Below, piece by piece: positions 1 to 64,000 of a stretch of DNA of 64,000 bases. The notes under the pieces were generated by a model that saw only the letters and a list, made by a program, of their open reading frames with translations, did not search any database and had not been told where the DNA came from. How positions within the stretch are numbered: the first letter of the stretch is position 1; the number at the start of each line of letters is the position of its first letter. Made by a program: the position numbers and the translations under genes. Origin of the DNA: Ditylenchus dipsaci (Eukaryota; Nematoda; Chromadorea; Rhabditida; Anguinidae); NCBI GenBank assembly GCA_004194705.1, contig SADC01000306.1, positions 1-64,000 on the forward strand. Direction: 5' to 3'.

Positions 1-537
1 TCCCAATTCCCAGGTTAAGCAACCTAACCGCACTAGATCACGGCTAACTGGACGTACTTTAGGTCTATGACCTTCAGAATAACTGGAGTTGTACCTAAGC
101 AAATTTGGCTGACGCCTTTGCGACTGGATTTTACTGGATTATTGGATATACAAAGGCAAATCTGGACTATACTGGATTAATACTGGAGAAATACTGGACT
201 CAGAAAACGTATGGCCCTATTGGCCACCAATTTCTACACCTGGAGCTGGCTCGTTAGCCACATCCTGGCATCAATATCCATAGTTCCTGTAAACTGAGGA
301 ACGGCACTGGAACTGCAGCATCGTACAAACTGGAAATTGAACAATCCGCAGCTATGGACTGCTCTTCAAACTGGATCATACCATCAACTGATCGAGACAC
401 GCTAGCGTTCTCCTTAACTACTAGAGTGCAAGCACGAAATGTACTCATCACCACGAACTGGAGCGCTAAACTTAGCCACATTTCTCAAGTAAATCGAAAA
501 CGGGTATGATAATTGAAAGTACTCCAATTTTGAGACA
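1..537. other. Region with no recognised gene
   Basis: The first 200 bases repeat the word CTGGA in loose form. A 75-codon open frame lies on the minus strand at 254-481, with a hydrophobic start, but it has no recognisable domain or clear splice context. I see nothing else here. Confidence 0.4.
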
Positions 538-870
538 CCTGTACTCAGGGTGGCCATATCACTTTTTGGAAAAGGGGCATACGATCACAAAAAGGGGCAT
601 TTATAAGTAAAATTTTTTAAAAAGGGCATCATACATATCTCTACTACGCAACACTTAAACTAGTTCTGCATGCAAACATTACGCAAAAATGACAGTTTCA
701 GAAAAATTCTTTATTTCACTAGAACAAAACAAAAATATCCAATAACTGGAAGACTGATATCAAGCCATTCGCAAAATACAATAAGAAAAACGAAAACAAG
801 AAAAAGTGGCGAGCACAACAAGTAAAATCTCTCATTCAAGTAAAAGTGTTACTCTTATTTTGCAATTTAA

Positions 871-1621
871 TGCCCCTTTTGGTCAAATAAAAAGGGGTAA
901 AACGGAATTTTGCAGCTAATTCTCGTAATTTGCAGCTAATTCTCGTAATTTTGCAGCTAATTTTTTTTGCAGCTAATTCTCGTAATTTGCAGCTGATTCT
1001 CGTAATTTGCAGCAAATTCTTGTAATCTTGCAGCAAATATGAGTGAATTTTGCGGGAATTTGAATTCCTAGTCAAAAGATGACTTGGATCGCTCAGAATC
1101 CCAGCCGGAGTGGTCAGAAGCCCCTGAAAGTTGGTTTTTTGGGGTTTACTAAAGGGGTAAACTTTTTGCGAAAATTCGATTGGGCGGATCAGAATTCCGG
1201 TCCGATCGGCTTAATCGCTCAGAATTCCGCACTGAACTACTCAAAACCGTCATAAACCTGAAATTCTGAGCGATGAAGCCGATCGGACCGGAATCTAATC
1301 CGCCCAATCGAATTTTCGCAAAAAGTTTACCCATCCCCCCCCCCCCTTTAGTAAACCCCCCAAAAACCAACTTTCAGGGGCTTCTGACCACTCCGGGCTG
1401 GGTTTCTGAGCGATCCAAGTCATCTTTTGACTAGGAAATTCGAATTCCCGCAAATTCACTCATATTTGCTGCAAGATTACAAGAATTTGCTGCAAAATTA
1501 CGAGAATTAGCTGCAAAATACGAGATTAGCTGCAAAAAAAAATTAGCTGCAAAATTACGAGAATTAGCTGCAAAATTCCGTTTTACCCAATAAAAAGGGG
1601 GCGAAAATTTCAAAAGGGGGC
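871..1621. repeat. Long inverted repeat (foldback) inside the hAT element
   Basis: The left arm (about 871-1217) is matched in reverse by the right arm (about 1262-1621), with a short centre near 1240. Both arms carry several copies of a word close to GCAGCTAATTCTCGTAATTT next to a unique stretch. The arms differ by small indels. The open frames here are products of the repeat. Confidence 0.8.
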
Positions 1622-1630
1622 TATGGCCAC

Positions 1631-1785
1631 TAGGGTTGGGTAATTCTCCGGAGAAATACTTTCCGGGTAATTACCCGGGTAATTACCCAAGTAAATACCG
1701 AGAAATAAGGCCGGAAAAGTATTTTCCAGGTAATTACCCGGTAATTACCGGTAATTACCCGGTAATTACCATTCAACCAACCCTA
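1631..1785. mobile_element. 155-bp hAT MITE built of GGTAATTACC words
   Basis: It starts TAGGGTTGG, ends with the inverse CCAACCCTA, and is flanked by the exact 8-bp duplication ATGGCCAC at 1623-1630 and 1786-1793. The interior is mostly overlapping copies of the self-complementary word GGTAATTACC. It sits inside the element at 546-1797, so it is younger. Confidence 0.85.
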
Positions 1786-1928
1786 ATGGCCACCCTGCCT
1801 GTACTATACTGCTTTTGAATTCGCGCTGTTTTTTTTCTCGTGTGAATATCTATCAGATATTATCTAAACAGGGCACAAATTTTTCTTGTCGTACAAATGT
1901 TTTTCAGACTCAGAAATAGGGTTGTTAC

Positions 1929-2962
1929 TAGGGTTGTCGAGCGCTCGAAAATTTCGAGTCGAGCGCTCGATTCGATATTCGAAATTCGAAATTTTCGAGT
2001 CGAGCGCTCGATTCGATATTCGAAATTCGAAATTTTCGAGTCGAGCGCTCGATTCGATATTCGAAATTCGAAATTTTCGAGTCGAGCGCTCGATTCGATA
2101 TTCGAAATTCGAAATTTTCGAGTCGAGCGCTCGATTCGATATTCGAAATTCGAAATTTTCGAATCGAGCGCTCGATTCGACATTCGAAATTCGAAATTTT
2201 CGAGCGCTCGATTCGAAATTCGAAAATTTTCGAGCGCTCGATTCGAAATCGAAAATTTTCAGCGGCTTCGCCGCCTCATTAATGGATTTTTTAGAAACAA
2301 ATTGATCGAAACCATGGTTAATCGACCACACACGACCGTTTTACCACACCAAACGAATAAGCGGCCGAAAAAAACTACCATTCTTTGTTCATAGTTGTGT
2401 TGATCAAACGGCGCAGATCGGAGACTCTGAGATCGCAAAAAGCACCGCTCTGGCTTTTTTCGCCTCAGAAGGTCCCAATTTTTTGTTCGCTAACTTTTCC
2501 TTGGGCCTTGCCGATTTCAGATGACCCGAAAGATGAGTTGTTGATCTACTCTTTGGCAGTCTAAGCTCTTCCCCACAAGTGAAAATAGTCTTTCAACCGA
2601 CTTTCTTAACGATTTCCAAAATTCACTTGGCATTTTTCTAAAACAAGAAAAATTCACCATTACATTCTTTTTTGTGTGCTGCAAGTTCCGAACTATATCT
2701 CGAAAATAAGCGCTCAAAATTCGAAAGCATAATTCGAAATTTTTTTCGAGCGCTCGAAATTCGAAAGCATAATTCGAATTTTTTTTCGAGCGCTCGAAAT
2801 TCGAAAGCATAATTCGAATTTTTTTTCGAGCGCTCGAAATTCGAAAGCCTAATTCGAAATTTTTTTCGAGCGCTCGAAATTCGAAATTTCCGCTCGAAAT
2901 TCGAAAATTTTCGAACTTTCGAGCGAAAAGTTCGAAATCGAGCGCTCGATTCGACAACCCTA
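1929..2962. mobile_element. Nested hAT element with CGAGCGCTCG tandem arrays
   Basis: It begins TAGGGTTGTCGAGCGCTCG, ends with the inverse, and has an exact 8-bp duplication GTTGTTAC at 1921-1928 and 2963-2970. The left part (about 1935-2250) is a tandem array with a 41-bp period. The right part (about 2700-2950) is a related array with a 40-bp period. Both centre on the palindrome CGAGCGCTCG. About 430 bp of unique AT-rich sequence lies between. Confidence 0.85.
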
Positions 2963-3024
2963 GTTGTTACACAGTTAACTTGAATTTTCAAATTTTTTGA
3001 CTTATTTTTTGTTTTGGGCAGCGA

Positions 3025-3290
3025 CATATTGCGCCATATCAAATTGCGCCATATCAAATTGCGCCACATTCAAATTGCGCCGCCGCAAATTGCGCCGCCG
3101 TAAATTGCGCCGCATTCAAATTGCGCCGCCGCAAATTGCGCCACCGCAAATTGCGCCGCATTCAAATTGCGCCATATTAAATTGCGCCGAATTCAAATTG
3201 CGCCACCGCAAATTGCGCCGCATTCAAATTGCGCCACCGCAAATTGCGCCGAATTCAAATTGCGCCGCCGCAGATTGCGCCAGCAAAGCC
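3025..3290 (+). repeat. Subterminal array of the TTGCGCC word (left)
   Basis: About 15 degenerate copies of a 17-19 bp unit containing CAAATTGCGCCGC. The same array occurs inverted at 4762-4992. Subterminal repeats of this kind are typical hAT transposase binding sites, which is inference here. The arginine-rich open frames in this stretch are artefacts of the repeat. Confidence 0.8.
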
Positions 3291-4761
3291 ACGTTTCCTT
3301 TCAATCAAAAAAGATTTTTGTTTCACTCTCACTCTCACTTTCACCAACGTGGAGAAATTGCCTCTCAGTCTTTTTTTCATTCTAACTTTCAGTGTACCCA
3401 ATGACTTTTTTGACTCTCACTTTCAGTCTATCGTATTTCGTGGGAATTAAAATTTTTCAGTCTGAACTATCTAAACCAAGTGGTCGTCCACTTGGAGCAA
3501 TTTTTTACTTTTTCGGGTTTAAAAACTAGTTTTCTAGACTAATTCGAGCATGCTGAAAATGGTTTGATAGTGGTAAAATACGGTTTTCTAGGGTATTTTT
3601 TGAGTATTGGTAAAATCGAGTTTGTAGATCACTGGTCTTTTTTGACGGCAGAGGTTTCTGACCTAAAAAACGAATTAACTCTTGTTCCTCAAAAAAAAAT
3701 CTTTTCAACAACAATCACTAGTTTATTTCGTTTCGAGAAATGCATAACAATAAACCGAAAAAAGCACAACAGTGTAACATAAATATTGTGATTTAATTGC
3801 TTTGATACTTTTCTAGATGGACACCAATTGAGACAAGGAATTCCATCCGAAGTTGCCTACCACCATCGACGTAGTTGGTAACCAGCTGCTTAATTTGATC
3901 GGAGGAATAGATTGCTTTTTTCGACCTGATTCCACCTGTCACGCGCGCCAACAGATTGTGGTGACGACTAAACATTATGATTTATATCCACGCTCAAGAA
4001 AAAATAATAGAGAAATTACAGTTCAATCTCATCTGACTGAAGTCCAAATAGACGCAAGGAAAGAAGGAGCTTGTGCCATTGAAATTCGTCGCGTTGAACC
4101 CGACCACGTACATTTGCTTATACCACATACATTACCCAGTGACGGTTTATCTGCAATAGAAACAGGCATAGAACAATAGAGCACTTCAAGCAAAGATCAA
4201 TTTTTCTTAAGTACCTGAAGTAGCCGAAGAAGATTGGTTGTAGTGAAGACAAGTACTCTTGGTGGCGCTGGTCCGATAAATCCTGCTGCAACGGAAGACC
4301 AAATTGTCATCGGCTATAATGGACACAGGAAAATGTACACAGGACTTGGCAATTCAGATCCGCAAACCCGAATCGAAGTGAAGAAAAGTCCTCCCATCTC
4401 TGGTTTTTTGTCTCTAGTCTCACCCACAAGCCCGTTGAATGCTAAATCCACTATGCTACACAGGTGTGTCACGATTGCTTTCTGCTGCTGAAATCGCTTT
4501 CGAGACACTCTTCCTGACCTTAAAGTATGAGATAAAAAAACCGCTGCAAGAACGAAAAAAACTTCAATAAGAGCTGTATCAGGGAGATGACCACGATGCA
4601 TCTTCTTTTCCAGCAGATGCTCTTGGTTTGTTGATATTGCTCACCTCACGAAACCTCATTGGATAGGCATTGCTGAAGCCAAAGACATTGCCTCTTTCAG
4701 TATAAATACTCTGACCATTTGCTAAAATGATCGTTTAATGGAGATGTTTCATTACACTACA

Positions 4762-4992
4762 CTATGGCGCAATTTGACTGCGGCGCAATTCGCGGTGGCG
4801 CAATTTGAATGCGGCGCAATTTGCGGTGGCGCAATTTGAATGTGGCGCAATTTGCAGTGGCGCAATTTGAATACGGCGCAATTTGAATGTGGCGCAATTT
4901 ACATTGGCGCAATTTACGGCGGCGCAATTTGCGGCGGCGCAATTTGAATGTGGCGCAATTTGATATGGCGCAATTTGATATGGCGCAATATG
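4762..4992 (-). repeat. Subterminal array of the TTGCGCC word (right, inverted)
   Basis: Mirror copy of the array at 3025-3290, with units containing GGCGCAATTTG. It ends at the sequence that precedes the left array, read in reverse. Confidence 0.8.
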
Positions 4993-5003
4993 TCGCTGCC
5001 CTT

Positions 5004-5346
5004 TGTTTTGATGCGTGTTTTTCCCCAAAATTTTAAACATGTAACCCCACAACTGAAAGCCTATTTCAGTGGCCACACATTAATATGAAAATTTCTTCAT
5101 TCAGTTCATAAAAATTGATCTATTTTGATAAAAACAATTTCGATTCAGACTAATCGAAATCGATTAATTTAATTAATTTAATTTAATCGATTTCGATTAG
5201 TCTGAATCGAAATTGTTTTTATCAAAATAGATCAATTTTTATGAACTGAATGAAGAAATTTTCATATTAATGTGTGGCCACTGAAATAGGCTTTCAGTTG
5301 TGGGGTTACATGTTTAAAATTTTGGGGAAAAACACGCATCAAAACA
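5004..5346. repeat. Perfect palindrome of about 340 bp
   Basis: The sequence from the end of the right word array to the start of the terminal repeat is its own reverse complement around position 5174. The centre is an AATTTAATTAATTT run. Arms of about 165 bp show no mismatch that I can see. Confidence 0.85.
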
Positions 5347-5557
5347 AAAAATAAAGTCAAAAAATTTGAAAATTCAAGTTAACTGTGTAACAACCCTACT
5401 CAGAAAACTTTTTTTCTGTGAAGCAGGAAGACTTTTCTGCCGTATAATTTTTTTCGATGTGTAATGACTGTGCGCTCGCACGAGCGGATGCGCACGTGTT
5501 GTGAAAGTATCCTTATCCATAGTTTTACGTTTCAGTGATCTTCGCTATCCCGGAAAG

Positions 5558-7416
5558 ATGTCACGCCATCGCAATCGTTTTCCAACTGACTGTGTAATGC
5601 TGGTCTTTCTTCTCCTGTCTTGCTTCTTTGTGGTCACTGCTGTGAGCGAAGATGGTTTTGCAGACAGTACAGATGAGCTGGACACTAAGTATGGTGACTA
5701 TTTCGATTTCGGTCAGGAGAGCTTGTAAGTTTTTGAATCTGCGGGTAATTTTTCTAAACTTCTAATTTTCAGCACGCTAGTTCTGAAAGAAGTGAACACG
5801 TCCTCGCCTCCAATTACGTTGTATGCTTCGAATGAGAAAGAACTCTCTTTTATTGCTATTCGTCCACCTATGGCAAATGATAAGTGCAGGTGAATTTAAT
5901 TATTTATATAAGGGCGGGTCTCATGATATAGCGATATTTAGCTCTACTTTTACTTTTGATTCCGAAAGCGTGTCAATGACTTGGTTTTCTTCTGTTTTCA
6001 TGCTCAAACATAAAGACGACCAAGCTGGTATGATGTGTTTTTTTTTCTCATTCTACTTGTCTTTTTAGCGATAACTTCCCTTTCTGATGCAAATATCGCC
6101 ATAACTAAGGATGCGGCAAAAGTCAGTATGGAGTCAAAGGTCGAGCGGATTTCTCGCAACCCTCCGTCTCCATTCTACGATTGTGACATTGGTGAAGGAA
6201 ATCAGCGTTGCTCGGTCGTAATCTCAGCAAAAACAGCGGCAACAAAAGATGACTTCTGTCCTCTGAGGCTGCAATTTGTTAGTATTATTGACATCTTTCA
6301 AGCTCTAAATATTATTTTCGTTTAGGAACGCAATAATTACAAACTTCTTGCTTCAACGACACCTCCGCCGCCCACAACTACCGAAGGTCCAGTTAAGATC
6401 ACGGATAGTTCATCTTCGAATCATGAAAGTGCTGATGGACGATCTACCACACCAAAGACTGACACTGCAGCACTGAGCGTTGGTTGGATCATCGGCATTT
6501 CGGTTGGCTGTGCTCTTGTGTATGTTGGCAGCCTATCTATTTGAAATTTCATTTTCACTTTTCATTTTCAGCTGCTCTGGGATCATTGTAGCTGTAAGAA
6601 ATGACTTTGCTTATTTCCTATTATCATTCAATTTCTTTTTAGCTAATGGTTTGGTGGTTCTGTTACAGAAAAAAGAAAGGGTCAGACACCGGTGTTTCCG
6701 AGTTCGGTGAGGTCGCTGAAAGTCAGGTGCCTCGTACCGCTATTCAGAAATCGACTGAAAGGTAATTTTTCGCTGAAAGTATTTTCTAAGGATTGTTCAT
6801 TAAAGGGCCTGACCTCTTCCTACTCGATGGTCCCCCGCCAATTCAAAAATTTTCCCTTGATCATTGGACTTCTGTACGGATTTTTCCGCTAGGTTTCTAA
6901 CAAAACTAAGCCTAAAATTTGATTTCAAGCCTAGTTTTGTTAGAAACCTAGCGGAAAATCCGTACAGAAGTCCAATGATCAAGGGAAAATTTTTGAATTG
7001 GCGGGGACCATCGAGTAGGAAAAGGTCAGGCCCTTTAATTCTTATTTTTAATTTATCACCAAGTTCCCTGTTTCACTGAACTCCTTGTTTAGTTCTCTCA
7101 AAGTGTTGCCAAGGACAAAAGGCTATATTGGATCATCCGCGGAAGCCTACAATCCAAGTTCGGAGCAATTCAAGAAGGGGACCAAAGAGCCGGCTATATT
7201 GTGCAGGGAGTCTACACGACAAGAGCTCAGACTAGCAAAGAGCGGGAAGAGGGCATGGTGAATCCTGGAAAGTTGGCAGAGCAAGAAGTGATCCCGGTGT
7301 CGGCTGATCGTCGTGTGGGTAAGGGAACGCAGCGTCTCCAATATGTTGGTCCGAAGGATGACAACCTCTATGAAGAGATTGGGAAATTCAGCATGGAGCC
7401 TCCGCCAAAGTCCTGA
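5558..7416 (+). CDS. Unrecognised type I membrane protein
   Basis: Eight-exon model: 5558-5724, 5773-5889, 5942-6027, 6069-6277, 6326-6519, 6572-6593, 6643-6761, 7104-7416. It sums to 1227 bp, or 408 residues, in one frame. The start has a signal peptide (hydrophobic core VMLVFLLLSCFFVVTAV) followed by an acidic stretch. The ectodomain of about 190 residues has four cysteines, then a Thr/Pro/Ser-rich stalk (TTPPPPTTTEGP) and one membrane segment of about 23 residues ending in WWFCYRKKKG. The cytoplasmic tail of about 140 residues ends with NLYEEIGKFSMEPPPKS, which holds a possible YEEI phosphotyrosine site. I do not recognise the family. The last acceptor (CAAAG) is weak; the better TTTAG at 7092 would put the tail into a frame that stops early. 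A TTTCAG site lies at 5531-5535, and AATAAA at 7520 marks the 3' end. A TTAA MITE sits in the last intron. Confidence 0.7.
6800..7038. mobile_element. TTAA-flanked palindromic MITE in an intron
   Basis: Near-perfect inverted repeat of 239 bp, TTAAAGGGCCTGACC at one end and the inverse at the other. The TTAA boundary is the piggyBac-type target. A sister copy lies at 11334-11573. It occupies most of the last intron of the membrane-protein gene. Confidence 0.75.
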
Positions 7417-7665
7417 AAGGAATGCTCCGAGGTTCTTCCGGTGCTCATTTCTACTGTATATGATTTGTATTTTAGTGCTTGTCTGAAGCACTGTATTCAT
7501 CTGGCAGTGCATGTCATACAATAAAAGTATTCCCTTGTAGTTCTCGACTTTTTGCTCTCTCAAAGTACGGAGTTGGTAATTTTGTTGCGACCAAGGAGAG
7601 AATATTGCTACCGTGAAAGATATAGTTTGTTTCAGAAAGTTGTACCTTTTTGAAATGACTATAAC

Positions 7666-8177
7666 CAGTGTTTGGACTTTCAGAAAAAGTCGTACTCGTA
7701 CTCGTACTTCGTACTGCTAAATTTAGACTGTCGTACTTCGTACTCGTACCTCGTACAGCGAAAATTTAAAGCTCGTACATCGTACTCGTACCTCTAAAAT
7801 TTCTTCTCGTACTCGTACCTCGTACCACAAAAAATTTCGCTCGTACTTCGTACTCGTACTTTGTATAAAAACGGACAAGGTGTTCAGGGAATAATTTGAA
7901 AAAAAAATTTGCATTGTCTTTTTTATTGAAAGACATTAAGATCCGGCTTTTTAGTAGTAAAGCGCCAGGATTTGCTTTGTGATTTATAAATACTTGTATT
8001 TTAGTTCGTACTCGTACCTCGTACCTCTAAAATTTCTTCTCGTACTTCGTACTCGTACCTCGTACAACAAAATTTTAAGCTCGTACATCGTACTCGTACT
8101 TCGTACCTCTTAAATTTCTTCTCGTACTTCGTACTCGTAGTACGAGTACGAAGTACGAGTACGAGGTCCAAACACTG
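7666..8177. mobile_element. hAT MITE built of GTACGA words
   Basis: The ends are CAGTGTTTGGAC and its inverse, with an exact 8-bp duplication ACTATAAC at 7658-7665 and 8178-8185. The interior holds two arrays of degenerate TCGTACTTCGTACTCGTACC units around about 170 bp of unique sequence. It lies just downstream of the membrane-protein gene. Confidence 0.85.
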
Positions 8178-8335
8178 ACTATAACTTCTTTCATAGACCA
8201 CTGTTCATAGACCACAAGTTCTTTAAAAGCCAAAATGTTCATCTAGACGGGGATTTCCGTTTCATATATGATGTCAAAAACACTACTTTTGCTTCGTACC
8301 CCTGTAGTTTGGATCCCGGTCTATCACAGGCATAG

Positions 8336-8450
8336 TTGGATTGCGGCGCCGCCGGCGAAATAAAAAGTGCCTCCGGCGGTGGCGGCGGCGCTAGCAGCAA
8401 AGCAGTGGCGGCGGCGATGGTTTTGCAGAGGCGTCCAACTATGGTCACAG
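8336..8450. other. GC-rich island
   Basis: A short stretch of GCGGCGCCG and GGTGGCGGCGG runs stands out against the AT-rich surroundings. It is bounded by CATAGTTGGA and TCCAACTATGG, so it may be the core of a small inverted-repeat element. The glycine- and alanine-rich open frames are probably not genes. Confidence 0.4.
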
Positions 8451-8473
8451 GGCCCAAAATTCGAATTTATAAT

Positions 8474-8752
8474 GGCTGTACACCGAAATATACGCGCCAA
8501 TTTGGTACTTGGTTGTTTGGTACGCGGTCGTTTTGGTACGAAATTTTTAGTGAGAATTGTTTCGGTAAGAGATTTTTAGTAAGAAATTTTTCGGTGACAG
8601 CACGAAAAACGGTATTTTGGTAAGAGATTTTTTAATACGCGGTTATTTCGGTAAGTAATTTTTTGGTAACAGCACGAAAAATTTCGTACCAAAACGACCG
8701 CATACCAAAACGGCCAAGTACCAAATTGGCGCGTATATTTCGGTGTACAGCC
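8474..8752. mobile_element. 279-bp MITE with 8-bp duplication
   Basis: Inverted ends GGCTGTACACCGAAATA, with exact 8-bp duplication TTTATAAT at 8466-8473 and 8753-8760. The interior repeats words close to TTTGGTACGCGGTCG and their inverses. hAT-type by duplication length. Confidence 0.8.
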
Positions 8753-9309
8753 TTTATAATCAGTTCAGCTAAAACAAAACTCCAATAATTTTTCGAATGA
8801 ATTTTTTTTTGAAATGTTTTGAAAAAATCTGAGCTTTTTATTAGAGCGGAAAATTTCGGGAAACTTTCCGGAAAGTTAAGATTCTTTCCAGAGCCTTGAA
8901 ATTTGGAAAGATTATTTTGGTCGCGAATTCAAGTGTCTGAACATGTCCTTGTTATTGCTGTCCTAAAATTCTGGCATTTTTCATTTGCCTGTATTGAGCT
9001 CACTTTATTCTTTGTTTTATCCACTTTTGTTGAAGGAGAGTCAGCTGCCGACCGTTCAAGTGCCGACCCCAACTGCCGACCAATTATCGAATTCTGACTA
9101 AAATTTAACTTTTCTCTCTGGGTGAACAAAGGCAAACGCTTCAAGAATCTTTCACCTTTTTTCTCAACGCTGCGTAGCCGTGTGTTTACAAATGTAATTT
9201 TTTATAAATTTATCTAACTAACTCTGGCCTACTCTTTCAAGTGAGTATGACTAAAAGGCAAATGTGTCGAATAAATGTTTGAAAACAATTTTGAACCTTT
9301 TTGTTTTTT

Positions 9310-9475
9310 TGACACCTAGGACTATTTAGGACTATTTATGGTCCTAAAAAGGTCCTACTGATAGTATGGTCCTATTTTAGGACTATGGTCTATATAGAAC
9401 TATAGTCCTATTTAGGACTATAGTACTATTAGGACACAGTCCTATATAGGACTATAGTCCTATCAGGACATTTAT
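9310..9475. repeat. Array of TAGTCCTATATAGGACTA words
   Basis: About ten degenerate copies of GGTCCTA/TAGGACT in alternating orientation. The surrounding 8760-10300 shows no supportable gene. It also holds a half-copy of the AAATACGGTA MITE end near 9550 and a TACCCAGGTGG-rich stretch at 9710-10000. Confidence 0.65.
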
Positions 9476-9709
9476 CATTTTTTTCCAAATTTTCCAATTT
9501 TTGGGGGTTTGAAAAATAAGCGCCCGGGACGCTTATTAGAGGAAATACGGTATTTCAGTTGGAACTCACTGTGAACCTGAAATTCCACTCAAGACAAAAA
9601 AATTAAAGTTTTCGATTTTTCGATTTTTTCGCCATTTCTTTTCAAGCTTTGTATAATACTTCTTATAAAATTTCACTTCGCTAGTTACGTATAGTCGTAG
9701 AGACTTCAC

Positions 9710-10000
9710 CCTCAGCAGTTACACCCTCAGCGGTCGCGATTCACCATCATCCCTCAGGTGGCTCAATCCTGGTGGTTGAGCAGTTGGTAGACCCAAGTGG
9801 AGGTACCCAATTGATTGCACTTAGATGGTGTTACTCAGGTGAGGGCTAGCTATAAGGAGAGTACCCAGGAGGAAAGTAGCCAGGTGGGGGCACTCACGTA
9901 GTGGTACCCATCTGGGATAGTACACAGTAGGGAGCATGCAGGAGAGAGGTACCCAAGTGAGAGTATCCAGGTGGGGGAGCCCAGGTTTCGGTATCTAGCA
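9710..10000. repeat. Degenerate TACCCAGGTGG repeat
   Basis: Repeated words such as GTACCCAGGTGG, GTACCCAAGTGG and GTATCCAGGTGG are spaced irregularly. The same word family returns at 44700-44910 and, as CCAGGTGGATATCCACCTGG, at 32600-34060. Confidence 0.5.
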
Positions 10001-10307
10001 GTCCCTCTTTAAGTGTGAAACCTAAATGCAGCCTACTAAATAACTCTTTGAGTTATATAACATATTTAAGATTTAGGTAGCTTTGTTCAGTTAAAAAATT
10101 TAAGTTTGTGACACCCAAACATACCGAGAGAACGCCTCGACCACATCGAAAGACTGAAATTAAACACAGCAATATCCTATGAAAAAACGATCAACGGCAG
10201 GGTTCACAGATGAAAAAACGCAAAATCAGAATTTTGAACGAAAAAATCTCCAAAAATCAGGTAATCCCTAATTTTTGGAGATCGAGAATCAGGATTTGAA
10301 TTTAATT

Positions 10308-10690
10308 TAATTTCAAAGGACCATTGCCGTCTACGGCCACGGGAATTTGGACTTTTTGAATTGGCGGGGGACAGCTAAATAACTGCGAAAATATTTTTTG
10401 AAATATTTTTAGTTTGCAAATTAAATTTTACCGAAATTTTGAACGATCTACTACTCGAGCCCAACGTTGCTTGTCATTGCCAGATCGGACATGATCTGAC
10501 ACAACCACTGTACTACAACTTACTTATAGATCCGGAAGACACGCTTCGACCAATACACATAAATTATAATTTAAAATGAAAATAAATAAATAATTCAAAA
10601 ATATATTTTGGCAATAATTTAGTTGTTCCCCGCCAATTCAAAAAGTCCAAACTTCCGTGGCCGTAGACGGCAATGGTCCTTTAAGCGAGT
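10308..10690. mobile_element. Inverted-repeat MITE, TTAA-like family
   Basis: The ends read CAAAGGACCATTGCCGTC and the inverse, bounded by TTTCAA/TTTAAG. Subterminal sequence ATTGGCGGGGGAC is shared with other copies at about 43980, 46780 and 55815. There is no coding content. Confidence 0.6.
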
Positions 10691-10827
10691 TCCAAAATCA
10701 GTTTTAGATAATTTTCCAAGCTTTGTTTCCAAGATCCTGATAATGCTGCCTTGTGCTGTCTTTTCGTCTATGCTTTACAAAAATACACACTCACAAAAAA
10801 ATTTTATTTTGACTAATAGCAAGGAAA

Positions 10828-13800
10828 TTAATTCAAAATATGAGATAGAGAAAACAGAGTGTCTACATACACAACAACAACAATCCAACAACATATCAAT
10901 TGCTGATAATACACCAGATTACTTTTGTCGGCTTCAGTTTGACCAGTTGACTCAGGGGTTGCTTCAGCAGCTTGCTCAGTAGTATCTTCTGGCTCCAGCT
11001 CCTCATCCCGTACCTCATACACTTCTTCTTCTGGAGCAGCAGCAGTCTCTGCTTTTTGTTGAGTGTCCTCTGAAGCTTCTCCACCAGTCTTCTCTGTTTT
11101 TATCTCCGACTTCTGCAAATGATAATAAATTTAGGGCTTGCATGGATGGACAAGAGCATTTAATTGTGTCCAAAGATTAAATTTTTAAGAAACAGTATAG
11201 GATCCAAGTCTGGTTTCGGTTTTTTCAGTTTTTGGTATATTGCATTCACAGTTGAGGAAATATGTAATGATACCCTAAAAGATTGACACTTCACCGTGTC
11301 CAACAATTTATTTAATTTTTTGGCATCTTTTGCTTAAAGGGCCTGATCTCTTCCTACTCGATGGTCCCCGCCAATTCAAAAATTTTCCCTTGATCATTGG
11401 ACTTCTGTACGGATTTTTTCGCTAGGTTTTTAACAAAACTAAGCCTAAAATTTGATTTTAGGCCTAGTTTTGTTAGAAACGTGGCGGAAAAATCCGTACA
11501 GAAGTCCAATGATCAAGGGAAAATTTTTGAATTGGCGGGGGACCACCGAGTAGGAAGAGGTCAGGCCCTTTAATGTTATTTGTCAATTTAGTTCAAAAGA
11601 TTGAAAAAATTTCAATTATACTGCTCGTGAACTTTAGATATACTTCTGAAAAATTGGCGGTATTATACCGTATTTACTCTAATGATATTCCCCTCCCACC
11701 AAATTCTAAAATTGTCTTTTTGGCATTGTGTTTTTGACCCATTTTTTTGGGTATCACTTTTAGACAGGGTTCCCAGACATCCTTATTTATAAGATTTATG
11801 CTTATTTTGGGACTCCAAATCTTATTATTTTGTGAAATTTTTAGTCAAAATCTTATTTTTTAGCATCGTAAGAACAATAAGCACTAGATAAATTTTTACC
11901 AAAATACCCTAAAATGTCCTTATTCTAAGAAAATGTCTTTATTTTTTTTAATCTGGCAACGCTGCTTTTAGACAAGTTCCTCTTCATTGTGTAGAAGACT
12001 CATGGTTTTGAATATGGGATCTATAATTAAAGTAAATACGGCATCTGGAGCCAATGTTCTAAAGTTATAAATTTTTCAGAGACAATCCGTAAATAGAAAT
12101 TCATGCAATATCAGCGATATTCTCTAAAACTGTAAGACGCCCAGCTATTTTGTTTGAAACCCAAAACTAGATCAGGGACCAAGCAATTTCAAAAATCCAC
12201 TTTATATTCTTTTCACCAAAAAATTACCTGAGAAGAAGACTCTTCCTTAGGTGTCTCAACTTTTTGCTACTCTTCTCCTCTTTCTTGGGTGGTGGTGGAG
12301 GGAACAGTTTCTCAATGCTGCCACTGATACGGTCACTAAACTTTTGCAGTCCTGCAAAGTGGACTTCATCTGCGCAGTGTCTTCTTGCAAGTTCTGCAAT
12401 GTATAGGGCATATTACCAAGTTTTCACACAAAAGTGGGTTACCTTGAAAGACTTCTCAGAGTCGTGCAACTTCTTCTTGTACCGGTCAACATCGTCTTCT
12501 AGACGTCGCTTCTTTTTCTCGAAGTAGTCGCACTTTTCTTTAGTCGTCTCTGTAATTAATGTGAATAAGGTATTTCCAGCGGCATTATTACTTTCAGGTC
12601 TGACTCCACCCAGTTGCATGGCAAAGTGCGAAGCTACTTTTCGTTTTGATTTTTTCTGCCACAACTTGGCTTTTTTGTGCCACGATTAAAACGTAACAAA
12701 AAAGCCTAAACGTGGCAGAAAGAAGAAAACGTGGCAGAAAAAAGTTTTTTATAACCAAATTCGAAAAACGTTGCAGAAAGAAGCCAAATCTTGACAGAAA
12801 AAATATCCATCCTATGCCAAAAAAATCAAATCTATTCTTCTGTGAGACCTTAGTTAGGGTGGATTAATGAAACCACGGTGACAAAAACCAATAATTTTAG
12901 ATTTTGAGGGTCTTTCTTTTCTGATAACTTTTGTTGAATTGCTGGGAAATTCCCCAAAGGCTGTGTGGAAAAGCTTGTAATTTTCAAAGATAGATTTTTG
13001 GGAAAAAAAATTCTGGACTTTTTTTAAGTTCGGATTTATTTCGTAAACTGCGGATATTTTCTTTTCTAAAATACGGAAATCCGAGCTTTGAAAAATCTGG
13101 GAACTTTTTAGCTTTTGGACATGGTCATGACTAGGGTTGGGATATTGTCCGACAATTGCAAACGCGGACAATTGTCATGGACAATTGTCATTGGTCAACG
13201 CTAGTCATGACCCCATGCTCCTCTTAATTTCTTTTCTGCCTATGCAACGGGTTAGATTAATAGGTTTTGGCCCTTCGATCACGCGGTTCTCAGTTGCAGT
13301 TAATTATCAAAAACAACTAGTGGGTTTGGGCAACTAACCAAGTCCACCCTATTTTTCGGAGTTAATTTTTAACGGCAATTTTTTTTCGCAATAAAAATTC
13401 ACACAAATAATAAGCCTTTGATAAAAAAATAACTTACTCAGTTGCAACTCCAACTGGTCATTTTTCAGCAAAGCAACATTCCTCTCATTCTCCACCCCTT
13501 CTGCAGTTCCATGCTCTGGATTATGTTGAGCACTGAGCCCTTGTAGAACACCACTCCAGTGTCAGTCACATCAGGTGTGGAGCCCAAGGCTGGCTCTTGT
13601 GACCGTTCCTTGCCACCCGCTTCTTCTGGTGAGAGACTATGGCCTGCAAATAAATTTGTAAGAAACTTTAAAACAAGTCTATAGTTAGCTTACCAGCTGC
13701 CAACTCGGCCAAACTTCTAGCTTCAGGGCTGGACTGGGCACATACTTGACATTGCCATCCTTGTCCACCCATCTGTCGGTCAGGTTGCGGTAGTTGATCC

Positions 13801-16800
13801 GGTCCCTGGATGACAATTTTTTAGTGATGCGTTGCACATCGCCTCGAGAAAAGTCAATCCCTATGGTGTACAGGATCTCTTCCATGTCGCGGTCGTCGAT
13901 GTGGCTGAAAATTGAAGAAGAATTAGTGTTTGCGAAATGGACTCTAGCTTGAAATCAATAAGTTATGGTGGCGAAAAAAATTCAATGGAGTTTTCCGATG
14001 CTTTTTTGACGGCATGTAGCCCGTAGCCCGTGGAATATTTTAGAAGGCGAGTACTAGTGCAATAAAAACGAGAAAAAAAGCGCCGCATTTTAGTGAAAAT
14101 TGAGGAAAAAATGTGGTCGCAATGGAAATCGAACCGATTACTGACCTACACAATGCGCTACAGTCGAATTCCGATGTAACGACACAGTACTCGAGTTCGA
14201 CCCTCAGCTTGGTCTACACTTTTATAGCCTTTTGGGAATTTTTTTTAGTTTTTCGGTTTACGAAAAATTGCAGAAAATCCTATTTTACCAGTCTTTTGCG
14301 CAAATAACCACAATTTTACCAAAAAAACCCGCAATTCCAGATACAACGACATTACTTTTGGAAAAAATGGTTTAGTTACATCAGAGACTGCATATATTAC
14401 TGGCATAACTGGTTATTTGCACAAGCGACTGGTAAGATCGGAATCTTTGCAATTTTTCGTATTACTGGCAGAGGACTTGAAAAACAGGGTAAAAATGGGT
14501 CGAATCGAGCTGAGGCCGAACTGGAAGGAGACAGCACCCAAAGTGCACCCCCTCTCCAAAGAGTATGAGCTCTCTAAGCCTAAAAATGGTTAGGGAACGC
14601 ATACTCTTTGGGGATTTACGGCTAGAGAACTCATACTCTTTGGAGTAGGAGGTTGCACTTGAGGTTTTACGCTGTAAACAGTGTGGAATTCAACCACGGT
14701 GCTTTACCATTGAACCACTGACGCCTTTAGCCATCCATGGTGTTTTTTTAATAGTTATCTCACGAGGTTATTTGACAAAGTTGTATCTCAAAACAGTTTT
14801 TTTGGATTCACCTAGTACCCACTTTTCAAAATATTTCCACAGGCAACTATCATGCCCTTTAATCTGAGAGCTCAGCTCACCGTTCAAAGTTGAAGCTTCG
14901 TTTTAAATTAATTTCAAATAACCTACCCGCACACATTTTCATCGAAGTGGGCAAAGGCAGAGAACATCTCGACATCATGAACAAAAGCCTTGTATTTGGT
15001 GCGAGGGTCAGCTGGAGGCACCTCTTTTTCGGCAGCTGCTGGCTTTTCTACTGCTGCATCAGTTTCCATTTGGGCATCACCATTGCTGGTTGCTTCTGCA
15101 CCTTCGACCTCAGTGGCTGGCTCTTTGGGAGTTTCACTGTTGAGCACTTCATCCCTGCGTTTGCGTTCACCATCCCTCGGCAAGGCTGAGTCAAGCGCAT
15201 GGTAGACCAGGAAGGCGTTTGAACGATCGATGGCTTCACGAAGAGCTTCGGCAAACAGGAACACCTGTAAAATATATATTATATTTTCAGTTTCGATAAA
15301 ACACTTTAGAATGTTGCATTTCAATAAGATTGGCCCTCTGATATTTTGTTTCCAACTTTTTCTTTCGAAAAGTTGGAAAATAATCCCCGAACTCCCCGAT
15401 AATTCCCCAGCCTATTTCCATGGTAAAAAATAGGGAAATTATGAATAATGAAATGGCTGTAAGTATTTTCCCTCCAAATTATTCATTTATCCCACCAAAT
15501 CGTAAAAATGAGTATTTCTCGGTGTTTTTATGTCGTAATTTTTTTCTCTTCTGATCATCATATAGCCCTGAATCTCTAGTTATTGATAGGCTATCAACTG
15601 ACCCCTTGTAGTTGAATTTTTTTGAGAAATACCCGTTTTATGAAAGAGAAGTTGTTTACCCGGTTTTCTCGGAGTTCTGGGGTATTCCCCAAGGAATCGG
15701 GGAATTCCCCGGTGAATTTGACACCCCTATTTTCGCATTTTTAAATTGACATGAAAATCTTTTTCCGCTTCAAAATAGCAGCAAGTACCGGGTAAAATGA
15801 TACTTTTTCTTCAAAATACTCAAAACTTTTGTACTTTTATGTACTCCTTCCCAAAAAAATATGATATCTCCAGCACCAATATATCATTCAAGCACATTGA
15901 TATTTAAATTCAGTCTCTTTTTAACCATTTGGCAGCCTAAAAGACCAACCTCAAAAGAAGCCTCCTTGTTGTCGTCTTGACGGTAGTCTAACAGTGTGGA
16001 CAGTGATGAACACTTGCAATCGAACTTGCCTCCTTTGGCAGTCTTGCTTGGATAGATGAGCACACTTGGCACCTTTGGGATGGTGGCAAAGTGACGCTCT
16101 AGGGATGCTTTGCGATCTTTCTTCTCTTTCTCCTGCAATTTCATCAGTTAAATTCACCACCATGAAAAAAATTTAAAAATTCTCACAAATTTCTCTTTGG
16201 CCTTCTCCAACTCTTTGAGTTCCTTCTCAGCTTTTTCAGCAGCCGCTGCATCGTCCACCTTTTCAACCAGTTCCTCAGTGGCCATCAGATCTTCAGCCGG
16301 CTTTTCCTGCAAATATTTTGGGGTCATAGTAGAATTTTGAAAAACTTGAGGCATTTTAAGACTTACTGAAGTGTCCATTTGGTCCTCTCCGGCCTCTTGC
16401 TTGACCACAACAGTATCTTCGGCTGCTGGGGTGGTGGATGATGTATCAGCTGGTTTAGTTGAGGCATTAGCTTCTTCCTCTGCCTTTTCCTTGTCAAGGG
16501 CTTCTTGAAGCCGCTGGAAGAGAGTGTTTTTAACGCCCTTGGAATCGATTCCACGGGCATCCAGTTCTTCTCTGAGTTCAACCACCTAGAAACAACAGTT
16601 TGATTTAATACCTGATGGATTAGTTTATGGATCGGATTAGTGGATGAATTTTAGGTCCAAAAACTTTAAAAATATGCTTTGATTAACAGTTTTGTGTCTG
16701 AAATAAAACTTTAGCAGAAAATATGGACTTTGATTTAAAAAAAATCAGATAAAAAAGTTGCAAGAGCCACCCATATCCGAACTTGAGTGAAATATTTCAG

Positions 16801-19800
16801 TAGTCGCGCCGATCACCCAGTAGGGTACCGACCACTCAGCTTTTCATTTACTATTTAATTATATTAAAACTGTACCTTCATAGTTTTGATGTTGAGTTGA
16901 GACCAGTGAGTTGTTTTCTTGCCTGCCGCATTTTCATCCACAGGTTTCTCCGCTGCATTCACCTACAAAATGAAGAATTATCAAAAGTTTCGAGAACGAT
17001 AGTCCACGGAGACAAAATTACTCAAAATTGCAAAAATGCAATCAAATCCCCTATTCATTGCAAGACAAAAATAGAAAAAAATTTAAGAGAAAGAAAAAAG
17101 AAAAAATTAGTAGCAGACATTTCTAAAGTGAGGCAATGACAGGAATTTGAACAAAATGCAAACTTTCCTTTGATGCAGAAGCATTTGCTGGTCAGCAAAA
17201 AGCTACATTTATCACTATTAGACTAATTTTTTTGGCTATCTTTTTTTGGTTTATTTTTTATGACTGCACCTCAGAAGTGTTGGCCTGGTCTGTGGGTTGA
17301 GAGCTCTCCCCGGCGTTTTCCTCGGAGACATTTGGATTGGCAACTGCGACTGAATCTGCTCCTTTAGCAAGATCCTGACCCTCGGAAGAGGAGGAGGAGG
17401 TGGGTAGGTCTAGAGGAAACGTTTCTGCATCAATAGCCGCCAACTTGGTGGCCAGCTGGTTTTTCAAGGACTGCTCCATCTCTGCAAAGGCTGTCACTGA
17501 AGGCATGAGTGTGGAGGTGTCTGGCAACATCAAAACCACGGAATCCACACGATTGCGCTCCGCCCGGAAGTAGTGCAGGTGCACCATCTTGTACCTATGT
17601 TTATGGAATGCAGAAAAGAACAAAACCACACACAAACATCCACAATACACAATATCTATGTAAAAATAGTCCAGATGGTCATCCATGGAATTTTTTGGTA
17701 AAAAATTTTTAACTGGATTTTTCAAACGGGTACTTGGGGTTTGGTTAATTGGAAAAAGTGAAATACCATTTGGAACAAGCAGACAAGTCCACTCCAATCA
17801 GGGCGCGAGTGGTTCGGATGGCTGTGTTGACCAGGGTTTGAGGATCCATGGGGTTGTCGCCGTCCAGCGATGGAGACCAGGGCCCTCCAATGCACATCAG
17901 TTCGTTCTTGCCACGACATCCTGCAAAATGAAATTTTTGAATTGTGAATAATTATTGGATCTATTTGGGTATTTGGTCCTTGTGAGAGAAAAAAATAAAC
18001 AGACTTTAAGCAGAATAACTACTTACCAACTAGAAACTGCAGATTTTTGAGCACAGATTGAGTCTCAACAGCCTCGTCAATGCTTCCATCCGGCAAAAGA
18101 CCGTAGACTTTCTGGCGAAGTGCAGACTGACCGGGCTGAGCAAGCAGAAGCACCTGCAAAGGTATACATTAGTAAGGGAAATCGAAGAAATAGACATCGA
18201 AAATTAAGAAATGCACAAGGAATCGGGCTTTTTTCTTTTCCCCTTTTTTCATGCCCTCTCACTCAGAAATGACGGCGTTTTTTCTTTACTAAAAACTTTG
18301 CAGTTGCTGTAATATTGTAGCTAAGGAACAAGGCTACAAAACGAGCCACATATACCGTATAACCTCTTTAAATACCCATGGGGATTAATTTTTAACCCCT
18401 GAAAAATTTCGAAATTCTGAAATCCTGGTCAAAAAAATGAGGGGTGGGGGATTATTAGAGGGTGGAGGATTAATAAAGGTTATACTGTAATTGAAAAAAT
18501 AGCAAAGCTGGGATCCAAGTAGTGGAGGGAAAACTTTTTATGATTATTTCCGAGTCAGGAGGCACAAAGTGAGGGAGAGGGTTGATTCGCCGTCGTGGTA
18601 TTCGCCGTCGACGAAATTCGCCGTCCGCTTATTTCTTTAAAGACTTGCGGATTTGACTTTTGCTCTTAGAAGTAAGCCAATTTCGTCGACGGCAAATTTT
18701 ACGACGGCGAATTTTGTCAACGGCGAATATCGCGACGGCGAATCAGCCCTCTCCCCAAAGTGACGCTATCGTGTTGTGATGAAAAACTTTTTGTTGGCAA
18801 TTTCCAAATTGCTCACCTTGACAATGAATCGACTATCAGCATCTGGTGGGTTCTCGAGCGTAACATCCAGCTCTTCCAGATCCACATCCTTGTGCAGCAC
18901 AGTATAGTTGATTGGGTGTGGAGAGAACTTGATGGGTTCATCCAGCTGGATGGACTTCAACCAAGACATATTGCAACGGATGAAATCCGAGGGCACATAC
19001 ATGGTGGAGTAGCGCTTGCGCAAATCCAGGTACTTCAACTCATTGCTGAAAAAAAAAGAAACAAATTAAGTTCGATACCAAATCGAGTTTTGATATGGTT
19101 GCGGACCATTGTATGACCAGCTTTGAATCGGAAAGGATGATACTCTTTCGTCTAGCACTATACTCTTTACAAAAATTTTAAAATTTATTTAAATGACTGG
19201 AAAGAGTACAGCGCCGGACCAAAGAGTATTGTCCCCAATCAATTTGAATTCCAAAATGCTGCTGCGCCCGAAAACCATGGTCTTTTAATCAAACTCAGAG
19301 GCGTAGCCAGAAAAATAAAAAATAATAGCCCCCGAGAGGTCATTTTCCCTACACCGTTTTCGAGTTTTATAGTGTTTTTAATTAACAATTTTTTTTCGAA
19401 AAACCTGACGGGAAGGGGGGGGCTATAGCCCACTCAGCCCCCTCCTGGCTACGCCCATGATCAAACTAGAGACTATGACTGGCCATATACTGGCCCAATA
19501 CAAGATCCGTACTCCAAATTTATCCTTGTCCCCCTATTGTTTTTCATCTTAAAGGGGCATGCCGTGCGTTTCAAAAAGTTAAGGCGGGGACCAGCAATTT
19601 ATTTTGAATCGTTCCATTTTTCAATCGTTTTGCGTCAAATCTGATATTGATGACCTACGGTATTTTTAAAAATCAGGCAGAAAACTTAAAAAATCTACAC
19701 AAGAACAAATGTAAAAGTTGCCGAGAAAGAAAAGATATGCTGGTCCCCGCCTTTTCTCCGTGTCGGGCACGGCATGCCCTTTAATCACTATAATTACCAT

Positions 19801-22206
19801 GTTACCATAGCCATAATGGACAAAGGGAAAAAGCTATTTTTCATAAAAAAAACAACAGGGGGGACCAAGGCAAAATTTCGAGTAGGTATATTGTATAGGG
19901 CTGACTATAATGAATAAAAATCTTCAAATCTCACCTCTGGACAATCTGCTTTGGAATGTGGCAATGGTAGCGGGGAATGATGCGTTGACGACGTCGAGGA
20001 GGGGAAGCCTCATCTCTTTTGGACACTTCCTTGGTGGCTGTGGGTGAGCGGGTTCTGGTCGGCTCACGACTCTTCGACTTCTCTCGCTCTCGCTTTCTCT
20101 CGGAGCGCACAGGACTGGACTTGCGTGATGGACTTCGGCGAGCTGGAGAGCGGTGGCGACTGACAGGTGAGCGGCGAGCTGAATTTTTCACTCATATAAA
20201 TTTTTTTAAAAAGTCCAGTAACTAACCAGTATTTGATGGAGGCGAAGATCTGCGATGGGTTGATACGGTTCTGTGATTCCTATCCGCCGCACTGCTCACT
20301 TGCAAGCCCCCTCGGTTGTCGTCTCTGCGATCATTTGTTTGAGCAGACCATCGGTTGGAGGTAGCACCACCCCAGAGTTGGAGGCAGCTTGCTGGCCCAC
20401 TCGAGAATTGTACATCTGGCTTTGTTGCTGCTGAGGTTGCTGCTGCTGTTGTTGAGTAGGCATGGTGTCTTGGGCTTGAGCCAATTGAATGCGGTAGGCG
20501 TTCCATTTGAAAGGCATGGACGGGTTGAAACTGGCCTCCACCATCACTCGGTCACCAACTCGTGGCACGGCTCCGCGAATAACACTACAAAGAGAAGAGT
20601 GTGAATGTGGTTCAGGCAATAAATAAATTTGAAATTGTGGAATTTTAATGAAAAACACAAAGAACAGTTCCCATGAGACGACATTCTCTCAAGTTTGACC
20701 ACGATTTCGATCCCACACTTTTTTAACCTTGATTTTGACAAATTTTGCCAAACCTGATTGTCCAGTCAGGTCCTTAAAATCGCAAGAGAGATTTCTTCTC
20801 AGATTATTTCTAAAACCTGGTAAATTTTGCCAGTAAGATTCGTGGCTCTCTATAATGCATACCTATATGGAAATATAGGGTGTGCTTATATCGAGAGCCG
20901 CGGATTTCACTGGAAAAAGTTTTAAGGTCTTACAGAAGTGCTCGGTAAAATCGAAACCCTTGCAATTTTCGGACCAGTTTGTTTAAAAAATTCATGAATA
21001 GAGGTACAAAAAAGTGTCAGGTCAAATGCAGGAACGAATTTTTAGGATGTGCTAATATCGAGAGTCGATGTACGGAACGGGGTTATACATAATTCTAATG
21101 TCAAATGTTCATAACTTTTTTCCTGACGCAATTTCGAAAAAAGATTTTGCAAATGAACTTTTCTTAATTTGGTTCCTTTGCTTGGACCTTCCTGTAATAA
21201 AGCCCGCAACCATGTTGACTTCCAGGTGGATACAGGGCTGGAAACACAGGGAGGCCAGCGAAAATCGTCTTCTCGAAATATAACAAAATAATTTTGGGGC
21301 TTTCAAATAGAAACACTAAAAAATTTATGGTCGTTTGGAATCGGGCAAATTTCTTGATATGCCCTGTATATCAAATCCCACCGGATATTCTCAAGATGCA
21401 GACCCAAATTTCAAAAGGGAAAGTTTTAAAAGCATTTGATGTAGAAATATAGTTTTAGTCATACTCATATTTCTGTTGGCAAATATTTGGCCCTATTCCA
21501 CAATAGGGCGGTTTTTCGCCTTGGTCCCCCTGTTTTTATCTAATATGATTTTTTAGGCTAAGACTTAGGCAGGATTAGGCCAGCGTATGCAAAGATGGAC
21601 GTAAACATAATACTAAATATATTTTTAGTCCGTCCTAACATGCGCTGGCCTGCCTTGCCTGGAGCCTAAAAGTCCTAAAAAACAACAAGAGATCCAAGGC
21701 AAAAAAACACCCTATTTTGGAATAGAGCCAAATATTTTCATTTAATAAATTAAATGTTATAAAGTAGCCTACTTAGTCTGGAAGAAGACATCCTCGTCCA
21801 CAAACCCATAAGTCTCCATCAGCTTGGTGACAGTGCCGAGAAAAGTCCTTTGGTTTTTGGCAGGAGGAGGGGAAGGCTGACGAGCATGTTGGGGGGCCAC
21901 GCTCTGTGGCATTAGCTGCTGGGCACGTTGAGCCACTTGAGCTTGAGCCAGCACATTGTTCATGTTGGAGAAGGCGGCCTGGTTGACCAAAGCATTCAGA
22001 CTCGAATTCAACGACATGGCTGGCATGGTGGCAAAAGGCTGGGCAGCGGCAAGGCCCAATTGGTTGGTGAACAGGTTGGGGTTGAGCTGTTGGTTTGGTG
22101 CAGGGCCTGAAAATAGATTTAAATTACTATGTAAGCCCTAAAAAATATTTCAAGAAAACTGACCAGGTTGACGAGCCCAAGCAGTCGGCTTTTGACCAAA
22201 TGACAT
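10828..22206 (-). CDS. CCAR1: CCAR1 (cell division cycle and apoptosis regulator 1), orthologue of LST-3
   Basis: Eighteen exons by hand, 5' to 3': 22164-22206, 21773-22106, 20227-20584, 19935-20178, 18817-19045, 18027-18153, 17767-17920, 17270-17594, 16876-16962, 16367-16585, 16186-16306, 15950-16132, 14927-15264, 13694-13904, 13438-13643, 12443-12549, 12228-12393, 10828-11112; about 1240 codons. Domains in order: S1-like RNA-binding (TFLGTVTKLMETYGFVDEDV), Gln- and Arg/Ser-rich linkers, DBC1/CARP1 core (YVPSDF, GGPWSPSLDG), SAP motif after WSQLNIKTMK, LAIKA region (KFDCKCSSLSTLLDYR), an EF-hand-like segment (AFAHFDENVCG, EEILYTIGIDFSRGDV), coiled coils and an acidic tail. In animals CCAR1 is a nuclear coactivator for Mediator and p53. 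Frame breaks occur in exons 3, 14, 15 and 17 while domains stay intact, so I suspect consensus errors. A TTTTAG acceptor lies 20 nt before the ATG. Confidence 0.9.
11334..11573. mobile_element. TTAA MITE, second copy
   Basis: Sister of the element at 6800-7038, with the same TTAAAGGGCCTGA ends and about the same length. It lies in the last intron of CCAR1. Confidence 0.75.
13132..13203. mobile_element. 72-bp hAT MITE built of GACAATTGTC words
   Basis: It begins TAGGGTTGG and ends CAACGCTA, with an exact 8-bp duplication GTCATGAC at 13124-13131 and 13204-13211. Its interior is copies of GACAATTGTC. It lies in an intron of CCAR1. Confidence 0.8.
14105..14180 (-). repeat. tRNA-like sequence (possible SINE head)
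   Basis: On the minus strand, TGTAGCGCATTGTG (A-box-like) is followed by GGTTCGATTTCC (B box) and then a TTTTTT run. The cloverleaf is not clean, so a tRNA-derived SINE or a decayed tRNA is likelier than a working tRNA. A similar block, AGTGGTTCAATGGTAAAGCA on the minus strand, lies near 14690-14730. Confidence 0.3.
18353..18489. mobile_element. TACCGTAT-family MITE in CCAR1 intron
   Basis: Divergent copy: TACCGTATAACCTCTTTAA at the left and TATACTGTA at the right, with the GGGG...TTAGAGG core typical of the family. TA target. Confidence 0.5.
18585..18748. mobile_element. Inverted-repeat MITE with CGCCGTCG words
   Basis: GAGAGGGTTGATTCGCCGTCG at the left is matched by the inverse at the right. 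Inside are repeated ATTCGCCGTCGACG-type words. It lies in a CCAR1 intron. Confidence 0.6.
19549..19784. mobile_element. TTAA MITE with GGGGCATGCC ends
   Basis: TTAAAGGGGCATGCCGTGC at the left and GCACGGCATGCCCTTTAA at the right, about 236 bp, with no coding content. It lies in a CCAR1 intron. Confidence 0.65.
21489..21728. mobile_element. Foldback MITE with 9-bp duplication
   Basis: GGCCCTATTCC and its near inverse bound 240 bp. The flanks are the exact 9-bp duplication CAAATATTT at 21480-21488 and 21729-21737. A 9-bp duplication suggests the Mutator-like superfamily. Inside is a second inverted pair around AGGCCAGCGTATG. Confidence 0.65.
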
Positions 22207-22444
22207 TTTCGGATGGTTTGATAAACTAAAATTAATCAGCAATTTAGCTGGTTATCCAAACAGAAATATTGGGTTGTTCACAAAGTTCGTAGCCCCCCCC
22301 CTGAAACTCACTTTTTGTTTGCCATCATCAGATTTGAGATTTAAGAAAAACAATTTTTCTGAAATTGCCTTGGTCTCCTCTTACATGTCAAAATCTTTTG
22401 AATTCCCGCCAAATTTTGAAGTTCATTTTTTTCTTTTTTCGACC

Positions 22445-22660
22445 TACCGTATCTCCTCTAATAAGCGCCCACCCCTAACTTTGAGGACCTCTGTCTCAGC
22501 CCAGAGCAAATATTTTGCTAATCTGTTTTTTACTTTTTCTTAGCTCCCACGAGTTTTTTGATTGAGCAATCAAAATTTTCGAGATTGACCCCAAAATTTT
22601 CAGATTTTTTGGGGTGTGAAAAATAAGCGCTCATGGGCTCTTATTAGAGGAAATACGGTA
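22445..22660. mobile_element. TACCGTATTTCCTCTAATA-family MITE
   Basis: TACCGTATCTCCTCTAATA at the left and TTAGAGGAAATACGGTA at the right, with TA at both edges. The subterminal AGCGC/GCGCT words differ between copies. It lies just upstream of the CCAR1 start. Confidence 0.75.
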
Positions 22661-23939
22661 AATAAGACCTTTGCAGTCATTTATAATAACTGCAAAGCTA
22701 TATTGAGGTCAATGTTAAAGTCAAAAAAGAAAATTTTGAATTTAAAAATTTGACAGGAATTCAAAATTTTTTGAGAGTTAAAGAGCCAGCCAGGCAAAAT
22801 TTCGGAAAAAATTATTTTTTCTCTCAACTGTCAAATCCTGTGATGACAAACATAGTAAACATGAAAAAATATTACTACTCATAAATATCAGACTCGCTAT
22901 GTAGTCATAAGCGTACCCAGGAATGCGAAATTTTTACCTGACGGGAGGGGCTAAAAGGGCTAAAAAAGACTAAAAAATACTGACGGAAGAGGCTAATCCT
23001 TATTAGAAAATCATGACCGGAGGGGCTGAAGCCCGCCTAGCCCCACCCTGGGTACGCCTATGTATGTAGTTGGTGAAAAAGTGAGTTTTAGGGGACCTAC
23101 GAACTTTGTGAAGAATCCAATATTAAATAAATAACAGGCGGAGCATGAAATAAAAAATGCCACATGAAATCAGCCAGACGATGTTGTGAATGAATGGCCT
23201 GTGAAAAACAATCAATATAGCCAGACACCGTATCTTATCTATGTGGGACCAATTGATAAATTGTTGATTGTCGAGGGCATTTGAAAGTGAATAATATATA
23301 GGATGAGAATTTAAAGCACACCTATTTGGCTGAAAAATGCACCCATTTTCAAGTTTCTCGGTAAATGCTTAAATAAACTGTAAAATTTCACACAGGCAAT
23401 TTAAATTCAATGGATTGCCACCAAACTTCCACTAGAAATTCACTAAGTCTAGAAATCCAATGAATTTCCACTAGAATTCCAGTGGAAAAACGGTGGATCC
23501 ACTAAATTACCACCAAATTAAATGGTAAAAAAGCGAAATCCACCAATTTTGTAATAATAACTTCAATTCAAAGTTAGTGGCAATTAAGTGTACAGCAATT
23601 ATTTACCACTGGAATACCACTGTATATCCGTGGCCGCTTGACTTTTTAGTAAAGAAACATAAGAAAAAAATATTTCAACCCTATCCTTCGTTGATCGTGC
23701 AGATCGAAATGTATTTAAAATTCATTCCAGTTAGGGTTGTCGAGTCAAGCGCTTGATTTCGAGTTTTCTGCTCGAAAACTCGGAAATTTTCGAGTTTTCA
23801 TTTTGAGTTTTTAAGCGCTCAAAAGTATTTTTGAGTGCTACCCTATTCATTATAATAGAAGAGCCGATGCCGGAATTCTAAGATTTACAACACTGGTCAC
23901 ATAGCTCATACCCATTAAATAAATAATGATAAATAATAA
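22661..23939. other. Intergenic, no gene seen
   Basis: AT-rich. An AGGGGCTAAAAGGGC stretch near 22940 has an inverse near 23040. A weak array of CCACTAGAAATTC/CCAGTGG words runs at 23400-23640, and the end of a TAGGGTTGTCGAG hAT MITE at 23733. No supportable reading frame. Confidence 0.4.
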
Positions 23940-23941
23940 TA

Positions 23942-25109
23942 CCGTATTTATTCTAATAGAGCATCAGTCTCTAATAGAACACCAGTCTCTATTAAAGCAT
24001 CACCCCCTGGAAGGTTACTGAATTAATGCATGAAAATTAAGGATTTCATGAAAGATTCTCAGGAAATGACGAAAGATAAACATCCAAAAGATCCTCCGCT
24101 GGCTATTTTAAATTTGATTTTTGCCGAAAAAGCTTATTAGGAGTTCTGAGAATACTTGCACGAGGCCCTTTCAAAAACCAGCCTCGCGAAAAAGCTATAA
24201 GCGCTTATATACCACTAAAAATATCCGGCGCCGACCATGGTCTCAATCATTGTACAATTACGTACGCCCAGATGGCACACAAAGACAACATTACGAACTG
24301 GTTGAACTCTTATTTTCAAGTGCCGAGTAGTCAAAAAGACTCAAGGAATTGGCTCAGCTGTTTAAAAAACCACGTCTTTAAATAACTATTTCGTGAAAAT
24401 ATAAACCCATATTGTGTTTAAGAAAGGGTTGGAAAAGAGAGCACCAGTCTTTATTAGAACACCAGTCTCTAATAGAGCACCACCCTTCAAGGGTGCACTA
24501 CGTTTCACCGTCCCTATTTTCACCGTTCACTATTTTCACCGTCACTATTTTCACCGTCACCTATTTTCACCGTCACTAAATTCACCGTCAGCATTTTAGG
24601 ACCGCTTTTTAGGTCTGAATTTTTTTAAAATTTCAACAGTCTTGGTACCAAATTGTAGCCCTGAATGTCAGCTACATTTTGGTACTAAAAATTCTGAAAA
24701 AATAAAAAAAATTTAGAACTAAACTTTAGAAGGCGTTCAATCTCACACTTTTTCATCACGGTAGAACGCAGGGTGAGCGTCTTTTATAGTTAAGAACTAC
24801 AATTTTTCGTTTTTTCAGAAATTGAAATACCAAAATGTAGCTGACATTCAGGGCTACAATTTGGTGCCAAAACTTTTAAAAATTTCGAAAAAAAAAGACC
24901 TAAAAAGCGGTCCTAAAATGCTGACGGTGAATTTAGTGAATGGTGAAAATAGTGACGGTGAATTTAGTGAATGGTGAAAATAGTGACGGTGAAAATAGGT
25001 GACGGTGAAAATAGTGACGGTGAAAATAGGGACGGTGAAACGTAGTGCACCCCCCTTCAAGGGAGGTCGAAAAATAGAGCACCATGGTGTTCTATTAGAA
25101 TAAATACGG
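23942..25109. mobile_element. TACCGTATTTATTCTAATAG MITE carrying a nested palindrome
   Basis: Inverted ends ACCGTATTTATTCTAATAG with TA on both sides. Near each end the word CTCTAATAGAGCACC repeats. A separate 562-bp foldback has inserted inside. A start of a related copy follows at once at 25112. Confidence 0.7.
24491..25052. mobile_element. Foldback MITE with TTTTCACCGTC words
   Basis: The ends are GGGTGCACTACGTTTCACCG and its inverse, flanked by CCCTTCAA at 24483-24490 and 25053-25060. Each arm has five or six CTATTTTCACCGTCA words, then the stretch TTGTAGCCCTGAATGTCAGC, which is also found in the element at 30531-30955. Confidence 0.75.
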
Positions 25110-25686
25110 TATATACCGAATTTATTCTAATAGACGGTAGACTCTAATAGACGGGTAGTCTCTATAAGACGGGTACCCCAAAGGAAACCGATCCAAGATG
25201 AAAGCGTTGAAAAGACCCAAAATTTCCAATCTCAAACAAGCGGATTTTCAAAGCATTTGTTTAGGCCTAAAAAGCTTAAAAAATCAGTTTTTTTACTATT
25301 TTTATTGTCGCTTCATAGTTTTCTTTAGTTTCTCTCCGTTTAAGCTTGTAAAATTTACTTTTTTATCTTAGGTGTATAGATAAGCGAAGAATCGGGAAGC
25401 AAAACGAAAATCGAGATCAAAATGTCCAGATGATCACGCAAGCCCAGAGTACTTATAAATAATTTTATGCGAAAAATGTTGGTACAAAATTTGAAAAAAA
25501 AGAAAAAAAGTAGATAATTGTGTTTTTGGCTGTCTTATCATGTTTTTCGACTGGGTCGTGGCAAAAAAAGACTCTTTATGCCACGGCCCAGGTGAAAAAC
25601 ATGGCAAGACATCCAAAAATACAATTATCTACTTTTTTTATCATTTTGCCGAAAAGTGGCCCCTTTTATCCCTTCCCATCCCTATA
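25110..25686. other. Repeat-derived intergenic sequence
   Basis: It holds the start of a second TACCGAATTTATTCTAATAG element and an inverted pair around AATTATCTACTTTTT (25505 and 25620). No gene. Confidence 0.4.
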
Positions 25687-25929
25687 TACCGTATTTTCTC
25701 TATTAAGTCCCCTCTCTAATAACTCCCCTATTTCGACCCCATATCTCAGCCTAAGGAAAAGTTTTTGTAAATCTGTTTTTTGCGTTTTCTTAATCACCAC
25801 GATCTTAGTTGATTCCACTTTTTAGATTTCGGTCGGGCATCCGAAAATCTCAAAATCGAAATATTTTTTTTCCGATTTTTTAAGGGTTGAAAAATAACTC
25901 CCCGGGGACTTACTACAGAAAATACGGTA
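25687..25929. mobile_element. TACCGTATTT-family MITE
   Basis: TACCGTATTTTCTCTATTAAG at the left, CTACAGAAAATACGGTA at the right, TA target. The core has CTCCCC/GGGGA words. Confidence 0.7.
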
Positions 25930-26139
25930 GCTCTTAATCCCTTTAAAATTTAAAAGGCGCCAATTTTAATTTTTCAAATTTTGAATAAAAAACCATGATA
26001 CCCCACTATGGTTGGAATTTTTTTATCAGAATCAAAAAAACACGCGGCTTTCACATGAAATCAGGGTCTAGAATCACGAATCAGGTTATCTCTCCCATCC
26101 GAGTAGTCCCCGCGGGGAAGGGATTCTATTGTGAAACCG

Positions 26140-26255
26140 TCACCGTACATAACCACTTTGCCGCAAACACTTTGCCGCAAGACTCTATCTGCGGCAAGAC
26201 ACTTTGCCGCAGACAGTGTCTTGCGGCAAAGTGTCTGCGACAAAGGGCCATGCGG
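26140..26255. repeat. Array of the TTTGCCGCA word, both orientations
   Basis: Six or more copies of CACTTTGCCGCA or its inverse surround the centre near 26205. It is probably a further word-array MITE. Its ends are not clear. Confidence 0.5.
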
Positions 26256-26496
26256 CGAAGTGCGCAGGAACCACAGCCACCGGCCACTTAAAATTCGAAT
26301 TCATTTTAATCGTCTACAGCAGACACAAACATGGGCTCAACATGGGCTCGCCGATAGGCCCATGACAAGGCTCACGCACCATTTCGGACGCGGTGGAAAA
26401 GATTAGTTGAACGTACTTATTTCACAACGACACAAAAACAAGCTCGAATAGAACCATATTTATTGCGCTCATCAACACATCAATAATATAACTATT

Positions 26497-28079
26497 CTAG
26501 CTGGACATCATCTTATGGCTGTTTTGAAGATCAAAAGAGTTTTCTGTGCCATCGTCACTGTTACAAGCGTCTACTGAGGATAAGTCTTCTTGGTCCATCA
26601 GCACTTCTTCCAATACTCCGCTGACCAGCTCTGCATGGCTTTGTTTTAGCTCTTTCCATTGGTCATTTCGGAATACTGCTGAGACGTTGTCACCAACAAA
26701 TCGAACACATTCCTGCAACATAAGGTTTAAAAAATAATGCACCAAAATCACCAAAAAATACTTTTCTGAGAATCGATGCGAAGTATTCGTCAGCAACCAC
26801 AACCATTTGAGGCACATTCGCAACGCTTAACTTAGAGACCAAGTAAAGTTCGCAGTGAAGCTTCAATGTGACAATGGCATATTTGTCAGCTAAGCATAAG
26901 ACTCCCTCAGCAAGCAAATCCATCTGGTCCAAGCAAATAGATCCGGTGTACAGAAATTCAAGCATTGCATGAACCTGAAAACAACTCATACACCATTATC
27001 TGCATTATATTGCATTAGGCTGCCCAGAAAGCTTATGATGAACGACAACCCAAAAGTCAAAGAAATGGTCAGGGTTTAAGTATTTCACAGCTCCTTTTGC
27101 CCTTGTACGAAAAATGCTTTGACTTCAACATTGACTTGCTTTGACTATGAAGCGTAACTACGGGAGGTTGTAACACCCAAGAATCCAAGAAAATTACTTG
27201 TAGAGGATCTGCATCAGTGATGATGAGCTTCCTATTCTTCGCCTCCAGCATAATTGACTGAGCAAACATGGAACGGAAGACATTGCTGTGCTGTCCCAAG
27301 ACACATCGATGAGCAAAGAAAGACTTGGTGCCAACCTTAATGGGTCACGTAAGACACGGACAAACTCATATCCACAAAATAAGACCTGAATTTCGCAATC
27401 GGTAAAAAGCTCCTTCTGCCACATCTCACGATTAGCTGCACGCAAAAAGAGTTCTTGAGGATAAGAAAGGCCACGATTAGCTCCAGCTGGAGACTCCACA
27501 CCCACTTTTACGCCAGGAAGAAGAAATTCCAATTCACAGACCAGGAAAATTGAGCCATCCGCATGAACAACTGGATAAATTTTGTCACGTGCAACTTTGA
27601 ACTTGCCACGACCTTGCTGGTTGGAGAAGTCTTTGGTGTCACGGCAAATGTTGACGCGTTCATTCTTGTCGCTCACAGCATAAATTTGGAATCCAGTTGT
27701 GATAGGCCCTTCATTGAGCTAAAGACGAGAATAGTTCATGAGTAAGAACATAAAAAATACCTCCATCCCGACTTGACGAAGGAACACGGATATGCAATTA
27801 GCGTCCTCCTCTCGTTTACCACTTGGATATAGATGAAATTCCCAGAGTATCTTTGGTGCTTGAGGCGAAAAAACCGTTTGCTCATCATTGCACGACCATT
27901 CTTCAAAAGCTGCGTCAACTTGATGAACTTAAATTATGAGGATGGAACAATATAGTATTATGTAAAGATCTTACATTCTGGATATTCCATTCAAGTTTGC
28001 TTGTAACAAGCGTCATCCTAGTTGATTGCTTGGATACCATAGTTTGTGAAGGCGAAGATCGAGATGTATCGTAAGTCAT
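26497..28079 (-). CDS. MATH-BTB-BACK protein (SPOP / MEL-26 / BATH type)
   Basis: Six exons: 27975-28079, 27761-27927, 27386-27718, 27198-27335, 26762-26974, 26497-26712; about 390 residues. The N-terminal MATH domain shows LEWNIQN and ILWEFHLYPSGK. The BTB domain shows KELFTDCEIQ, GTKSFFAHRCVLGQHSNVF and ITDADPLQVHAMLEFLYTG, then LADKYAIVTLKLHCELYL. A BACK-like helical region and an acidic tail follow. Proteins of this build are substrate adaptors for Cullin-3 ubiquitin ligases, in which MATH binds the substrate and BTB binds Cul3. The MATH domain changes frame at a run of six T in exon 2, and the exon sum is one base off a multiple of three, so a one-base consensus error is likely. The start has TTTAG two bases upstream. 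A poly(A) signal (AATAAA, minus strand) lies at 26459-26464. Confidence 0.88.
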
Positions 28080-28091
28080 GACTAAATACAT

Positions 28092-28211
28092 AAGGTTATC
28101 TTTTGATTGAAACTGGAAACAGTGTTTTGAAAAGGTTATCTTTTAATTGAAACTGGAAACAGTGTTTTGAAAAGGTTATCTTTTAATTGAAACTGGAAAC
28201 AGTGTTTTAAA
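28092..28211. repeat. Three tandem 40-bp units upstream of the BTB gene
   Basis: Three almost identical copies of a 40-bp unit that contains GGTTATCTTTTAATTGAAAC. They begin 13 bp upstream of the ATG of the BTB gene, so they fall in its promoter or in the outron. Confidence 0.85.
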
Positions 28212-29420
28212 AGTAAAAACATGGCAATAATTTTGAGTGTCAGAGTAAAAGCCAAGGATATACTCTAGCATGTTCATAGGGTTGAGAATTAAAAGGATTG
28301 TCAAACGTAGTACTAGTACAGCATCCGCTTTTTACAAAAAATAGCTGCAAATATCTTATTCACTCTATTAACTCCCGATGAAGAGTTCTTTTTAGCTCCT
28401 GAAAAATATTGAAATTGTTTATCATTAATGGAATTTTTTTCGGCGTGTTCTTGTAGAGCGTGCCCAAGTTCCTGACAAATCTGGCTCCCCAGCTCTGAAG
28501 GTCCACAAAATGGGTAGAAGGGTCACTAAGTTCTAAAAACACCTCCCTATCATGGTTTTCATAGCTGACCTTGGTCCATGGGTCATTCCTATAATTTTTG
28601 TTAGAGTATTTTTGTTAAAATTTTCTTTTCAAAGATGGAAAGCCAAATTCCCTCCCTTGTTAGTTGAAAACGAGAGGTGGGGAGCTATTAGAGGGTCAGG
28701 ACTTCTCACTGAGAAGTAAATAAAGGGAATACGGTACATGCTAGCCTACGAGAAGCCGAGAAAGATGAATTGGTATGCATGTTTTCTAAGTTAGAGTCTT
28801 GCGACGAAATGCGCAGTCGTGTAAGCATTGTGCATTATTTTTTCGCCGTTCCTCTTTTGGTTTCCGAGTAGGGTACCCTACCCTAATTTTGAGCATAAAA
28901 TTTTTTAGAAAACTAAATAAAATATTTCCAAGCCAGAAAAATTTTTGGTTGTTTAGGTAGACGTGTTTCGGTGGAGTATGCATGAACATAACCTGATTTT
29001 CGTGCCTGTTATATAATCTGTCCGGCTTGGTAAAAAATATTTCGCTCTGACCAGGCAACCTCAAGTGGTGTCTTTTTTCAAATACCTCGTTGAGAGATTT
29101 TTTTTCAGATCCTTGTAGAGCACCCGAAGTTATATAGCAAAGTGCTTCTGCTATTTCCATGTCTTTTGACTAATTAAGGAGAACTGGCTACTTGGAGTTG
29201 CCGAAAAACTATGATAGCCGGGCTATCCCGGCTAGAAATAGCGGCAGCACTTTGTTATGTAATTTCGTGAGCTCTTCAAGAATCTGCAAAAAATCTCTCA
29301 ACGAGGTATTTGAAAAAAGACACTACTTGAGGTTCTGTGGTGAATATGGGCACACATGGTATAAACACCGTTTGTATTTGCTTTTACTATTCTGAAAATT
29401 TTAGTTGGCTTTTATTGGTT
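28212..29420. other. Intergenic with decayed MITEs
   Basis: A decayed TACCGTATTT-family copy ends at 28739 (GGGAATACGGTA). An imperfect inverted repeat around 29195 pairs CAAATACCTCGTTGAGAGAT near 29080 with its inverse near 29300. No supportable gene. Confidence 0.45.
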
Positions 29421-29460
29421 TTCAGTTATCCATCGTTCTCGAAGCTTTGAAACAATAGTA

Positions 29461-30067
29461 ATGGCTGATAAGTCGACGGAAGAGCGCATAGCCAAGTTCA
29501 AAAAGGTTTTCTCGGTGTTCGATAAAGATGGAAAAGATCAAATCGATGCCAAGGAGGTGGGCACTGTGATGCGTGCTCTCGGTCAGACTCCCACTGAAGC
29601 CAAAGTGCAGGAAGTCATCAAAGAAATGAGCGTTGACGGTGAGCGGGGATAATTATCCTAGTTCTTATAGTTTAGACAGGTCTCTTTTAGACAATGGCAA
29701 AGTTTCATTTACCGATTTCTCGAAGATGATGCTCAACATGAAGGAGACAAACGACTTTGAGGATGTGCGCGAGGCTTTCAAGGTTGTTTGAAATTTGAAG
29801 AGTGAGGGAGATGTTATGCTAGATCTTTTCAGGTGTTCGACAAGGACGGCAACGGATACATCTCTGCTGCTAAATTGCGCCACATCCTAACCAATCTTGG
29901 CGAGAAAATGACTGAAGAAGAAGCCGACATGATCCTTCGTCAAGCCGATATCGATGCCAACGGACAAATCAACTATGACGGTGGGTTGAATTTTTTCTTG
30001 TCTACCTTACCTGCTCATCTCAAACTATTTTCGTTCAGATTTTGTTACGAAGTTGACTGGCGCCTAA
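29461..30067 (+). CDS. Calmodulin-like / troponin C-like EF-hand protein
   Basis: Four exons: 29461-29638, 29691-29782, 29833-29980, 30039-30067; 447 bp, 148 residues, the usual calmodulin length. Four EF-hand loops can be aligned. Loop 1 [12 protein letters not shown] is canonical. Loop 2 [12 protein letters not shown] lacks the first Asp and has Asp at position 12. Loop 3 [12 protein letters not shown] has Lys where calmodulin has the calcium-chelating Glu. Loop 4 [12 protein letters not shown] ends in Asp. The helices stay close to calmodulin ([14 protein letters not shown]). It probably binds fewer calcium ions than calmodulin. It is a divergent paralogue, not the main calmodulin gene. 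A TTTTCAG lies 35 nt before the ATG, and AATAAA at 30130-30135. Confidence 0.9.
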
Positions 30068-30530
30068 GAAGATTCAATCGAAAAAATTCCTCAGTGTTCT
30101 ATGTTATGCTCCGTAATTGTGCACGCGTTAATAAAAGGTTGAGTTTTTAGTGAGTCTATTGTTATTCTTTCGTAAGGCCACCACTCCTTGATGAACCACT
30201 TTGACTTCGAATACAGTGTAACATTTAATAGGACCCCTTTAGTAGTAGCCTGGGCTAAACTTTAGCGGTCATAAATTCACATCTAAAAGAACTTGCTGTT
30301 TGCTTCTACTAACATTTGGCCGAAACTGTCTTGAACTAAGCGGGTTAAAATAAAACTGCATGTCCACGATTTGAAGTGATACCGTATACGTCTTGATTTA
30401 GTTCATCTTTAAAAGACTTCTAATAGGTTAAGTAAGTGGTGGTCGCACTGTAGCAGGAGCTTACTTTATCTACTTAAAAATGTCATGAATTCCATATCAA
30501 AGTCTTTCTGATGAAGGGACAAAGTACAGG
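30068..30530. other. 3' flank of the EF-hand gene
   Basis: The 3' UTR of the calmodulin-like gene is followed by unique AT-rich sequence. No further gene or repeat recognised. Confidence 0.4.
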
Positions 30531-30955
30531 GGGTTCAGGACGTTTGATCGCCAGAAATTTGATCGCCCACAAAATTGATCGCCACAAAACTGATCGCCAG
30601 CGTATTAAGGCTAGTTTTCTGATCTTAATTTTTATAAAATTTTTAAAGTTTTGGCAAAAAATTGTAGCCCTGAATGTCAGCTACATTTTGGCACTTGATC
30701 TTCTAAAAAAACTGAAAAAATTTAGATCCGACACGTTTTTTTTAACACCGAGTAAGCGCTTTTTGAAGTTCAGATCTAAATTTTTTCAGTTTTTCTAGAA
30801 GTTTAAGTGCCAAAATGTAGCTGTCATTCAGGGCTACAATTTAGTGCCAAAACTTTAGAAAATTTATAAAAATTAAGATCAGAAAATTAGCCTTAATACG
30901 GTGGCGATCAATTTTGTGAGCTATAAAATTTGTGGCGATCAAACGTCCTGCACCC
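30531..30955. mobile_element. Foldback MITE with GATCGCCACAAAA words
   Basis: Inverted ends GGGTTCAGGACGTTTGATCG, then three or four GATCGCC words, then arms that meet near 30745. The flanks share AGTACAG. The arms include TTGTAGCCCTGAATGTCAGC, shared with 24491-25052. Confidence 0.7.
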
Positions 30956-30959
30956 AGTA

Positions 30960-31110
30960 CAGCACAAGAAAAAAATTCCCAGTGGATCCCCAGCAAACTC
31001 CCAGTGGAGCGGCTCCACTGGAGTCCTGGGAACCTGGTTTTTTCGAGCAAATTTTCACTGGGTTCCCAGCTGACTGAGCTTTCCCACTGGATTTTTACTG
31101 GGAATGGATT
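30960..31110. repeat. CCCAGTGGATCCCCAG repeat
   Basis: Degenerate copies of TCCCAGTGGA/TCCACTGGGA in both orientations. A relative lies at 35950-36200. Confidence 0.5.
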
Positions 31111-31122
31111 TGGAATTGTTAG

Positions 31123-31259
31123 TAGGGTTGTCGAGTCAAGGCCTCGATTTCGAGTTTTCGACTCGAAAACTCGAAAAATTTCGAGTTCCCGTCGAGTCCT
31201 TGAAAATTTTCGAGTCCTCGAGTCGACGCCTCGAAAATATCGAAGCCTCGACAACCCCA
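31123..31259. mobile_element. hAT MITE with TCGAGTC words
   Basis: It begins TAGGGTTGTCGAGTC and ends GACAACCCCA. The flanking octamers ATTGTTAG and ATGGTCAG differ at two positions. The interior is copies of TTTCGAGT and TCGACTCG. It belongs to the same family as 1929-2962. Confidence 0.65.
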
Positions 31260-31269
31260 ATGGTCAGGC

Positions 31270-31360
31270 GAACGACCATCTACTGGCAACCAATTTAACT
31301 GGCAACTATCAACTGGCAACCAATTCAACTGGCAACTATCAACTGGCAACCATTTCAACT
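31270..31360 (+). repeat. Short tandem repeat of CAACTGGCAAC
   Basis: Five or six copies of ACTGGCAACC/ACTGGCAACT, about 13-22 bp apart. Confidence 0.6.
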
Positions 31361-31479
31361 AAATGCACATAAAACAGCCAAAAAGAACACAACGTGATAA
31401 ACTTTATTTTTCTAACAACAGAACAACAACAAAACAGAATATTTTCAATGTTAACAACAAAGAGCACCAAAATATATGT

Positions 31480-31655
31480 CCCATACCCCGGAAAATGAGC
31501 GCAAACTCTTTATTAGTCACAACTTCCGTACGCTGACCTACCCCAAAGCCTAAGGGCTAAGCCTAAAGTTGTTACTTGAAAGGGTAGTTACAGCGATTTA
31601 TATAAGGTCAGGTTTGGGGGGGGGTTATTCTATACTGGCGCCGAAATTTGCATTA
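31480..31655. mobile_element. Half-copy of the CTAGTAGCGAATAC element
   Basis: It contains CTTCCGTACGCTGACCTACC and the G-run, as in the fuller copies at 34326-35842 and 57238-57838. Confidence 0.55.
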
Positions 31656-32164
31656 GTTAACCCTGTTGTTTTCATGCAAGTTCTTTTATTTTCTGTTGCA
31701 CTTTCATGTTTCTTATTACTCTGTTACTTTCTTATTTGTGACCCTTTTTAAATTCAATTTTTAATTAGTTAGAAAAAGTAAAAACCTCTATATTTGCCTT
31801 ATTTTGGGACATTTTCACTTCTTTCAACTTCAACCGCCCGTTTCTCAGCTCTGTGCAATCCCTTGAAAATGGCTGACATGTCATTTTGTGGAGAAATTAT
31901 TTAGCTTTCAAAAAGTGCATCAACTGGTAAATTTTGATACCGAAACTTTTAAGAAAAGTCAGTATTTATGTGACCAAACAACCATTTTCTTTAGATTTAC
32001 TTTGATTTTGACTAGAAATCGATACTTTTTTTGTTGATGGTCATAACTTTTTTAGTAATAATCAAAAATAATAATTTTACCTACCAAATTGCAGCTGAGA
32101 TTCAGGGCTTACATTGTAAATCTGTTTTTGATGCGAATGCGTATGTTATAGGACCAATAAACGT

Positions 32165-32390
32165 GTTTTCACGAAAATGCCGTATCATTATGAAACGCTG
32201 ATTTTTTGCCTTTTCGGCAACATATTTTTCCTGTTTGAAAAAAAAACACCATTTATTAGGTGAAATGCGATTTTTTGCGGTTTTCTACATGATAGATACA
32301 AAACATAAACTAACTAAACAAAAAAATAATGGAAAGAAAGAAAATGGGGGGTGGTGTCGTATCATTATGAAACGCACTGTAGTCGAGTTG
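32165..32390. repeat. Direct repeat of GTATCATTATGAAACGC
   Basis: Two copies about 180 bp apart flank AT-rich sequence that has an inner inverted pair. The function is unknown. There is no gene from 31660 to 32590. Confidence 0.4.
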
Positions 32391-32409
32391 AACGTCGGAC
32401 ATTAAAAAC

Positions 32410-32480
32410 GATCTGGTGGTGTAGTGGAGAAGCATTAGGATAGGTTCCACATCTCGTGAGTTGGAATCCTTTTAGAACCT
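32410..32480 (+). repeat. tRNA-like sequence
   Basis: GGTGGTGTAGTGGAGAAGCA resembles a tRNA 5' half with an A box, and GAGTTGGAATCC resembles a B box. No good acceptor stem can be drawn. It is probably a SINE or a dead tRNA. Confidence 0.3.
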
Positions 32481-32599
32481 GCCATAGGTTGATATCCGCC
32501 AGAATGTCATTAATTTTCTAGGAAAGAGAAATGAACCTGTTTTTTTAACCTGAAATCATATGGGTAATTTTCTTTGATAAAACAGAAAATACGATTTTA

Positions 32600-34200
32600 C
32601 CTACCGAATATCAAAAACTGGGGTAGATTTCTCCTGGTCAGGTGGATATCCACCTGGATGGCTGAAAAATTAAAATTTTGTCCAAAAAACAGTCCATTTT
32701 TTATAACTTTAAATTGGATCAGTGACTAGGTTTGTTAGGACCGAAACTGCAATTCTACTTATTCCAGACCCAAAACCTAGGGTAGCTGGGGTATATGACA
32801 GTAGCGTCAATTTTTTTATCTTAAACACAAACAAACCATTTTTCCTAACCTTAAATCGTGTAGGGAATCTATACTTGATCGGGATTTGGGATAATTATCC
32901 CATTTTCAGGCATGTGAGTCTCCCTTCACCACAAAAATAGCATTTTTCGTAAAAACGTAAAAAGCAAACATGGGTTTTTACCCACCACTTTCTCCTGAAA
33001 ATGCAATAAAAGATGAGAGTTACTCATCAAAAGTGGCAATTAATTTTTTGGACTGAAAAAACAACAGGGGGAACCAAGGCAGTTTTTTTGAATTTTACGC
33101 AAAAATCTGCTTAAAATTCAAAAAAAATTGCCTTGGTTCCCCCTGTTGTTTTTTCAGTCCAAAAAATTAATTGCCACTTTTGATGAGTAACTCTCATCTT
33201 TTATTGCATTTTCAGGAGAAAGTGGTGGGTAAAAACTCATGTTTGCTTTTTACGTTTTTACGAAAAATGCTATTTTTGTGGTGAAGGGAGACTCACATGC
33301 CTAAAAATGGGATAATTATCCCAAATCCCGATCAAGTATAAGGGAATTGGGTTTGGCATTTATAAAATTCCCATTCTGCCCACCCAAACTCCAAAACTCG
33401 GGGTGGCTACCGTCTGGTCAGGTATCCATTTGGACACCCTGAAATTTTTTAGTATTAAAAATAAACTTTTTTTTTAACCTAGAATTGTGTGAAGAATCAG
33501 GTCTTTTCGGACTTAAATTACAATTTTACTAAGCCAAACCTAAAAGACTTCCGTGGGTACACCCAAAATTTAGGAAATCAGTGGATATTCACCTGACCAT
33601 ACGTCGACCATCCTTGGTTTAGGGATTTGGGTGTCTGAAATCGCTGTTTTGATATTATGAAACAAGATTCGCCACACAATTTTGCCTATGATAAGAAGAT
33701 TTGTTTGTGGTTAAGAGAAAATTTTGATTTTTCAAGATGTCCAGGTGGGTATCCACCTGCTCTGGAGGTAGCTACCTAGGTTTTGAGGTTTAAGTGGCTG
33801 AGATCGCATTTTTGGTCCTATTAAATGCGATCTATCAGACAATTTCACATAAAATAGTATGGTTTGTTTTTAATTTTATATAATTTTGAATTTGTAGGCC
33901 ATCCAGGTGGTACTCACCCCAGGTTTTGGTGATCGAATTCACATTTTTGGTCCTGTCAAAAAAGATTTATCACAAGATTTTGCTTATGATAGCATGATTT
34001 CTTATTAATTTTTACAAAAAATTGATTTTTCAAGCCATCCAGGTGGATATCCACCTGACCAGGAGGTATCTACCCGAAATATTCGGGGTTTTCGTGGGTA
34101 AAATTTTAATTTTGGCCCTAAAAAATTTAATATGCCACAAATTTATAACTTAATCTGTTAGAAAAAATAAGTAATTTTTTATTTTTAAATTAAGAAATTT
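32600..34200. repeat. Satellite-like repeat around CCAGGTGGATATCCACCTGG
   Basis: The palindromic word recurs near 32640, 33430, 33585, 33745, 33900 and 34040, so roughly every 155 bp in the right half. Each unit carries similar text between words (GCATTTTTGGTCCT). A large palindrome interrupts it. Confidence 0.65.
32872..33342. mobile_element. Near-perfect palindrome of about 470 bp
   Basis: Arms of about 230 bp meet near 33107. The outer edge is CTTGATCGGGATTTGGGATA and its inverse. The centre contains AACAACAGGGGGAACCAAGG, a word pair also found in other foldback elements here (60482-60649, 21489-21728). Confidence 0.75.
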
Positions 34201-34325
34201 TTATTTTTCAGGTTTGGGCTCGGTTTGGGTTTATTTAACGCGGTTTGAGGGTATTTGGGGTGGTTTGGGATGCTTTAGGGTGGTTTGGAAAGGTTTGAGT
34301 GGTTCGAACACAATCTAAAAATTTT

Positions 34326-35842
34326 CGGCGCTAGTAGCAAATACACCCCCCCCTCCTTCAAGCATCCGACCTTAAAAATTGCTGTAACTACCCTTGCAAA
34401 CAACAAGTTCAGGCTTAGCCTTTAGGCTTGGGGGGTAGGCCAGCGTACGGAAGTTGTGACTAATGAAGAGTTTGCGCACATTTTCCGGGGTCTGGGACAT
34501 AAATTTGGGTACTTTTTACTAAAGTAAAAAAAGTGAAAATCGTTAGGGGGGGGGTCAGGACAAAATACCGCGGCGACAAAAGACCGCCTACGACAAAACA
34601 CCGCCGCGACAAAACACCGCGGGACAAAACCGCCTACGACAAAACACCGCCGGACATAACACCGCCTACGACAAAACACCGCCGCTATGTATTCTACCTC
34701 GAGATGATCAAAACCTTTGAGATATTATTGTTTGACTAGACCATAGTTGTGAACTAAAGATTTACTTCGCTGCCTGAGTGTCTATATGCTCTCCTTATTC
34801 GTTATCTGTACGGAGCAATCTCAAGTATCATTTTATTGGAACCTTTAACTTAGTATCATCCTATCGATCCACTTTTAAGATGTTTATCACCTATTACTAG
34901 GTTAGCGTCTTAACCCGTCGATATCGACTTTTCATGTGAAAAGTCGAGAAAATTTCGACGTTTGACTCTATGCGTCGAGTCGGAAATTTCGACTGGTCGC
35001 CAACCCTACTTGTGACATATTATGCACCTAACTTCTCCTATTATGCACCTAACTCCTCTTGGACCTGTAAACAAGATCTTCAAGTACCAAGTTCTTTATT
35101 AGTAGTAACGCGAATAACAACAAAAAGACTGATGAATTACACTAATTTCATCATTTCCTTGACAGCTTTCCAACTTCTATTTCTCGAAACATTTCTTTAC
35201 GAATGTGTTCCATGTCCTCCTGCTTGAATGAAGGGCGAATCTCACGTGAAGCACTTTCAGCAAATTGGCAGACAAAGACACCGCAATCCCAACCATTCTT
35301 TTGCCGTGGCACACTCTGCAAAGAACTTAGCCAATAATAACTTTTAAGTATCTAAAAATACCTTGTCGTTCAGACCAAGCCAGTTTATCGGATCCATTGT
35401 TGAATTCTGCTTCATCGAAGCCTTGAGTCAAGCTCTTCCTTTACATCCCATCACTCGCTGATCACATTGTGCCGAAATATGTCCTTTATTGGAGCCCTTG
35501 AGATCTCGATTTTTGACGTACATCCTTCCTTCGTATACATACTTCTTAGCGCCCTTGTTTGAGTAGGTAGCGTGAGGTCTTGCCAGTAGTTCATCCATCT
35601 CGAATTGCTGGCAAATATTAATTGTAGAAGAAAAATATTTGAGCTTAAAGAATCGCTCAGATTCGTAGTTAATTATAGCGGCGGTGTTTTGTCGTAGGCG
35701 GTGTTATGTCCGGCGGTGTTTTGTCGTAGGCGGTGTTTTGTCCCGCGGTGTTTTGTCGCGGCGGTGTTTTGTCGTAGGCGGTCTTTTGTCGCCGCGGTAT
35801 TTTGTCGTGTACCCGGGGGGGGGGTATTCGCTACTAGCGTCA
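34326..35842. mobile_element. CTAGTAGCAAATAC element with a nested word-array element
   Basis: Outer ends GGCGCTAGTAGCAAATAC and its inverse. Inside, between two G-runs, lies an element whose ends are inverted arrays of the word CGGTGTTTTGTCG (34555-34690 and 35676-35812). The nested element carries broken Ulp1 and FLYWCH sequence on the minus strand. A decayed TCGACTTTTC hAT MITE lies near 34905-35010. Confidence 0.7.
35151..35621 (-). pseudogene. FLYWCH plus Ulp1 protease remnant
   Basis: Read on the minus strand, a FLYWCH-like segment (KKYVYEGRMYVKNRDLKG, then CKGRA) is followed, after a large internal loss, by the C-terminus of a Ulp1-type cysteine protease (PRQKNGWDCGVFVCQFAE, with the Gln and Cys of the active site). 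The two parts match the fuller gene at 36467-37624. Stops and missing catalytic His and Asp regions mark it as dead. Confidence 0.7.
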
Positions 35843-36238
35843 AATTTTTAAAAAATCTAAAAAACTGCCTTGGTACCCCTGTTATTTAAAAAAAAGGTTC
35901 ATTTCCGGTTAACTTTTTGACCCTGAACGACAGAACCCGGGTGCAGCCCGGTGGGTAATTACACAGGAAAAAAGTTCCCAGTAAATCACCAGCAAAGCAC
36001 CAGTGCAGCCTTTAGGAACCTGGTTTTCCCAGCAAATTCCGACTGGGCGCCCAGCTGGCTAAGCTTTCCCACTCGATTCCTACTGGGAACCAGTGGGGAT
36101 GTTCACTGTCCAGTGGATTCCCACTGGGAAACCACTGGGTCCTGTTTACCACTAAAATACCACCAAATTCCCACTGGATTCCTAGACGGTATATTCACTT
36201 TAGAGGATAAAATTTTAGACTAGGCTAAGCTTCAAAGA

Positions 36239-39016
36239 CGGTACCGGTCAATTTACGCCTACCAATTTTCCGCGGACAATTTTTCGCCGACAAATTTTCC
36301 GCCGACCAACTTTCCGCCAACCAATTTTCCGCCGACAAATTTTCCGCCGACCAATTTTCCGCCGCCATAATTCAATTTCTGTTTTCAAGTTAAAGTTTCT
36401 TCTGTGAATGACCCTTTCTACTATTTCCCTTGTTATTTTTACTGCCCTATCCTTCTGTTGCTTCAGATGAACGCCATTCTTGCAAAGCCGTACGCTTTCA
36501 ACTCAGAACATGGAAATAAGAAGTTTGTCCATGAAGGTCGAATGTATTTTAAGGATCGCGATCTGAAAGGAGCTAACGAAGGAAAAGTTCCTTCAAACTG
36601 CGATATTAATGGATGCAAAGGCAGAGCCTGGTTTTGGGTCACAAGCGGAAAATTTATCAAGTATGTTTCTTCAATTTTATGATTTTCTGATTGAAAAACC
36701 AGCGTTTTTTCAAGACTCGTTACGCCTCACGGCTGCGAAGCCAATCCGTCTCATGTATTCGCCACAGCAACCCGGAATGAAGAGAAGCAATTAGCGACAA
36801 CTACCACAATGGTAAAGCCTTCAAGTGCTGACGTTTTTCTTGTTATGTTTATTTTTGCAGAGAACTGGCGAAATCATCCAGCAAGTAAGAAATCAGGCAA
36901 GAATCTCAGGCAATCAAGACAGTCGTCCGGAGGTTGACGATCGAAAGCGAGGTATCCGGCGGGCTAGAACAGATTCTGATGATTGCAAACCGCCACCTAT
37001 TCCATCGCCCGTGAAAGTTAGTTTTTTTTACGAATCCGTTTTTTGAAATCAAGAATTTTTTTGAGGACATCGTCATTCCGCTTGGGTACCGCCTCTTCAA
37101 AGCTGTCAGTGGAAGAGAGCCAGATGAATTTCTTCTGTTCGGTATTTTTATTTTATTTTTTTGGAACCTTCATATGTCAATATTGAATTTTGCGAAAAAT
37201 GAATTGTCTATTTCAGGCAGTCAAAACAAATCAGAAAAGATAGGTCTACTATGACTCCCTTCTAGGAAATGGCAATGAGGTTCTTAACTCAATCAAGTAT
37301 GGACTTTCGAATATGTTTAAGGTCATAATTAAGTATTAAGGAATTTCCTGACAGAATTTGCAGTGTAAACTAATGATGAAGAGGCAGATCCTTCCAACTG
37401 GATTGGTTTTCGCGCAAAGGTATGTTGTTAATTGTTTCTTGCTGTGCTTTATTAGAACTTTGCAGAACATTCCGCAACAGAACAATGGGTATGACTGTGG
37501 AGCCTTCATATGTCAATTTGCGGAGCGCATATCTCGTGGTGCCTTTATTGATTTTCAGCAGGACGACATGAAGGAGATGCGAAAGAAAATGGTCAACGAA
37601 GTTCTTGGTGGTGAATTAAATTAAAGTGCTCCAATGTATTTTTGTGTGATGTTATTTCCTTATACTCAAGTTATGGCTGTTACAGAATCTTATGTTTGTC
37701 TGAATAAGTTGCTAATGGTATCGTTTCTTTAAGAAAATGTTGAGTGTAGAAGTTGTAGGAAAAGAAAAAAAATAATACAGGAAAATAAGTGTTGGGACTA
37801 AGTGTCCGAGTGAGAAACCGACAAAGAAAATTGTGACAATTTCGGCCCTCCAACTAACCGAAACAAAGAATGTGAGCAAACTGAGAACGAGAAAGAAGTT
37901 AAATCCGATAAAGGAATAGCGAAATAGATGTATTTTAGATTGGCACTACTAAATATGAGACTAGAATTTTTTGCATAAGAATAAGTGACTGGGAATGTGA
38001 AAGTCTCCCAACAAAAGATTAAAGCGTTGAAAAATACTAAAGTATTACTGCCATTGTATGCAATTCATTTACTTTAAAACGTCTCAAAAGCAGGTTTTCG
38101 ATCTGCCCTTTTTAAAAAGATTTGTTTTTTTTTCGGGACCCTAAATCTTTTTTCATTTTCGAAGTTTTAGTCAAAATCTTTTTTTTTTCGCTTCAAAATA
38201 GCAACAAGTACTGGATCAAATTTGCTCCAAAAAGAGTCAAAAGTCTTTTTTTAAGCGGAAGAAGAAGCGGCTCTATACGCGTTTGCGCATCTTGAAAAAT
38301 GCCTTGATTTTCTTAGGCAAGGGTAGGCCAGCGTTTGTATGACACGTGTTTTACAAATAAAACTACAGACGCAGAATTTCCCACAAAACACAATGGCTGA
38401 AAAAAATTTACAAAGAATGGGTAAAACATCTTCTGAAATTGTATTAAGAGCTTCTTCAGCTCTCTTCACCTTTTAGCAAATGCTGAATACTGACACTGGA
38501 TTCGTATTCAGCGTAGGCGACTAACTTGTAAAACCGCTTTTAAAATACTAAAGACACTGTCAAATTTCAAATTCTGCTCAGGACAATAAACATTTAATTT
38601 GATAAAAAATGGGTAATACTTTTTTTTGACCCAGATTCACTTTTTTTTGTCCCAAATTTCCTCATTTCTGTCCCAGATTTAGCTTAAACCACAGGGGGGA
38701 CCAAGCACTTACAAAATTGGTCAAAAAATTTTCTCTCATAACAGCCTGAAAGTTTTTCTATAACGTTTCTATCATGTTTTAAGCATTTTCGCCAAAAATT
38801 ATTTTTTCCGCAAAAATTTTTGCCTACTAGCCAAACGTGAAAACAGAAATTGAATTATGGCGGCGGAAAATTGGTCGGCGGAAAATTTGTCGGCGGAAAA
38901 TTTGTCGGCGGAAAATTTGTCGGCGGAAAATTGGTCGGCGGAAAATTTGTCGGCGGAAAATTTGTCGGCGGAAAATTGTCCGCGGAAAATTGGTCGGCGG
39001 AAAATTGACATGTACC
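36239..39016. mobile_element. Mutator-like element with word-array ends and FLYWCH/Ulp1 cargo
   Basis: An exact 9-bp duplication CTTCAAAGA flanks it at 36230-36238 and 39017-39025. Each end is about 145-175 bp of inverted array with the word TTTTCCGCCGACAAA (36260-36383 and 38855-39010). FLYWCH domains derive from MULE transposases, and Ulp1 is a frequent MULE passenger, so the 9-bp duplication and the cargo agree. No MULE transposase core is visible. From 37625 to 38840 I see no coding sequence. Confidence 0.75.
36467..37624 (+). CDS. FLYWCH and Ulp1-like cysteine protease exons of the MULE
   Basis: Probable first exon from ATG 36467 after a TTCAG acceptor to a donor at 36661: a FLYWCH zinc-finger-like domain (KKFVHEGRMYFKDRDLKG, GCKGRAWFW). 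Later exons give basic sequence (RKRGIRRARTDSDD), then YDSLLGNGNEVLNSIKYG and NIPQQNNGYDCGAFICQFAE, the Asp, Gln and Cys parts of a Ulp1 (C48) peptidase, and a basic end (KEMRKKMVNEVLGG). The exon joins between 36660 and 37460 are not in one clear frame, and the region around the catalytic His is not seen, so the copy may be defective. Ulp1 enzymes cut SUMO-like proteins, but in transposons their target is unknown. Confidence 0.6.
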
Positions 39017-39025
39017 CTTCAAAGA

Positions 39026-40395
39026 TTGTAGTAAATAGCACTGTTTGAAGTTAATCAATATAAAAACAATAAAGTTCCTGCCGTGGACATATTTTTTTAT
39101 TATGGCTCATATGGACTCAAATGAAAATCTTTAGTCAAACTTGAAAAAAAAGTATGTGGCTTTTTAATATGATTTTGTGGGTGGCATATTTATTTGTCTC
39201 AGTTTTGACCTCAGATTTTAATTCACTTTTTTTAATCTCAGATTCACTGTTTTCTTTTTCAGATTTTTTATTTTCTGCCTTAGGTATGGCGAAAAATACA
39301 TGAGGGCTGAAGCACTTTACAAAAAAATCCCATAACGGCCCAATATTTTCCCTATCGTATTTCTACCATGTTTTGATCATTTTTTCCAAAATCATTTATT
39401 CGCAAAATTTTTTGCATTGAGCTACCAAGGTAGCCCGTAGGCTTGCCCAAGCAGATTTCGGCTTGGGCAAGCCGAAATCGCATTTTCTAAGCCGAAATTG
39501 TTTTGATTAAAATTTCTAATTTTTTTTGCAAATGCACAAGTTTTATATACCAATGTGTAGCCAAGATTCTAAACTTTTATTTGCGCTATTATAGAGACGA
39601 AAAATATTATTAAATAAGGGCTAAAATATAAAGAGCATCCAAAAATTTTCAAATATGCATAACGCCAAGCCGACAACCCTAGTTATTGGTGTTCTTAAAA
39701 TACCCATTTACCTCCTCAAATTTTTCAGTCACGACTTCAAATTTTATATTGCCATTTTCTACCAAATTCTTGTTTTCTTTTTACATTTTCACACTAGGGT
39801 AGCCTTAAATCTTGGCTTACTAATGAACTATCAAACATTTTTGCATAATGTTAAACATTTGATCTTTAGAAGTTTAAAAAACGTGAATTTTTTAAAAATT
39901 ATTTTGAAAACTCTGAATCTCTAAATCAAATGTTATACAGGGTGTCCAATGACTGCATCATTTTCGAAATTTTTTGTCAAGAACTTTTGCATACGGTTGA
40001 AATCCGAAATTTGAGATTTCAGCTAACATTTTGTACATGTTATAGCTGAAAGTGACTGAAAAAAAAATTAATTTACAGAGAGAATATATCGGCCTGAACT
40101 GATGTAAATAAAAGATCAGTTAAAAATAGAATTGTACAATCGACTGGTCCTACGGTCAGTTGACCACTATTCGGTCAATTTCACTAGCATCTGTTTATCT
40201 TGACTTGTCAATTGACAGCCAATGGACCTGTCAATTGACAGCAATTGACCGGTCTCTTATTTGACTGGTCAATTGTTCAACCCTAGTTGAATTTTTATAA
40301 GAAATGTAAAAAGCGGGAATCGAAAAATTGTGCCATTATTATTGGAGACCCTGCAGTTCAGAAAAGTTTGATAACTCATCAGAAAGCCAAAGAAG
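39026..40395. other. Intergenic, AT-rich
   Basis: AT-rich with two near copies of a TTTGGTCAAAAAATTTTC-like stretch. A hAT-like array of GACTGGTCAATTGAC words runs at 40135-40285 and ends TTCAACCCTAG. No gene. Confidence 0.4.
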
Positions 40396-41270
40396 CCTGG
40401 AGCCGAATTTTGCAGGATGGATAGGATTGAGATTTAAGATTATCTTCCATTCTATCCATCCTGCAAAATTCCGGATTGGATTAAAAATAATCTTTAATTG
40501 CGAATTTTTTTTATCTTATTATCCGGATAATGGTATATTTTATATTGTTGTATTTTTTAATAACACGCATTTTTTATTTCAATTTTGAACTGAAAAATTA
40601 GTCAAAATGTTAGAGCTACAAACTATTGGTTAAAGCAGCCAGTGAAATTCTTATTAGCAATGTCGACTTCTTCGGCCATTCATCACGATCTTCGAAAGGA
40701 TTATATCCAGCAGGATGCGGTCGGTCTTTTGGACAAATTCCAAAGGCACGCCGCAGTGAGAACAAAGTTTGCACTTGTGTCAATGTTAAGTCTAATTTCG
40801 CTATAGGGATTTCCATACCGTCTTTTCCCCCACCTAATGACTTTATTCACGAAGGATCACGTTACACTGTGAGCATGGTTGTAACGAGTACTTTTTGATG
40901 AGGTATGATTAATTGCATTACCTGACTAAAATGTTCGCGAAATGTTCGCGCAAATATTGGCAAATATTTTAAAAAGTGGATTTGCGCCTAAAAAGGTCTA
41001 TTTGGGCCGAAAAAAAGTATTGATCCTAAATATATAGACCGTAATAGACATATGAAAGTTTTAATTTGTTGTTTGAACACACTGAAAACAAAAACAGCAT
41101 TACTCATGCGAGATTAAAAATTATCCCATTATCCGGATAATAGGATTAAAAATTATTCGAGATTTGAGATAATCTTTAATCCTATCCAAGCTGCGAAATT
41201 CAGACGCTAAGATTAAAGATTATCTTTAATCTTAATCCTATCCATCCTGCAAAATTCGGCTCCTGGTCAT
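40395..41270. mobile_element. Inverted-repeat element with GAATTTTGCAGGATGGATAG ends
   Basis: CCTGGAGCCGAATTTTGCAGG near 40400 is matched in reverse near 41250. A second inverted copy of the same stretch stands near 40450-40480. A 90-codon frame (40626-40898, plus strand) inside the element has no recognisable domain. Confidence 0.55.
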
Positions 41271-42007
41271 TCACTTAATATTCTTTCGTCAGCTTAATAA
41301 AAAAAAGGAATCAACCAAGAAAAATCTGAAAATCAGTCAAAATAATCAATTAATTTTTTTTGAAAATCCAGAATCCGGTACGGATTCCTGGTATTGAAAT
41401 TGCCGGATTCTGGAAGCCGTGTTTTTTTCAAAATCCGATCCCGAATCCGTCCGGGACCAGAATTGCCAAGCCTAGTAGAAACATCATAGAAAAAATATTA
41501 GGCTGTTATGGCATAAAAATTTGTGAAAGTGCTCGGTTCCTCTGAGGTCTTGGCTGAAGCTGAAACAGAAAAGACTAAATCTGAAACAGATGAAGGATTT
41601 GCCTTTTTTTTACTATTGCCAAAAAAAAATTTTAGCAAAAAGTTATTTAAGGAAATGTGCTTTTTATCAAATATTTCTTTAAATTCTTCGGTACAGCCCG
41701 ATGCGGACGAGACCCAACTCGTATAGATAAATAAACAAACTTTTTAAACTTTTAATCAAAAACCGTTAATGTTCGAAGCAAAAGTTTTTCAGAAGTCACC
41801 GCCAACCCTGAAATTTCTTCTTGAATACAAATCCGTTGAGATCAGATCCAAATAATTATTATGAGCTAAGATATTGTTATTTTGAGTAGACCAGTCAGAA
41901 AAGTTGTACCACTCACCTACTTTAGCGTATATCTCAAGGCCTAATAATTATTTTGATCTGATCTTAGCGGTTTCGGATTTAGGAAGAAATTTTGGACCCT
42001 ACCGAAG

Positions 42008-42164
42008 TACCGTATTTCCTCTAATAGAGCCCCCTCTCTAATAGAGCCCCCCTTTTTTTTTGACTAGAACTTCAGAGTTAGGGCCATTTTTGATTTACAA
42101 TTTCAAGATTTTCGGGCATTCGAAAAATAAAGCCTCCAGGGGCTCTATTAGAGGAAATACGGTA
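42008..42164. mobile_element. TACCGTATTT-family MITE
   Basis: TACCGTATTTCCTCTAATAG at the left and CTATTAGAGGAAATACGGTA at the right, TA target, 157 bp. Confidence 0.8.
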
Positions 42165-42217
42165 TACACCCTCCCCCCCCCAATGAAATTTTTTTTAAAG
42201 TGTTGCCAAACACCCTA

Positions 42218-43451
42218 CCGGGTGACCAAAAAAAAAGGGACCACTTGGAAAATTTTATTTTTTGTAAATGAAAACAACAACAAAAACAATTTATCTATTT
42301 ATTTTCGAAATATCCACCGTCTGCTTGGATGCATTTTCTTAAACGCTTTGGAAAATCATCCACAGCCCGATCGATCATATCCTGCGGGATCTCATCCCAT
42401 GCCTTCACCAAGTTTCGCTTCAACGCCTCAACTGTCTGATGCTTTTTCACGCAGGCTCTTCTCTTCAGCTCGTTCCAAATTGAATAATCCAATGGGTTCA
42501 GACCCGGTGACGTTGCCGGCCATTCTCCGTTGTTTCTATGTGGGCTGATGTCGACTTCGATGAATTCGGGCACATTCGCTCTGATGAGATCTTGTGTTTC
42601 GATTGCCTTGTGCGCCGGTGCTGGATCTTGCATGAACACCCAGTGACGATTTCCGTAATGCCTTCTTGCCCAGGGAAACACTTCCGTTCGCAAAAATTCT
42701 CGATAAACTTCTCCGTTGATGCTGACACCTGCCGGAACAAAGAACAACGGCGTTTTGACTCCATGACCAACTCCGGCCCAGACCATGACTTGCTTTGGAT
42801 GTTGCTGGCGAGGGATGATTCGATCGTTGAGTGGAAGAGGTTGCTCGCTCCAATTTCGGTCGTTTTGAGTGTTTTGTGCTTGTTCGATGTCGTACCAGGC
42901 TTCGTCCGAGAACATGATCAACCGATGACGTCCGCCACCAAATCTTCGCAAAAGTCTAAAAAATGGAAAAGTCATGAAAAAAATGAAAAACTTACCGAGG
43001 GCATCTTTCCGCCCGTTTTTGAATTTTTCCGTCTTTCAAGTTTTGACCCTCGGCTTCTTTTCGCGATTTCATCCAAGGTCTTTGTGCAGAATGTTGCCGA
43101 CTGATTCTCGACCAATTCCTAAAACAGCAGCCATCTTCCTTTTCGAATTTTTTCGGCTGCTCGGATTCCGCTGGATTCTTTCTTTGATTTTCGTTTGTTT
43201 GCTGGTGTTCGAGCTGTTCTTGGGCGTCCACTTCCACGCCGTCTATCTGTGGTTCCAGTTTCGTTGTATTTAACAATGATTTTATGAACGGTCGTTTTTG
43301 GCACATCAAGCAGCTCCGATATTTCTCTTTCCGATTTTCCTTTTGATTAAGCTTAATAATAGCCTTCCGTAATCTGCCATGCTAAAAAAACAAAATTTTA
43401 TAAACAGTTAAGAAAAAAGTCCAAGTGGTCCCTTTTATTTTGGTCACCCGG
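42218..43451. mobile_element. Tc1/mariner element, 1234 bp
   Basis: Inverted ends CCGGGTGACCAAAA...GGGACCACTTGG, flanked by TA at 42216-42217 and 43452-43453. It carries one transposase gene on the minus strand. Confidence 0.9.
42295..43383 (-). pseudogene. Tc1/mariner transposase with an intron and frameshifts
   Basis: The N-terminus has a helix-turn-helix (LLDVPKTTVHKIIVKY) and a GRPR-type motif (GSGRPRTAR). A 40-nt GT-AG intron (42956-42995) joins ERCPR to LLRRFGG. The DDE domain follows: FSDEAWYD, VWAGV, FMQDPAPAHKA and SPGLNPLDYSIW. The end is FPKRLRKCIQADGG. The second and third Asp are separated by 45 residues, longer than the usual 34 or 37. Two frame changes in the N-terminal third make it inactive as read. 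Confidence 0.85.
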
Positions 43452-43453
43452 TA

Positions 43454-44160
43454 TATCGACCTAAAATCACCTCAGGAGTTCAAAAAAGACATTATTTTCA
43501 AGTTCTGGTCTATGAAAAATTGAGTTTGGACACTTTTAAATTTTGACTTTTTACCTGTTTTATCATGTTTTGGTCACTGGAGCTGGGCAAAAATAGTCTT
43601 GAGTCTTGCTCAAGAGGAGAGTCTTGCTCGGATTATGTCCAAGGTAAGCGCCCTTCGGGGGCGCAGAGGGCTTGGTTGCTTGGAGTTGAGATGCGCACAC
43701 CCACATACCTTAGACGCAAATCATTCGAAAGTTACTCTAGATGCTCAGGACACTCTCTAATAAAGGGTGCTTAGTAGAGCATGGCTAGAAATTATTCCAA
43801 TTCTTTCCTTAATGCTTGAACCTCTAAAAAAGACATTTTACTGAAAAAATATGGTAATTCAGACAAGGTATGCACTTAGTGTTATTCAAAACTAAAATTT
43901 AATTTTAGTGATAGTTTTGTTAGAAACCAAGTTGAAAAATTCGTATGTGGATACAACGATAAAGAAAAAAATTGTATTGGCGGGGGACAACCGTTGTCGG
44001 AGATGGCAACGGCCCTCTAAAGAGCTTTGTATCTGTAGCAGCGGTTATTAAGGAATAACAGCATTTGTGTATCCATAAAAGACTTGCTTTCTTGCTAAAA
44101 AATACTTGAAAAATATCTAAAATTTGGTACGCTAATAGATTAAACTAAGCCAACTGAAAT
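43454..44160. other. Intergenic
   Basis: It contains the right half of an ATTGGCGGGGGACAACC MITE near 43978-44025. No gene recognised. Confidence 0.4.
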
Positions 44161-44164
44161 CCCG

Positions 44165-45690
44165 ATCATTTACTGGGATCCCGTACGGGGTCTCGATGGG
44201 ATGGTTCACAAGAGCGCGATCCTGGTCTCAACTTTGGTGACAAATCTCGTGCCGGAATCCCGTGGGGGAGTAGGGAAAAGTCGGAACCGAAACTCGGCAC
44301 TGAGACAAACTCGGCCACCGGAAAACTCGGCTCCAGGAAAAACTCGCCACCGAAAAAACGCGGCACTGATTTGAAAAACTCCTCGGCACCGGAAAACTCG
44401 GGGGGCACCAGAAAACTCGCCACCGAAAACTGGCAACTGAGAAAACTCTGCACGGAAAACTCGCCACCGGAATGCTCGGGTTTACCGGAAACTCGGCACC
44501 GGTGAAAGCTCGGTACCGGAAATCGGCACCGGAAAGCTCGGTACGGAAATATGCATGAAAAATAGTCATACAAAAAAAGAAAAAAATCCAAACGAAAGAG
44601 TCATAGTTAACTAAACTATCTTTAAAGCAAACTATGAGAAAAAGCAAGAAGCAAAAATTGTGGACTTTGGATTTGTTTTAGGATTTTAAGTCGCTTGGCG
44701 ACACATGGGAGTACTCTGGTGGTGGCCTCTAGGTCGTGGTACCAAGGTAGGTAGTGGTAGTAGTTAGGAGGTAGTGTTCAGGTAGTGGTATATATCGTCC
44801 GAGCTGGAAGTACCCAAGTGGGGGTGTCCAGTGTTAGTACCTAGATGGTGGAAGCCACATGGTGGTACCTCAATAGTAGATGTGATGGTAGTACCCAGGT
44901 TACGCTGATTATTTTGTTTTGCGCCGCGTAGAGGGGCGGCGCCTTCTAGTTTTACTATTATTAAACCGTCTTCAGCGTGTCCGGATTAGTCCAGAAAATA
45001 GAAATCCAGACTACCTGGGTACAACAAAACCAAATGGCCCAAATCAGTCCAGAAAACCGATTTTGGAATCCAAAAAGGTAAACAAAATTTGCTCCAGGTG
45101 GACGACCACTTGGTTTGGTTGAACTAAAAAAATTAAATTCCCGCAAAATTTTCTCAAAACCGAGATTGATGGTTCGAACCCCTCCGTATGCAAAGAATAC
45201 TGTCCAGGTTTTTTGGATACTATCCAGGTGGTTTGAATACTATTCAGGTAGTTTGGATACGACAGCACGTTAAGTGCACCACGACAATACCAAGGGTATT
45301 TGGACGCTTCGTGGCCAAAGTAAAGCACACTCCACATTGCAATGGATTGGAGTAAAAAAATCCAAGGAACCGGAGTTTATATCGATCAAAGTTTAGATCC
45401 ATTTCTTCGATCAGACCAACAGCAGCTTCTAATACAGTTCGGTGCCGAGTTTTCTGGTGCCAAGTTTTCCGGTGCCGATTTTTCGGTGCCGAGTTTTCGG
45501 TGCCGAGTTTTCCGGTGCCGAGTTTTCGGTGCCGAGTTTTCCGGTGCCGAGTTTTCCGGTGCCGAGTTTTCGGTGCCGATTTTCCCGGTGCCGAGTTTTC
45601 CGGTGCCGAGTTTTCCGGTGCTGAGTTTTCCGGTGCTGAGTTTGCGGTGCTGAGTTTGCGGTGCCGAGTTTTCCCGGCACCCCGCTGGGT
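44165..45690. mobile_element. Element with inverted arrays of the GGTGCCGAGTTTTCC word
   Basis: The word occurs about 16 times at 45435-45680. Its inverse occurs in a more decayed array at 44270-44545. Between them are a TACCCAGGTGG-rich stretch (44700-44910) and GTCCAGGTGGACGACCACTTGG sequence. I could not fix the ends or a target duplication. Confidence 0.55.
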
Positions 45691-45893
45691 GGCGTTTTTC
45701 TATCTCTATTGCAAACGTAACTGTCATAAATAGTAATTTGAAAATGAATATTCCGATGTTTTTATGGCGAAGTGTTCAATTTTGAAATAGCAAATGTGAA
45801 ATAACTTTCATTATAAGAAAGAAGTCCATCATCAGCTTTTTCCTGAACAACTGATGAAAGATTATACACACCAACAAATTTCATGTAATTGAC

Positions 45894-46047
45894 GGCAACC
45901 GGACATTTAGCATAATTTGTGCAATTTGTCCGCGGACATTTAGCATAATTTTTCGGTATGATTCGGTTGTTTTGCCCGAACCATACCGAAAATTATGCTA
46001 AATGTCCGCGGACAAATTGCACAAATTATGCTAAATGTCCGGTTGCC
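45894..46047. mobile_element. Perfect 154-bp palindrome with 9-bp duplication
   Basis: GGCAACCGGACATTTAGC and its inverse bound a perfect hairpin centred near 45971. The exact 9-bp duplication GTAATTGAC flanks it at 45885-45893 and 46048-46056. It is probably a Mutator-like MITE. It lies 200 bp upstream of the TFIIE gene. Confidence 0.8.
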
Positions 46048-46257
46048 GTAATTGACTACCTTTCTTAGGGTTACAACCTTCTTGTACATAAGTAAGTGCA
46101 TCCAACCCTTCGTAGTGTTAGCCAACAAATAGTAATATCAAATAAAAATTGTATTGTGACTTTATGTTCGAAGGCTCATCGATGAAAAACTCTAAAAATA
46201 CTACTTGACCACGCAACTCACACTACAAAACAGTTTTAGGTTATCACTCTTGGGTAA

Positions 46258-49200
46258 ATGGCATCTTCTACTACTGCAGCCGCTGCTTCGTCGACATTGG
46301 ATGGAGTGGGTGGACAGCAGCAAGTGATCACAACCGAAGTCCCAGAAATTCTCAAAAGGCTGACGTTGTTGATTGTCAAGTCTTTCTATAGCAAAGAGCA
46401 TTGCGTAGTGGCTGATTACATCCAAAGGAATGTGTGCGTCAAAGAAGACAAGCTGCGCGAATTTCTGAAAGTCGACCAAAAATATCTCAGACAGCTGCTC
46501 ATCACGCTCAAGGTAATTTTTTGCATCGGATGTGGCCATGGAAAATGTTTAAGATGGTCAGGGTTAAAAAAGTTGTAAAACGAGCAGAAACCATATTGTT
46601 ATCTAAATTATCTAAAAGTTATCTAAAAAGTAGGCAGAAAACTTTCGTCTGATCAAGTAGAACGCTTATATTAATCAGTCACGAGAAAAAAAATTGATGG
46701 TGCTCGTCTTAATTTTAGCGTAACGAGCTGGTATGCCCCTTTTGAGGCCATTGCCGTTTACGACAACGGTTGTCCCCCGCCAATTCATTTTTTTCTTAAT
46801 CGTTGGTTTTACGTGCGAATTTTTCAACTTAGTTCCTAATAAAACTACCATATTTCCTCTAATTTAGCCCCTTCCTCTAATTAAGCCCTCTCCCCTCTTT
46901 TTTGACTAGAACTTCAGAGTTAGGGCCATTTTTGATTTACAATTTCAAGATTTTTGGGCATCCAAAAAATTTAGCTACCGGGGCTAAATTACAGGAAATA
47001 CGGTATACCTAAAATCGAATTGTAGACCTTGTTTGGTTAGAAACTAAGCTGAAAAATCCGTTCAGAAGTTCAATGATTAGGCAAAAAAATTCGAATTGGC
47101 GGGGTGGGGTGTTGGAATTCTAAACAGGTGGCAATGACCATTTCTAGTTTTTTGAATTGGCGGAGGCAGCTAAAAATACGCAAAATGTTTGCTATAATGA
47201 TTTTTTATTTGGTTTTTATAGTCTATAATAATACCGTAAATGTTCTAATGGAGCCCCCTCTCTAATAGAGCCCCCCCCTCGATTTTTGACCAGGATTTCA
47301 GAGTTAGCACCATTTTTGATTGACAATTTCAAGATTTGTCAGGGGTTGAAAAATAAAGCCCCGGGGGCTCTATTAGAGCATTTACGGTACCTTATGGCTC
47401 GCTGGATGACGGCGAAGTGGTCCGATCTGGCATGCTCGAGCAACGTTGGGCTCGACTAGTAAAGGGTTCTATATTTTGAACAAATTTTAAATGCGGACAA
47501 AAACTAAATCGTCAAAGATTTCCGAAATTAAAGAGCTGTCACCCGAAAATTAAAAAAACTCGAAATCGCCATTGTCATCAACGGCGATGGTCCCTTAAAA
47601 TTTAAGTGCTGGATGTCATGGAAATTTAAGAGACTTTCTTTAACCACAACTTTTTATCGAAGCTTTTCAGATAAAAGTAGGAACTCAAAAAATTATTTTG
47701 ATTCAACGATGCAGCGAGTTGCGACGAGTTTTTGTAGTATATGTCGATAGTTCTAAAAAGCAATATTTTTGCTTGGTCCACTTTTAGGGTTTAGCCTATC
47801 CTGCCAGGGTGACCTAACAGTTTTATCCTTTTAAACTGTTTTTTGAAAAATTTTCGTCTCTTTTTCTGAAATTAGAGCAAGTCTCTCTGACGCCTTCCAA
47901 TTCTCAGTTAAGTAATTCAAAAAAATATCTTCATAAGCTGAATCAAACTGTGCAAACAGATTTCAAAAATACAATCTTGAAAAAAATATGGACAGAAGAA
48001 AGTCTGAAAAATTATTGGGACATCCTGAGTTTTACAACTGTGTTGCTTGATACTTTTAGTCAACCTTATTTTATTTGTAGGTGGACAAAATAGTCAAAGA
48101 AAGAACAGTGTCAGAAGAAGGTGGAGGACCACGTCCTCGAAAATTCAACTACTACTTCATCAACTACAAAGCTATGCTGAACGTCGCCAGATACAAGTTT
48201 CATCACATGCGCACTAAACTGGAGGGTCGTGAGAAGAGTGATGTCCAAAAGTCGACCTACCGCTGCACCAACAACAACTGCAAAAAGAACTACGATGTTA
48301 TGGATATTGGCAAGATCTACGACATGAATACCGGCGAAATGAAGTACAGTATTTTGAAAATTAAAGGAGTGGGGCATTTACGGCCACCTTTTGACATTCC
48401 TATTATATCCTGGTTTTTATTTTTGGGTGTTGGCAGTGCAACCATCTAGTGGCTGCAGACGAAACAGCTGGACCATCCGAAGCTACCCGTTCTTCCATGG
48501 CCAAATTTAATGAGCAGACTTCGGGCATGTTCAGCATTCTGCAGTCTCTGGATGGAATTCGGTTTTCGCGTGAAATTCTCGAGCCACCGATTGCTGAGCC
48601 TGCGAAGGATGAGCAACTGGCGAATCAGAAAGTTGTCAGGGTTAGTCCTCTATTTGTTATTAATAGATCATTTCGTTAATTACTGCTGATTTCCAGGTTG
48701 GCGAGCGGGCCTTCAATGCTTCAGGCAAAACAAGAAGTGAATTATACAGCGGTGGCATTACTGTCTCTATTGGCGATCAAGTGGAGCGTCTGCCAGAAGC
48801 GAAGGAGGCTGTTCCGTGGTTACAAAACAATCAACATCAGGGTGGTGGTGGTTCCACCAATTTGCTTCTCAACGGTGGGTGCTTTTAGTGTCTCCTCGGT
48901 TTCTAATGACTGTTTTATTTACAGACCCGAATGTCGTCATGGATTTCTCACCTTTGCCATCAGCTGCTATCGATTCGTTTGGTGCTTCAATTCCTTCCTC
49001 TTCAGTACGTGATACAGATGGACCAGCCGAGAAAAGGCCGAAACAAGATGATATTGCTGCCATGCTGATGGAGGAGGAAGAAGGATCTTCTTTGCAAGTT
49101 AACCAAGACGGATCAACCAAACAGTCAAATGGCGCAGGTCTGTTTGAATCAATTTTTTGAATCTATATTTCTATTTACCTGTTTTAACTTTTTCAGTTGA

Positions 49201-49366
49201 AGACGCGGATGAAACAGGGACTACTCAGGCAGATGAAGACTATGTGATGGTTCAAGGCGAGAAAGTGCCAGCTGATGAAATCACTCCGGAAATAATAGCG
49301 AAGATGACACCAAGTGAAAAGGAAGCTTATATCAACAGTGTGCAAAACTCTTACGATTTTTACTGA
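46258..49366 (+). CDS. GTF2E1: TFIIE large (alpha) subunit
   Basis: Six exons: 46258-46512, 48081-48368, 48437-48640, 48697-48874, 48925-49137, 49197-49366. They sum to 436 codons in one frame, so 435 residues against about 439 in man. The N-terminal winged helix reads VPEILKRLTLLIVKSFYS and QLLITLK. Then RKFNYYFINYKAMLNVARYK, a zinc-ribbon half (YRCTNNNC), DVMDIGKIYDMNTGEMKY, AKFNEQTSGMF and REILEP. The acidic C-terminus ends KMTPSEKEAYINSVQ, as in other animals. TFIIE-alpha recruits and stimulates TFIIH at RNA polymerase II promoters. Only one cysteine (CNHL) is seen where the ribbon needs a second CxxC, and the exon 2 donor (GGA|GTGGGG) is weak, so that junction may be wrong. Intron 1 (1568 bp) is stuffed with MITEs. 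AATAAA is at 49394. Confidence 0.92.
46725..47160. mobile_element. ATTGGCGGGGGAC-family MITE with nested TACCGTATTT copy
   Basis: GTTGTCCCCCGCCAATTC near 46770 pairs with GAATTGGCGGGG near 47092. The inner copy at about 46848-47009 has the ends TACCATATTTCCTCTAATT and AGGAAATACGGTA. Both lie in TFIIE intron 1. Confidence 0.6.
47232..47392. mobile_element. TACCGTAAATGTTCTAATG-family MITE
   Basis: TACCGTAAATGTTCTAATG at the left, CTATTAGAGCATTTACGGTA at the right, TA target. A sister copy lies at 61336-61491. It is in TFIIE intron 1. Confidence 0.7.
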
Positions 49367-49499
49367 AGATCGATGGTTGTGCCAGGTGCAGAAAATAAAG
49401 TGTTATATAAATAATGTGTTTAGTTTATTAGTTTGGTGGTAGCGGGGTGGAGAAATACTTTTATGAATTGTATTATGGTGTCGGAATCATTTAATTCGG

Positions 49500-50660
49500 A
49501 TCAATTGAATTGTTGCCCCTAAAATCTGAATTCTTACCCCTTTTTTCTTTTTTTTCAGTAATCAATTGCCGAAAAAAGCAAAAAAGGGCCAATAATTCAG
49601 AGTTTAGGGGCAACAATTTAATTTGATTCTATTTAAATTTCAAATAAAAACTGAAATCTTGCCCCTTATTATAAAATGTAATTAAAATTTCATTTTTTTT
49701 GAAATTTGAAAAAGGGCAAGAAATAATTAAAAAGGGGTAAGAATTCGGGACACGGACATTTCACCGACGGGTCATTTCACCGTGTATATCGTTTCACCGT
49801 CTGTTGTCGTCGTCTTGTCGCTTCGAATAAATTTTGCCGGGAGCACAACAATTGACCCTCTGGACAATTGACCCGGGCCGATTGACCCCTCGTGGCTTTT
49901 TGAATATGTTCATCTTTAATCTGTTCATTTTTTTAAGTCCGATTTTGTATTTATTCATTTTTTCTGTGTTTTTTCTTTGAAAATCGATATTTACTATAAA
50001 TATAAAAATTTAGCAATCTGATGGATGCTAATATAGAGCTCGTATATAAAGAGTTAGCTCTTATCCCGGACCATGTACCCCAAAAGGGCCAGCCCTAATC
50101 CCGGATCATGTACCCCAAAGGGTCAGCGCTTATCCCGGACCATGTACCCACAAAGGAACTTCTTATTGAATTAGGTTTCCTGCCGAAGGCAAGCAGGTAG
50201 AAAATCTAGAAAAGTCAAAATTCTTGAGGGAAAGTGGTCAGATTGTGGTCAGATTGCTTAACTTTTATATTTTTAGTAAATATCGATGTTCAAAGAAAAA
50301 AAAAATTCAAAAAAGGCAATACAAAATCGGACTTAAAAAAATGAACAGATTAAAGATGACCATAGTCAAAAAGCCACGGGGGGTCAATCGGCCCGGGTCA
50401 ATTGTCCAGAGGGTCAATTGTCGCGGACCCGATTTTGCCTTCAAACGTTCATTTAATGAAGATAGTTTTCAACAGCTGAAATACGATATAGACGGTGAAA
50501 TAATACGGACGGTGAAATGATACAGACGGTGAAATGACCGTACGGTGAAAGGATACAGGCGGTGAAATGACCCGACGGTGAAAGGATACAGGCGGTGAAA
50601 TGACCCGGCGGTGAAATGACACGGACCCCAAGAATTTAGACTTTAGGGTCAACAATTCAA
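49500..50660. mobile_element. Three nested inverted-repeat elements
   Basis: Outer: GAATTGTTGCCCCTAAAATC near 49508 and its inverse near 50640. Middle: arrays of CATTTCACCGTC (49750-49800) and the inverse GACGGTGAAATGA (50490-50625). Inner: CAATTGACCCTCTGGACAATTG (49849 on) and its inverse (to about 50430). No coding content seen. Confidence 0.65.
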
Positions 50661-51573
50661 TTTGATCCATCTTATGAATAAGGACGTCTGGCAACGGGTA
50701 AACGACAAAATTCGCCCGACAAAAATTTGCCCGACATAATTTGCCCGCGAAAAAATTTGCCCGACATAATTTTCCTGGTATGTTTTGTTTTGGCACTTCA
50801 AAAGCATTTCTCAATTTTGGTTTGGTGCGTATCCGGTTATGAGTAATGAGTGCGTAGGTAATGAGTGCGACATTAATCAGTACGTCATTAAGGCCGTGTC
50901 TACAATTATACTTAGTTTTACTAAAACTGCTTGTGAATGGTTAATTTCACCGCCACAGTACTCCGAAAAACAGGCGACGGTAAATTCGCCCACACGTAAA
51001 TTTGCCCACAAATTTTTATTATTTCTAAGGAACAAAAAACAATACTTTCGAACCTAAAAGTGCGTGCTGAAAGCGGTTTGTTGAGATCAAAATCCTGTTT
51101 TAACTAATCAGAATCTCATTACTCTACGAAGCTACCTACTCCAAGGTGGTCGACCCAGAAATTTGGGAAATCATTGCGATCGAGCAGAAAAACAGTTCTG
51201 TCCGATGCCCTGAGTACGTTAGTAACAATAAAAAGTTGGTTTTTCTTAGCTAAATTTTCAGGCAGTACTCAAGTTGTCCAGATGGACGTCCACCTGAAGG
51301 ATGGGGACTTTCTGGGCTTCAAACGTGTTAATCAGTCAAAACCATGTTTTGCTCTTTACAAATCATTTTAGGCACCTACTTTTTATAAAAATAGTATAAT
51401 TTGCATGCCTATTCAGAACAGCTCCGCAAAATTTGGGGTCGATCACCTTGGAGTGGGTACCTCTCCAGAATATTGAGATTGTGATCAGTCAAAATAGGAT
51501 TTTGGTCTTAACAAACCGTTTTCAGCACGCAATTTTAGGTTGGATAGCATGATTTATTTATTCCTAAGATGTA

Positions 51574-52548
51574 ACGGGTGTCCAAAAAGTTCGGAGCGGA
51601 CTTTTAAGCTTAATTTTTGAAATGAAAATTATGCAATAAAAAAATTCCAAATATACAGTTTTGTTGCCCTGAGTCTCCTCTACAAAACCCTATATTTACT
51701 TTTTATTTTACTCAATAAAGTGACCACCATTGGCCGCAATACATTTACGGAGACGTTTTGGAAAACTGTTAATAGCATTTTGAATCATTTCTTGTGGAAT
51801 TGCGTCCCATTCACGGACCAAGGATTGCTTCAATGATGGAATGGAGTTGTGAGGCTGGGAGCAGGCCTTTGATTGAAGATATGGCCACGCAAAGTAATCC
51901 ATCACATTCCAGTCTGGTGAGTTGGGAGCCCAGTCTCCTTTGATGGCTGCATTTGGACCCCAATGAGAGTCAACCTTGATGAAATCCGGAAAATTTTGCT
52001 CAATCCAGTTCTGAGTATCAAGTGCACGATGCGACGGTGCTCCGTCTTGCTGGAAGGTTATCCTCTGTTGTTGCTGTGGATGGTCGGCCACTTCTTGCCC
52101 TATCATCATTGCTTCCTGCCTCTGCAAATCGCTTGATTGCCTTACTGACAGTTTGATGGGGAATGTTGAGGAGTCGAGAGATCTCCATAATTCCATTCCC
52201 TTCTTGATAAAGTCGCACAATTCCACTTCGTAAATCGGCCATTTTAAACAGAGAAATTAAATAAAATGTAAACAAAATGATTTGCCAAACGAAATGGATC
52301 AAAAGTTTAAAAACAAGGCTAGCAAACAAAAAAACAACACAAAGAAGCTGCTGCATGATTCATTTTTCTGTCCTTCTTTTCTTTGTCCCACTTTTACAGC
52401 CTAATTTCATCATAAAAGAAAAGTTGATAGCGCATTGGAAAGAGGAGACTCAGGGCAACAAAACTGTATATTTGGAATTTTTTTATTGCATAATTTTCAT
52501 TTCAAAAATTAAGCTTAAAAGTCCGCTCCGAACTTTTTGGACACCAGT
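51574..52548. mobile_element. Tc1/mariner element, 975 bp, internally deleted
   Basis: It has long inverted ends of about 105 bp (ACGGGTGTCCAAAAAGTTCG and its inverse), flanked by TA at 51572-51573 and 52549-52550. Confidence 0.88.
51708..52242 (-). pseudogene. Mariner transposase, deleted in the middle
   Basis: The start MADLRSGIVRLYQEGNGIME and the helix-turn-helix (RLLNIPHQTVSKAIKRF, SGRPSTAT) join after a loss of roughly 150 residues to FQQDGAPSHRAL, NSPDWNVMDYFAW and FPKRLRKCIAANGGHF. The first catalytic Asp is gone. The second and third Asp are 48 residues apart. It is related to the transposase at 42295-43383. Confidence 0.85.
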
Positions 52549-52686
52549 TACTAAAAATTCCGTGAAAATAATGTCGGGCAAACTTTTGTCGGGCAAATTT
52601 TGTCGCGGGAAAATTATGTCAGGCAAATTTTGTCGTGTACCCCTGGCAACACTTGACTTTGAATCCTTTTTTACACGATCGACAAT

Positions 52687-52830
52687 GTTTGTACAATGGA
52701 GCAATGGCTACTGGAAATGAAGACTTTGTCGTGCCGGATCAATACAAGTACTACCAATGTGGCGCAAACGAACCGGAATTGTTTTTACTCGGAGACTTTT
52801 TGTGCTTATATAAACTTTTAACTGAGGTGA
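52687..52830 (+). other. Possible orphan exon
   Basis: An open stretch (ATGNEDFVVPDQYKYYQCGA and LLGDFLCLYKLLTE) runs to a good donor GAG|GTGAGC near 52829. It lies between two transposons and has no recognised domain. It could be a 5' exon of the gene at 54312 or part of a lost gene. Confidence 0.3.
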
Positions 52831-52854
52831 GCATGTATTTTAACAGTAAAAATA

Positions 52855-53008
52855 ATTTTTCGGGGAAAGATCTTTTCGGGGAAAGGGCTTTTCGGGGAAA
52901 TGGTCTTTTCGGGGAAAAGGGCTTTTCGGGGAAAAGGTCTTTTCGGGGAAAAGGTCTTTTCGGGGAAAAGGGTCATTCGGGGAAAAGGGCTTTTCGGGGA
53001 AAAGGGGT
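52855..53008 (+). repeat. Tandem CTTTTCGGGGAAAAGG array
   Basis: About nine copies of a 15-18 bp self-complementary unit, followed by GGGGTGTACCC. Only one array is seen, so it may be one end of an element. From 53010 to 54010 there is a CCAGGTGGATATCCACC stretch and a short TTGCCAAATGTCG array (53553-53610), but no gene. Confidence 0.7.
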
Positions 53009-54011
53009 GTACCCTTTATTATTTATCAAAATCAAGTACTTATAACTGAAAATAACTGAAAATATAACTGAAAATTTATAACTGAAAATTTGTCGAAAGA
53101 ACTAAAAAAACTATCATCAAACCATCTTCAGAATGATCGAATTAATGCAGAAAATATGTTTTAGAATTTGAAAAGGTAAAAAATTTTGTTCCAAGCGGAC
53201 GTCCACTTGGTTTTGGGGTCCATGCTGGAGTCCAGCAGAATTGCAAATAATTTATAGAAAAACTGTAAAATCGCTATTTTAGTCTTTAGTTAATCGCAGT
53301 TGTGGTCCTAACAAACCCAAATCCTCACACAATTTTGAGTTAGAAAAAATGGGTTATTTATCATTTTTAAGAAATTTTAATTTTTCAGGCTCTCTAGGTG
53401 GATATCCACCTAACCAGGGGTGGGTCAAACCGCGATTTTAGCTTTAAGAGACACACTTTGCCGGGTTTGATCAGGTCATCCTCCAAAAAACCATGTCAGC
53501 AAAACACTGGTGAAGCCTCGTGAACAATATGGGTACCCAGAGTGGTGAGCATTGCCAAATATCGTTTTGGCAAATGTCGTTTTGCCAAATGTCGTTTTTG
53601 CCAAATGTCCCCTAGCCATGAAATATGTATAACTTTCAGTGTTGCTAATTATAACATCATAATAATCAGATATGAAATTTTTTTACAATAGCCGAGAGGA
53701 TTTTGGACGCTTGTGTCATATATACTCCCCCTTTTCCAAATCCACTTTTCTAGAAATGTCTGAAAACCATAAGCTAGCATCCGAACTGTGGAAAAGCACA
53801 ACAGCGTTGTGAATCTGAGTGTGGCTTCAGATTGCGACTCACTTATTACTATTTCATGTTCAATATACTATGTTCAATCGCAAATATCCCATTTCATACA
53901 AAATACGATCAATTTTCAAGTTTTGGCTATTACCGTGCATGGAGCGGTGTTTTCAAAACTAACACATCAACTTTGCTCACACTAACTTCCCATACCTTAC
54001 GTTGGGCAAAT

Positions 54012-54264
54012 TACGGTATTTCCTCTAATAAGCGCGCATGCGCGCTTATTTTTCAAACCCCGAAAATCTGAAAAATTTCCGGTCAATCTCGAAAATTTCG
54101 GGTGCTCAACCAAAATATAAAAAGTGGGATCGGTAGAGCTCGAGGGAGTTAAGAAAATGCATTAAACAGTTTTGCAGAAAATCTTCTGTGAGCCGAGATA
54201 TAGACCCTCAAAGTAGGGGTGCGCGCTTATTGGAGCATGCGCGCTTATTAGGGGAAATACGGTA
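54012..54264. mobile_element. TACCGTATTT-family MITE just upstream of the Argonaute-like gene
   Basis: TACGGTATTTCCTCTAATAAG at the left and TTATTAGGGGAAATACGGTA at the right, with GCGCGCATGCGCGC words near both ends. It ends 48 bp before the ATG at 54312. Confidence 0.7.
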
Positions 54265-54311
54265 TGCATGCTTTTAATGGCTGTATTGTTTAGTTATCAA
54301 GCGTTGAAAGA

Positions 54312-56866
54312 ATGTCTCTTATGCCGAAGCTGCATTGTGAAATAGATCCTACATACATGCAACTTTGCCAGCGCTATATACCAACCAACTTGAATTTCGT
54401 ATTGGATACGCTAAAAGGTACTGCTAAGAAAGCTCCCGAAGGAATCGCCTTGGCAAATTACGATGGTAATTTTTCTTTGTTAAAAATCTCTTCATTTTTG
54501 TTGGTTTCAGTAGTGCACTCGCCATTCTTCAAGTTGTATTTTGATATTCTCAAAGTCCATGACGTCAACAGAGAAGGGCGTTGCTTGAGTGAAAACTGGT
54601 TGTTGCAAAAGCAAGATTGTTGCGTGAATTCTGAGCAGCGTCGTGATATGTGTGTTGTTCTGGATGGTAAGCCTTCCTGTTGCTCTAATTATCTGGCATT
54701 AAAAACTTTTCAGGTATAGTACTCAAGACAAAAAAGAAGGACGGAATACTCAGGCATTTTCGTTTTCGAACTTTGTCAATCGATGGCGATCTTGTTAAAT
54801 CCACTGAACACGAAGAAGTCCATCGCCCAAGACCAATTTTGCTTTGTGACTCGCAAGTCGATTCGAACAATGTACTTTGCGTGATTCTACTGGTCGTTGA
54901 TGCTACAAGTTACAAGCTCTACAGTATGTGGCTTTCATTTTCATGTGTAAACTGACAGAAAAAAATATTCAGATACCATCAAGATAGGATGTGATATGAC
55001 AGTTGGAGTGACATCTCAAACTTTGCTCAAAAAGACAATCTTCAAGTTGCCTTACGAAACTCCAATGCAGAACTTTACCATAAGGAACATAATCATGAGG
55101 CTCAGTGCTAAAATGGGTGGTCAAATCAATCAGATCCGTACTTATCTTGAAAGGTTTCATAGATTCTATAATTCTTTTTATTTTATCTTTCTTTTAGCTG
55201 GGAGAAGTTCCTTAATCCAAACAAGTTGACTCTCTTTATTAGCGATAATGAGACGCATTTTCCGCAGAGCAATATGCAATTTCCGTCTATTAGTTCTTTG
55301 AAGGCTAATGTGGACATTGAAGCTAGCAAGTGAATAATAATTTTCAATTGCAAGTCAGTTTAAGAAATTGTTTAAGGTATGTTGCAAGTATGAAATTCCA
55401 AGTGAAGCGCTCTCAGTGGGTCAATGCCAACTCTCCAGTAGTCAAGTGAATCGTTTTTCTACATTTTGGTAAGGCTATTTTATCCAATTTGTTTCAGCAG
55501 AGGAATCGTGCTGCCTACGATTGATGATAGATCGATTGCGAAGGAGTATAGGAACCTGAGGGGACACAAGAAGGAATTCGAATTCTTAGTGTGTGCTCAA
55601 AATATAATAATAGTGAGTTTTTCAATCCTCTGTTTTTAGTTTTCTTTCTAGCAAACAGAGATATTACTCGAGAGCTTTTTTTAGTTTGCGGGCTTTTCTT
55701 TTCGAATGCAAGAACTATCGTCTATCCCAGCGAAAAAGAAGGATAACAATCCAGGTAGTAAATGCATTTGATTTTTTCTTAAAAGACCGCGCAGTGACAT
55801 GTGAAAAATTAATATTGGCGGGGGACACTTATCTTTCGTCCCGCACTATACTCTTTGGAGTTGTTCTAAATGACTCAATAGAGTATAGTGAGAGACCAAA
55901 GAGAACTGCCCCCACCAATTCAAATTTTGCACATACCGCTGCGCGCAAAAACCATGGTCTTTTAAAGACTCTTAATTGGTTTTATATGCTAACCTAGTTA
56001 ATTTAGACTATGTACCTGAAGTGTTAGGATACTCGAAAAACGAAAAGTTATTGATGTATGGTACAGCCAGAATCTTCATAGAATGTATGCAAGAGTACAG
56101 CAGAGAAGGCCTACCCGAATTTATGGTCTATGTGCTCTTTGATCCTACATTTCTGCTTGATGAAATTACGAAGACATTTGCTTCCTTTGTCCACTCAATC
56201 TATTATGTCGGTAAGGGGAAACCAGGCAGGCCACTAGATCACGTTAGAAACTATTTGAATAGAGGTAATAGTTCAAATGCAATTGTTTTTGCCTCTTAAA
56301 AGCCTTTTGTAATATTTCAAGATCGAACGCGTCCCTTGAGCGCCAAGAAACTTAGAATTGACGAGTTGTATCACAATCAGAAGTATTCAGCTCTTCCAAT
56401 TCGAACCAACCTATTTGAGAAGCAAGCCTTGTTGTATGAAACCTGCGTAATCCAGTTCTTTTGTGGAGGTGAGTACATTACTTTTACATAGATCAAGACA
56501 GACCTAGTGAAACCCGATAGTGTCTCGCATGATATTCAAACACACATTCAGAAGTGTGTGATTTCTGTGTGGTTAGAGTGTTTATCAATCGGTCAGCCGA
56601 TGATCCATTGCATGATCGTTTCGATTGAGCAGTGGACCAATGGTAACTAATACCCGGTTGATGGATGATGTGGCGATCGCTAAAATATTCGCGCGGCCAA
56701 GACCAATGTCAATTTGTACCTTTTTCACAAATTTTTAACTGTTACAGGTAGGAGGAATCAGTTGACTAACAAGCGCAGAGGCAACGATATATCCCAAATC
56801 GATCGCCTGGGGAGCACGCAAACTACGGGGCTTATTTGCTGGAAAATTATGCGTATCCTATTCTAA
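54312..56866 (+). CDS. Argonaute-like MID/PIWI protein joined to a LEM-3-type GIY-YIG nuclease
   Basis: Eleven exons: 54312-54465, 54511-54666, 54714-54923, 54973-55153, 55198-55329, 55377-55445, 55498-55612, 55685-55754, 55998-56264, 56322-56468, 56748-56866; 540 codons, one frame. Residues 1-175 resemble the Argonaute linker 2 and MID (TAKKAPEGIA, FFKLYFDILKVHD). Residues 175-300 resemble the first half of PIWI (GVTSQTLLKKTIFKLP, MRLSAKMGGQIN, LFISDNETH, KYVASMKFQV). N-terminal and PAZ domains and the later catalytic PIWI residues are missing. The usual first Asp aligns to Asn. Residues 400-515 are a GIY-YIG domain of the ANKLE1/LEM-3 kind (VYVLFDP, SIYYVGKGKPGRPLDH, EKQALLYE, LTNKRRG) with all expected catalytic positions. 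The extreme C-terminus probably shifts frame. A MITE lies in the intron before the nuclease exons. Two adjacent genes remain possible. Confidence 0.62.
55809..55969. mobile_element. MITE in the intron between the PIWI-like and GIY-YIG exons
   Basis: It contains ATTGGCGGGGGACAC and, near the right end, AACCATGGTCTTTTAA, as in the CCAR1 intron copy near 19090-19290. The inner part carries the inverted words ACTATACTCTTTGG. It enlarges the intron 55755-55997. Confidence 0.6.
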
Positions 56867-57237
56867 GCGGCACAATAGTGCGTTATACTCCAATATTTAT
56901 GTTCGGGTAGGTAACTGATTTTTTCTAAGTCTGCCTCAATTATTTAAATAACCAGTGTTTACTGACTTTTTATCTTGATTTTTAGAGCTGCATTTGAACT
57001 CAAGAAGGGATTCCGATGAAGAGCTTGACGTATTTAAGATGACTTGTTTGTGCTTCAATGAATTATATGCGTTCGAATAAAGAGTATTTGCTTATTGTCG
57101 TTTCGTTTCAAAAACATTCGCGTTGGAATTGTGTGTTGTCATTTTTTTACGCATCTCTTAGGTATTCTAACACTTCTTATGTTTTTGTAGTTCATGACAC
57201 ACGTTTTACTTTTATAATAACGTTCTTATCGTATTAC
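56867..57237. other. 3' flank of the Argonaute/GIY-YIG gene
   Basis: Probably 3' untranslated sequence and AT-rich spacer. A second frame of the GIY-YIG tail (NYGAYLLENYAYPIL, as in the family) runs across 56800-56880, which suggests a one-base frame break near 56811. No other gene. Confidence 0.45.
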
Positions 57238-57838
57238 CGGCGCTAGTAGCGAATACACACCACCCCCCCCCCCAAGAATCCGATCTTTTAAAATTGCTGT
57301 AACTACCCTTGCAAACAACAAGTTAAGGCTTAGCCCTTATGGCTCATTTATAAACGTTGTCGTTGTCATTGGAAAAAATGTTTTATAAACGCAATTTTAC
57401 GCCAACGACAATGCCAATGCCAACGACGATGACAACGACAACGAAAATTTTTCTTCCAAATTAGACAAAATTTGCATTTTAAGTCAGAATTTTAAGGATT
57501 AAATATATTCTCCACATTTTTTCTCTCGAAATCTTGACTGAAAATGCGGAATTTGTCAATTTTCAAATGAAAAATTTCGTTGTCCTTTGCGTCGTCGTTG
57601 TCGTCGTCGTTGGCGAAAAAAGGGTTTTATAAAAAAAATATTCCAACGACGACGACAACGACAACGTTGATAAATGAGCCATTAGGCTTGGGGGTAGGCC
57701 AGCGTACGGAAGTTGTGACTAATGAAGAGTTTACTTATATTTTCCGGAGTCTGGGACATAAATTTGGGTACTTTCTACTAAAGTAAAAAAGGTGAAAATC
57801 GTTGGGGAGGGGGGGTGGTATTCGCTACTAGTGTCGTA
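57238..57838. mobile_element. CTAGTAGCGAATAC element with a nested insertion
   Basis: CCGGCGCTAGTAGCGAATAC at the left and GTATTCGCTACTAGTGTCG at the right. The inner text matches 34326-34560 and 31480-31655. A 342-bp element is inserted at 57340-57681. Confidence 0.7.
57340..57681. mobile_element. GTTGTCGTTGTC-rich MITE with TTA duplication
   Basis: Inverted ends TGGCTCATTTATAAACGTTG and flanking TTA at 57337-57339 and 57682-57684. The uninterrupted sequence CTTAGCCCTTAGGC in the sister copy near 31550 confirms the insertion. A relative lies at 59621-59879. Confidence 0.75.
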
Positions 57839-57989
57839 GTACCCAATACCTAGTACTCTAACTACTCAAAGGTACACTAACCAGATATAGAGTACAGCAA
57901 CTTTTGAAAACACATATTCTGACCAAACTAGTGGCGCCAGTGTGGCCGCTTAAACTCTTAATCTGTATACGACCCAAGTGTCTAAATAA

Positions 57990-58916
57990 CGTTACCACGC
58001 ATTTGGGCACACCGCATTTGGGCACCCGCATTTGGGCACCCGCATTTGGGCACACCGCATTTGGGCCCCCGCATTTGGGCACCCGCATTTGGGCACACCG
58101 CATTTGGGCCCCGATTTTAAAATTCCATATTTATAAATTATAAATTGAAATTTGTCAATTTTTCACTGTTTTATTCAGTTTCTCTCACTGCGCGTGCTAT
58201 TGTTGCTTCTGTCGGTAAGTGTCTTAATGCAGTTCTGACAAATGGAACCCACCGATTAGAGAAACATGTATGTGCTTATATTTTTATATGCATCCAGGAA
58301 GGATGTCAATCCCTGGGGACCGGTCTCAAGGTGCCAGATATACAAGGTGTCGAATAACTGGAGTGCCAGTTGACAGAGAATAAGTCAATCTCAGTCAGAT
58401 GAATTCAAATCAGGCACAGAGTGCCAGATAGTCGCGAGTGTCGGATAACTGAAGTACCGGATAACCGAAGTTCGACTGTTGTAATTTAAGCGAGTTGAAC
58501 GTTTAGCTAGTCGTGGAGTCACTTTTGACTGATTTATGTCTTAAGTATGTATGTGTGCTCATTTTAACATAAATCCAACAAGCATCATGTGACCCGAAGG
58601 GGCAAGCTACTTATGAGCAAGGCTTTTGATCGCAAATGCATATAGGGGCCTTTTTTGCATGACTCTAGTGACCGAAACAGGGTAGAACAGGGCCTTTAAA
58701 CTAAACGTTTACACACTTTCGGTCGAAAATTTGAATGAGGCACCTATAGGACCTGAAATGAATACAAATTTATTATAAAACAGTAACATATTGATAAATT
58801 TCAATTTATAATTTCAAAATATGGAACTTTAAAATCGGGGCCCAAATGCGGTGCCCAAATGCGGGGGCCAAATGCGGGTGCCCAAATGCGGTGTGCCCAA
58901 ATGCGTAGTAACCCTA
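57990..58916. mobile_element. Element with CCGCATTTGGGCACC arrays at both ends
   Basis: Seven copies of CGCATTTGGGC at 57999-58112 face five inverted copies at 58835-58910. The next 35 bp on the inside of each array are also inverted copies. The interior (58145-58800) has no recognisable gene. Near 58470-58482 it holds GGATAACCGAAGTTCGACTG, the end of a Tigger-like element. Confidence 0.7.
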
Positions 58917-59417
58917 AATAATGGTACTCGAAATATTTTTTGTTTCTATTTCTTGACCAGATTTCAGAAGTAAAGGATTCGCCTGCCTTTGAAGAATCGC
59001 TCCAAATAATAGCCCAGGCTTGGTAGTTAATATGAAGTGCAGATGCCACTTTCCAATTTTGAAACAAACATTTGTATATTTTTTACGCTCGCCCTTATTT
59101 TTTTAGGCAATTCCGAGCGAGAATCGCGTTCTGAACTGATTTTCGAGCCAAGGCAGGGGACTGTTCTCCAACCGCTCTCTATACCGACAGGTCTAGTGAG
59201 CTTTCAAAAATCACGCTTCCGACTAAGACATTCTAAATAAGGACAGCTCTCTACAATGACAGCTTTTTACGGGTGCCTTTGATTTTTTATTGGAACTGTC
59301 GGCACTAAGCTTTGTTCCAGTTATTGATCTTCTGCGAACCTTAAAACATAAATGCACGGCCAGACTGTCACGAAGCTTGGCCCGGGTAAAGCAAAGTATT
59401 CAAGTTTGGATTACTCA

Positions 59418-59561
59418 TAGGATTGGCGGTTCGGGTGGATTGGAACCGAAACCCAGTTTCTTCGGGTTTCGCGTATCGGTTCGGATACGCGAAAATTGTT
59501 TCGGTTATTGTTTTGTTTGGGTTTCGGTTCGGTTCCTCTGTTCGGGTACCCGCCGACCCTA
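59418..59561. mobile_element. 144-bp hAT MITE of GGTTCGGGT words
   Basis: It starts TAGGATTGGCGGTTCGGG and ends CCGCCGACCCTA. The flanks ATTACTCA and ATTATTCA match at seven of eight positions. The interior repeats TTTCGGTTCGG and inverses. Confidence 0.7.
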
Positions 59562-59620
59562 ATTATTCAGTTGTTATCTGTACAATCATTGTGAAATCTT
59601 ATCTTTCAAGATTAGGGACA

Positions 59621-59879
59621 TGGCTCTTTCACAAAAGTTGTCATCGTCGTTGGCGTTGTCGTTGGAGTAAATTTTTTCATATAAGGCGACTTACTTTAAC
59701 GATAAAAAAAACATTTTTAATAATAAGGTTAACGACAACGCAAACATTTCTCCCAAATGGCTACAGAAGATTAGGCAAAAACGTCGTAGCATTTGTTTTA
59801 ATAGAAATGTCTTCGTTGGCATTGTCGTTGTTAAAAGTTTTTATAAATAATTTTTGGCAAACGACGACAATGAGAGCCA
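59621..59879. mobile_element. GTTGTCGTCGTTG-rich MITE
   Basis: TGGCTCTTTCACAAAAGTTG at the left and TGAGAGCCA at the right, diverged relative of 57340-57681. Confidence 0.55.
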
Positions 59880-59949
59880 CAAATCTCATTAGTTATAACT
59901 AAATACAGTTGTTTTTCAGTAAAACTCGCCAAGGCTTTTTCCTCAAACA

Positions 59950-62554
59950 ATGAGTGCACGAATGACTGAGTATATCCTTGAAGATGTCCTATCCTTCTTG
60001 CCTAGAATCTGGGTTGCCAGAAACATGGAAGGCATGAGTTCAGGAGTCCAGCAAGTTATTCAATCCCATCTCAAAACCTTGCATGTTTTCCCCGAACTAA
60101 TTATCAAGCCGAAAAACGGCATTCTGGGCAGTGTAAGTCTACTTTTTCAGTAATTATTGCTTTTAAATCAACATTTACAGCTGGAAAAGGAAGACCTCTA
60201 CATTGGACAAAAAGAACTTTTTATGTGTGGATCAGTACCCAAATGTGTTCGCTTCCAGATGGTCACCCTCTCTTGTGGTGTGACTTTAGCCAGTGAGGAA
60301 ATCTGGGAGTTTTTGCGACTCAACAAGCATGCTTTTGTGGGTTGTCATCTGGCTTTTGGGCGAATCGCTAATCTTTTCCTTCCCAAGCTGGACCTTCTGT
60401 TCAGTGATATTTTTGACCAGTGCTCGAGAATAGTGTTGCTCTGGCCATATGATGGACCGGAATGGGACAGGTGTGGATATCGGCACTAGTAAAGAATCCT
60501 TGTCCAAAATATGCCTTGGTCCCCCCTGTTGTTTTTTGAATGGATTTGACTGCCCTGGGCAGTGAGTTTTGTGAATGGCACAAGCTGTTTTTCACAAAAC
60601 AACAGGGTGGACCAAGGCATATTTTGGACAAGGATTCTTTACTAGTGCCGTGGATATCTACCGCTCATTTTCCGAACAATATAGAAGACTTTTTTAGAGA
60701 ATTACTGGGCAATGAAAGCAACTACCGAAAATTGTTCAAGCAGATGGCGTTTCTACTGTGTGATGAGGTGGATTACAATGCTGTGTATGTACATGAAATC
60801 GTCGACTGGATTGGTTTTGGGATTGCGAACGATCGGCCAAGACGTCTTTTCTTTGGACTACCAACCCATTGTTTGGAGTTTATGCTGAATCCTGTGCATC
60901 AGGTTCTTTTTTGTATTTTAACATATAAAAATTGGGGTATCGACGTTAGGTACCATTCTGCAACTACCCTTTGTTCGGTTAACTTAGGCCTAGGCGTAAA
61001 CCAGCGTATATTAGGACGGACTAATAAATGCCTTACGCAATTTTTCGGGCTAATCTAGGACTGGGACTAATATTTGAGTGCTTTTTATGAGGTTTTATAA
61101 AAAAAGAGATTTGGGACAAAATTGAACAAAAGATATATAACGTCAACACACCTTAAATCTGTACAACTTTTACATTTTGTCAGGTATCTGATATGTTTTT
61201 TACGTTAAAAAAATTTTTTGTTGCCACCAGGATTTGAGTTAAACGTGGAAAAACGCGGAAAGCGTTAAAGGAGGACAGACTTTAGGGAGGTGGAGGTGGC
61301 GAGATTTTGACTATAAAACGGAATTTTGCGAGCTTACCGTAAATGTTCTAATAGAGGCCCCCTCTCTAATAGACCCCCCCCCCTATTTTTTACTAAGATA
61401 TCAGAGCTAAGGCAATTTTTGATTGACAATTTCCAGATTTTTGGGGATCGAAAAATTTAGCCCCCGGGGGCTCTATTAGGGCATTTACGGTAGGTTAATT
61501 TTATTTTCAACCCTTAATTTTTTTACACTAATCAAAATTATCATGAATCCACCCGACAAAAAACACAAACTGTTTCAAAACTCGCGTTTTTATAAGTGCA
61601 CCAGTAAATATGATTATGTACAAGTTTATACTCGAAATGACAATAGAATGCAGGAATACATTTTGAGTACAAGGTTGCATATGACTGTGCCTGCGAAATT
61701 TGCGAAAAAAAACCCAATTTTTTAAAAATTTCGAAAATTTCCCGTAAGTCTGGACTTTTTTCAGAATTTTTGTTTTTTCGCAAAGTCATATACAACCTCA
61801 TACTCAAAATGTAGCCCTGCTTTCTAGTGTCATTTTGAGTATGAACTTGTATGTAACTATGTCCAGAACATTGATAAAGACGTGAGTTTTGAAAGAGTTC
61901 CGAAAACTACCAGCACTCTCCTGAATTGGGCTAGGGCAAATTTTTTCGAAATTATTTTTATCTCGAAACTTCGATCTGGTGTGTTTTTTGTCGGGTGGAT
62001 TGATGTTAATAACGATTGGTGTAAAAAATCAGTGGTTAAAAATAAAGATTAAATCAGCTTAAGCTCGCGAAATTCCATTTTCTAGTCAAAATCCACCCCC
62101 CCCCCTAAAGTCTGTCCTCCTTCAAAATGTCTAGAATTATTTAAAAAATCCAGTACTACGGTGGGCACTTGTAGCTGGGCGCCGGTACAAACAGGGTATC
62201 GGTCGCCGGTGACGCCGCCAGGCGGCATTGCAGGTATGTCTATGAGGTGCTCTATGAAGAGTATGAATCATGAAAATAAGGGCCAGTAATATGCATCTAA
62301 TATAAATATCTCCCTTTCAGTGGTGCCTTGATTCCAACTACAAAAATGTGGACTTCAAAATCTACTACAACTCTCGACTTGGCAACTGCTCTTTTGATAT
62401 AGTCAAAAAAGAAAATAGTGCAGATGTTCCCAGAAGTAATTGCCCTGCCAACTGTGCTCAGAGAATCATGACAAATATATGCTCCTACCCCAACCAATAT
62501 GAAATCACCAACTTCTCTCATACCGAATGTGTATACAATCCAGAAGTCATTTAA
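59950..62554 (+). CDS. Unrecognised 303-residue protein, possible F-box-like start
   Basis: Four exons: 59950-60132, 60181-60470, 60698-60902, 62321-62554; 304 codons in one frame. The first 40 residues (EYILEDVLSFLPRIWVARNM) loosely recall an F-box (L..VLSFLP) but lack most conserved positions. The rest (LEKEDLYIGQKELF, EIWEFLRLNKHAFVGCHLAF, LCDEVDYNAVYVHEIVDWIG, KNVDFKIYYNSR) matches no family I know. The layout recalls the large, fast-evolving F-box families of nematodes, where a C-terminal domain binds substrates; that is inference. A TTTTTCAG lies 31 nt before the ATG. Intron 2 was about 58 nt before a MITE entered it. Intron 3 holds about 860 bp of repeats. Confidence 0.65.
60482..60649. 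mobile_element. 168-bp MITE with 9-bp duplication in an intron
   Basis: Inverted ends GGCACTAGTAAAGAATCC, about 50 bp long, with exact duplication GTGGATATC at 60473-60481 and 60650-60658. Removing it restores a normal GT-AG intron (60471-60697) that keeps the frame. Confidence 0.85.
61265..62128. mobile_element. GGAGGACAGACTTTAGGG element with two nested elements
   Basis: The outer pair AAGGAGGACAGACTTTAGGG is inverted near 62125. Inside are a TACCGTAAATGTTCTAATAG MITE (61336-61491) and an inverted pair AATCCACCCGACAAAAAACAC (61546 and about 62003). It lies in intron 3 of the 59950 gene. Confidence 0.65.
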
Positions 62555-62750
62555 TCACTTTTTTTGTTTCTCTGAAATGTCCGGAATAAAATATTCAGTG
62601 ACTGAAACCGAAAGTTTCATGAGTATAAACCGAAACCGAAAACCGAATTTCGGTTCCCGTTTCGGTTTTTTGGAAACACTGGTAGAGAGTAGTGTTTTAC
62701 GACAAAAAATTCAATAAAATTGATTTACGTGTTTTTACATATGTTTGACA

Positions 62751-63722
62751 TCATTTCATTAGCGCGTCTAATATTTCTACATACCAGTTGCAAGACTTTT
62801 TTTGACCATCCTGCCAGAAAGCTTCATCCAAGGCGTCGCTCTGACGGAGAAGCTGGGGATTCGCAAAATTCTTTTCCACATATTGACGGACCAATCGCAA
62901 TGCACGCTGAGCCTCTAGACGAGTGATGGGCGCTTCTTCCATTTTAACGTCGCTGTCCACATCAATATCCGCAGTGCATTGATTTCCTTCAGTCGTTGAA
63001 ACGTCTACAGCGAGTTCATCCAAAGACTGACAACGCAAAAACCAATAATTCTCACCATCAAAATATCACCTCCAACAGGAACATTCTGAGCTCGGGTTTG
63101 CTTCAGCCATTGAACGAGTGCTCGCTCCAAATTTTCGTGCCGACCTGCTTTAAGCCGAGCCCTCTTTGCTTCTGTCCCACCGTCAATTGCTCCGAGAATT
63201 GCTGTCTTGTTTTGGATGATATTTTGCACTGATGCTTTCTTTATCCCGAATTCTTCTGACAGCACTTTGTAGCCTTTGCCCTTGCTGAATCCTTCGATAA
63301 TTGCCCTTTTCGTCGCCAAATCTACCTTTCTTTCTTTTTGCGAAGTATCTATCGAGTACCTGAATGAACTAACGAATTTAAATAATATCGCGAGATTTCG
63401 AGCCAAACATAAGCGCCGATTAAAAAAATAGGCACATCTGAACAAACAATTTCCAAAATTACACTTTGAAAAAGAGATGGCTTTCCATTTAGACTTGAGT
63501 GTTAGAGGTATCTATTATCGAGGGCAAAATAAAGGTCAGTGTAAGAGTCAGAGGGTATCTATTATCGGGGGTATCTATTATAAGGGGTATCTACTATTGG
63601 GGGTATGATTTGCCTTATTTTAAGTAAAACCAACCAAATATGCGCTAAGGGTATCTACTATCGAAGGGTATCTATTATCGGGGGTATCTACTATCGAGGT
63701 TCGACTGTATAAAAGTTCTTAG
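62751..63722 (-). pseudogene. pogo/Tigger transposase remnant
   Basis: On the minus strand, a psq-type helix-turn-helix and CENP-B-like start (KRAIIEGFSKGKGYKVLSEE, KKASVQNIIQNK, ALVQWLKQTRAQNVPVGGDI) is followed directly by the C-terminal tail (ITRLEAQRALRLVRQYVEKN, DALDEAFWQDGQ). The DDE catalytic core has been deleted. Upstream, 63510-63705 is an array of GGGTATCTACTATCG words that ends CGAGGTTCGACTG then TA, which fits a Tigger terminal repeat. The other end was not fixed. Confidence 0.8.
63510..63705. repeat. Array of GGGTATCTATTATCG words
   Basis: Seven copies of GGTATCTA(C/T)TATCGG in direct orientation at the end of the Tigger remnant. Confidence 0.7.
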
Positions 63723-63777
63723 CAAATCGGGATTTAAGAAAAGAATGCCTTAGCAAATGGGCGCCTTAAGCACACGT

Positions 63778-64000
63778 CCAGTGTTTTCGAAAACGAATAC
63801 GAAATCCGGTTTACGAACGAGTTTACGAAACGAAATGAAAACTAAAAGCAAAGCGAAATGAATGCGAAACGAAAAACGAATTCGTTTTCGTTTTGATTTC
63901 GCTTTGCTTTTTGAATTGGAGTTTGTTTTCCTTTTCATTTTGAAATGGTTTTTGTTTTGGTTTTCACTTTGATCCTGCATTAATTTTCTTCAAATTTACT
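63778..64000. mobile_element. GAAACGAAAT word element, cut by the window edge
   Basis: It begins CAGTGTTTTCGAAAACG, like the other CAGTG hAT MITEs here. Repeated CGAAATGAAAAC/GTTTTCGTTTTG words lie in both orientations. The right end is outside the window. Confidence 0.5.

What the first reader, a model, noticed from the sequence alone, without database searches (positions are those of the whole stretch)
54312..56866. Candidate Argonaute::GIY-YIG nuclease fusion gene
Seen: eleven consecutive GT-AG exons keep one open frame of 540 codons. The first seven read like linker 2, MID and the first half of PIWI. The last three read like a complete LEM-3/ANKLE1-type GIY-YIG domain with its Tyr, Gly, Arg, His, Glu and Asn positions. 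Known: Argonautes use PIWI (DEDH) to cut, and many nematode Argonautes have lost that chemistry; LEM-3/ANKLE1 are structure-selective DNA nucleases. I know of no eukaryotic Argonaute joined to a GIY-YIG domain. Inference: a guide-binding half with its own slicer missing may have gained a nuclease of another family, perhaps for transposon or DNA control in this repeat-rich genome.
Basis: partly seen in the sequence, partly recalled or inferred. Interest (0 to 1): 0.92.

Follow-up and report, generated by a model that had tools for sequence, protein, structure and literature searches.

The report
Argonaute remnant joined to nuclease gene
In a plant-parasitic roundworm, broken-down pieces of an RNA-guided silencing gene sit just upstream of, and can be read as one protein with, a DNA-cutting enzyme gene; the pairing is real in the assembled sequence, but the silencing part has lost most of what it would need to work.

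Summary
UniRef labels point to Ditylenchus dipsaci; two automatic gene models there already carry the same join. But the Argonaute half is a scrap: against an intact-looking relative (P0003) only about 241-360, 415-435, 585-702 and 787-827 remain; the N domain, most of PAZ, linker 2, half of MID and much of PIWI are gone, and the first slicer Asp is Asn. The GIY half keeps active-site residues, but its last exon departs in frame from its relatives after the Asn. One more locus (C1251) clearly, and one (C1247) weakly, carry other Argonaute remains upstream of the same GIY clade (support 0.992, 18 segments). GIY exons show purifying selection; substitutions in the Argonaute exons fit neutrality, though they have no frame-breaking indel. 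The halves have different ages. Best reading: a small chimeric family in which decaying Argonaute 5' exons lead into a LEM-3-type nuclease gene. A working guided nuclease is unlikely, not excluded; transcripts decide.

The parts
54012..54264 (.). MITE-like element with 30-base inverted repeats just upstream of exon 1
   Evidence: arms 54012-54041 and 54235-54264, 93%. No match of P0003 1-240 in window 48000-54311 (E up to 1) beyond exon 1 itself
54312..54465 (+). exon 1: Argonaute-derived, P0003 241-274; its ATG corresponds to an internal Met of P0003
54511..54666 (+). exon 2: Argonaute-derived, P0003 about 275-327
54714..54923 (+). exon 3: three non-adjacent Argonaute pieces in one exon (P0003 about 327-360, 415-435, from about 585), ending with the pocket Tyr (Y173); the C1286 copy has 18 more bases here, in frame
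54973..55153 (+). exon 4: second half of MID into PIWI; Lys and Gln of the 5'-phosphate pocket kept (K177, Q189 of P0001)
   Evidence: role of the residues recalled
55198..55329 (+). exon 5: PIWI; first catalytic Asp position is Asn (GIDVTH in P0003, SDNETH here)
55377..55445 (+). exon 6: PIWI, P0003 686-702
55501..55612 (+). exon 7: later PIWI piece, P0003 about 787-827; P0003 703-786 (with the RDGVSE motif at 730-735) is missing between exons 6 and 7 (public model starts it at 55498)
55685..55754 (+). exon 8: bridging exon; resembles a stretch just upstream of GIY at C1251 (weak, E 0.24) and at C1247 (continuous in the alignment of P0004 with P0001), so it probably belongs to the nuclease module
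55821..55913 (.). inverted repeat (MITE-like) inside intron 8
55998..56264 (+). exon 9: first part of the GIY-YIG domain (VYVLFDP, IYYVGKG, GRPLDH); true start probably about 56007
56322..56468 (+). exon 10: GIY-YIG domain, catalytic Glu (LLYE)
56748..56866 (+). exon 11: Asn (LTN), then the frame departs from relatives from about 56791; a conserved stretch (NYGAYLLENYAYP) is present in another frame, open to about 56908
57076..57081 (+). only AATAAA between 54312 and 57200, downstream of the GIY part (variants ATTAAA at 54698, AGTAAA at 55757, AATGAA at 57057)

Best explanation
A chimeric gene of Ditylenchus dipsaci: exons left over from a nematode Argonaute, a sister of the intact-looking Argonaute P0003 on contig C938, lead by splicing into a LEM-3/ANKLE1-type GIY-YIG nuclease gene whose own first exon is probably exon 8. 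Shown: the open frame, both homologies, the missing blocks, the related loci, the constraint on GIY exons, the different ages of the halves. Inferred: splicing across the join; that the Argonaute exons now serve as promoter, start codon and leader peptide of the nuclease and wear away under weak or no constraint; that any activity would be that of a GIY-YIG nuclease on branched DNA (Tyr, Tyr, His, Glu as in LEM-3/ANKLE1), not RNA-guided cutting. As no LEM domain was found and LEM-3 needs its LEM-like domain to cut well, activity may be low unless the leader helps to bind DNA. The window copy, or this assembly of it, has an altered C-terminus, so whether this copy is active is open.
For: Open frame and splice sites in two copies. 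Argonaute half reduced to four pieces of P0003. C1251 has Argonaute pieces in order (P0003 7-59, with two stops inside; 146-199; 177-239; 238-274) upstream of a GIY gene; C1247 has two weaker traces (E 2e-4; 0.002). The four Argonaute-linked GIY genes form one clade among 18 GIY segments of about 50 columns (support 0.992); at E <= 1e-3 only C305, C1286:546 kb and C1251:52 kb of 24 GIY loci show Argonaute within about 1.5 kb. Window against C1286 copy: GIY exons 9-10 have 17 of 22 differences at third positions (P = 3e-5), dN/dS 0.17; Argonaute exons 1-7 have 8/11/14 by position, dN/dS 0.40, not distinguishable from neutral (P = 0.14). Window against C938, 254 codons: dN/dS 0.37. Only AATAAA lies after the GIY part.
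Against: The Argonaute exons have no frame-breaking indel in 1014 bases against 11 indels in 1671 noncoding bases (Fisher P = 0.009; 9 of the 11 lie at short runs of one base), and the deletion joints inside exon 3 keep the frame, so the Argonaute frame may still be selected. No transcript data. At C1251 the Argonaute-side frame and the GIY frame are one base out of step in this assembly. The GIY halves are far more diverged than the Argonaute halves, so one simple joint history does not fit without gene conversion or repeated joining. A variant poly(A) signal (AGTAAA, 55757) lies between the halves. LEM-3 without its LEM-like domain was almost entirely inactive in vitro (PMC11975286, passages).
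Confidence: 0.6

Rival explanations
1. Two units: a dead Argonaute fragment that happens to lie upstream of a GIY-YIG gene transcribed from its own start; the fused frame is a gene-prediction product.
For: Neutral-like substitutions in the Argonaute exons; joined-looking gene models exist elsewhere (P0006, P0019, P0021, untested); exon 8 has an ATG in the window and in C1251; halves of different age; variant poly(A) signal in intron 8.
Against: Exon phases match through all joins in the window; at C1247 the exon 8 equivalent has no ATG; no AATAAA between the halves; no frame-breaking indels in the Argonaute exons; linkage at three loci of one GIY clade, one of them weak.
Confidence: 0.25
2. 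A working Argonaute::GIY-YIG protein: the remaining MID-PIWI piece holds a guide or a partner and the GIY domain cuts DNA.
For: Pocket residues Y173, K177, Q189 of P0001 nearly invariant in 26 aligned sequences; open frame in both copies and no frame-breaking indel; active-site residues of GIY present.
Against: Most of PAZ, linker 2, half of MID and two blocks of PIWI missing; AlphaFold model of P0001 mean pLDDT 46.2, best in residues 161-300 (57-76), 52-60 in 61-100; no significant protein-level constraint; altered GIY C-terminus here and damaged exon 9 in the C1286 copy; no such protein found outside D. dipsaci.
Confidence: 0.1
3. Assembly artefact: the join comes from misassembly of heterozygous PacBio data.
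For: Contigs from PacBio reads with Canu, then merged and scaffolded, 227 Mb against 160-170 Mb by flow cytometry (PMC6929663, whole text); the C1286 copy may be the other haplotype (colinear in pieces over 53.7-60.5 kb).
Against: The same join is on two contigs that differ upstream of 53.7 kb, and related joins lie on two more. Single-base differences could still be sequencing errors.
Confidence: 0.05

Closest known systems
LEM-3 / ANKLE1 GIY-YIG nucleases
   Same: Pfam LEM-3_GIY-YIG 4.7e-20; both Tyr, His, Glu, Asn at matching places (by eye)
   Different: no LEM domain or ankyrin repeats found by Pfam; Argonaute-derived N-terminus; C-terminus altered after the Asn
Nematode Argonautes of the P0003 / P0005 group (D. 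dipsaci, D. destructor)
   Same: 56% identity (141 of 254 codons) to P0003 over the aligned kept pieces, 46-63% by exon
   Different: lacks the N domain, most of PAZ, linker 2, half of MID, much of PIWI; first catalytic Asp is Asn
UniRef A0A915DWX2 and A0A915DD48 (D. dipsaci automatic gene models)
   Same: the first is this locus (99%), the second (83%) fits the C1286 copy
   Different: predictions only; A0A915DD48 skips the damaged part of exon 9
A0A915EB94 (P0004, fits contig C1247)
   Same: 87 of 163 residues identical over the GIY domain and the bridging segment; a trace of the Argonaute N region
   Different: no PIWI found; long further C-terminal part that I did not identify

Membership tests
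Eukaryotic Argonaute | PIWI domain by profile | tested here: met
   Piwi 7.4e-9, but only profile 2-127 of 302
Eukaryotic Argonaute | N, PAZ and linker 2 domains | tested here: not met
   none found in P0001 by Pfam at E <= 0.1, all three found in P0003
Eukaryotic Argonaute | DEDH slicer residues | tested here: not met
   first Asp is Asn; the block with the second Asp and the end of PIWI are missing (the tetrad itself recalled)
Eukaryotic Argonaute | 5'-phosphate pocket Tyr/Lys/Gln of MID | tested here: met
   Y173, K177, Q189 nearly invariant in 26 sequences (roles recalled); half of MID is missing
LEM-3/ANKLE1 GIY-YIG nuclease | LEM-3_GIY-YIG profile | tested here: met
   4.7e-20, profile 3-122 of 151
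LEM-3/ANKLE1 GIY-YIG nuclease | active-site Tyr, Tyr, His, Glu, Asn (ANKLE1 Y453, Y486, H498, E551, N565) | tested here: met
   VYVLFDP, IYYVGKG, RPLDH, LLYE, LTN, placed by eye; residues from passages of PMC10287932. Lys519 not placed. PMC11975286 (passages) sees no core catalytic role for the Asn and Lys
LEM-3/ANKLE1 GIY-YIG nuclease | C-terminal stretch after the Asn | tested here: not met
   in another frame in the window; in frame at C1251 and C1247, and a similar stretch at C1285 and C882 (by eye)
LEM-3/ANKLE1 GIY-YIG nuclease | LEM domain or ankyrin repeats | tested here: not met
   no such Pfam match in P0001, P0002 or P0004 at E <= 0.1
Expressed fusion gene | transcript joining the two halves | not testable with these tools
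   no reads held

The most novel reading that the evidence does not exclude
A full-length Argonaute with a C-terminal LEM-3-type GIY-YIG nuclease once existed in the Ditylenchus lineage, founded the present clade of Argonaute-linked GIY genes, and the window gene is still translated as a trimmed MID-PIWI::GIY protein whose frame is being kept.
Probability: 0.13. Interest if true: 0.85.

Novelty: new variant of a known kind. Interest (0 to 1): 0.42.

Why it matters
If the joined transcript exists, it is a case of a silencing gene being broken up for parts by a DNA nuclease gene, at more than one locus of a genome, and it shows how chimeric genes form and decay. If the Argonaute part were still working, it would be the first eukaryotic Argonaute joined to a GIY-YIG nuclease that I know of (recalled; four full-text searches, of which only listings were seen, showed no such report by title or abstract).

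Tried and rejected
Idea that exon 1 belongs to the nuclease gene and that an Argonaute fragment was inserted in its first intron: proposed, dropped when P0003 showed exon 1 to be Argonaute. Two independent loci in window and C1286: left open, since the C1286 copy may be the other haplotype. One joint history by plain duplication: conflicts with the codon divergence. NG86 dS for the GIY pairs is saturated, so same-residue codons were compared instead. PDB search with the GIY half gave nothing. The AlphaFold model is too weak for a fold search, which was not run. In one search my end of the C1251 exon 9 is one base short, so its printed exon 10 is out of frame; exon 10 is read. One search tested 10 noncoding indels; a recount gave 11 and one search replaces that test.

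Full report
WHAT IS THERE. Pfam gives Piwi (7.4e-9, above its cut-off) and LEM-3_GIY-YIG (4.7e-20). The genome held for the window is 227 Mb in 1359 contigs, the window being C305:1-64000. A protein search (3 hits among 5125 candidates) returned two UniRef entries of Ditylenchus dipsaci, A0A915DWX2 (P0001, 99%) and A0A915DD48 (P0002, 83%), both with PF02171 and PF22945, plus an Argonaute, A0A915DUQ1 (P0003). So the joined gene model is already in public databases as a prediction. That alone is weak evidence: P0006, P0019 and P0021 of the 118 proteins look like Argonautes joined to something unrelated (not tested).

THE ARGONAUTE HALF. P0003 has ArgoN 106-215, PAZ 333-431, ArgoL2 443-485 and Piwi 614-841. 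The fused protein matches it only at about 241-360, 415-435, 585-702 and 787-827. Exon 3 alone holds three of these pieces. The first catalytic Asp is Asn, and the stretch with the second Asp and the end of PIWI are missing. Three residues of the 5'-phosphate pocket remain. No Argonaute N-terminal match was found in window 48000-54311; a MITE-like element with 30-base inverted repeats lies just upstream of exon 1. An AlphaFold model of P0001 with 26 sequences has mean pLDDT 46.2; the best part is residues 161-300 (blocks of 57-76), with 52-60 in 61-100.

THE NUCLEASE HALF. The motifs VYVLFDP, IYYVGKG, RPLDH, LLYE and LTN hold residues matching ANKLE1 Y453, Y486, H498, E551 and N565 (passages of PMC10287932; placed by eye). 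A later LEM-3 paper sees no core catalytic role for the Asn, and found the GIY-YIG part of LEM-3 alone almost entirely inactive in vitro (passages of PMC11975286); no LEM domain is found here. Shortly after LTN the window frame departs from its relatives; C1251 and C1247, and in similar form C1285 and C882, keep a conserved stretch there. The window differs in length by one base from the C1286 copy near 56791. The C1286 copy has the C-terminal stretch in frame (P0002) but a 26-base deletion, which removes the exon 9 acceptor used by P0001, and a one-base insertion in exon 9.

RELATED LOCI. The genome has at least 24 loci with this GIY domain (28 matches fall in 23 loci; one more, C1251:2.7 kb). 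At E <= 1e-3, 16 Argonaute queries against 48 locus records with about 1.5 kb flanks hit 15 records, from three loci: C305, C1286:546 kb and C1251:52 kb. C1247 has weaker Argonaute traces (E 2e-4; 0.002). Of 22 GIY segments extracted, 4 were too short; in a tree of the other 18 on about 50 columns the four Argonaute-linked ones form one clade with support 0.992. At C1251 four exons on the Argonaute side, 135 codons, run in one frame to the exon 8 equivalent, but that end is one base out of step with the GIY frame in this assembly, and the most upstream Argonaute piece there has two stops in the matched stretch.

SELECTION AND AGE. Window against the C1286 copy: exons 1-7, 33 differences, 8/11/14 by codon position, dN 0.025, dS 0.064; of 4000 simulated neutral sets 13.6% have as few replacements and 39.9% no stop. 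Exon 8: 3/2/2. Exons 9-10: 22 differences, 4/1/17, dN 0.030, dS 0.179, P = 0.0067. In exon 11 the differences fall 2/6/1 by position. Against this reading: exons 1-7 have no frame-breaking indel in 1014 bases and one 18-base in-frame indel, against 11 indels in 1671 noncoding bases (Fisher P = 0.009) and 3 in 533 bases of exons 9-11; 9 of the 11 lie at short runs of one base. Codons with the same amino acid differ in 43/63, 47/70 and 46/67 for GIY pairs (window, C1251, C1247) but in 16/72, 5/24, 4/18, 5/21 and 39/134 for Argonaute pairs (window, C1251, C938) (Fisher 1e-7 for 43/63 against 16/72). For the C1247 Argonaute trace the counts are 6/14 and 5/11, for the two Argonautes C938 and C1242 47/81. 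So the Argonaute parts of window, C1251 and C938 parted far more recently than the GIY parts. One clade of GIY suggests one joining event followed by gene conversion of the Argonaute part; repeated joining is the alternative. I cannot tell which.

CAVEATS. The genome paper (PMC6929663, read whole) reports contigs from PacBio reads with Canu at 42x, merged and scaffolded with other genomes and RNA-seq, with no short-read polishing mentioned; 227 Mb against 160-170 Mb by flow cytometry; 537 of 982 BUSCO genes complete. Haplotype copies and one-base errors are therefore likely, and both the C1286 copy and the one-base differences must be read with that in mind. Homology between C305 and C1286 runs in pieces from 53.7 to 60.5 kb and, at 84-88%, to about 62.6 kb.

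LITERATURE. Four searches of the open library (listings only) showed no report of an Argonaute::GIY-YIG protein by title or abstract. Absence from that library is not absence from print.

VERDICT. Most likely a nuclease gene led by decaying Argonaute exons.

Noticed in passing
G000, at least 24 loci: LEM-3/ANKLE1-type GIY-YIG domains are expanded in this nematode genome; the loci on C1285 and C882 score best and look like the LEM-3 orthologue and a close copy (by eye).
   Followed up: partly
window 51708-52256 (- strand): Open frame that reads like a Tc1/mariner-type transposase (recalled resemblance, not tested).
   Followed up: no
window 57985-58115: Tandem runs of a short unit around GCATTTGGGCACC (by eye).
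   Followed up: no
window 60500-62738; C305:76359-78552 (-), C1251:125992-128008 (+): A 2-kb stretch repeated at about 94%, inverted on the same contig and in direct orientation on C1251, so C305, C1251 and C1286 share duplicated blocks.
   Followed up: no
window 56867-57005: Only 1 of 139 bases differs from the C1286 copy, fewer than in exon 11 (9 of 119) and in 57006-57150 (5 of 144); an exon or a recent gene conversion.
   Followed up: no
P0006, P0019, P0021: Public nematode gene models that seem to join an Argonaute to unrelated proteins, two of them named as an oligosaccharyltransferase subunit; possibly merge errors.
   Followed up: no
C1251:2323-3136 against C1247:900986-901914: Near-copy with many small gaps close to a contig end (by eye), which looks like poor local assembly.
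   Followed up: no
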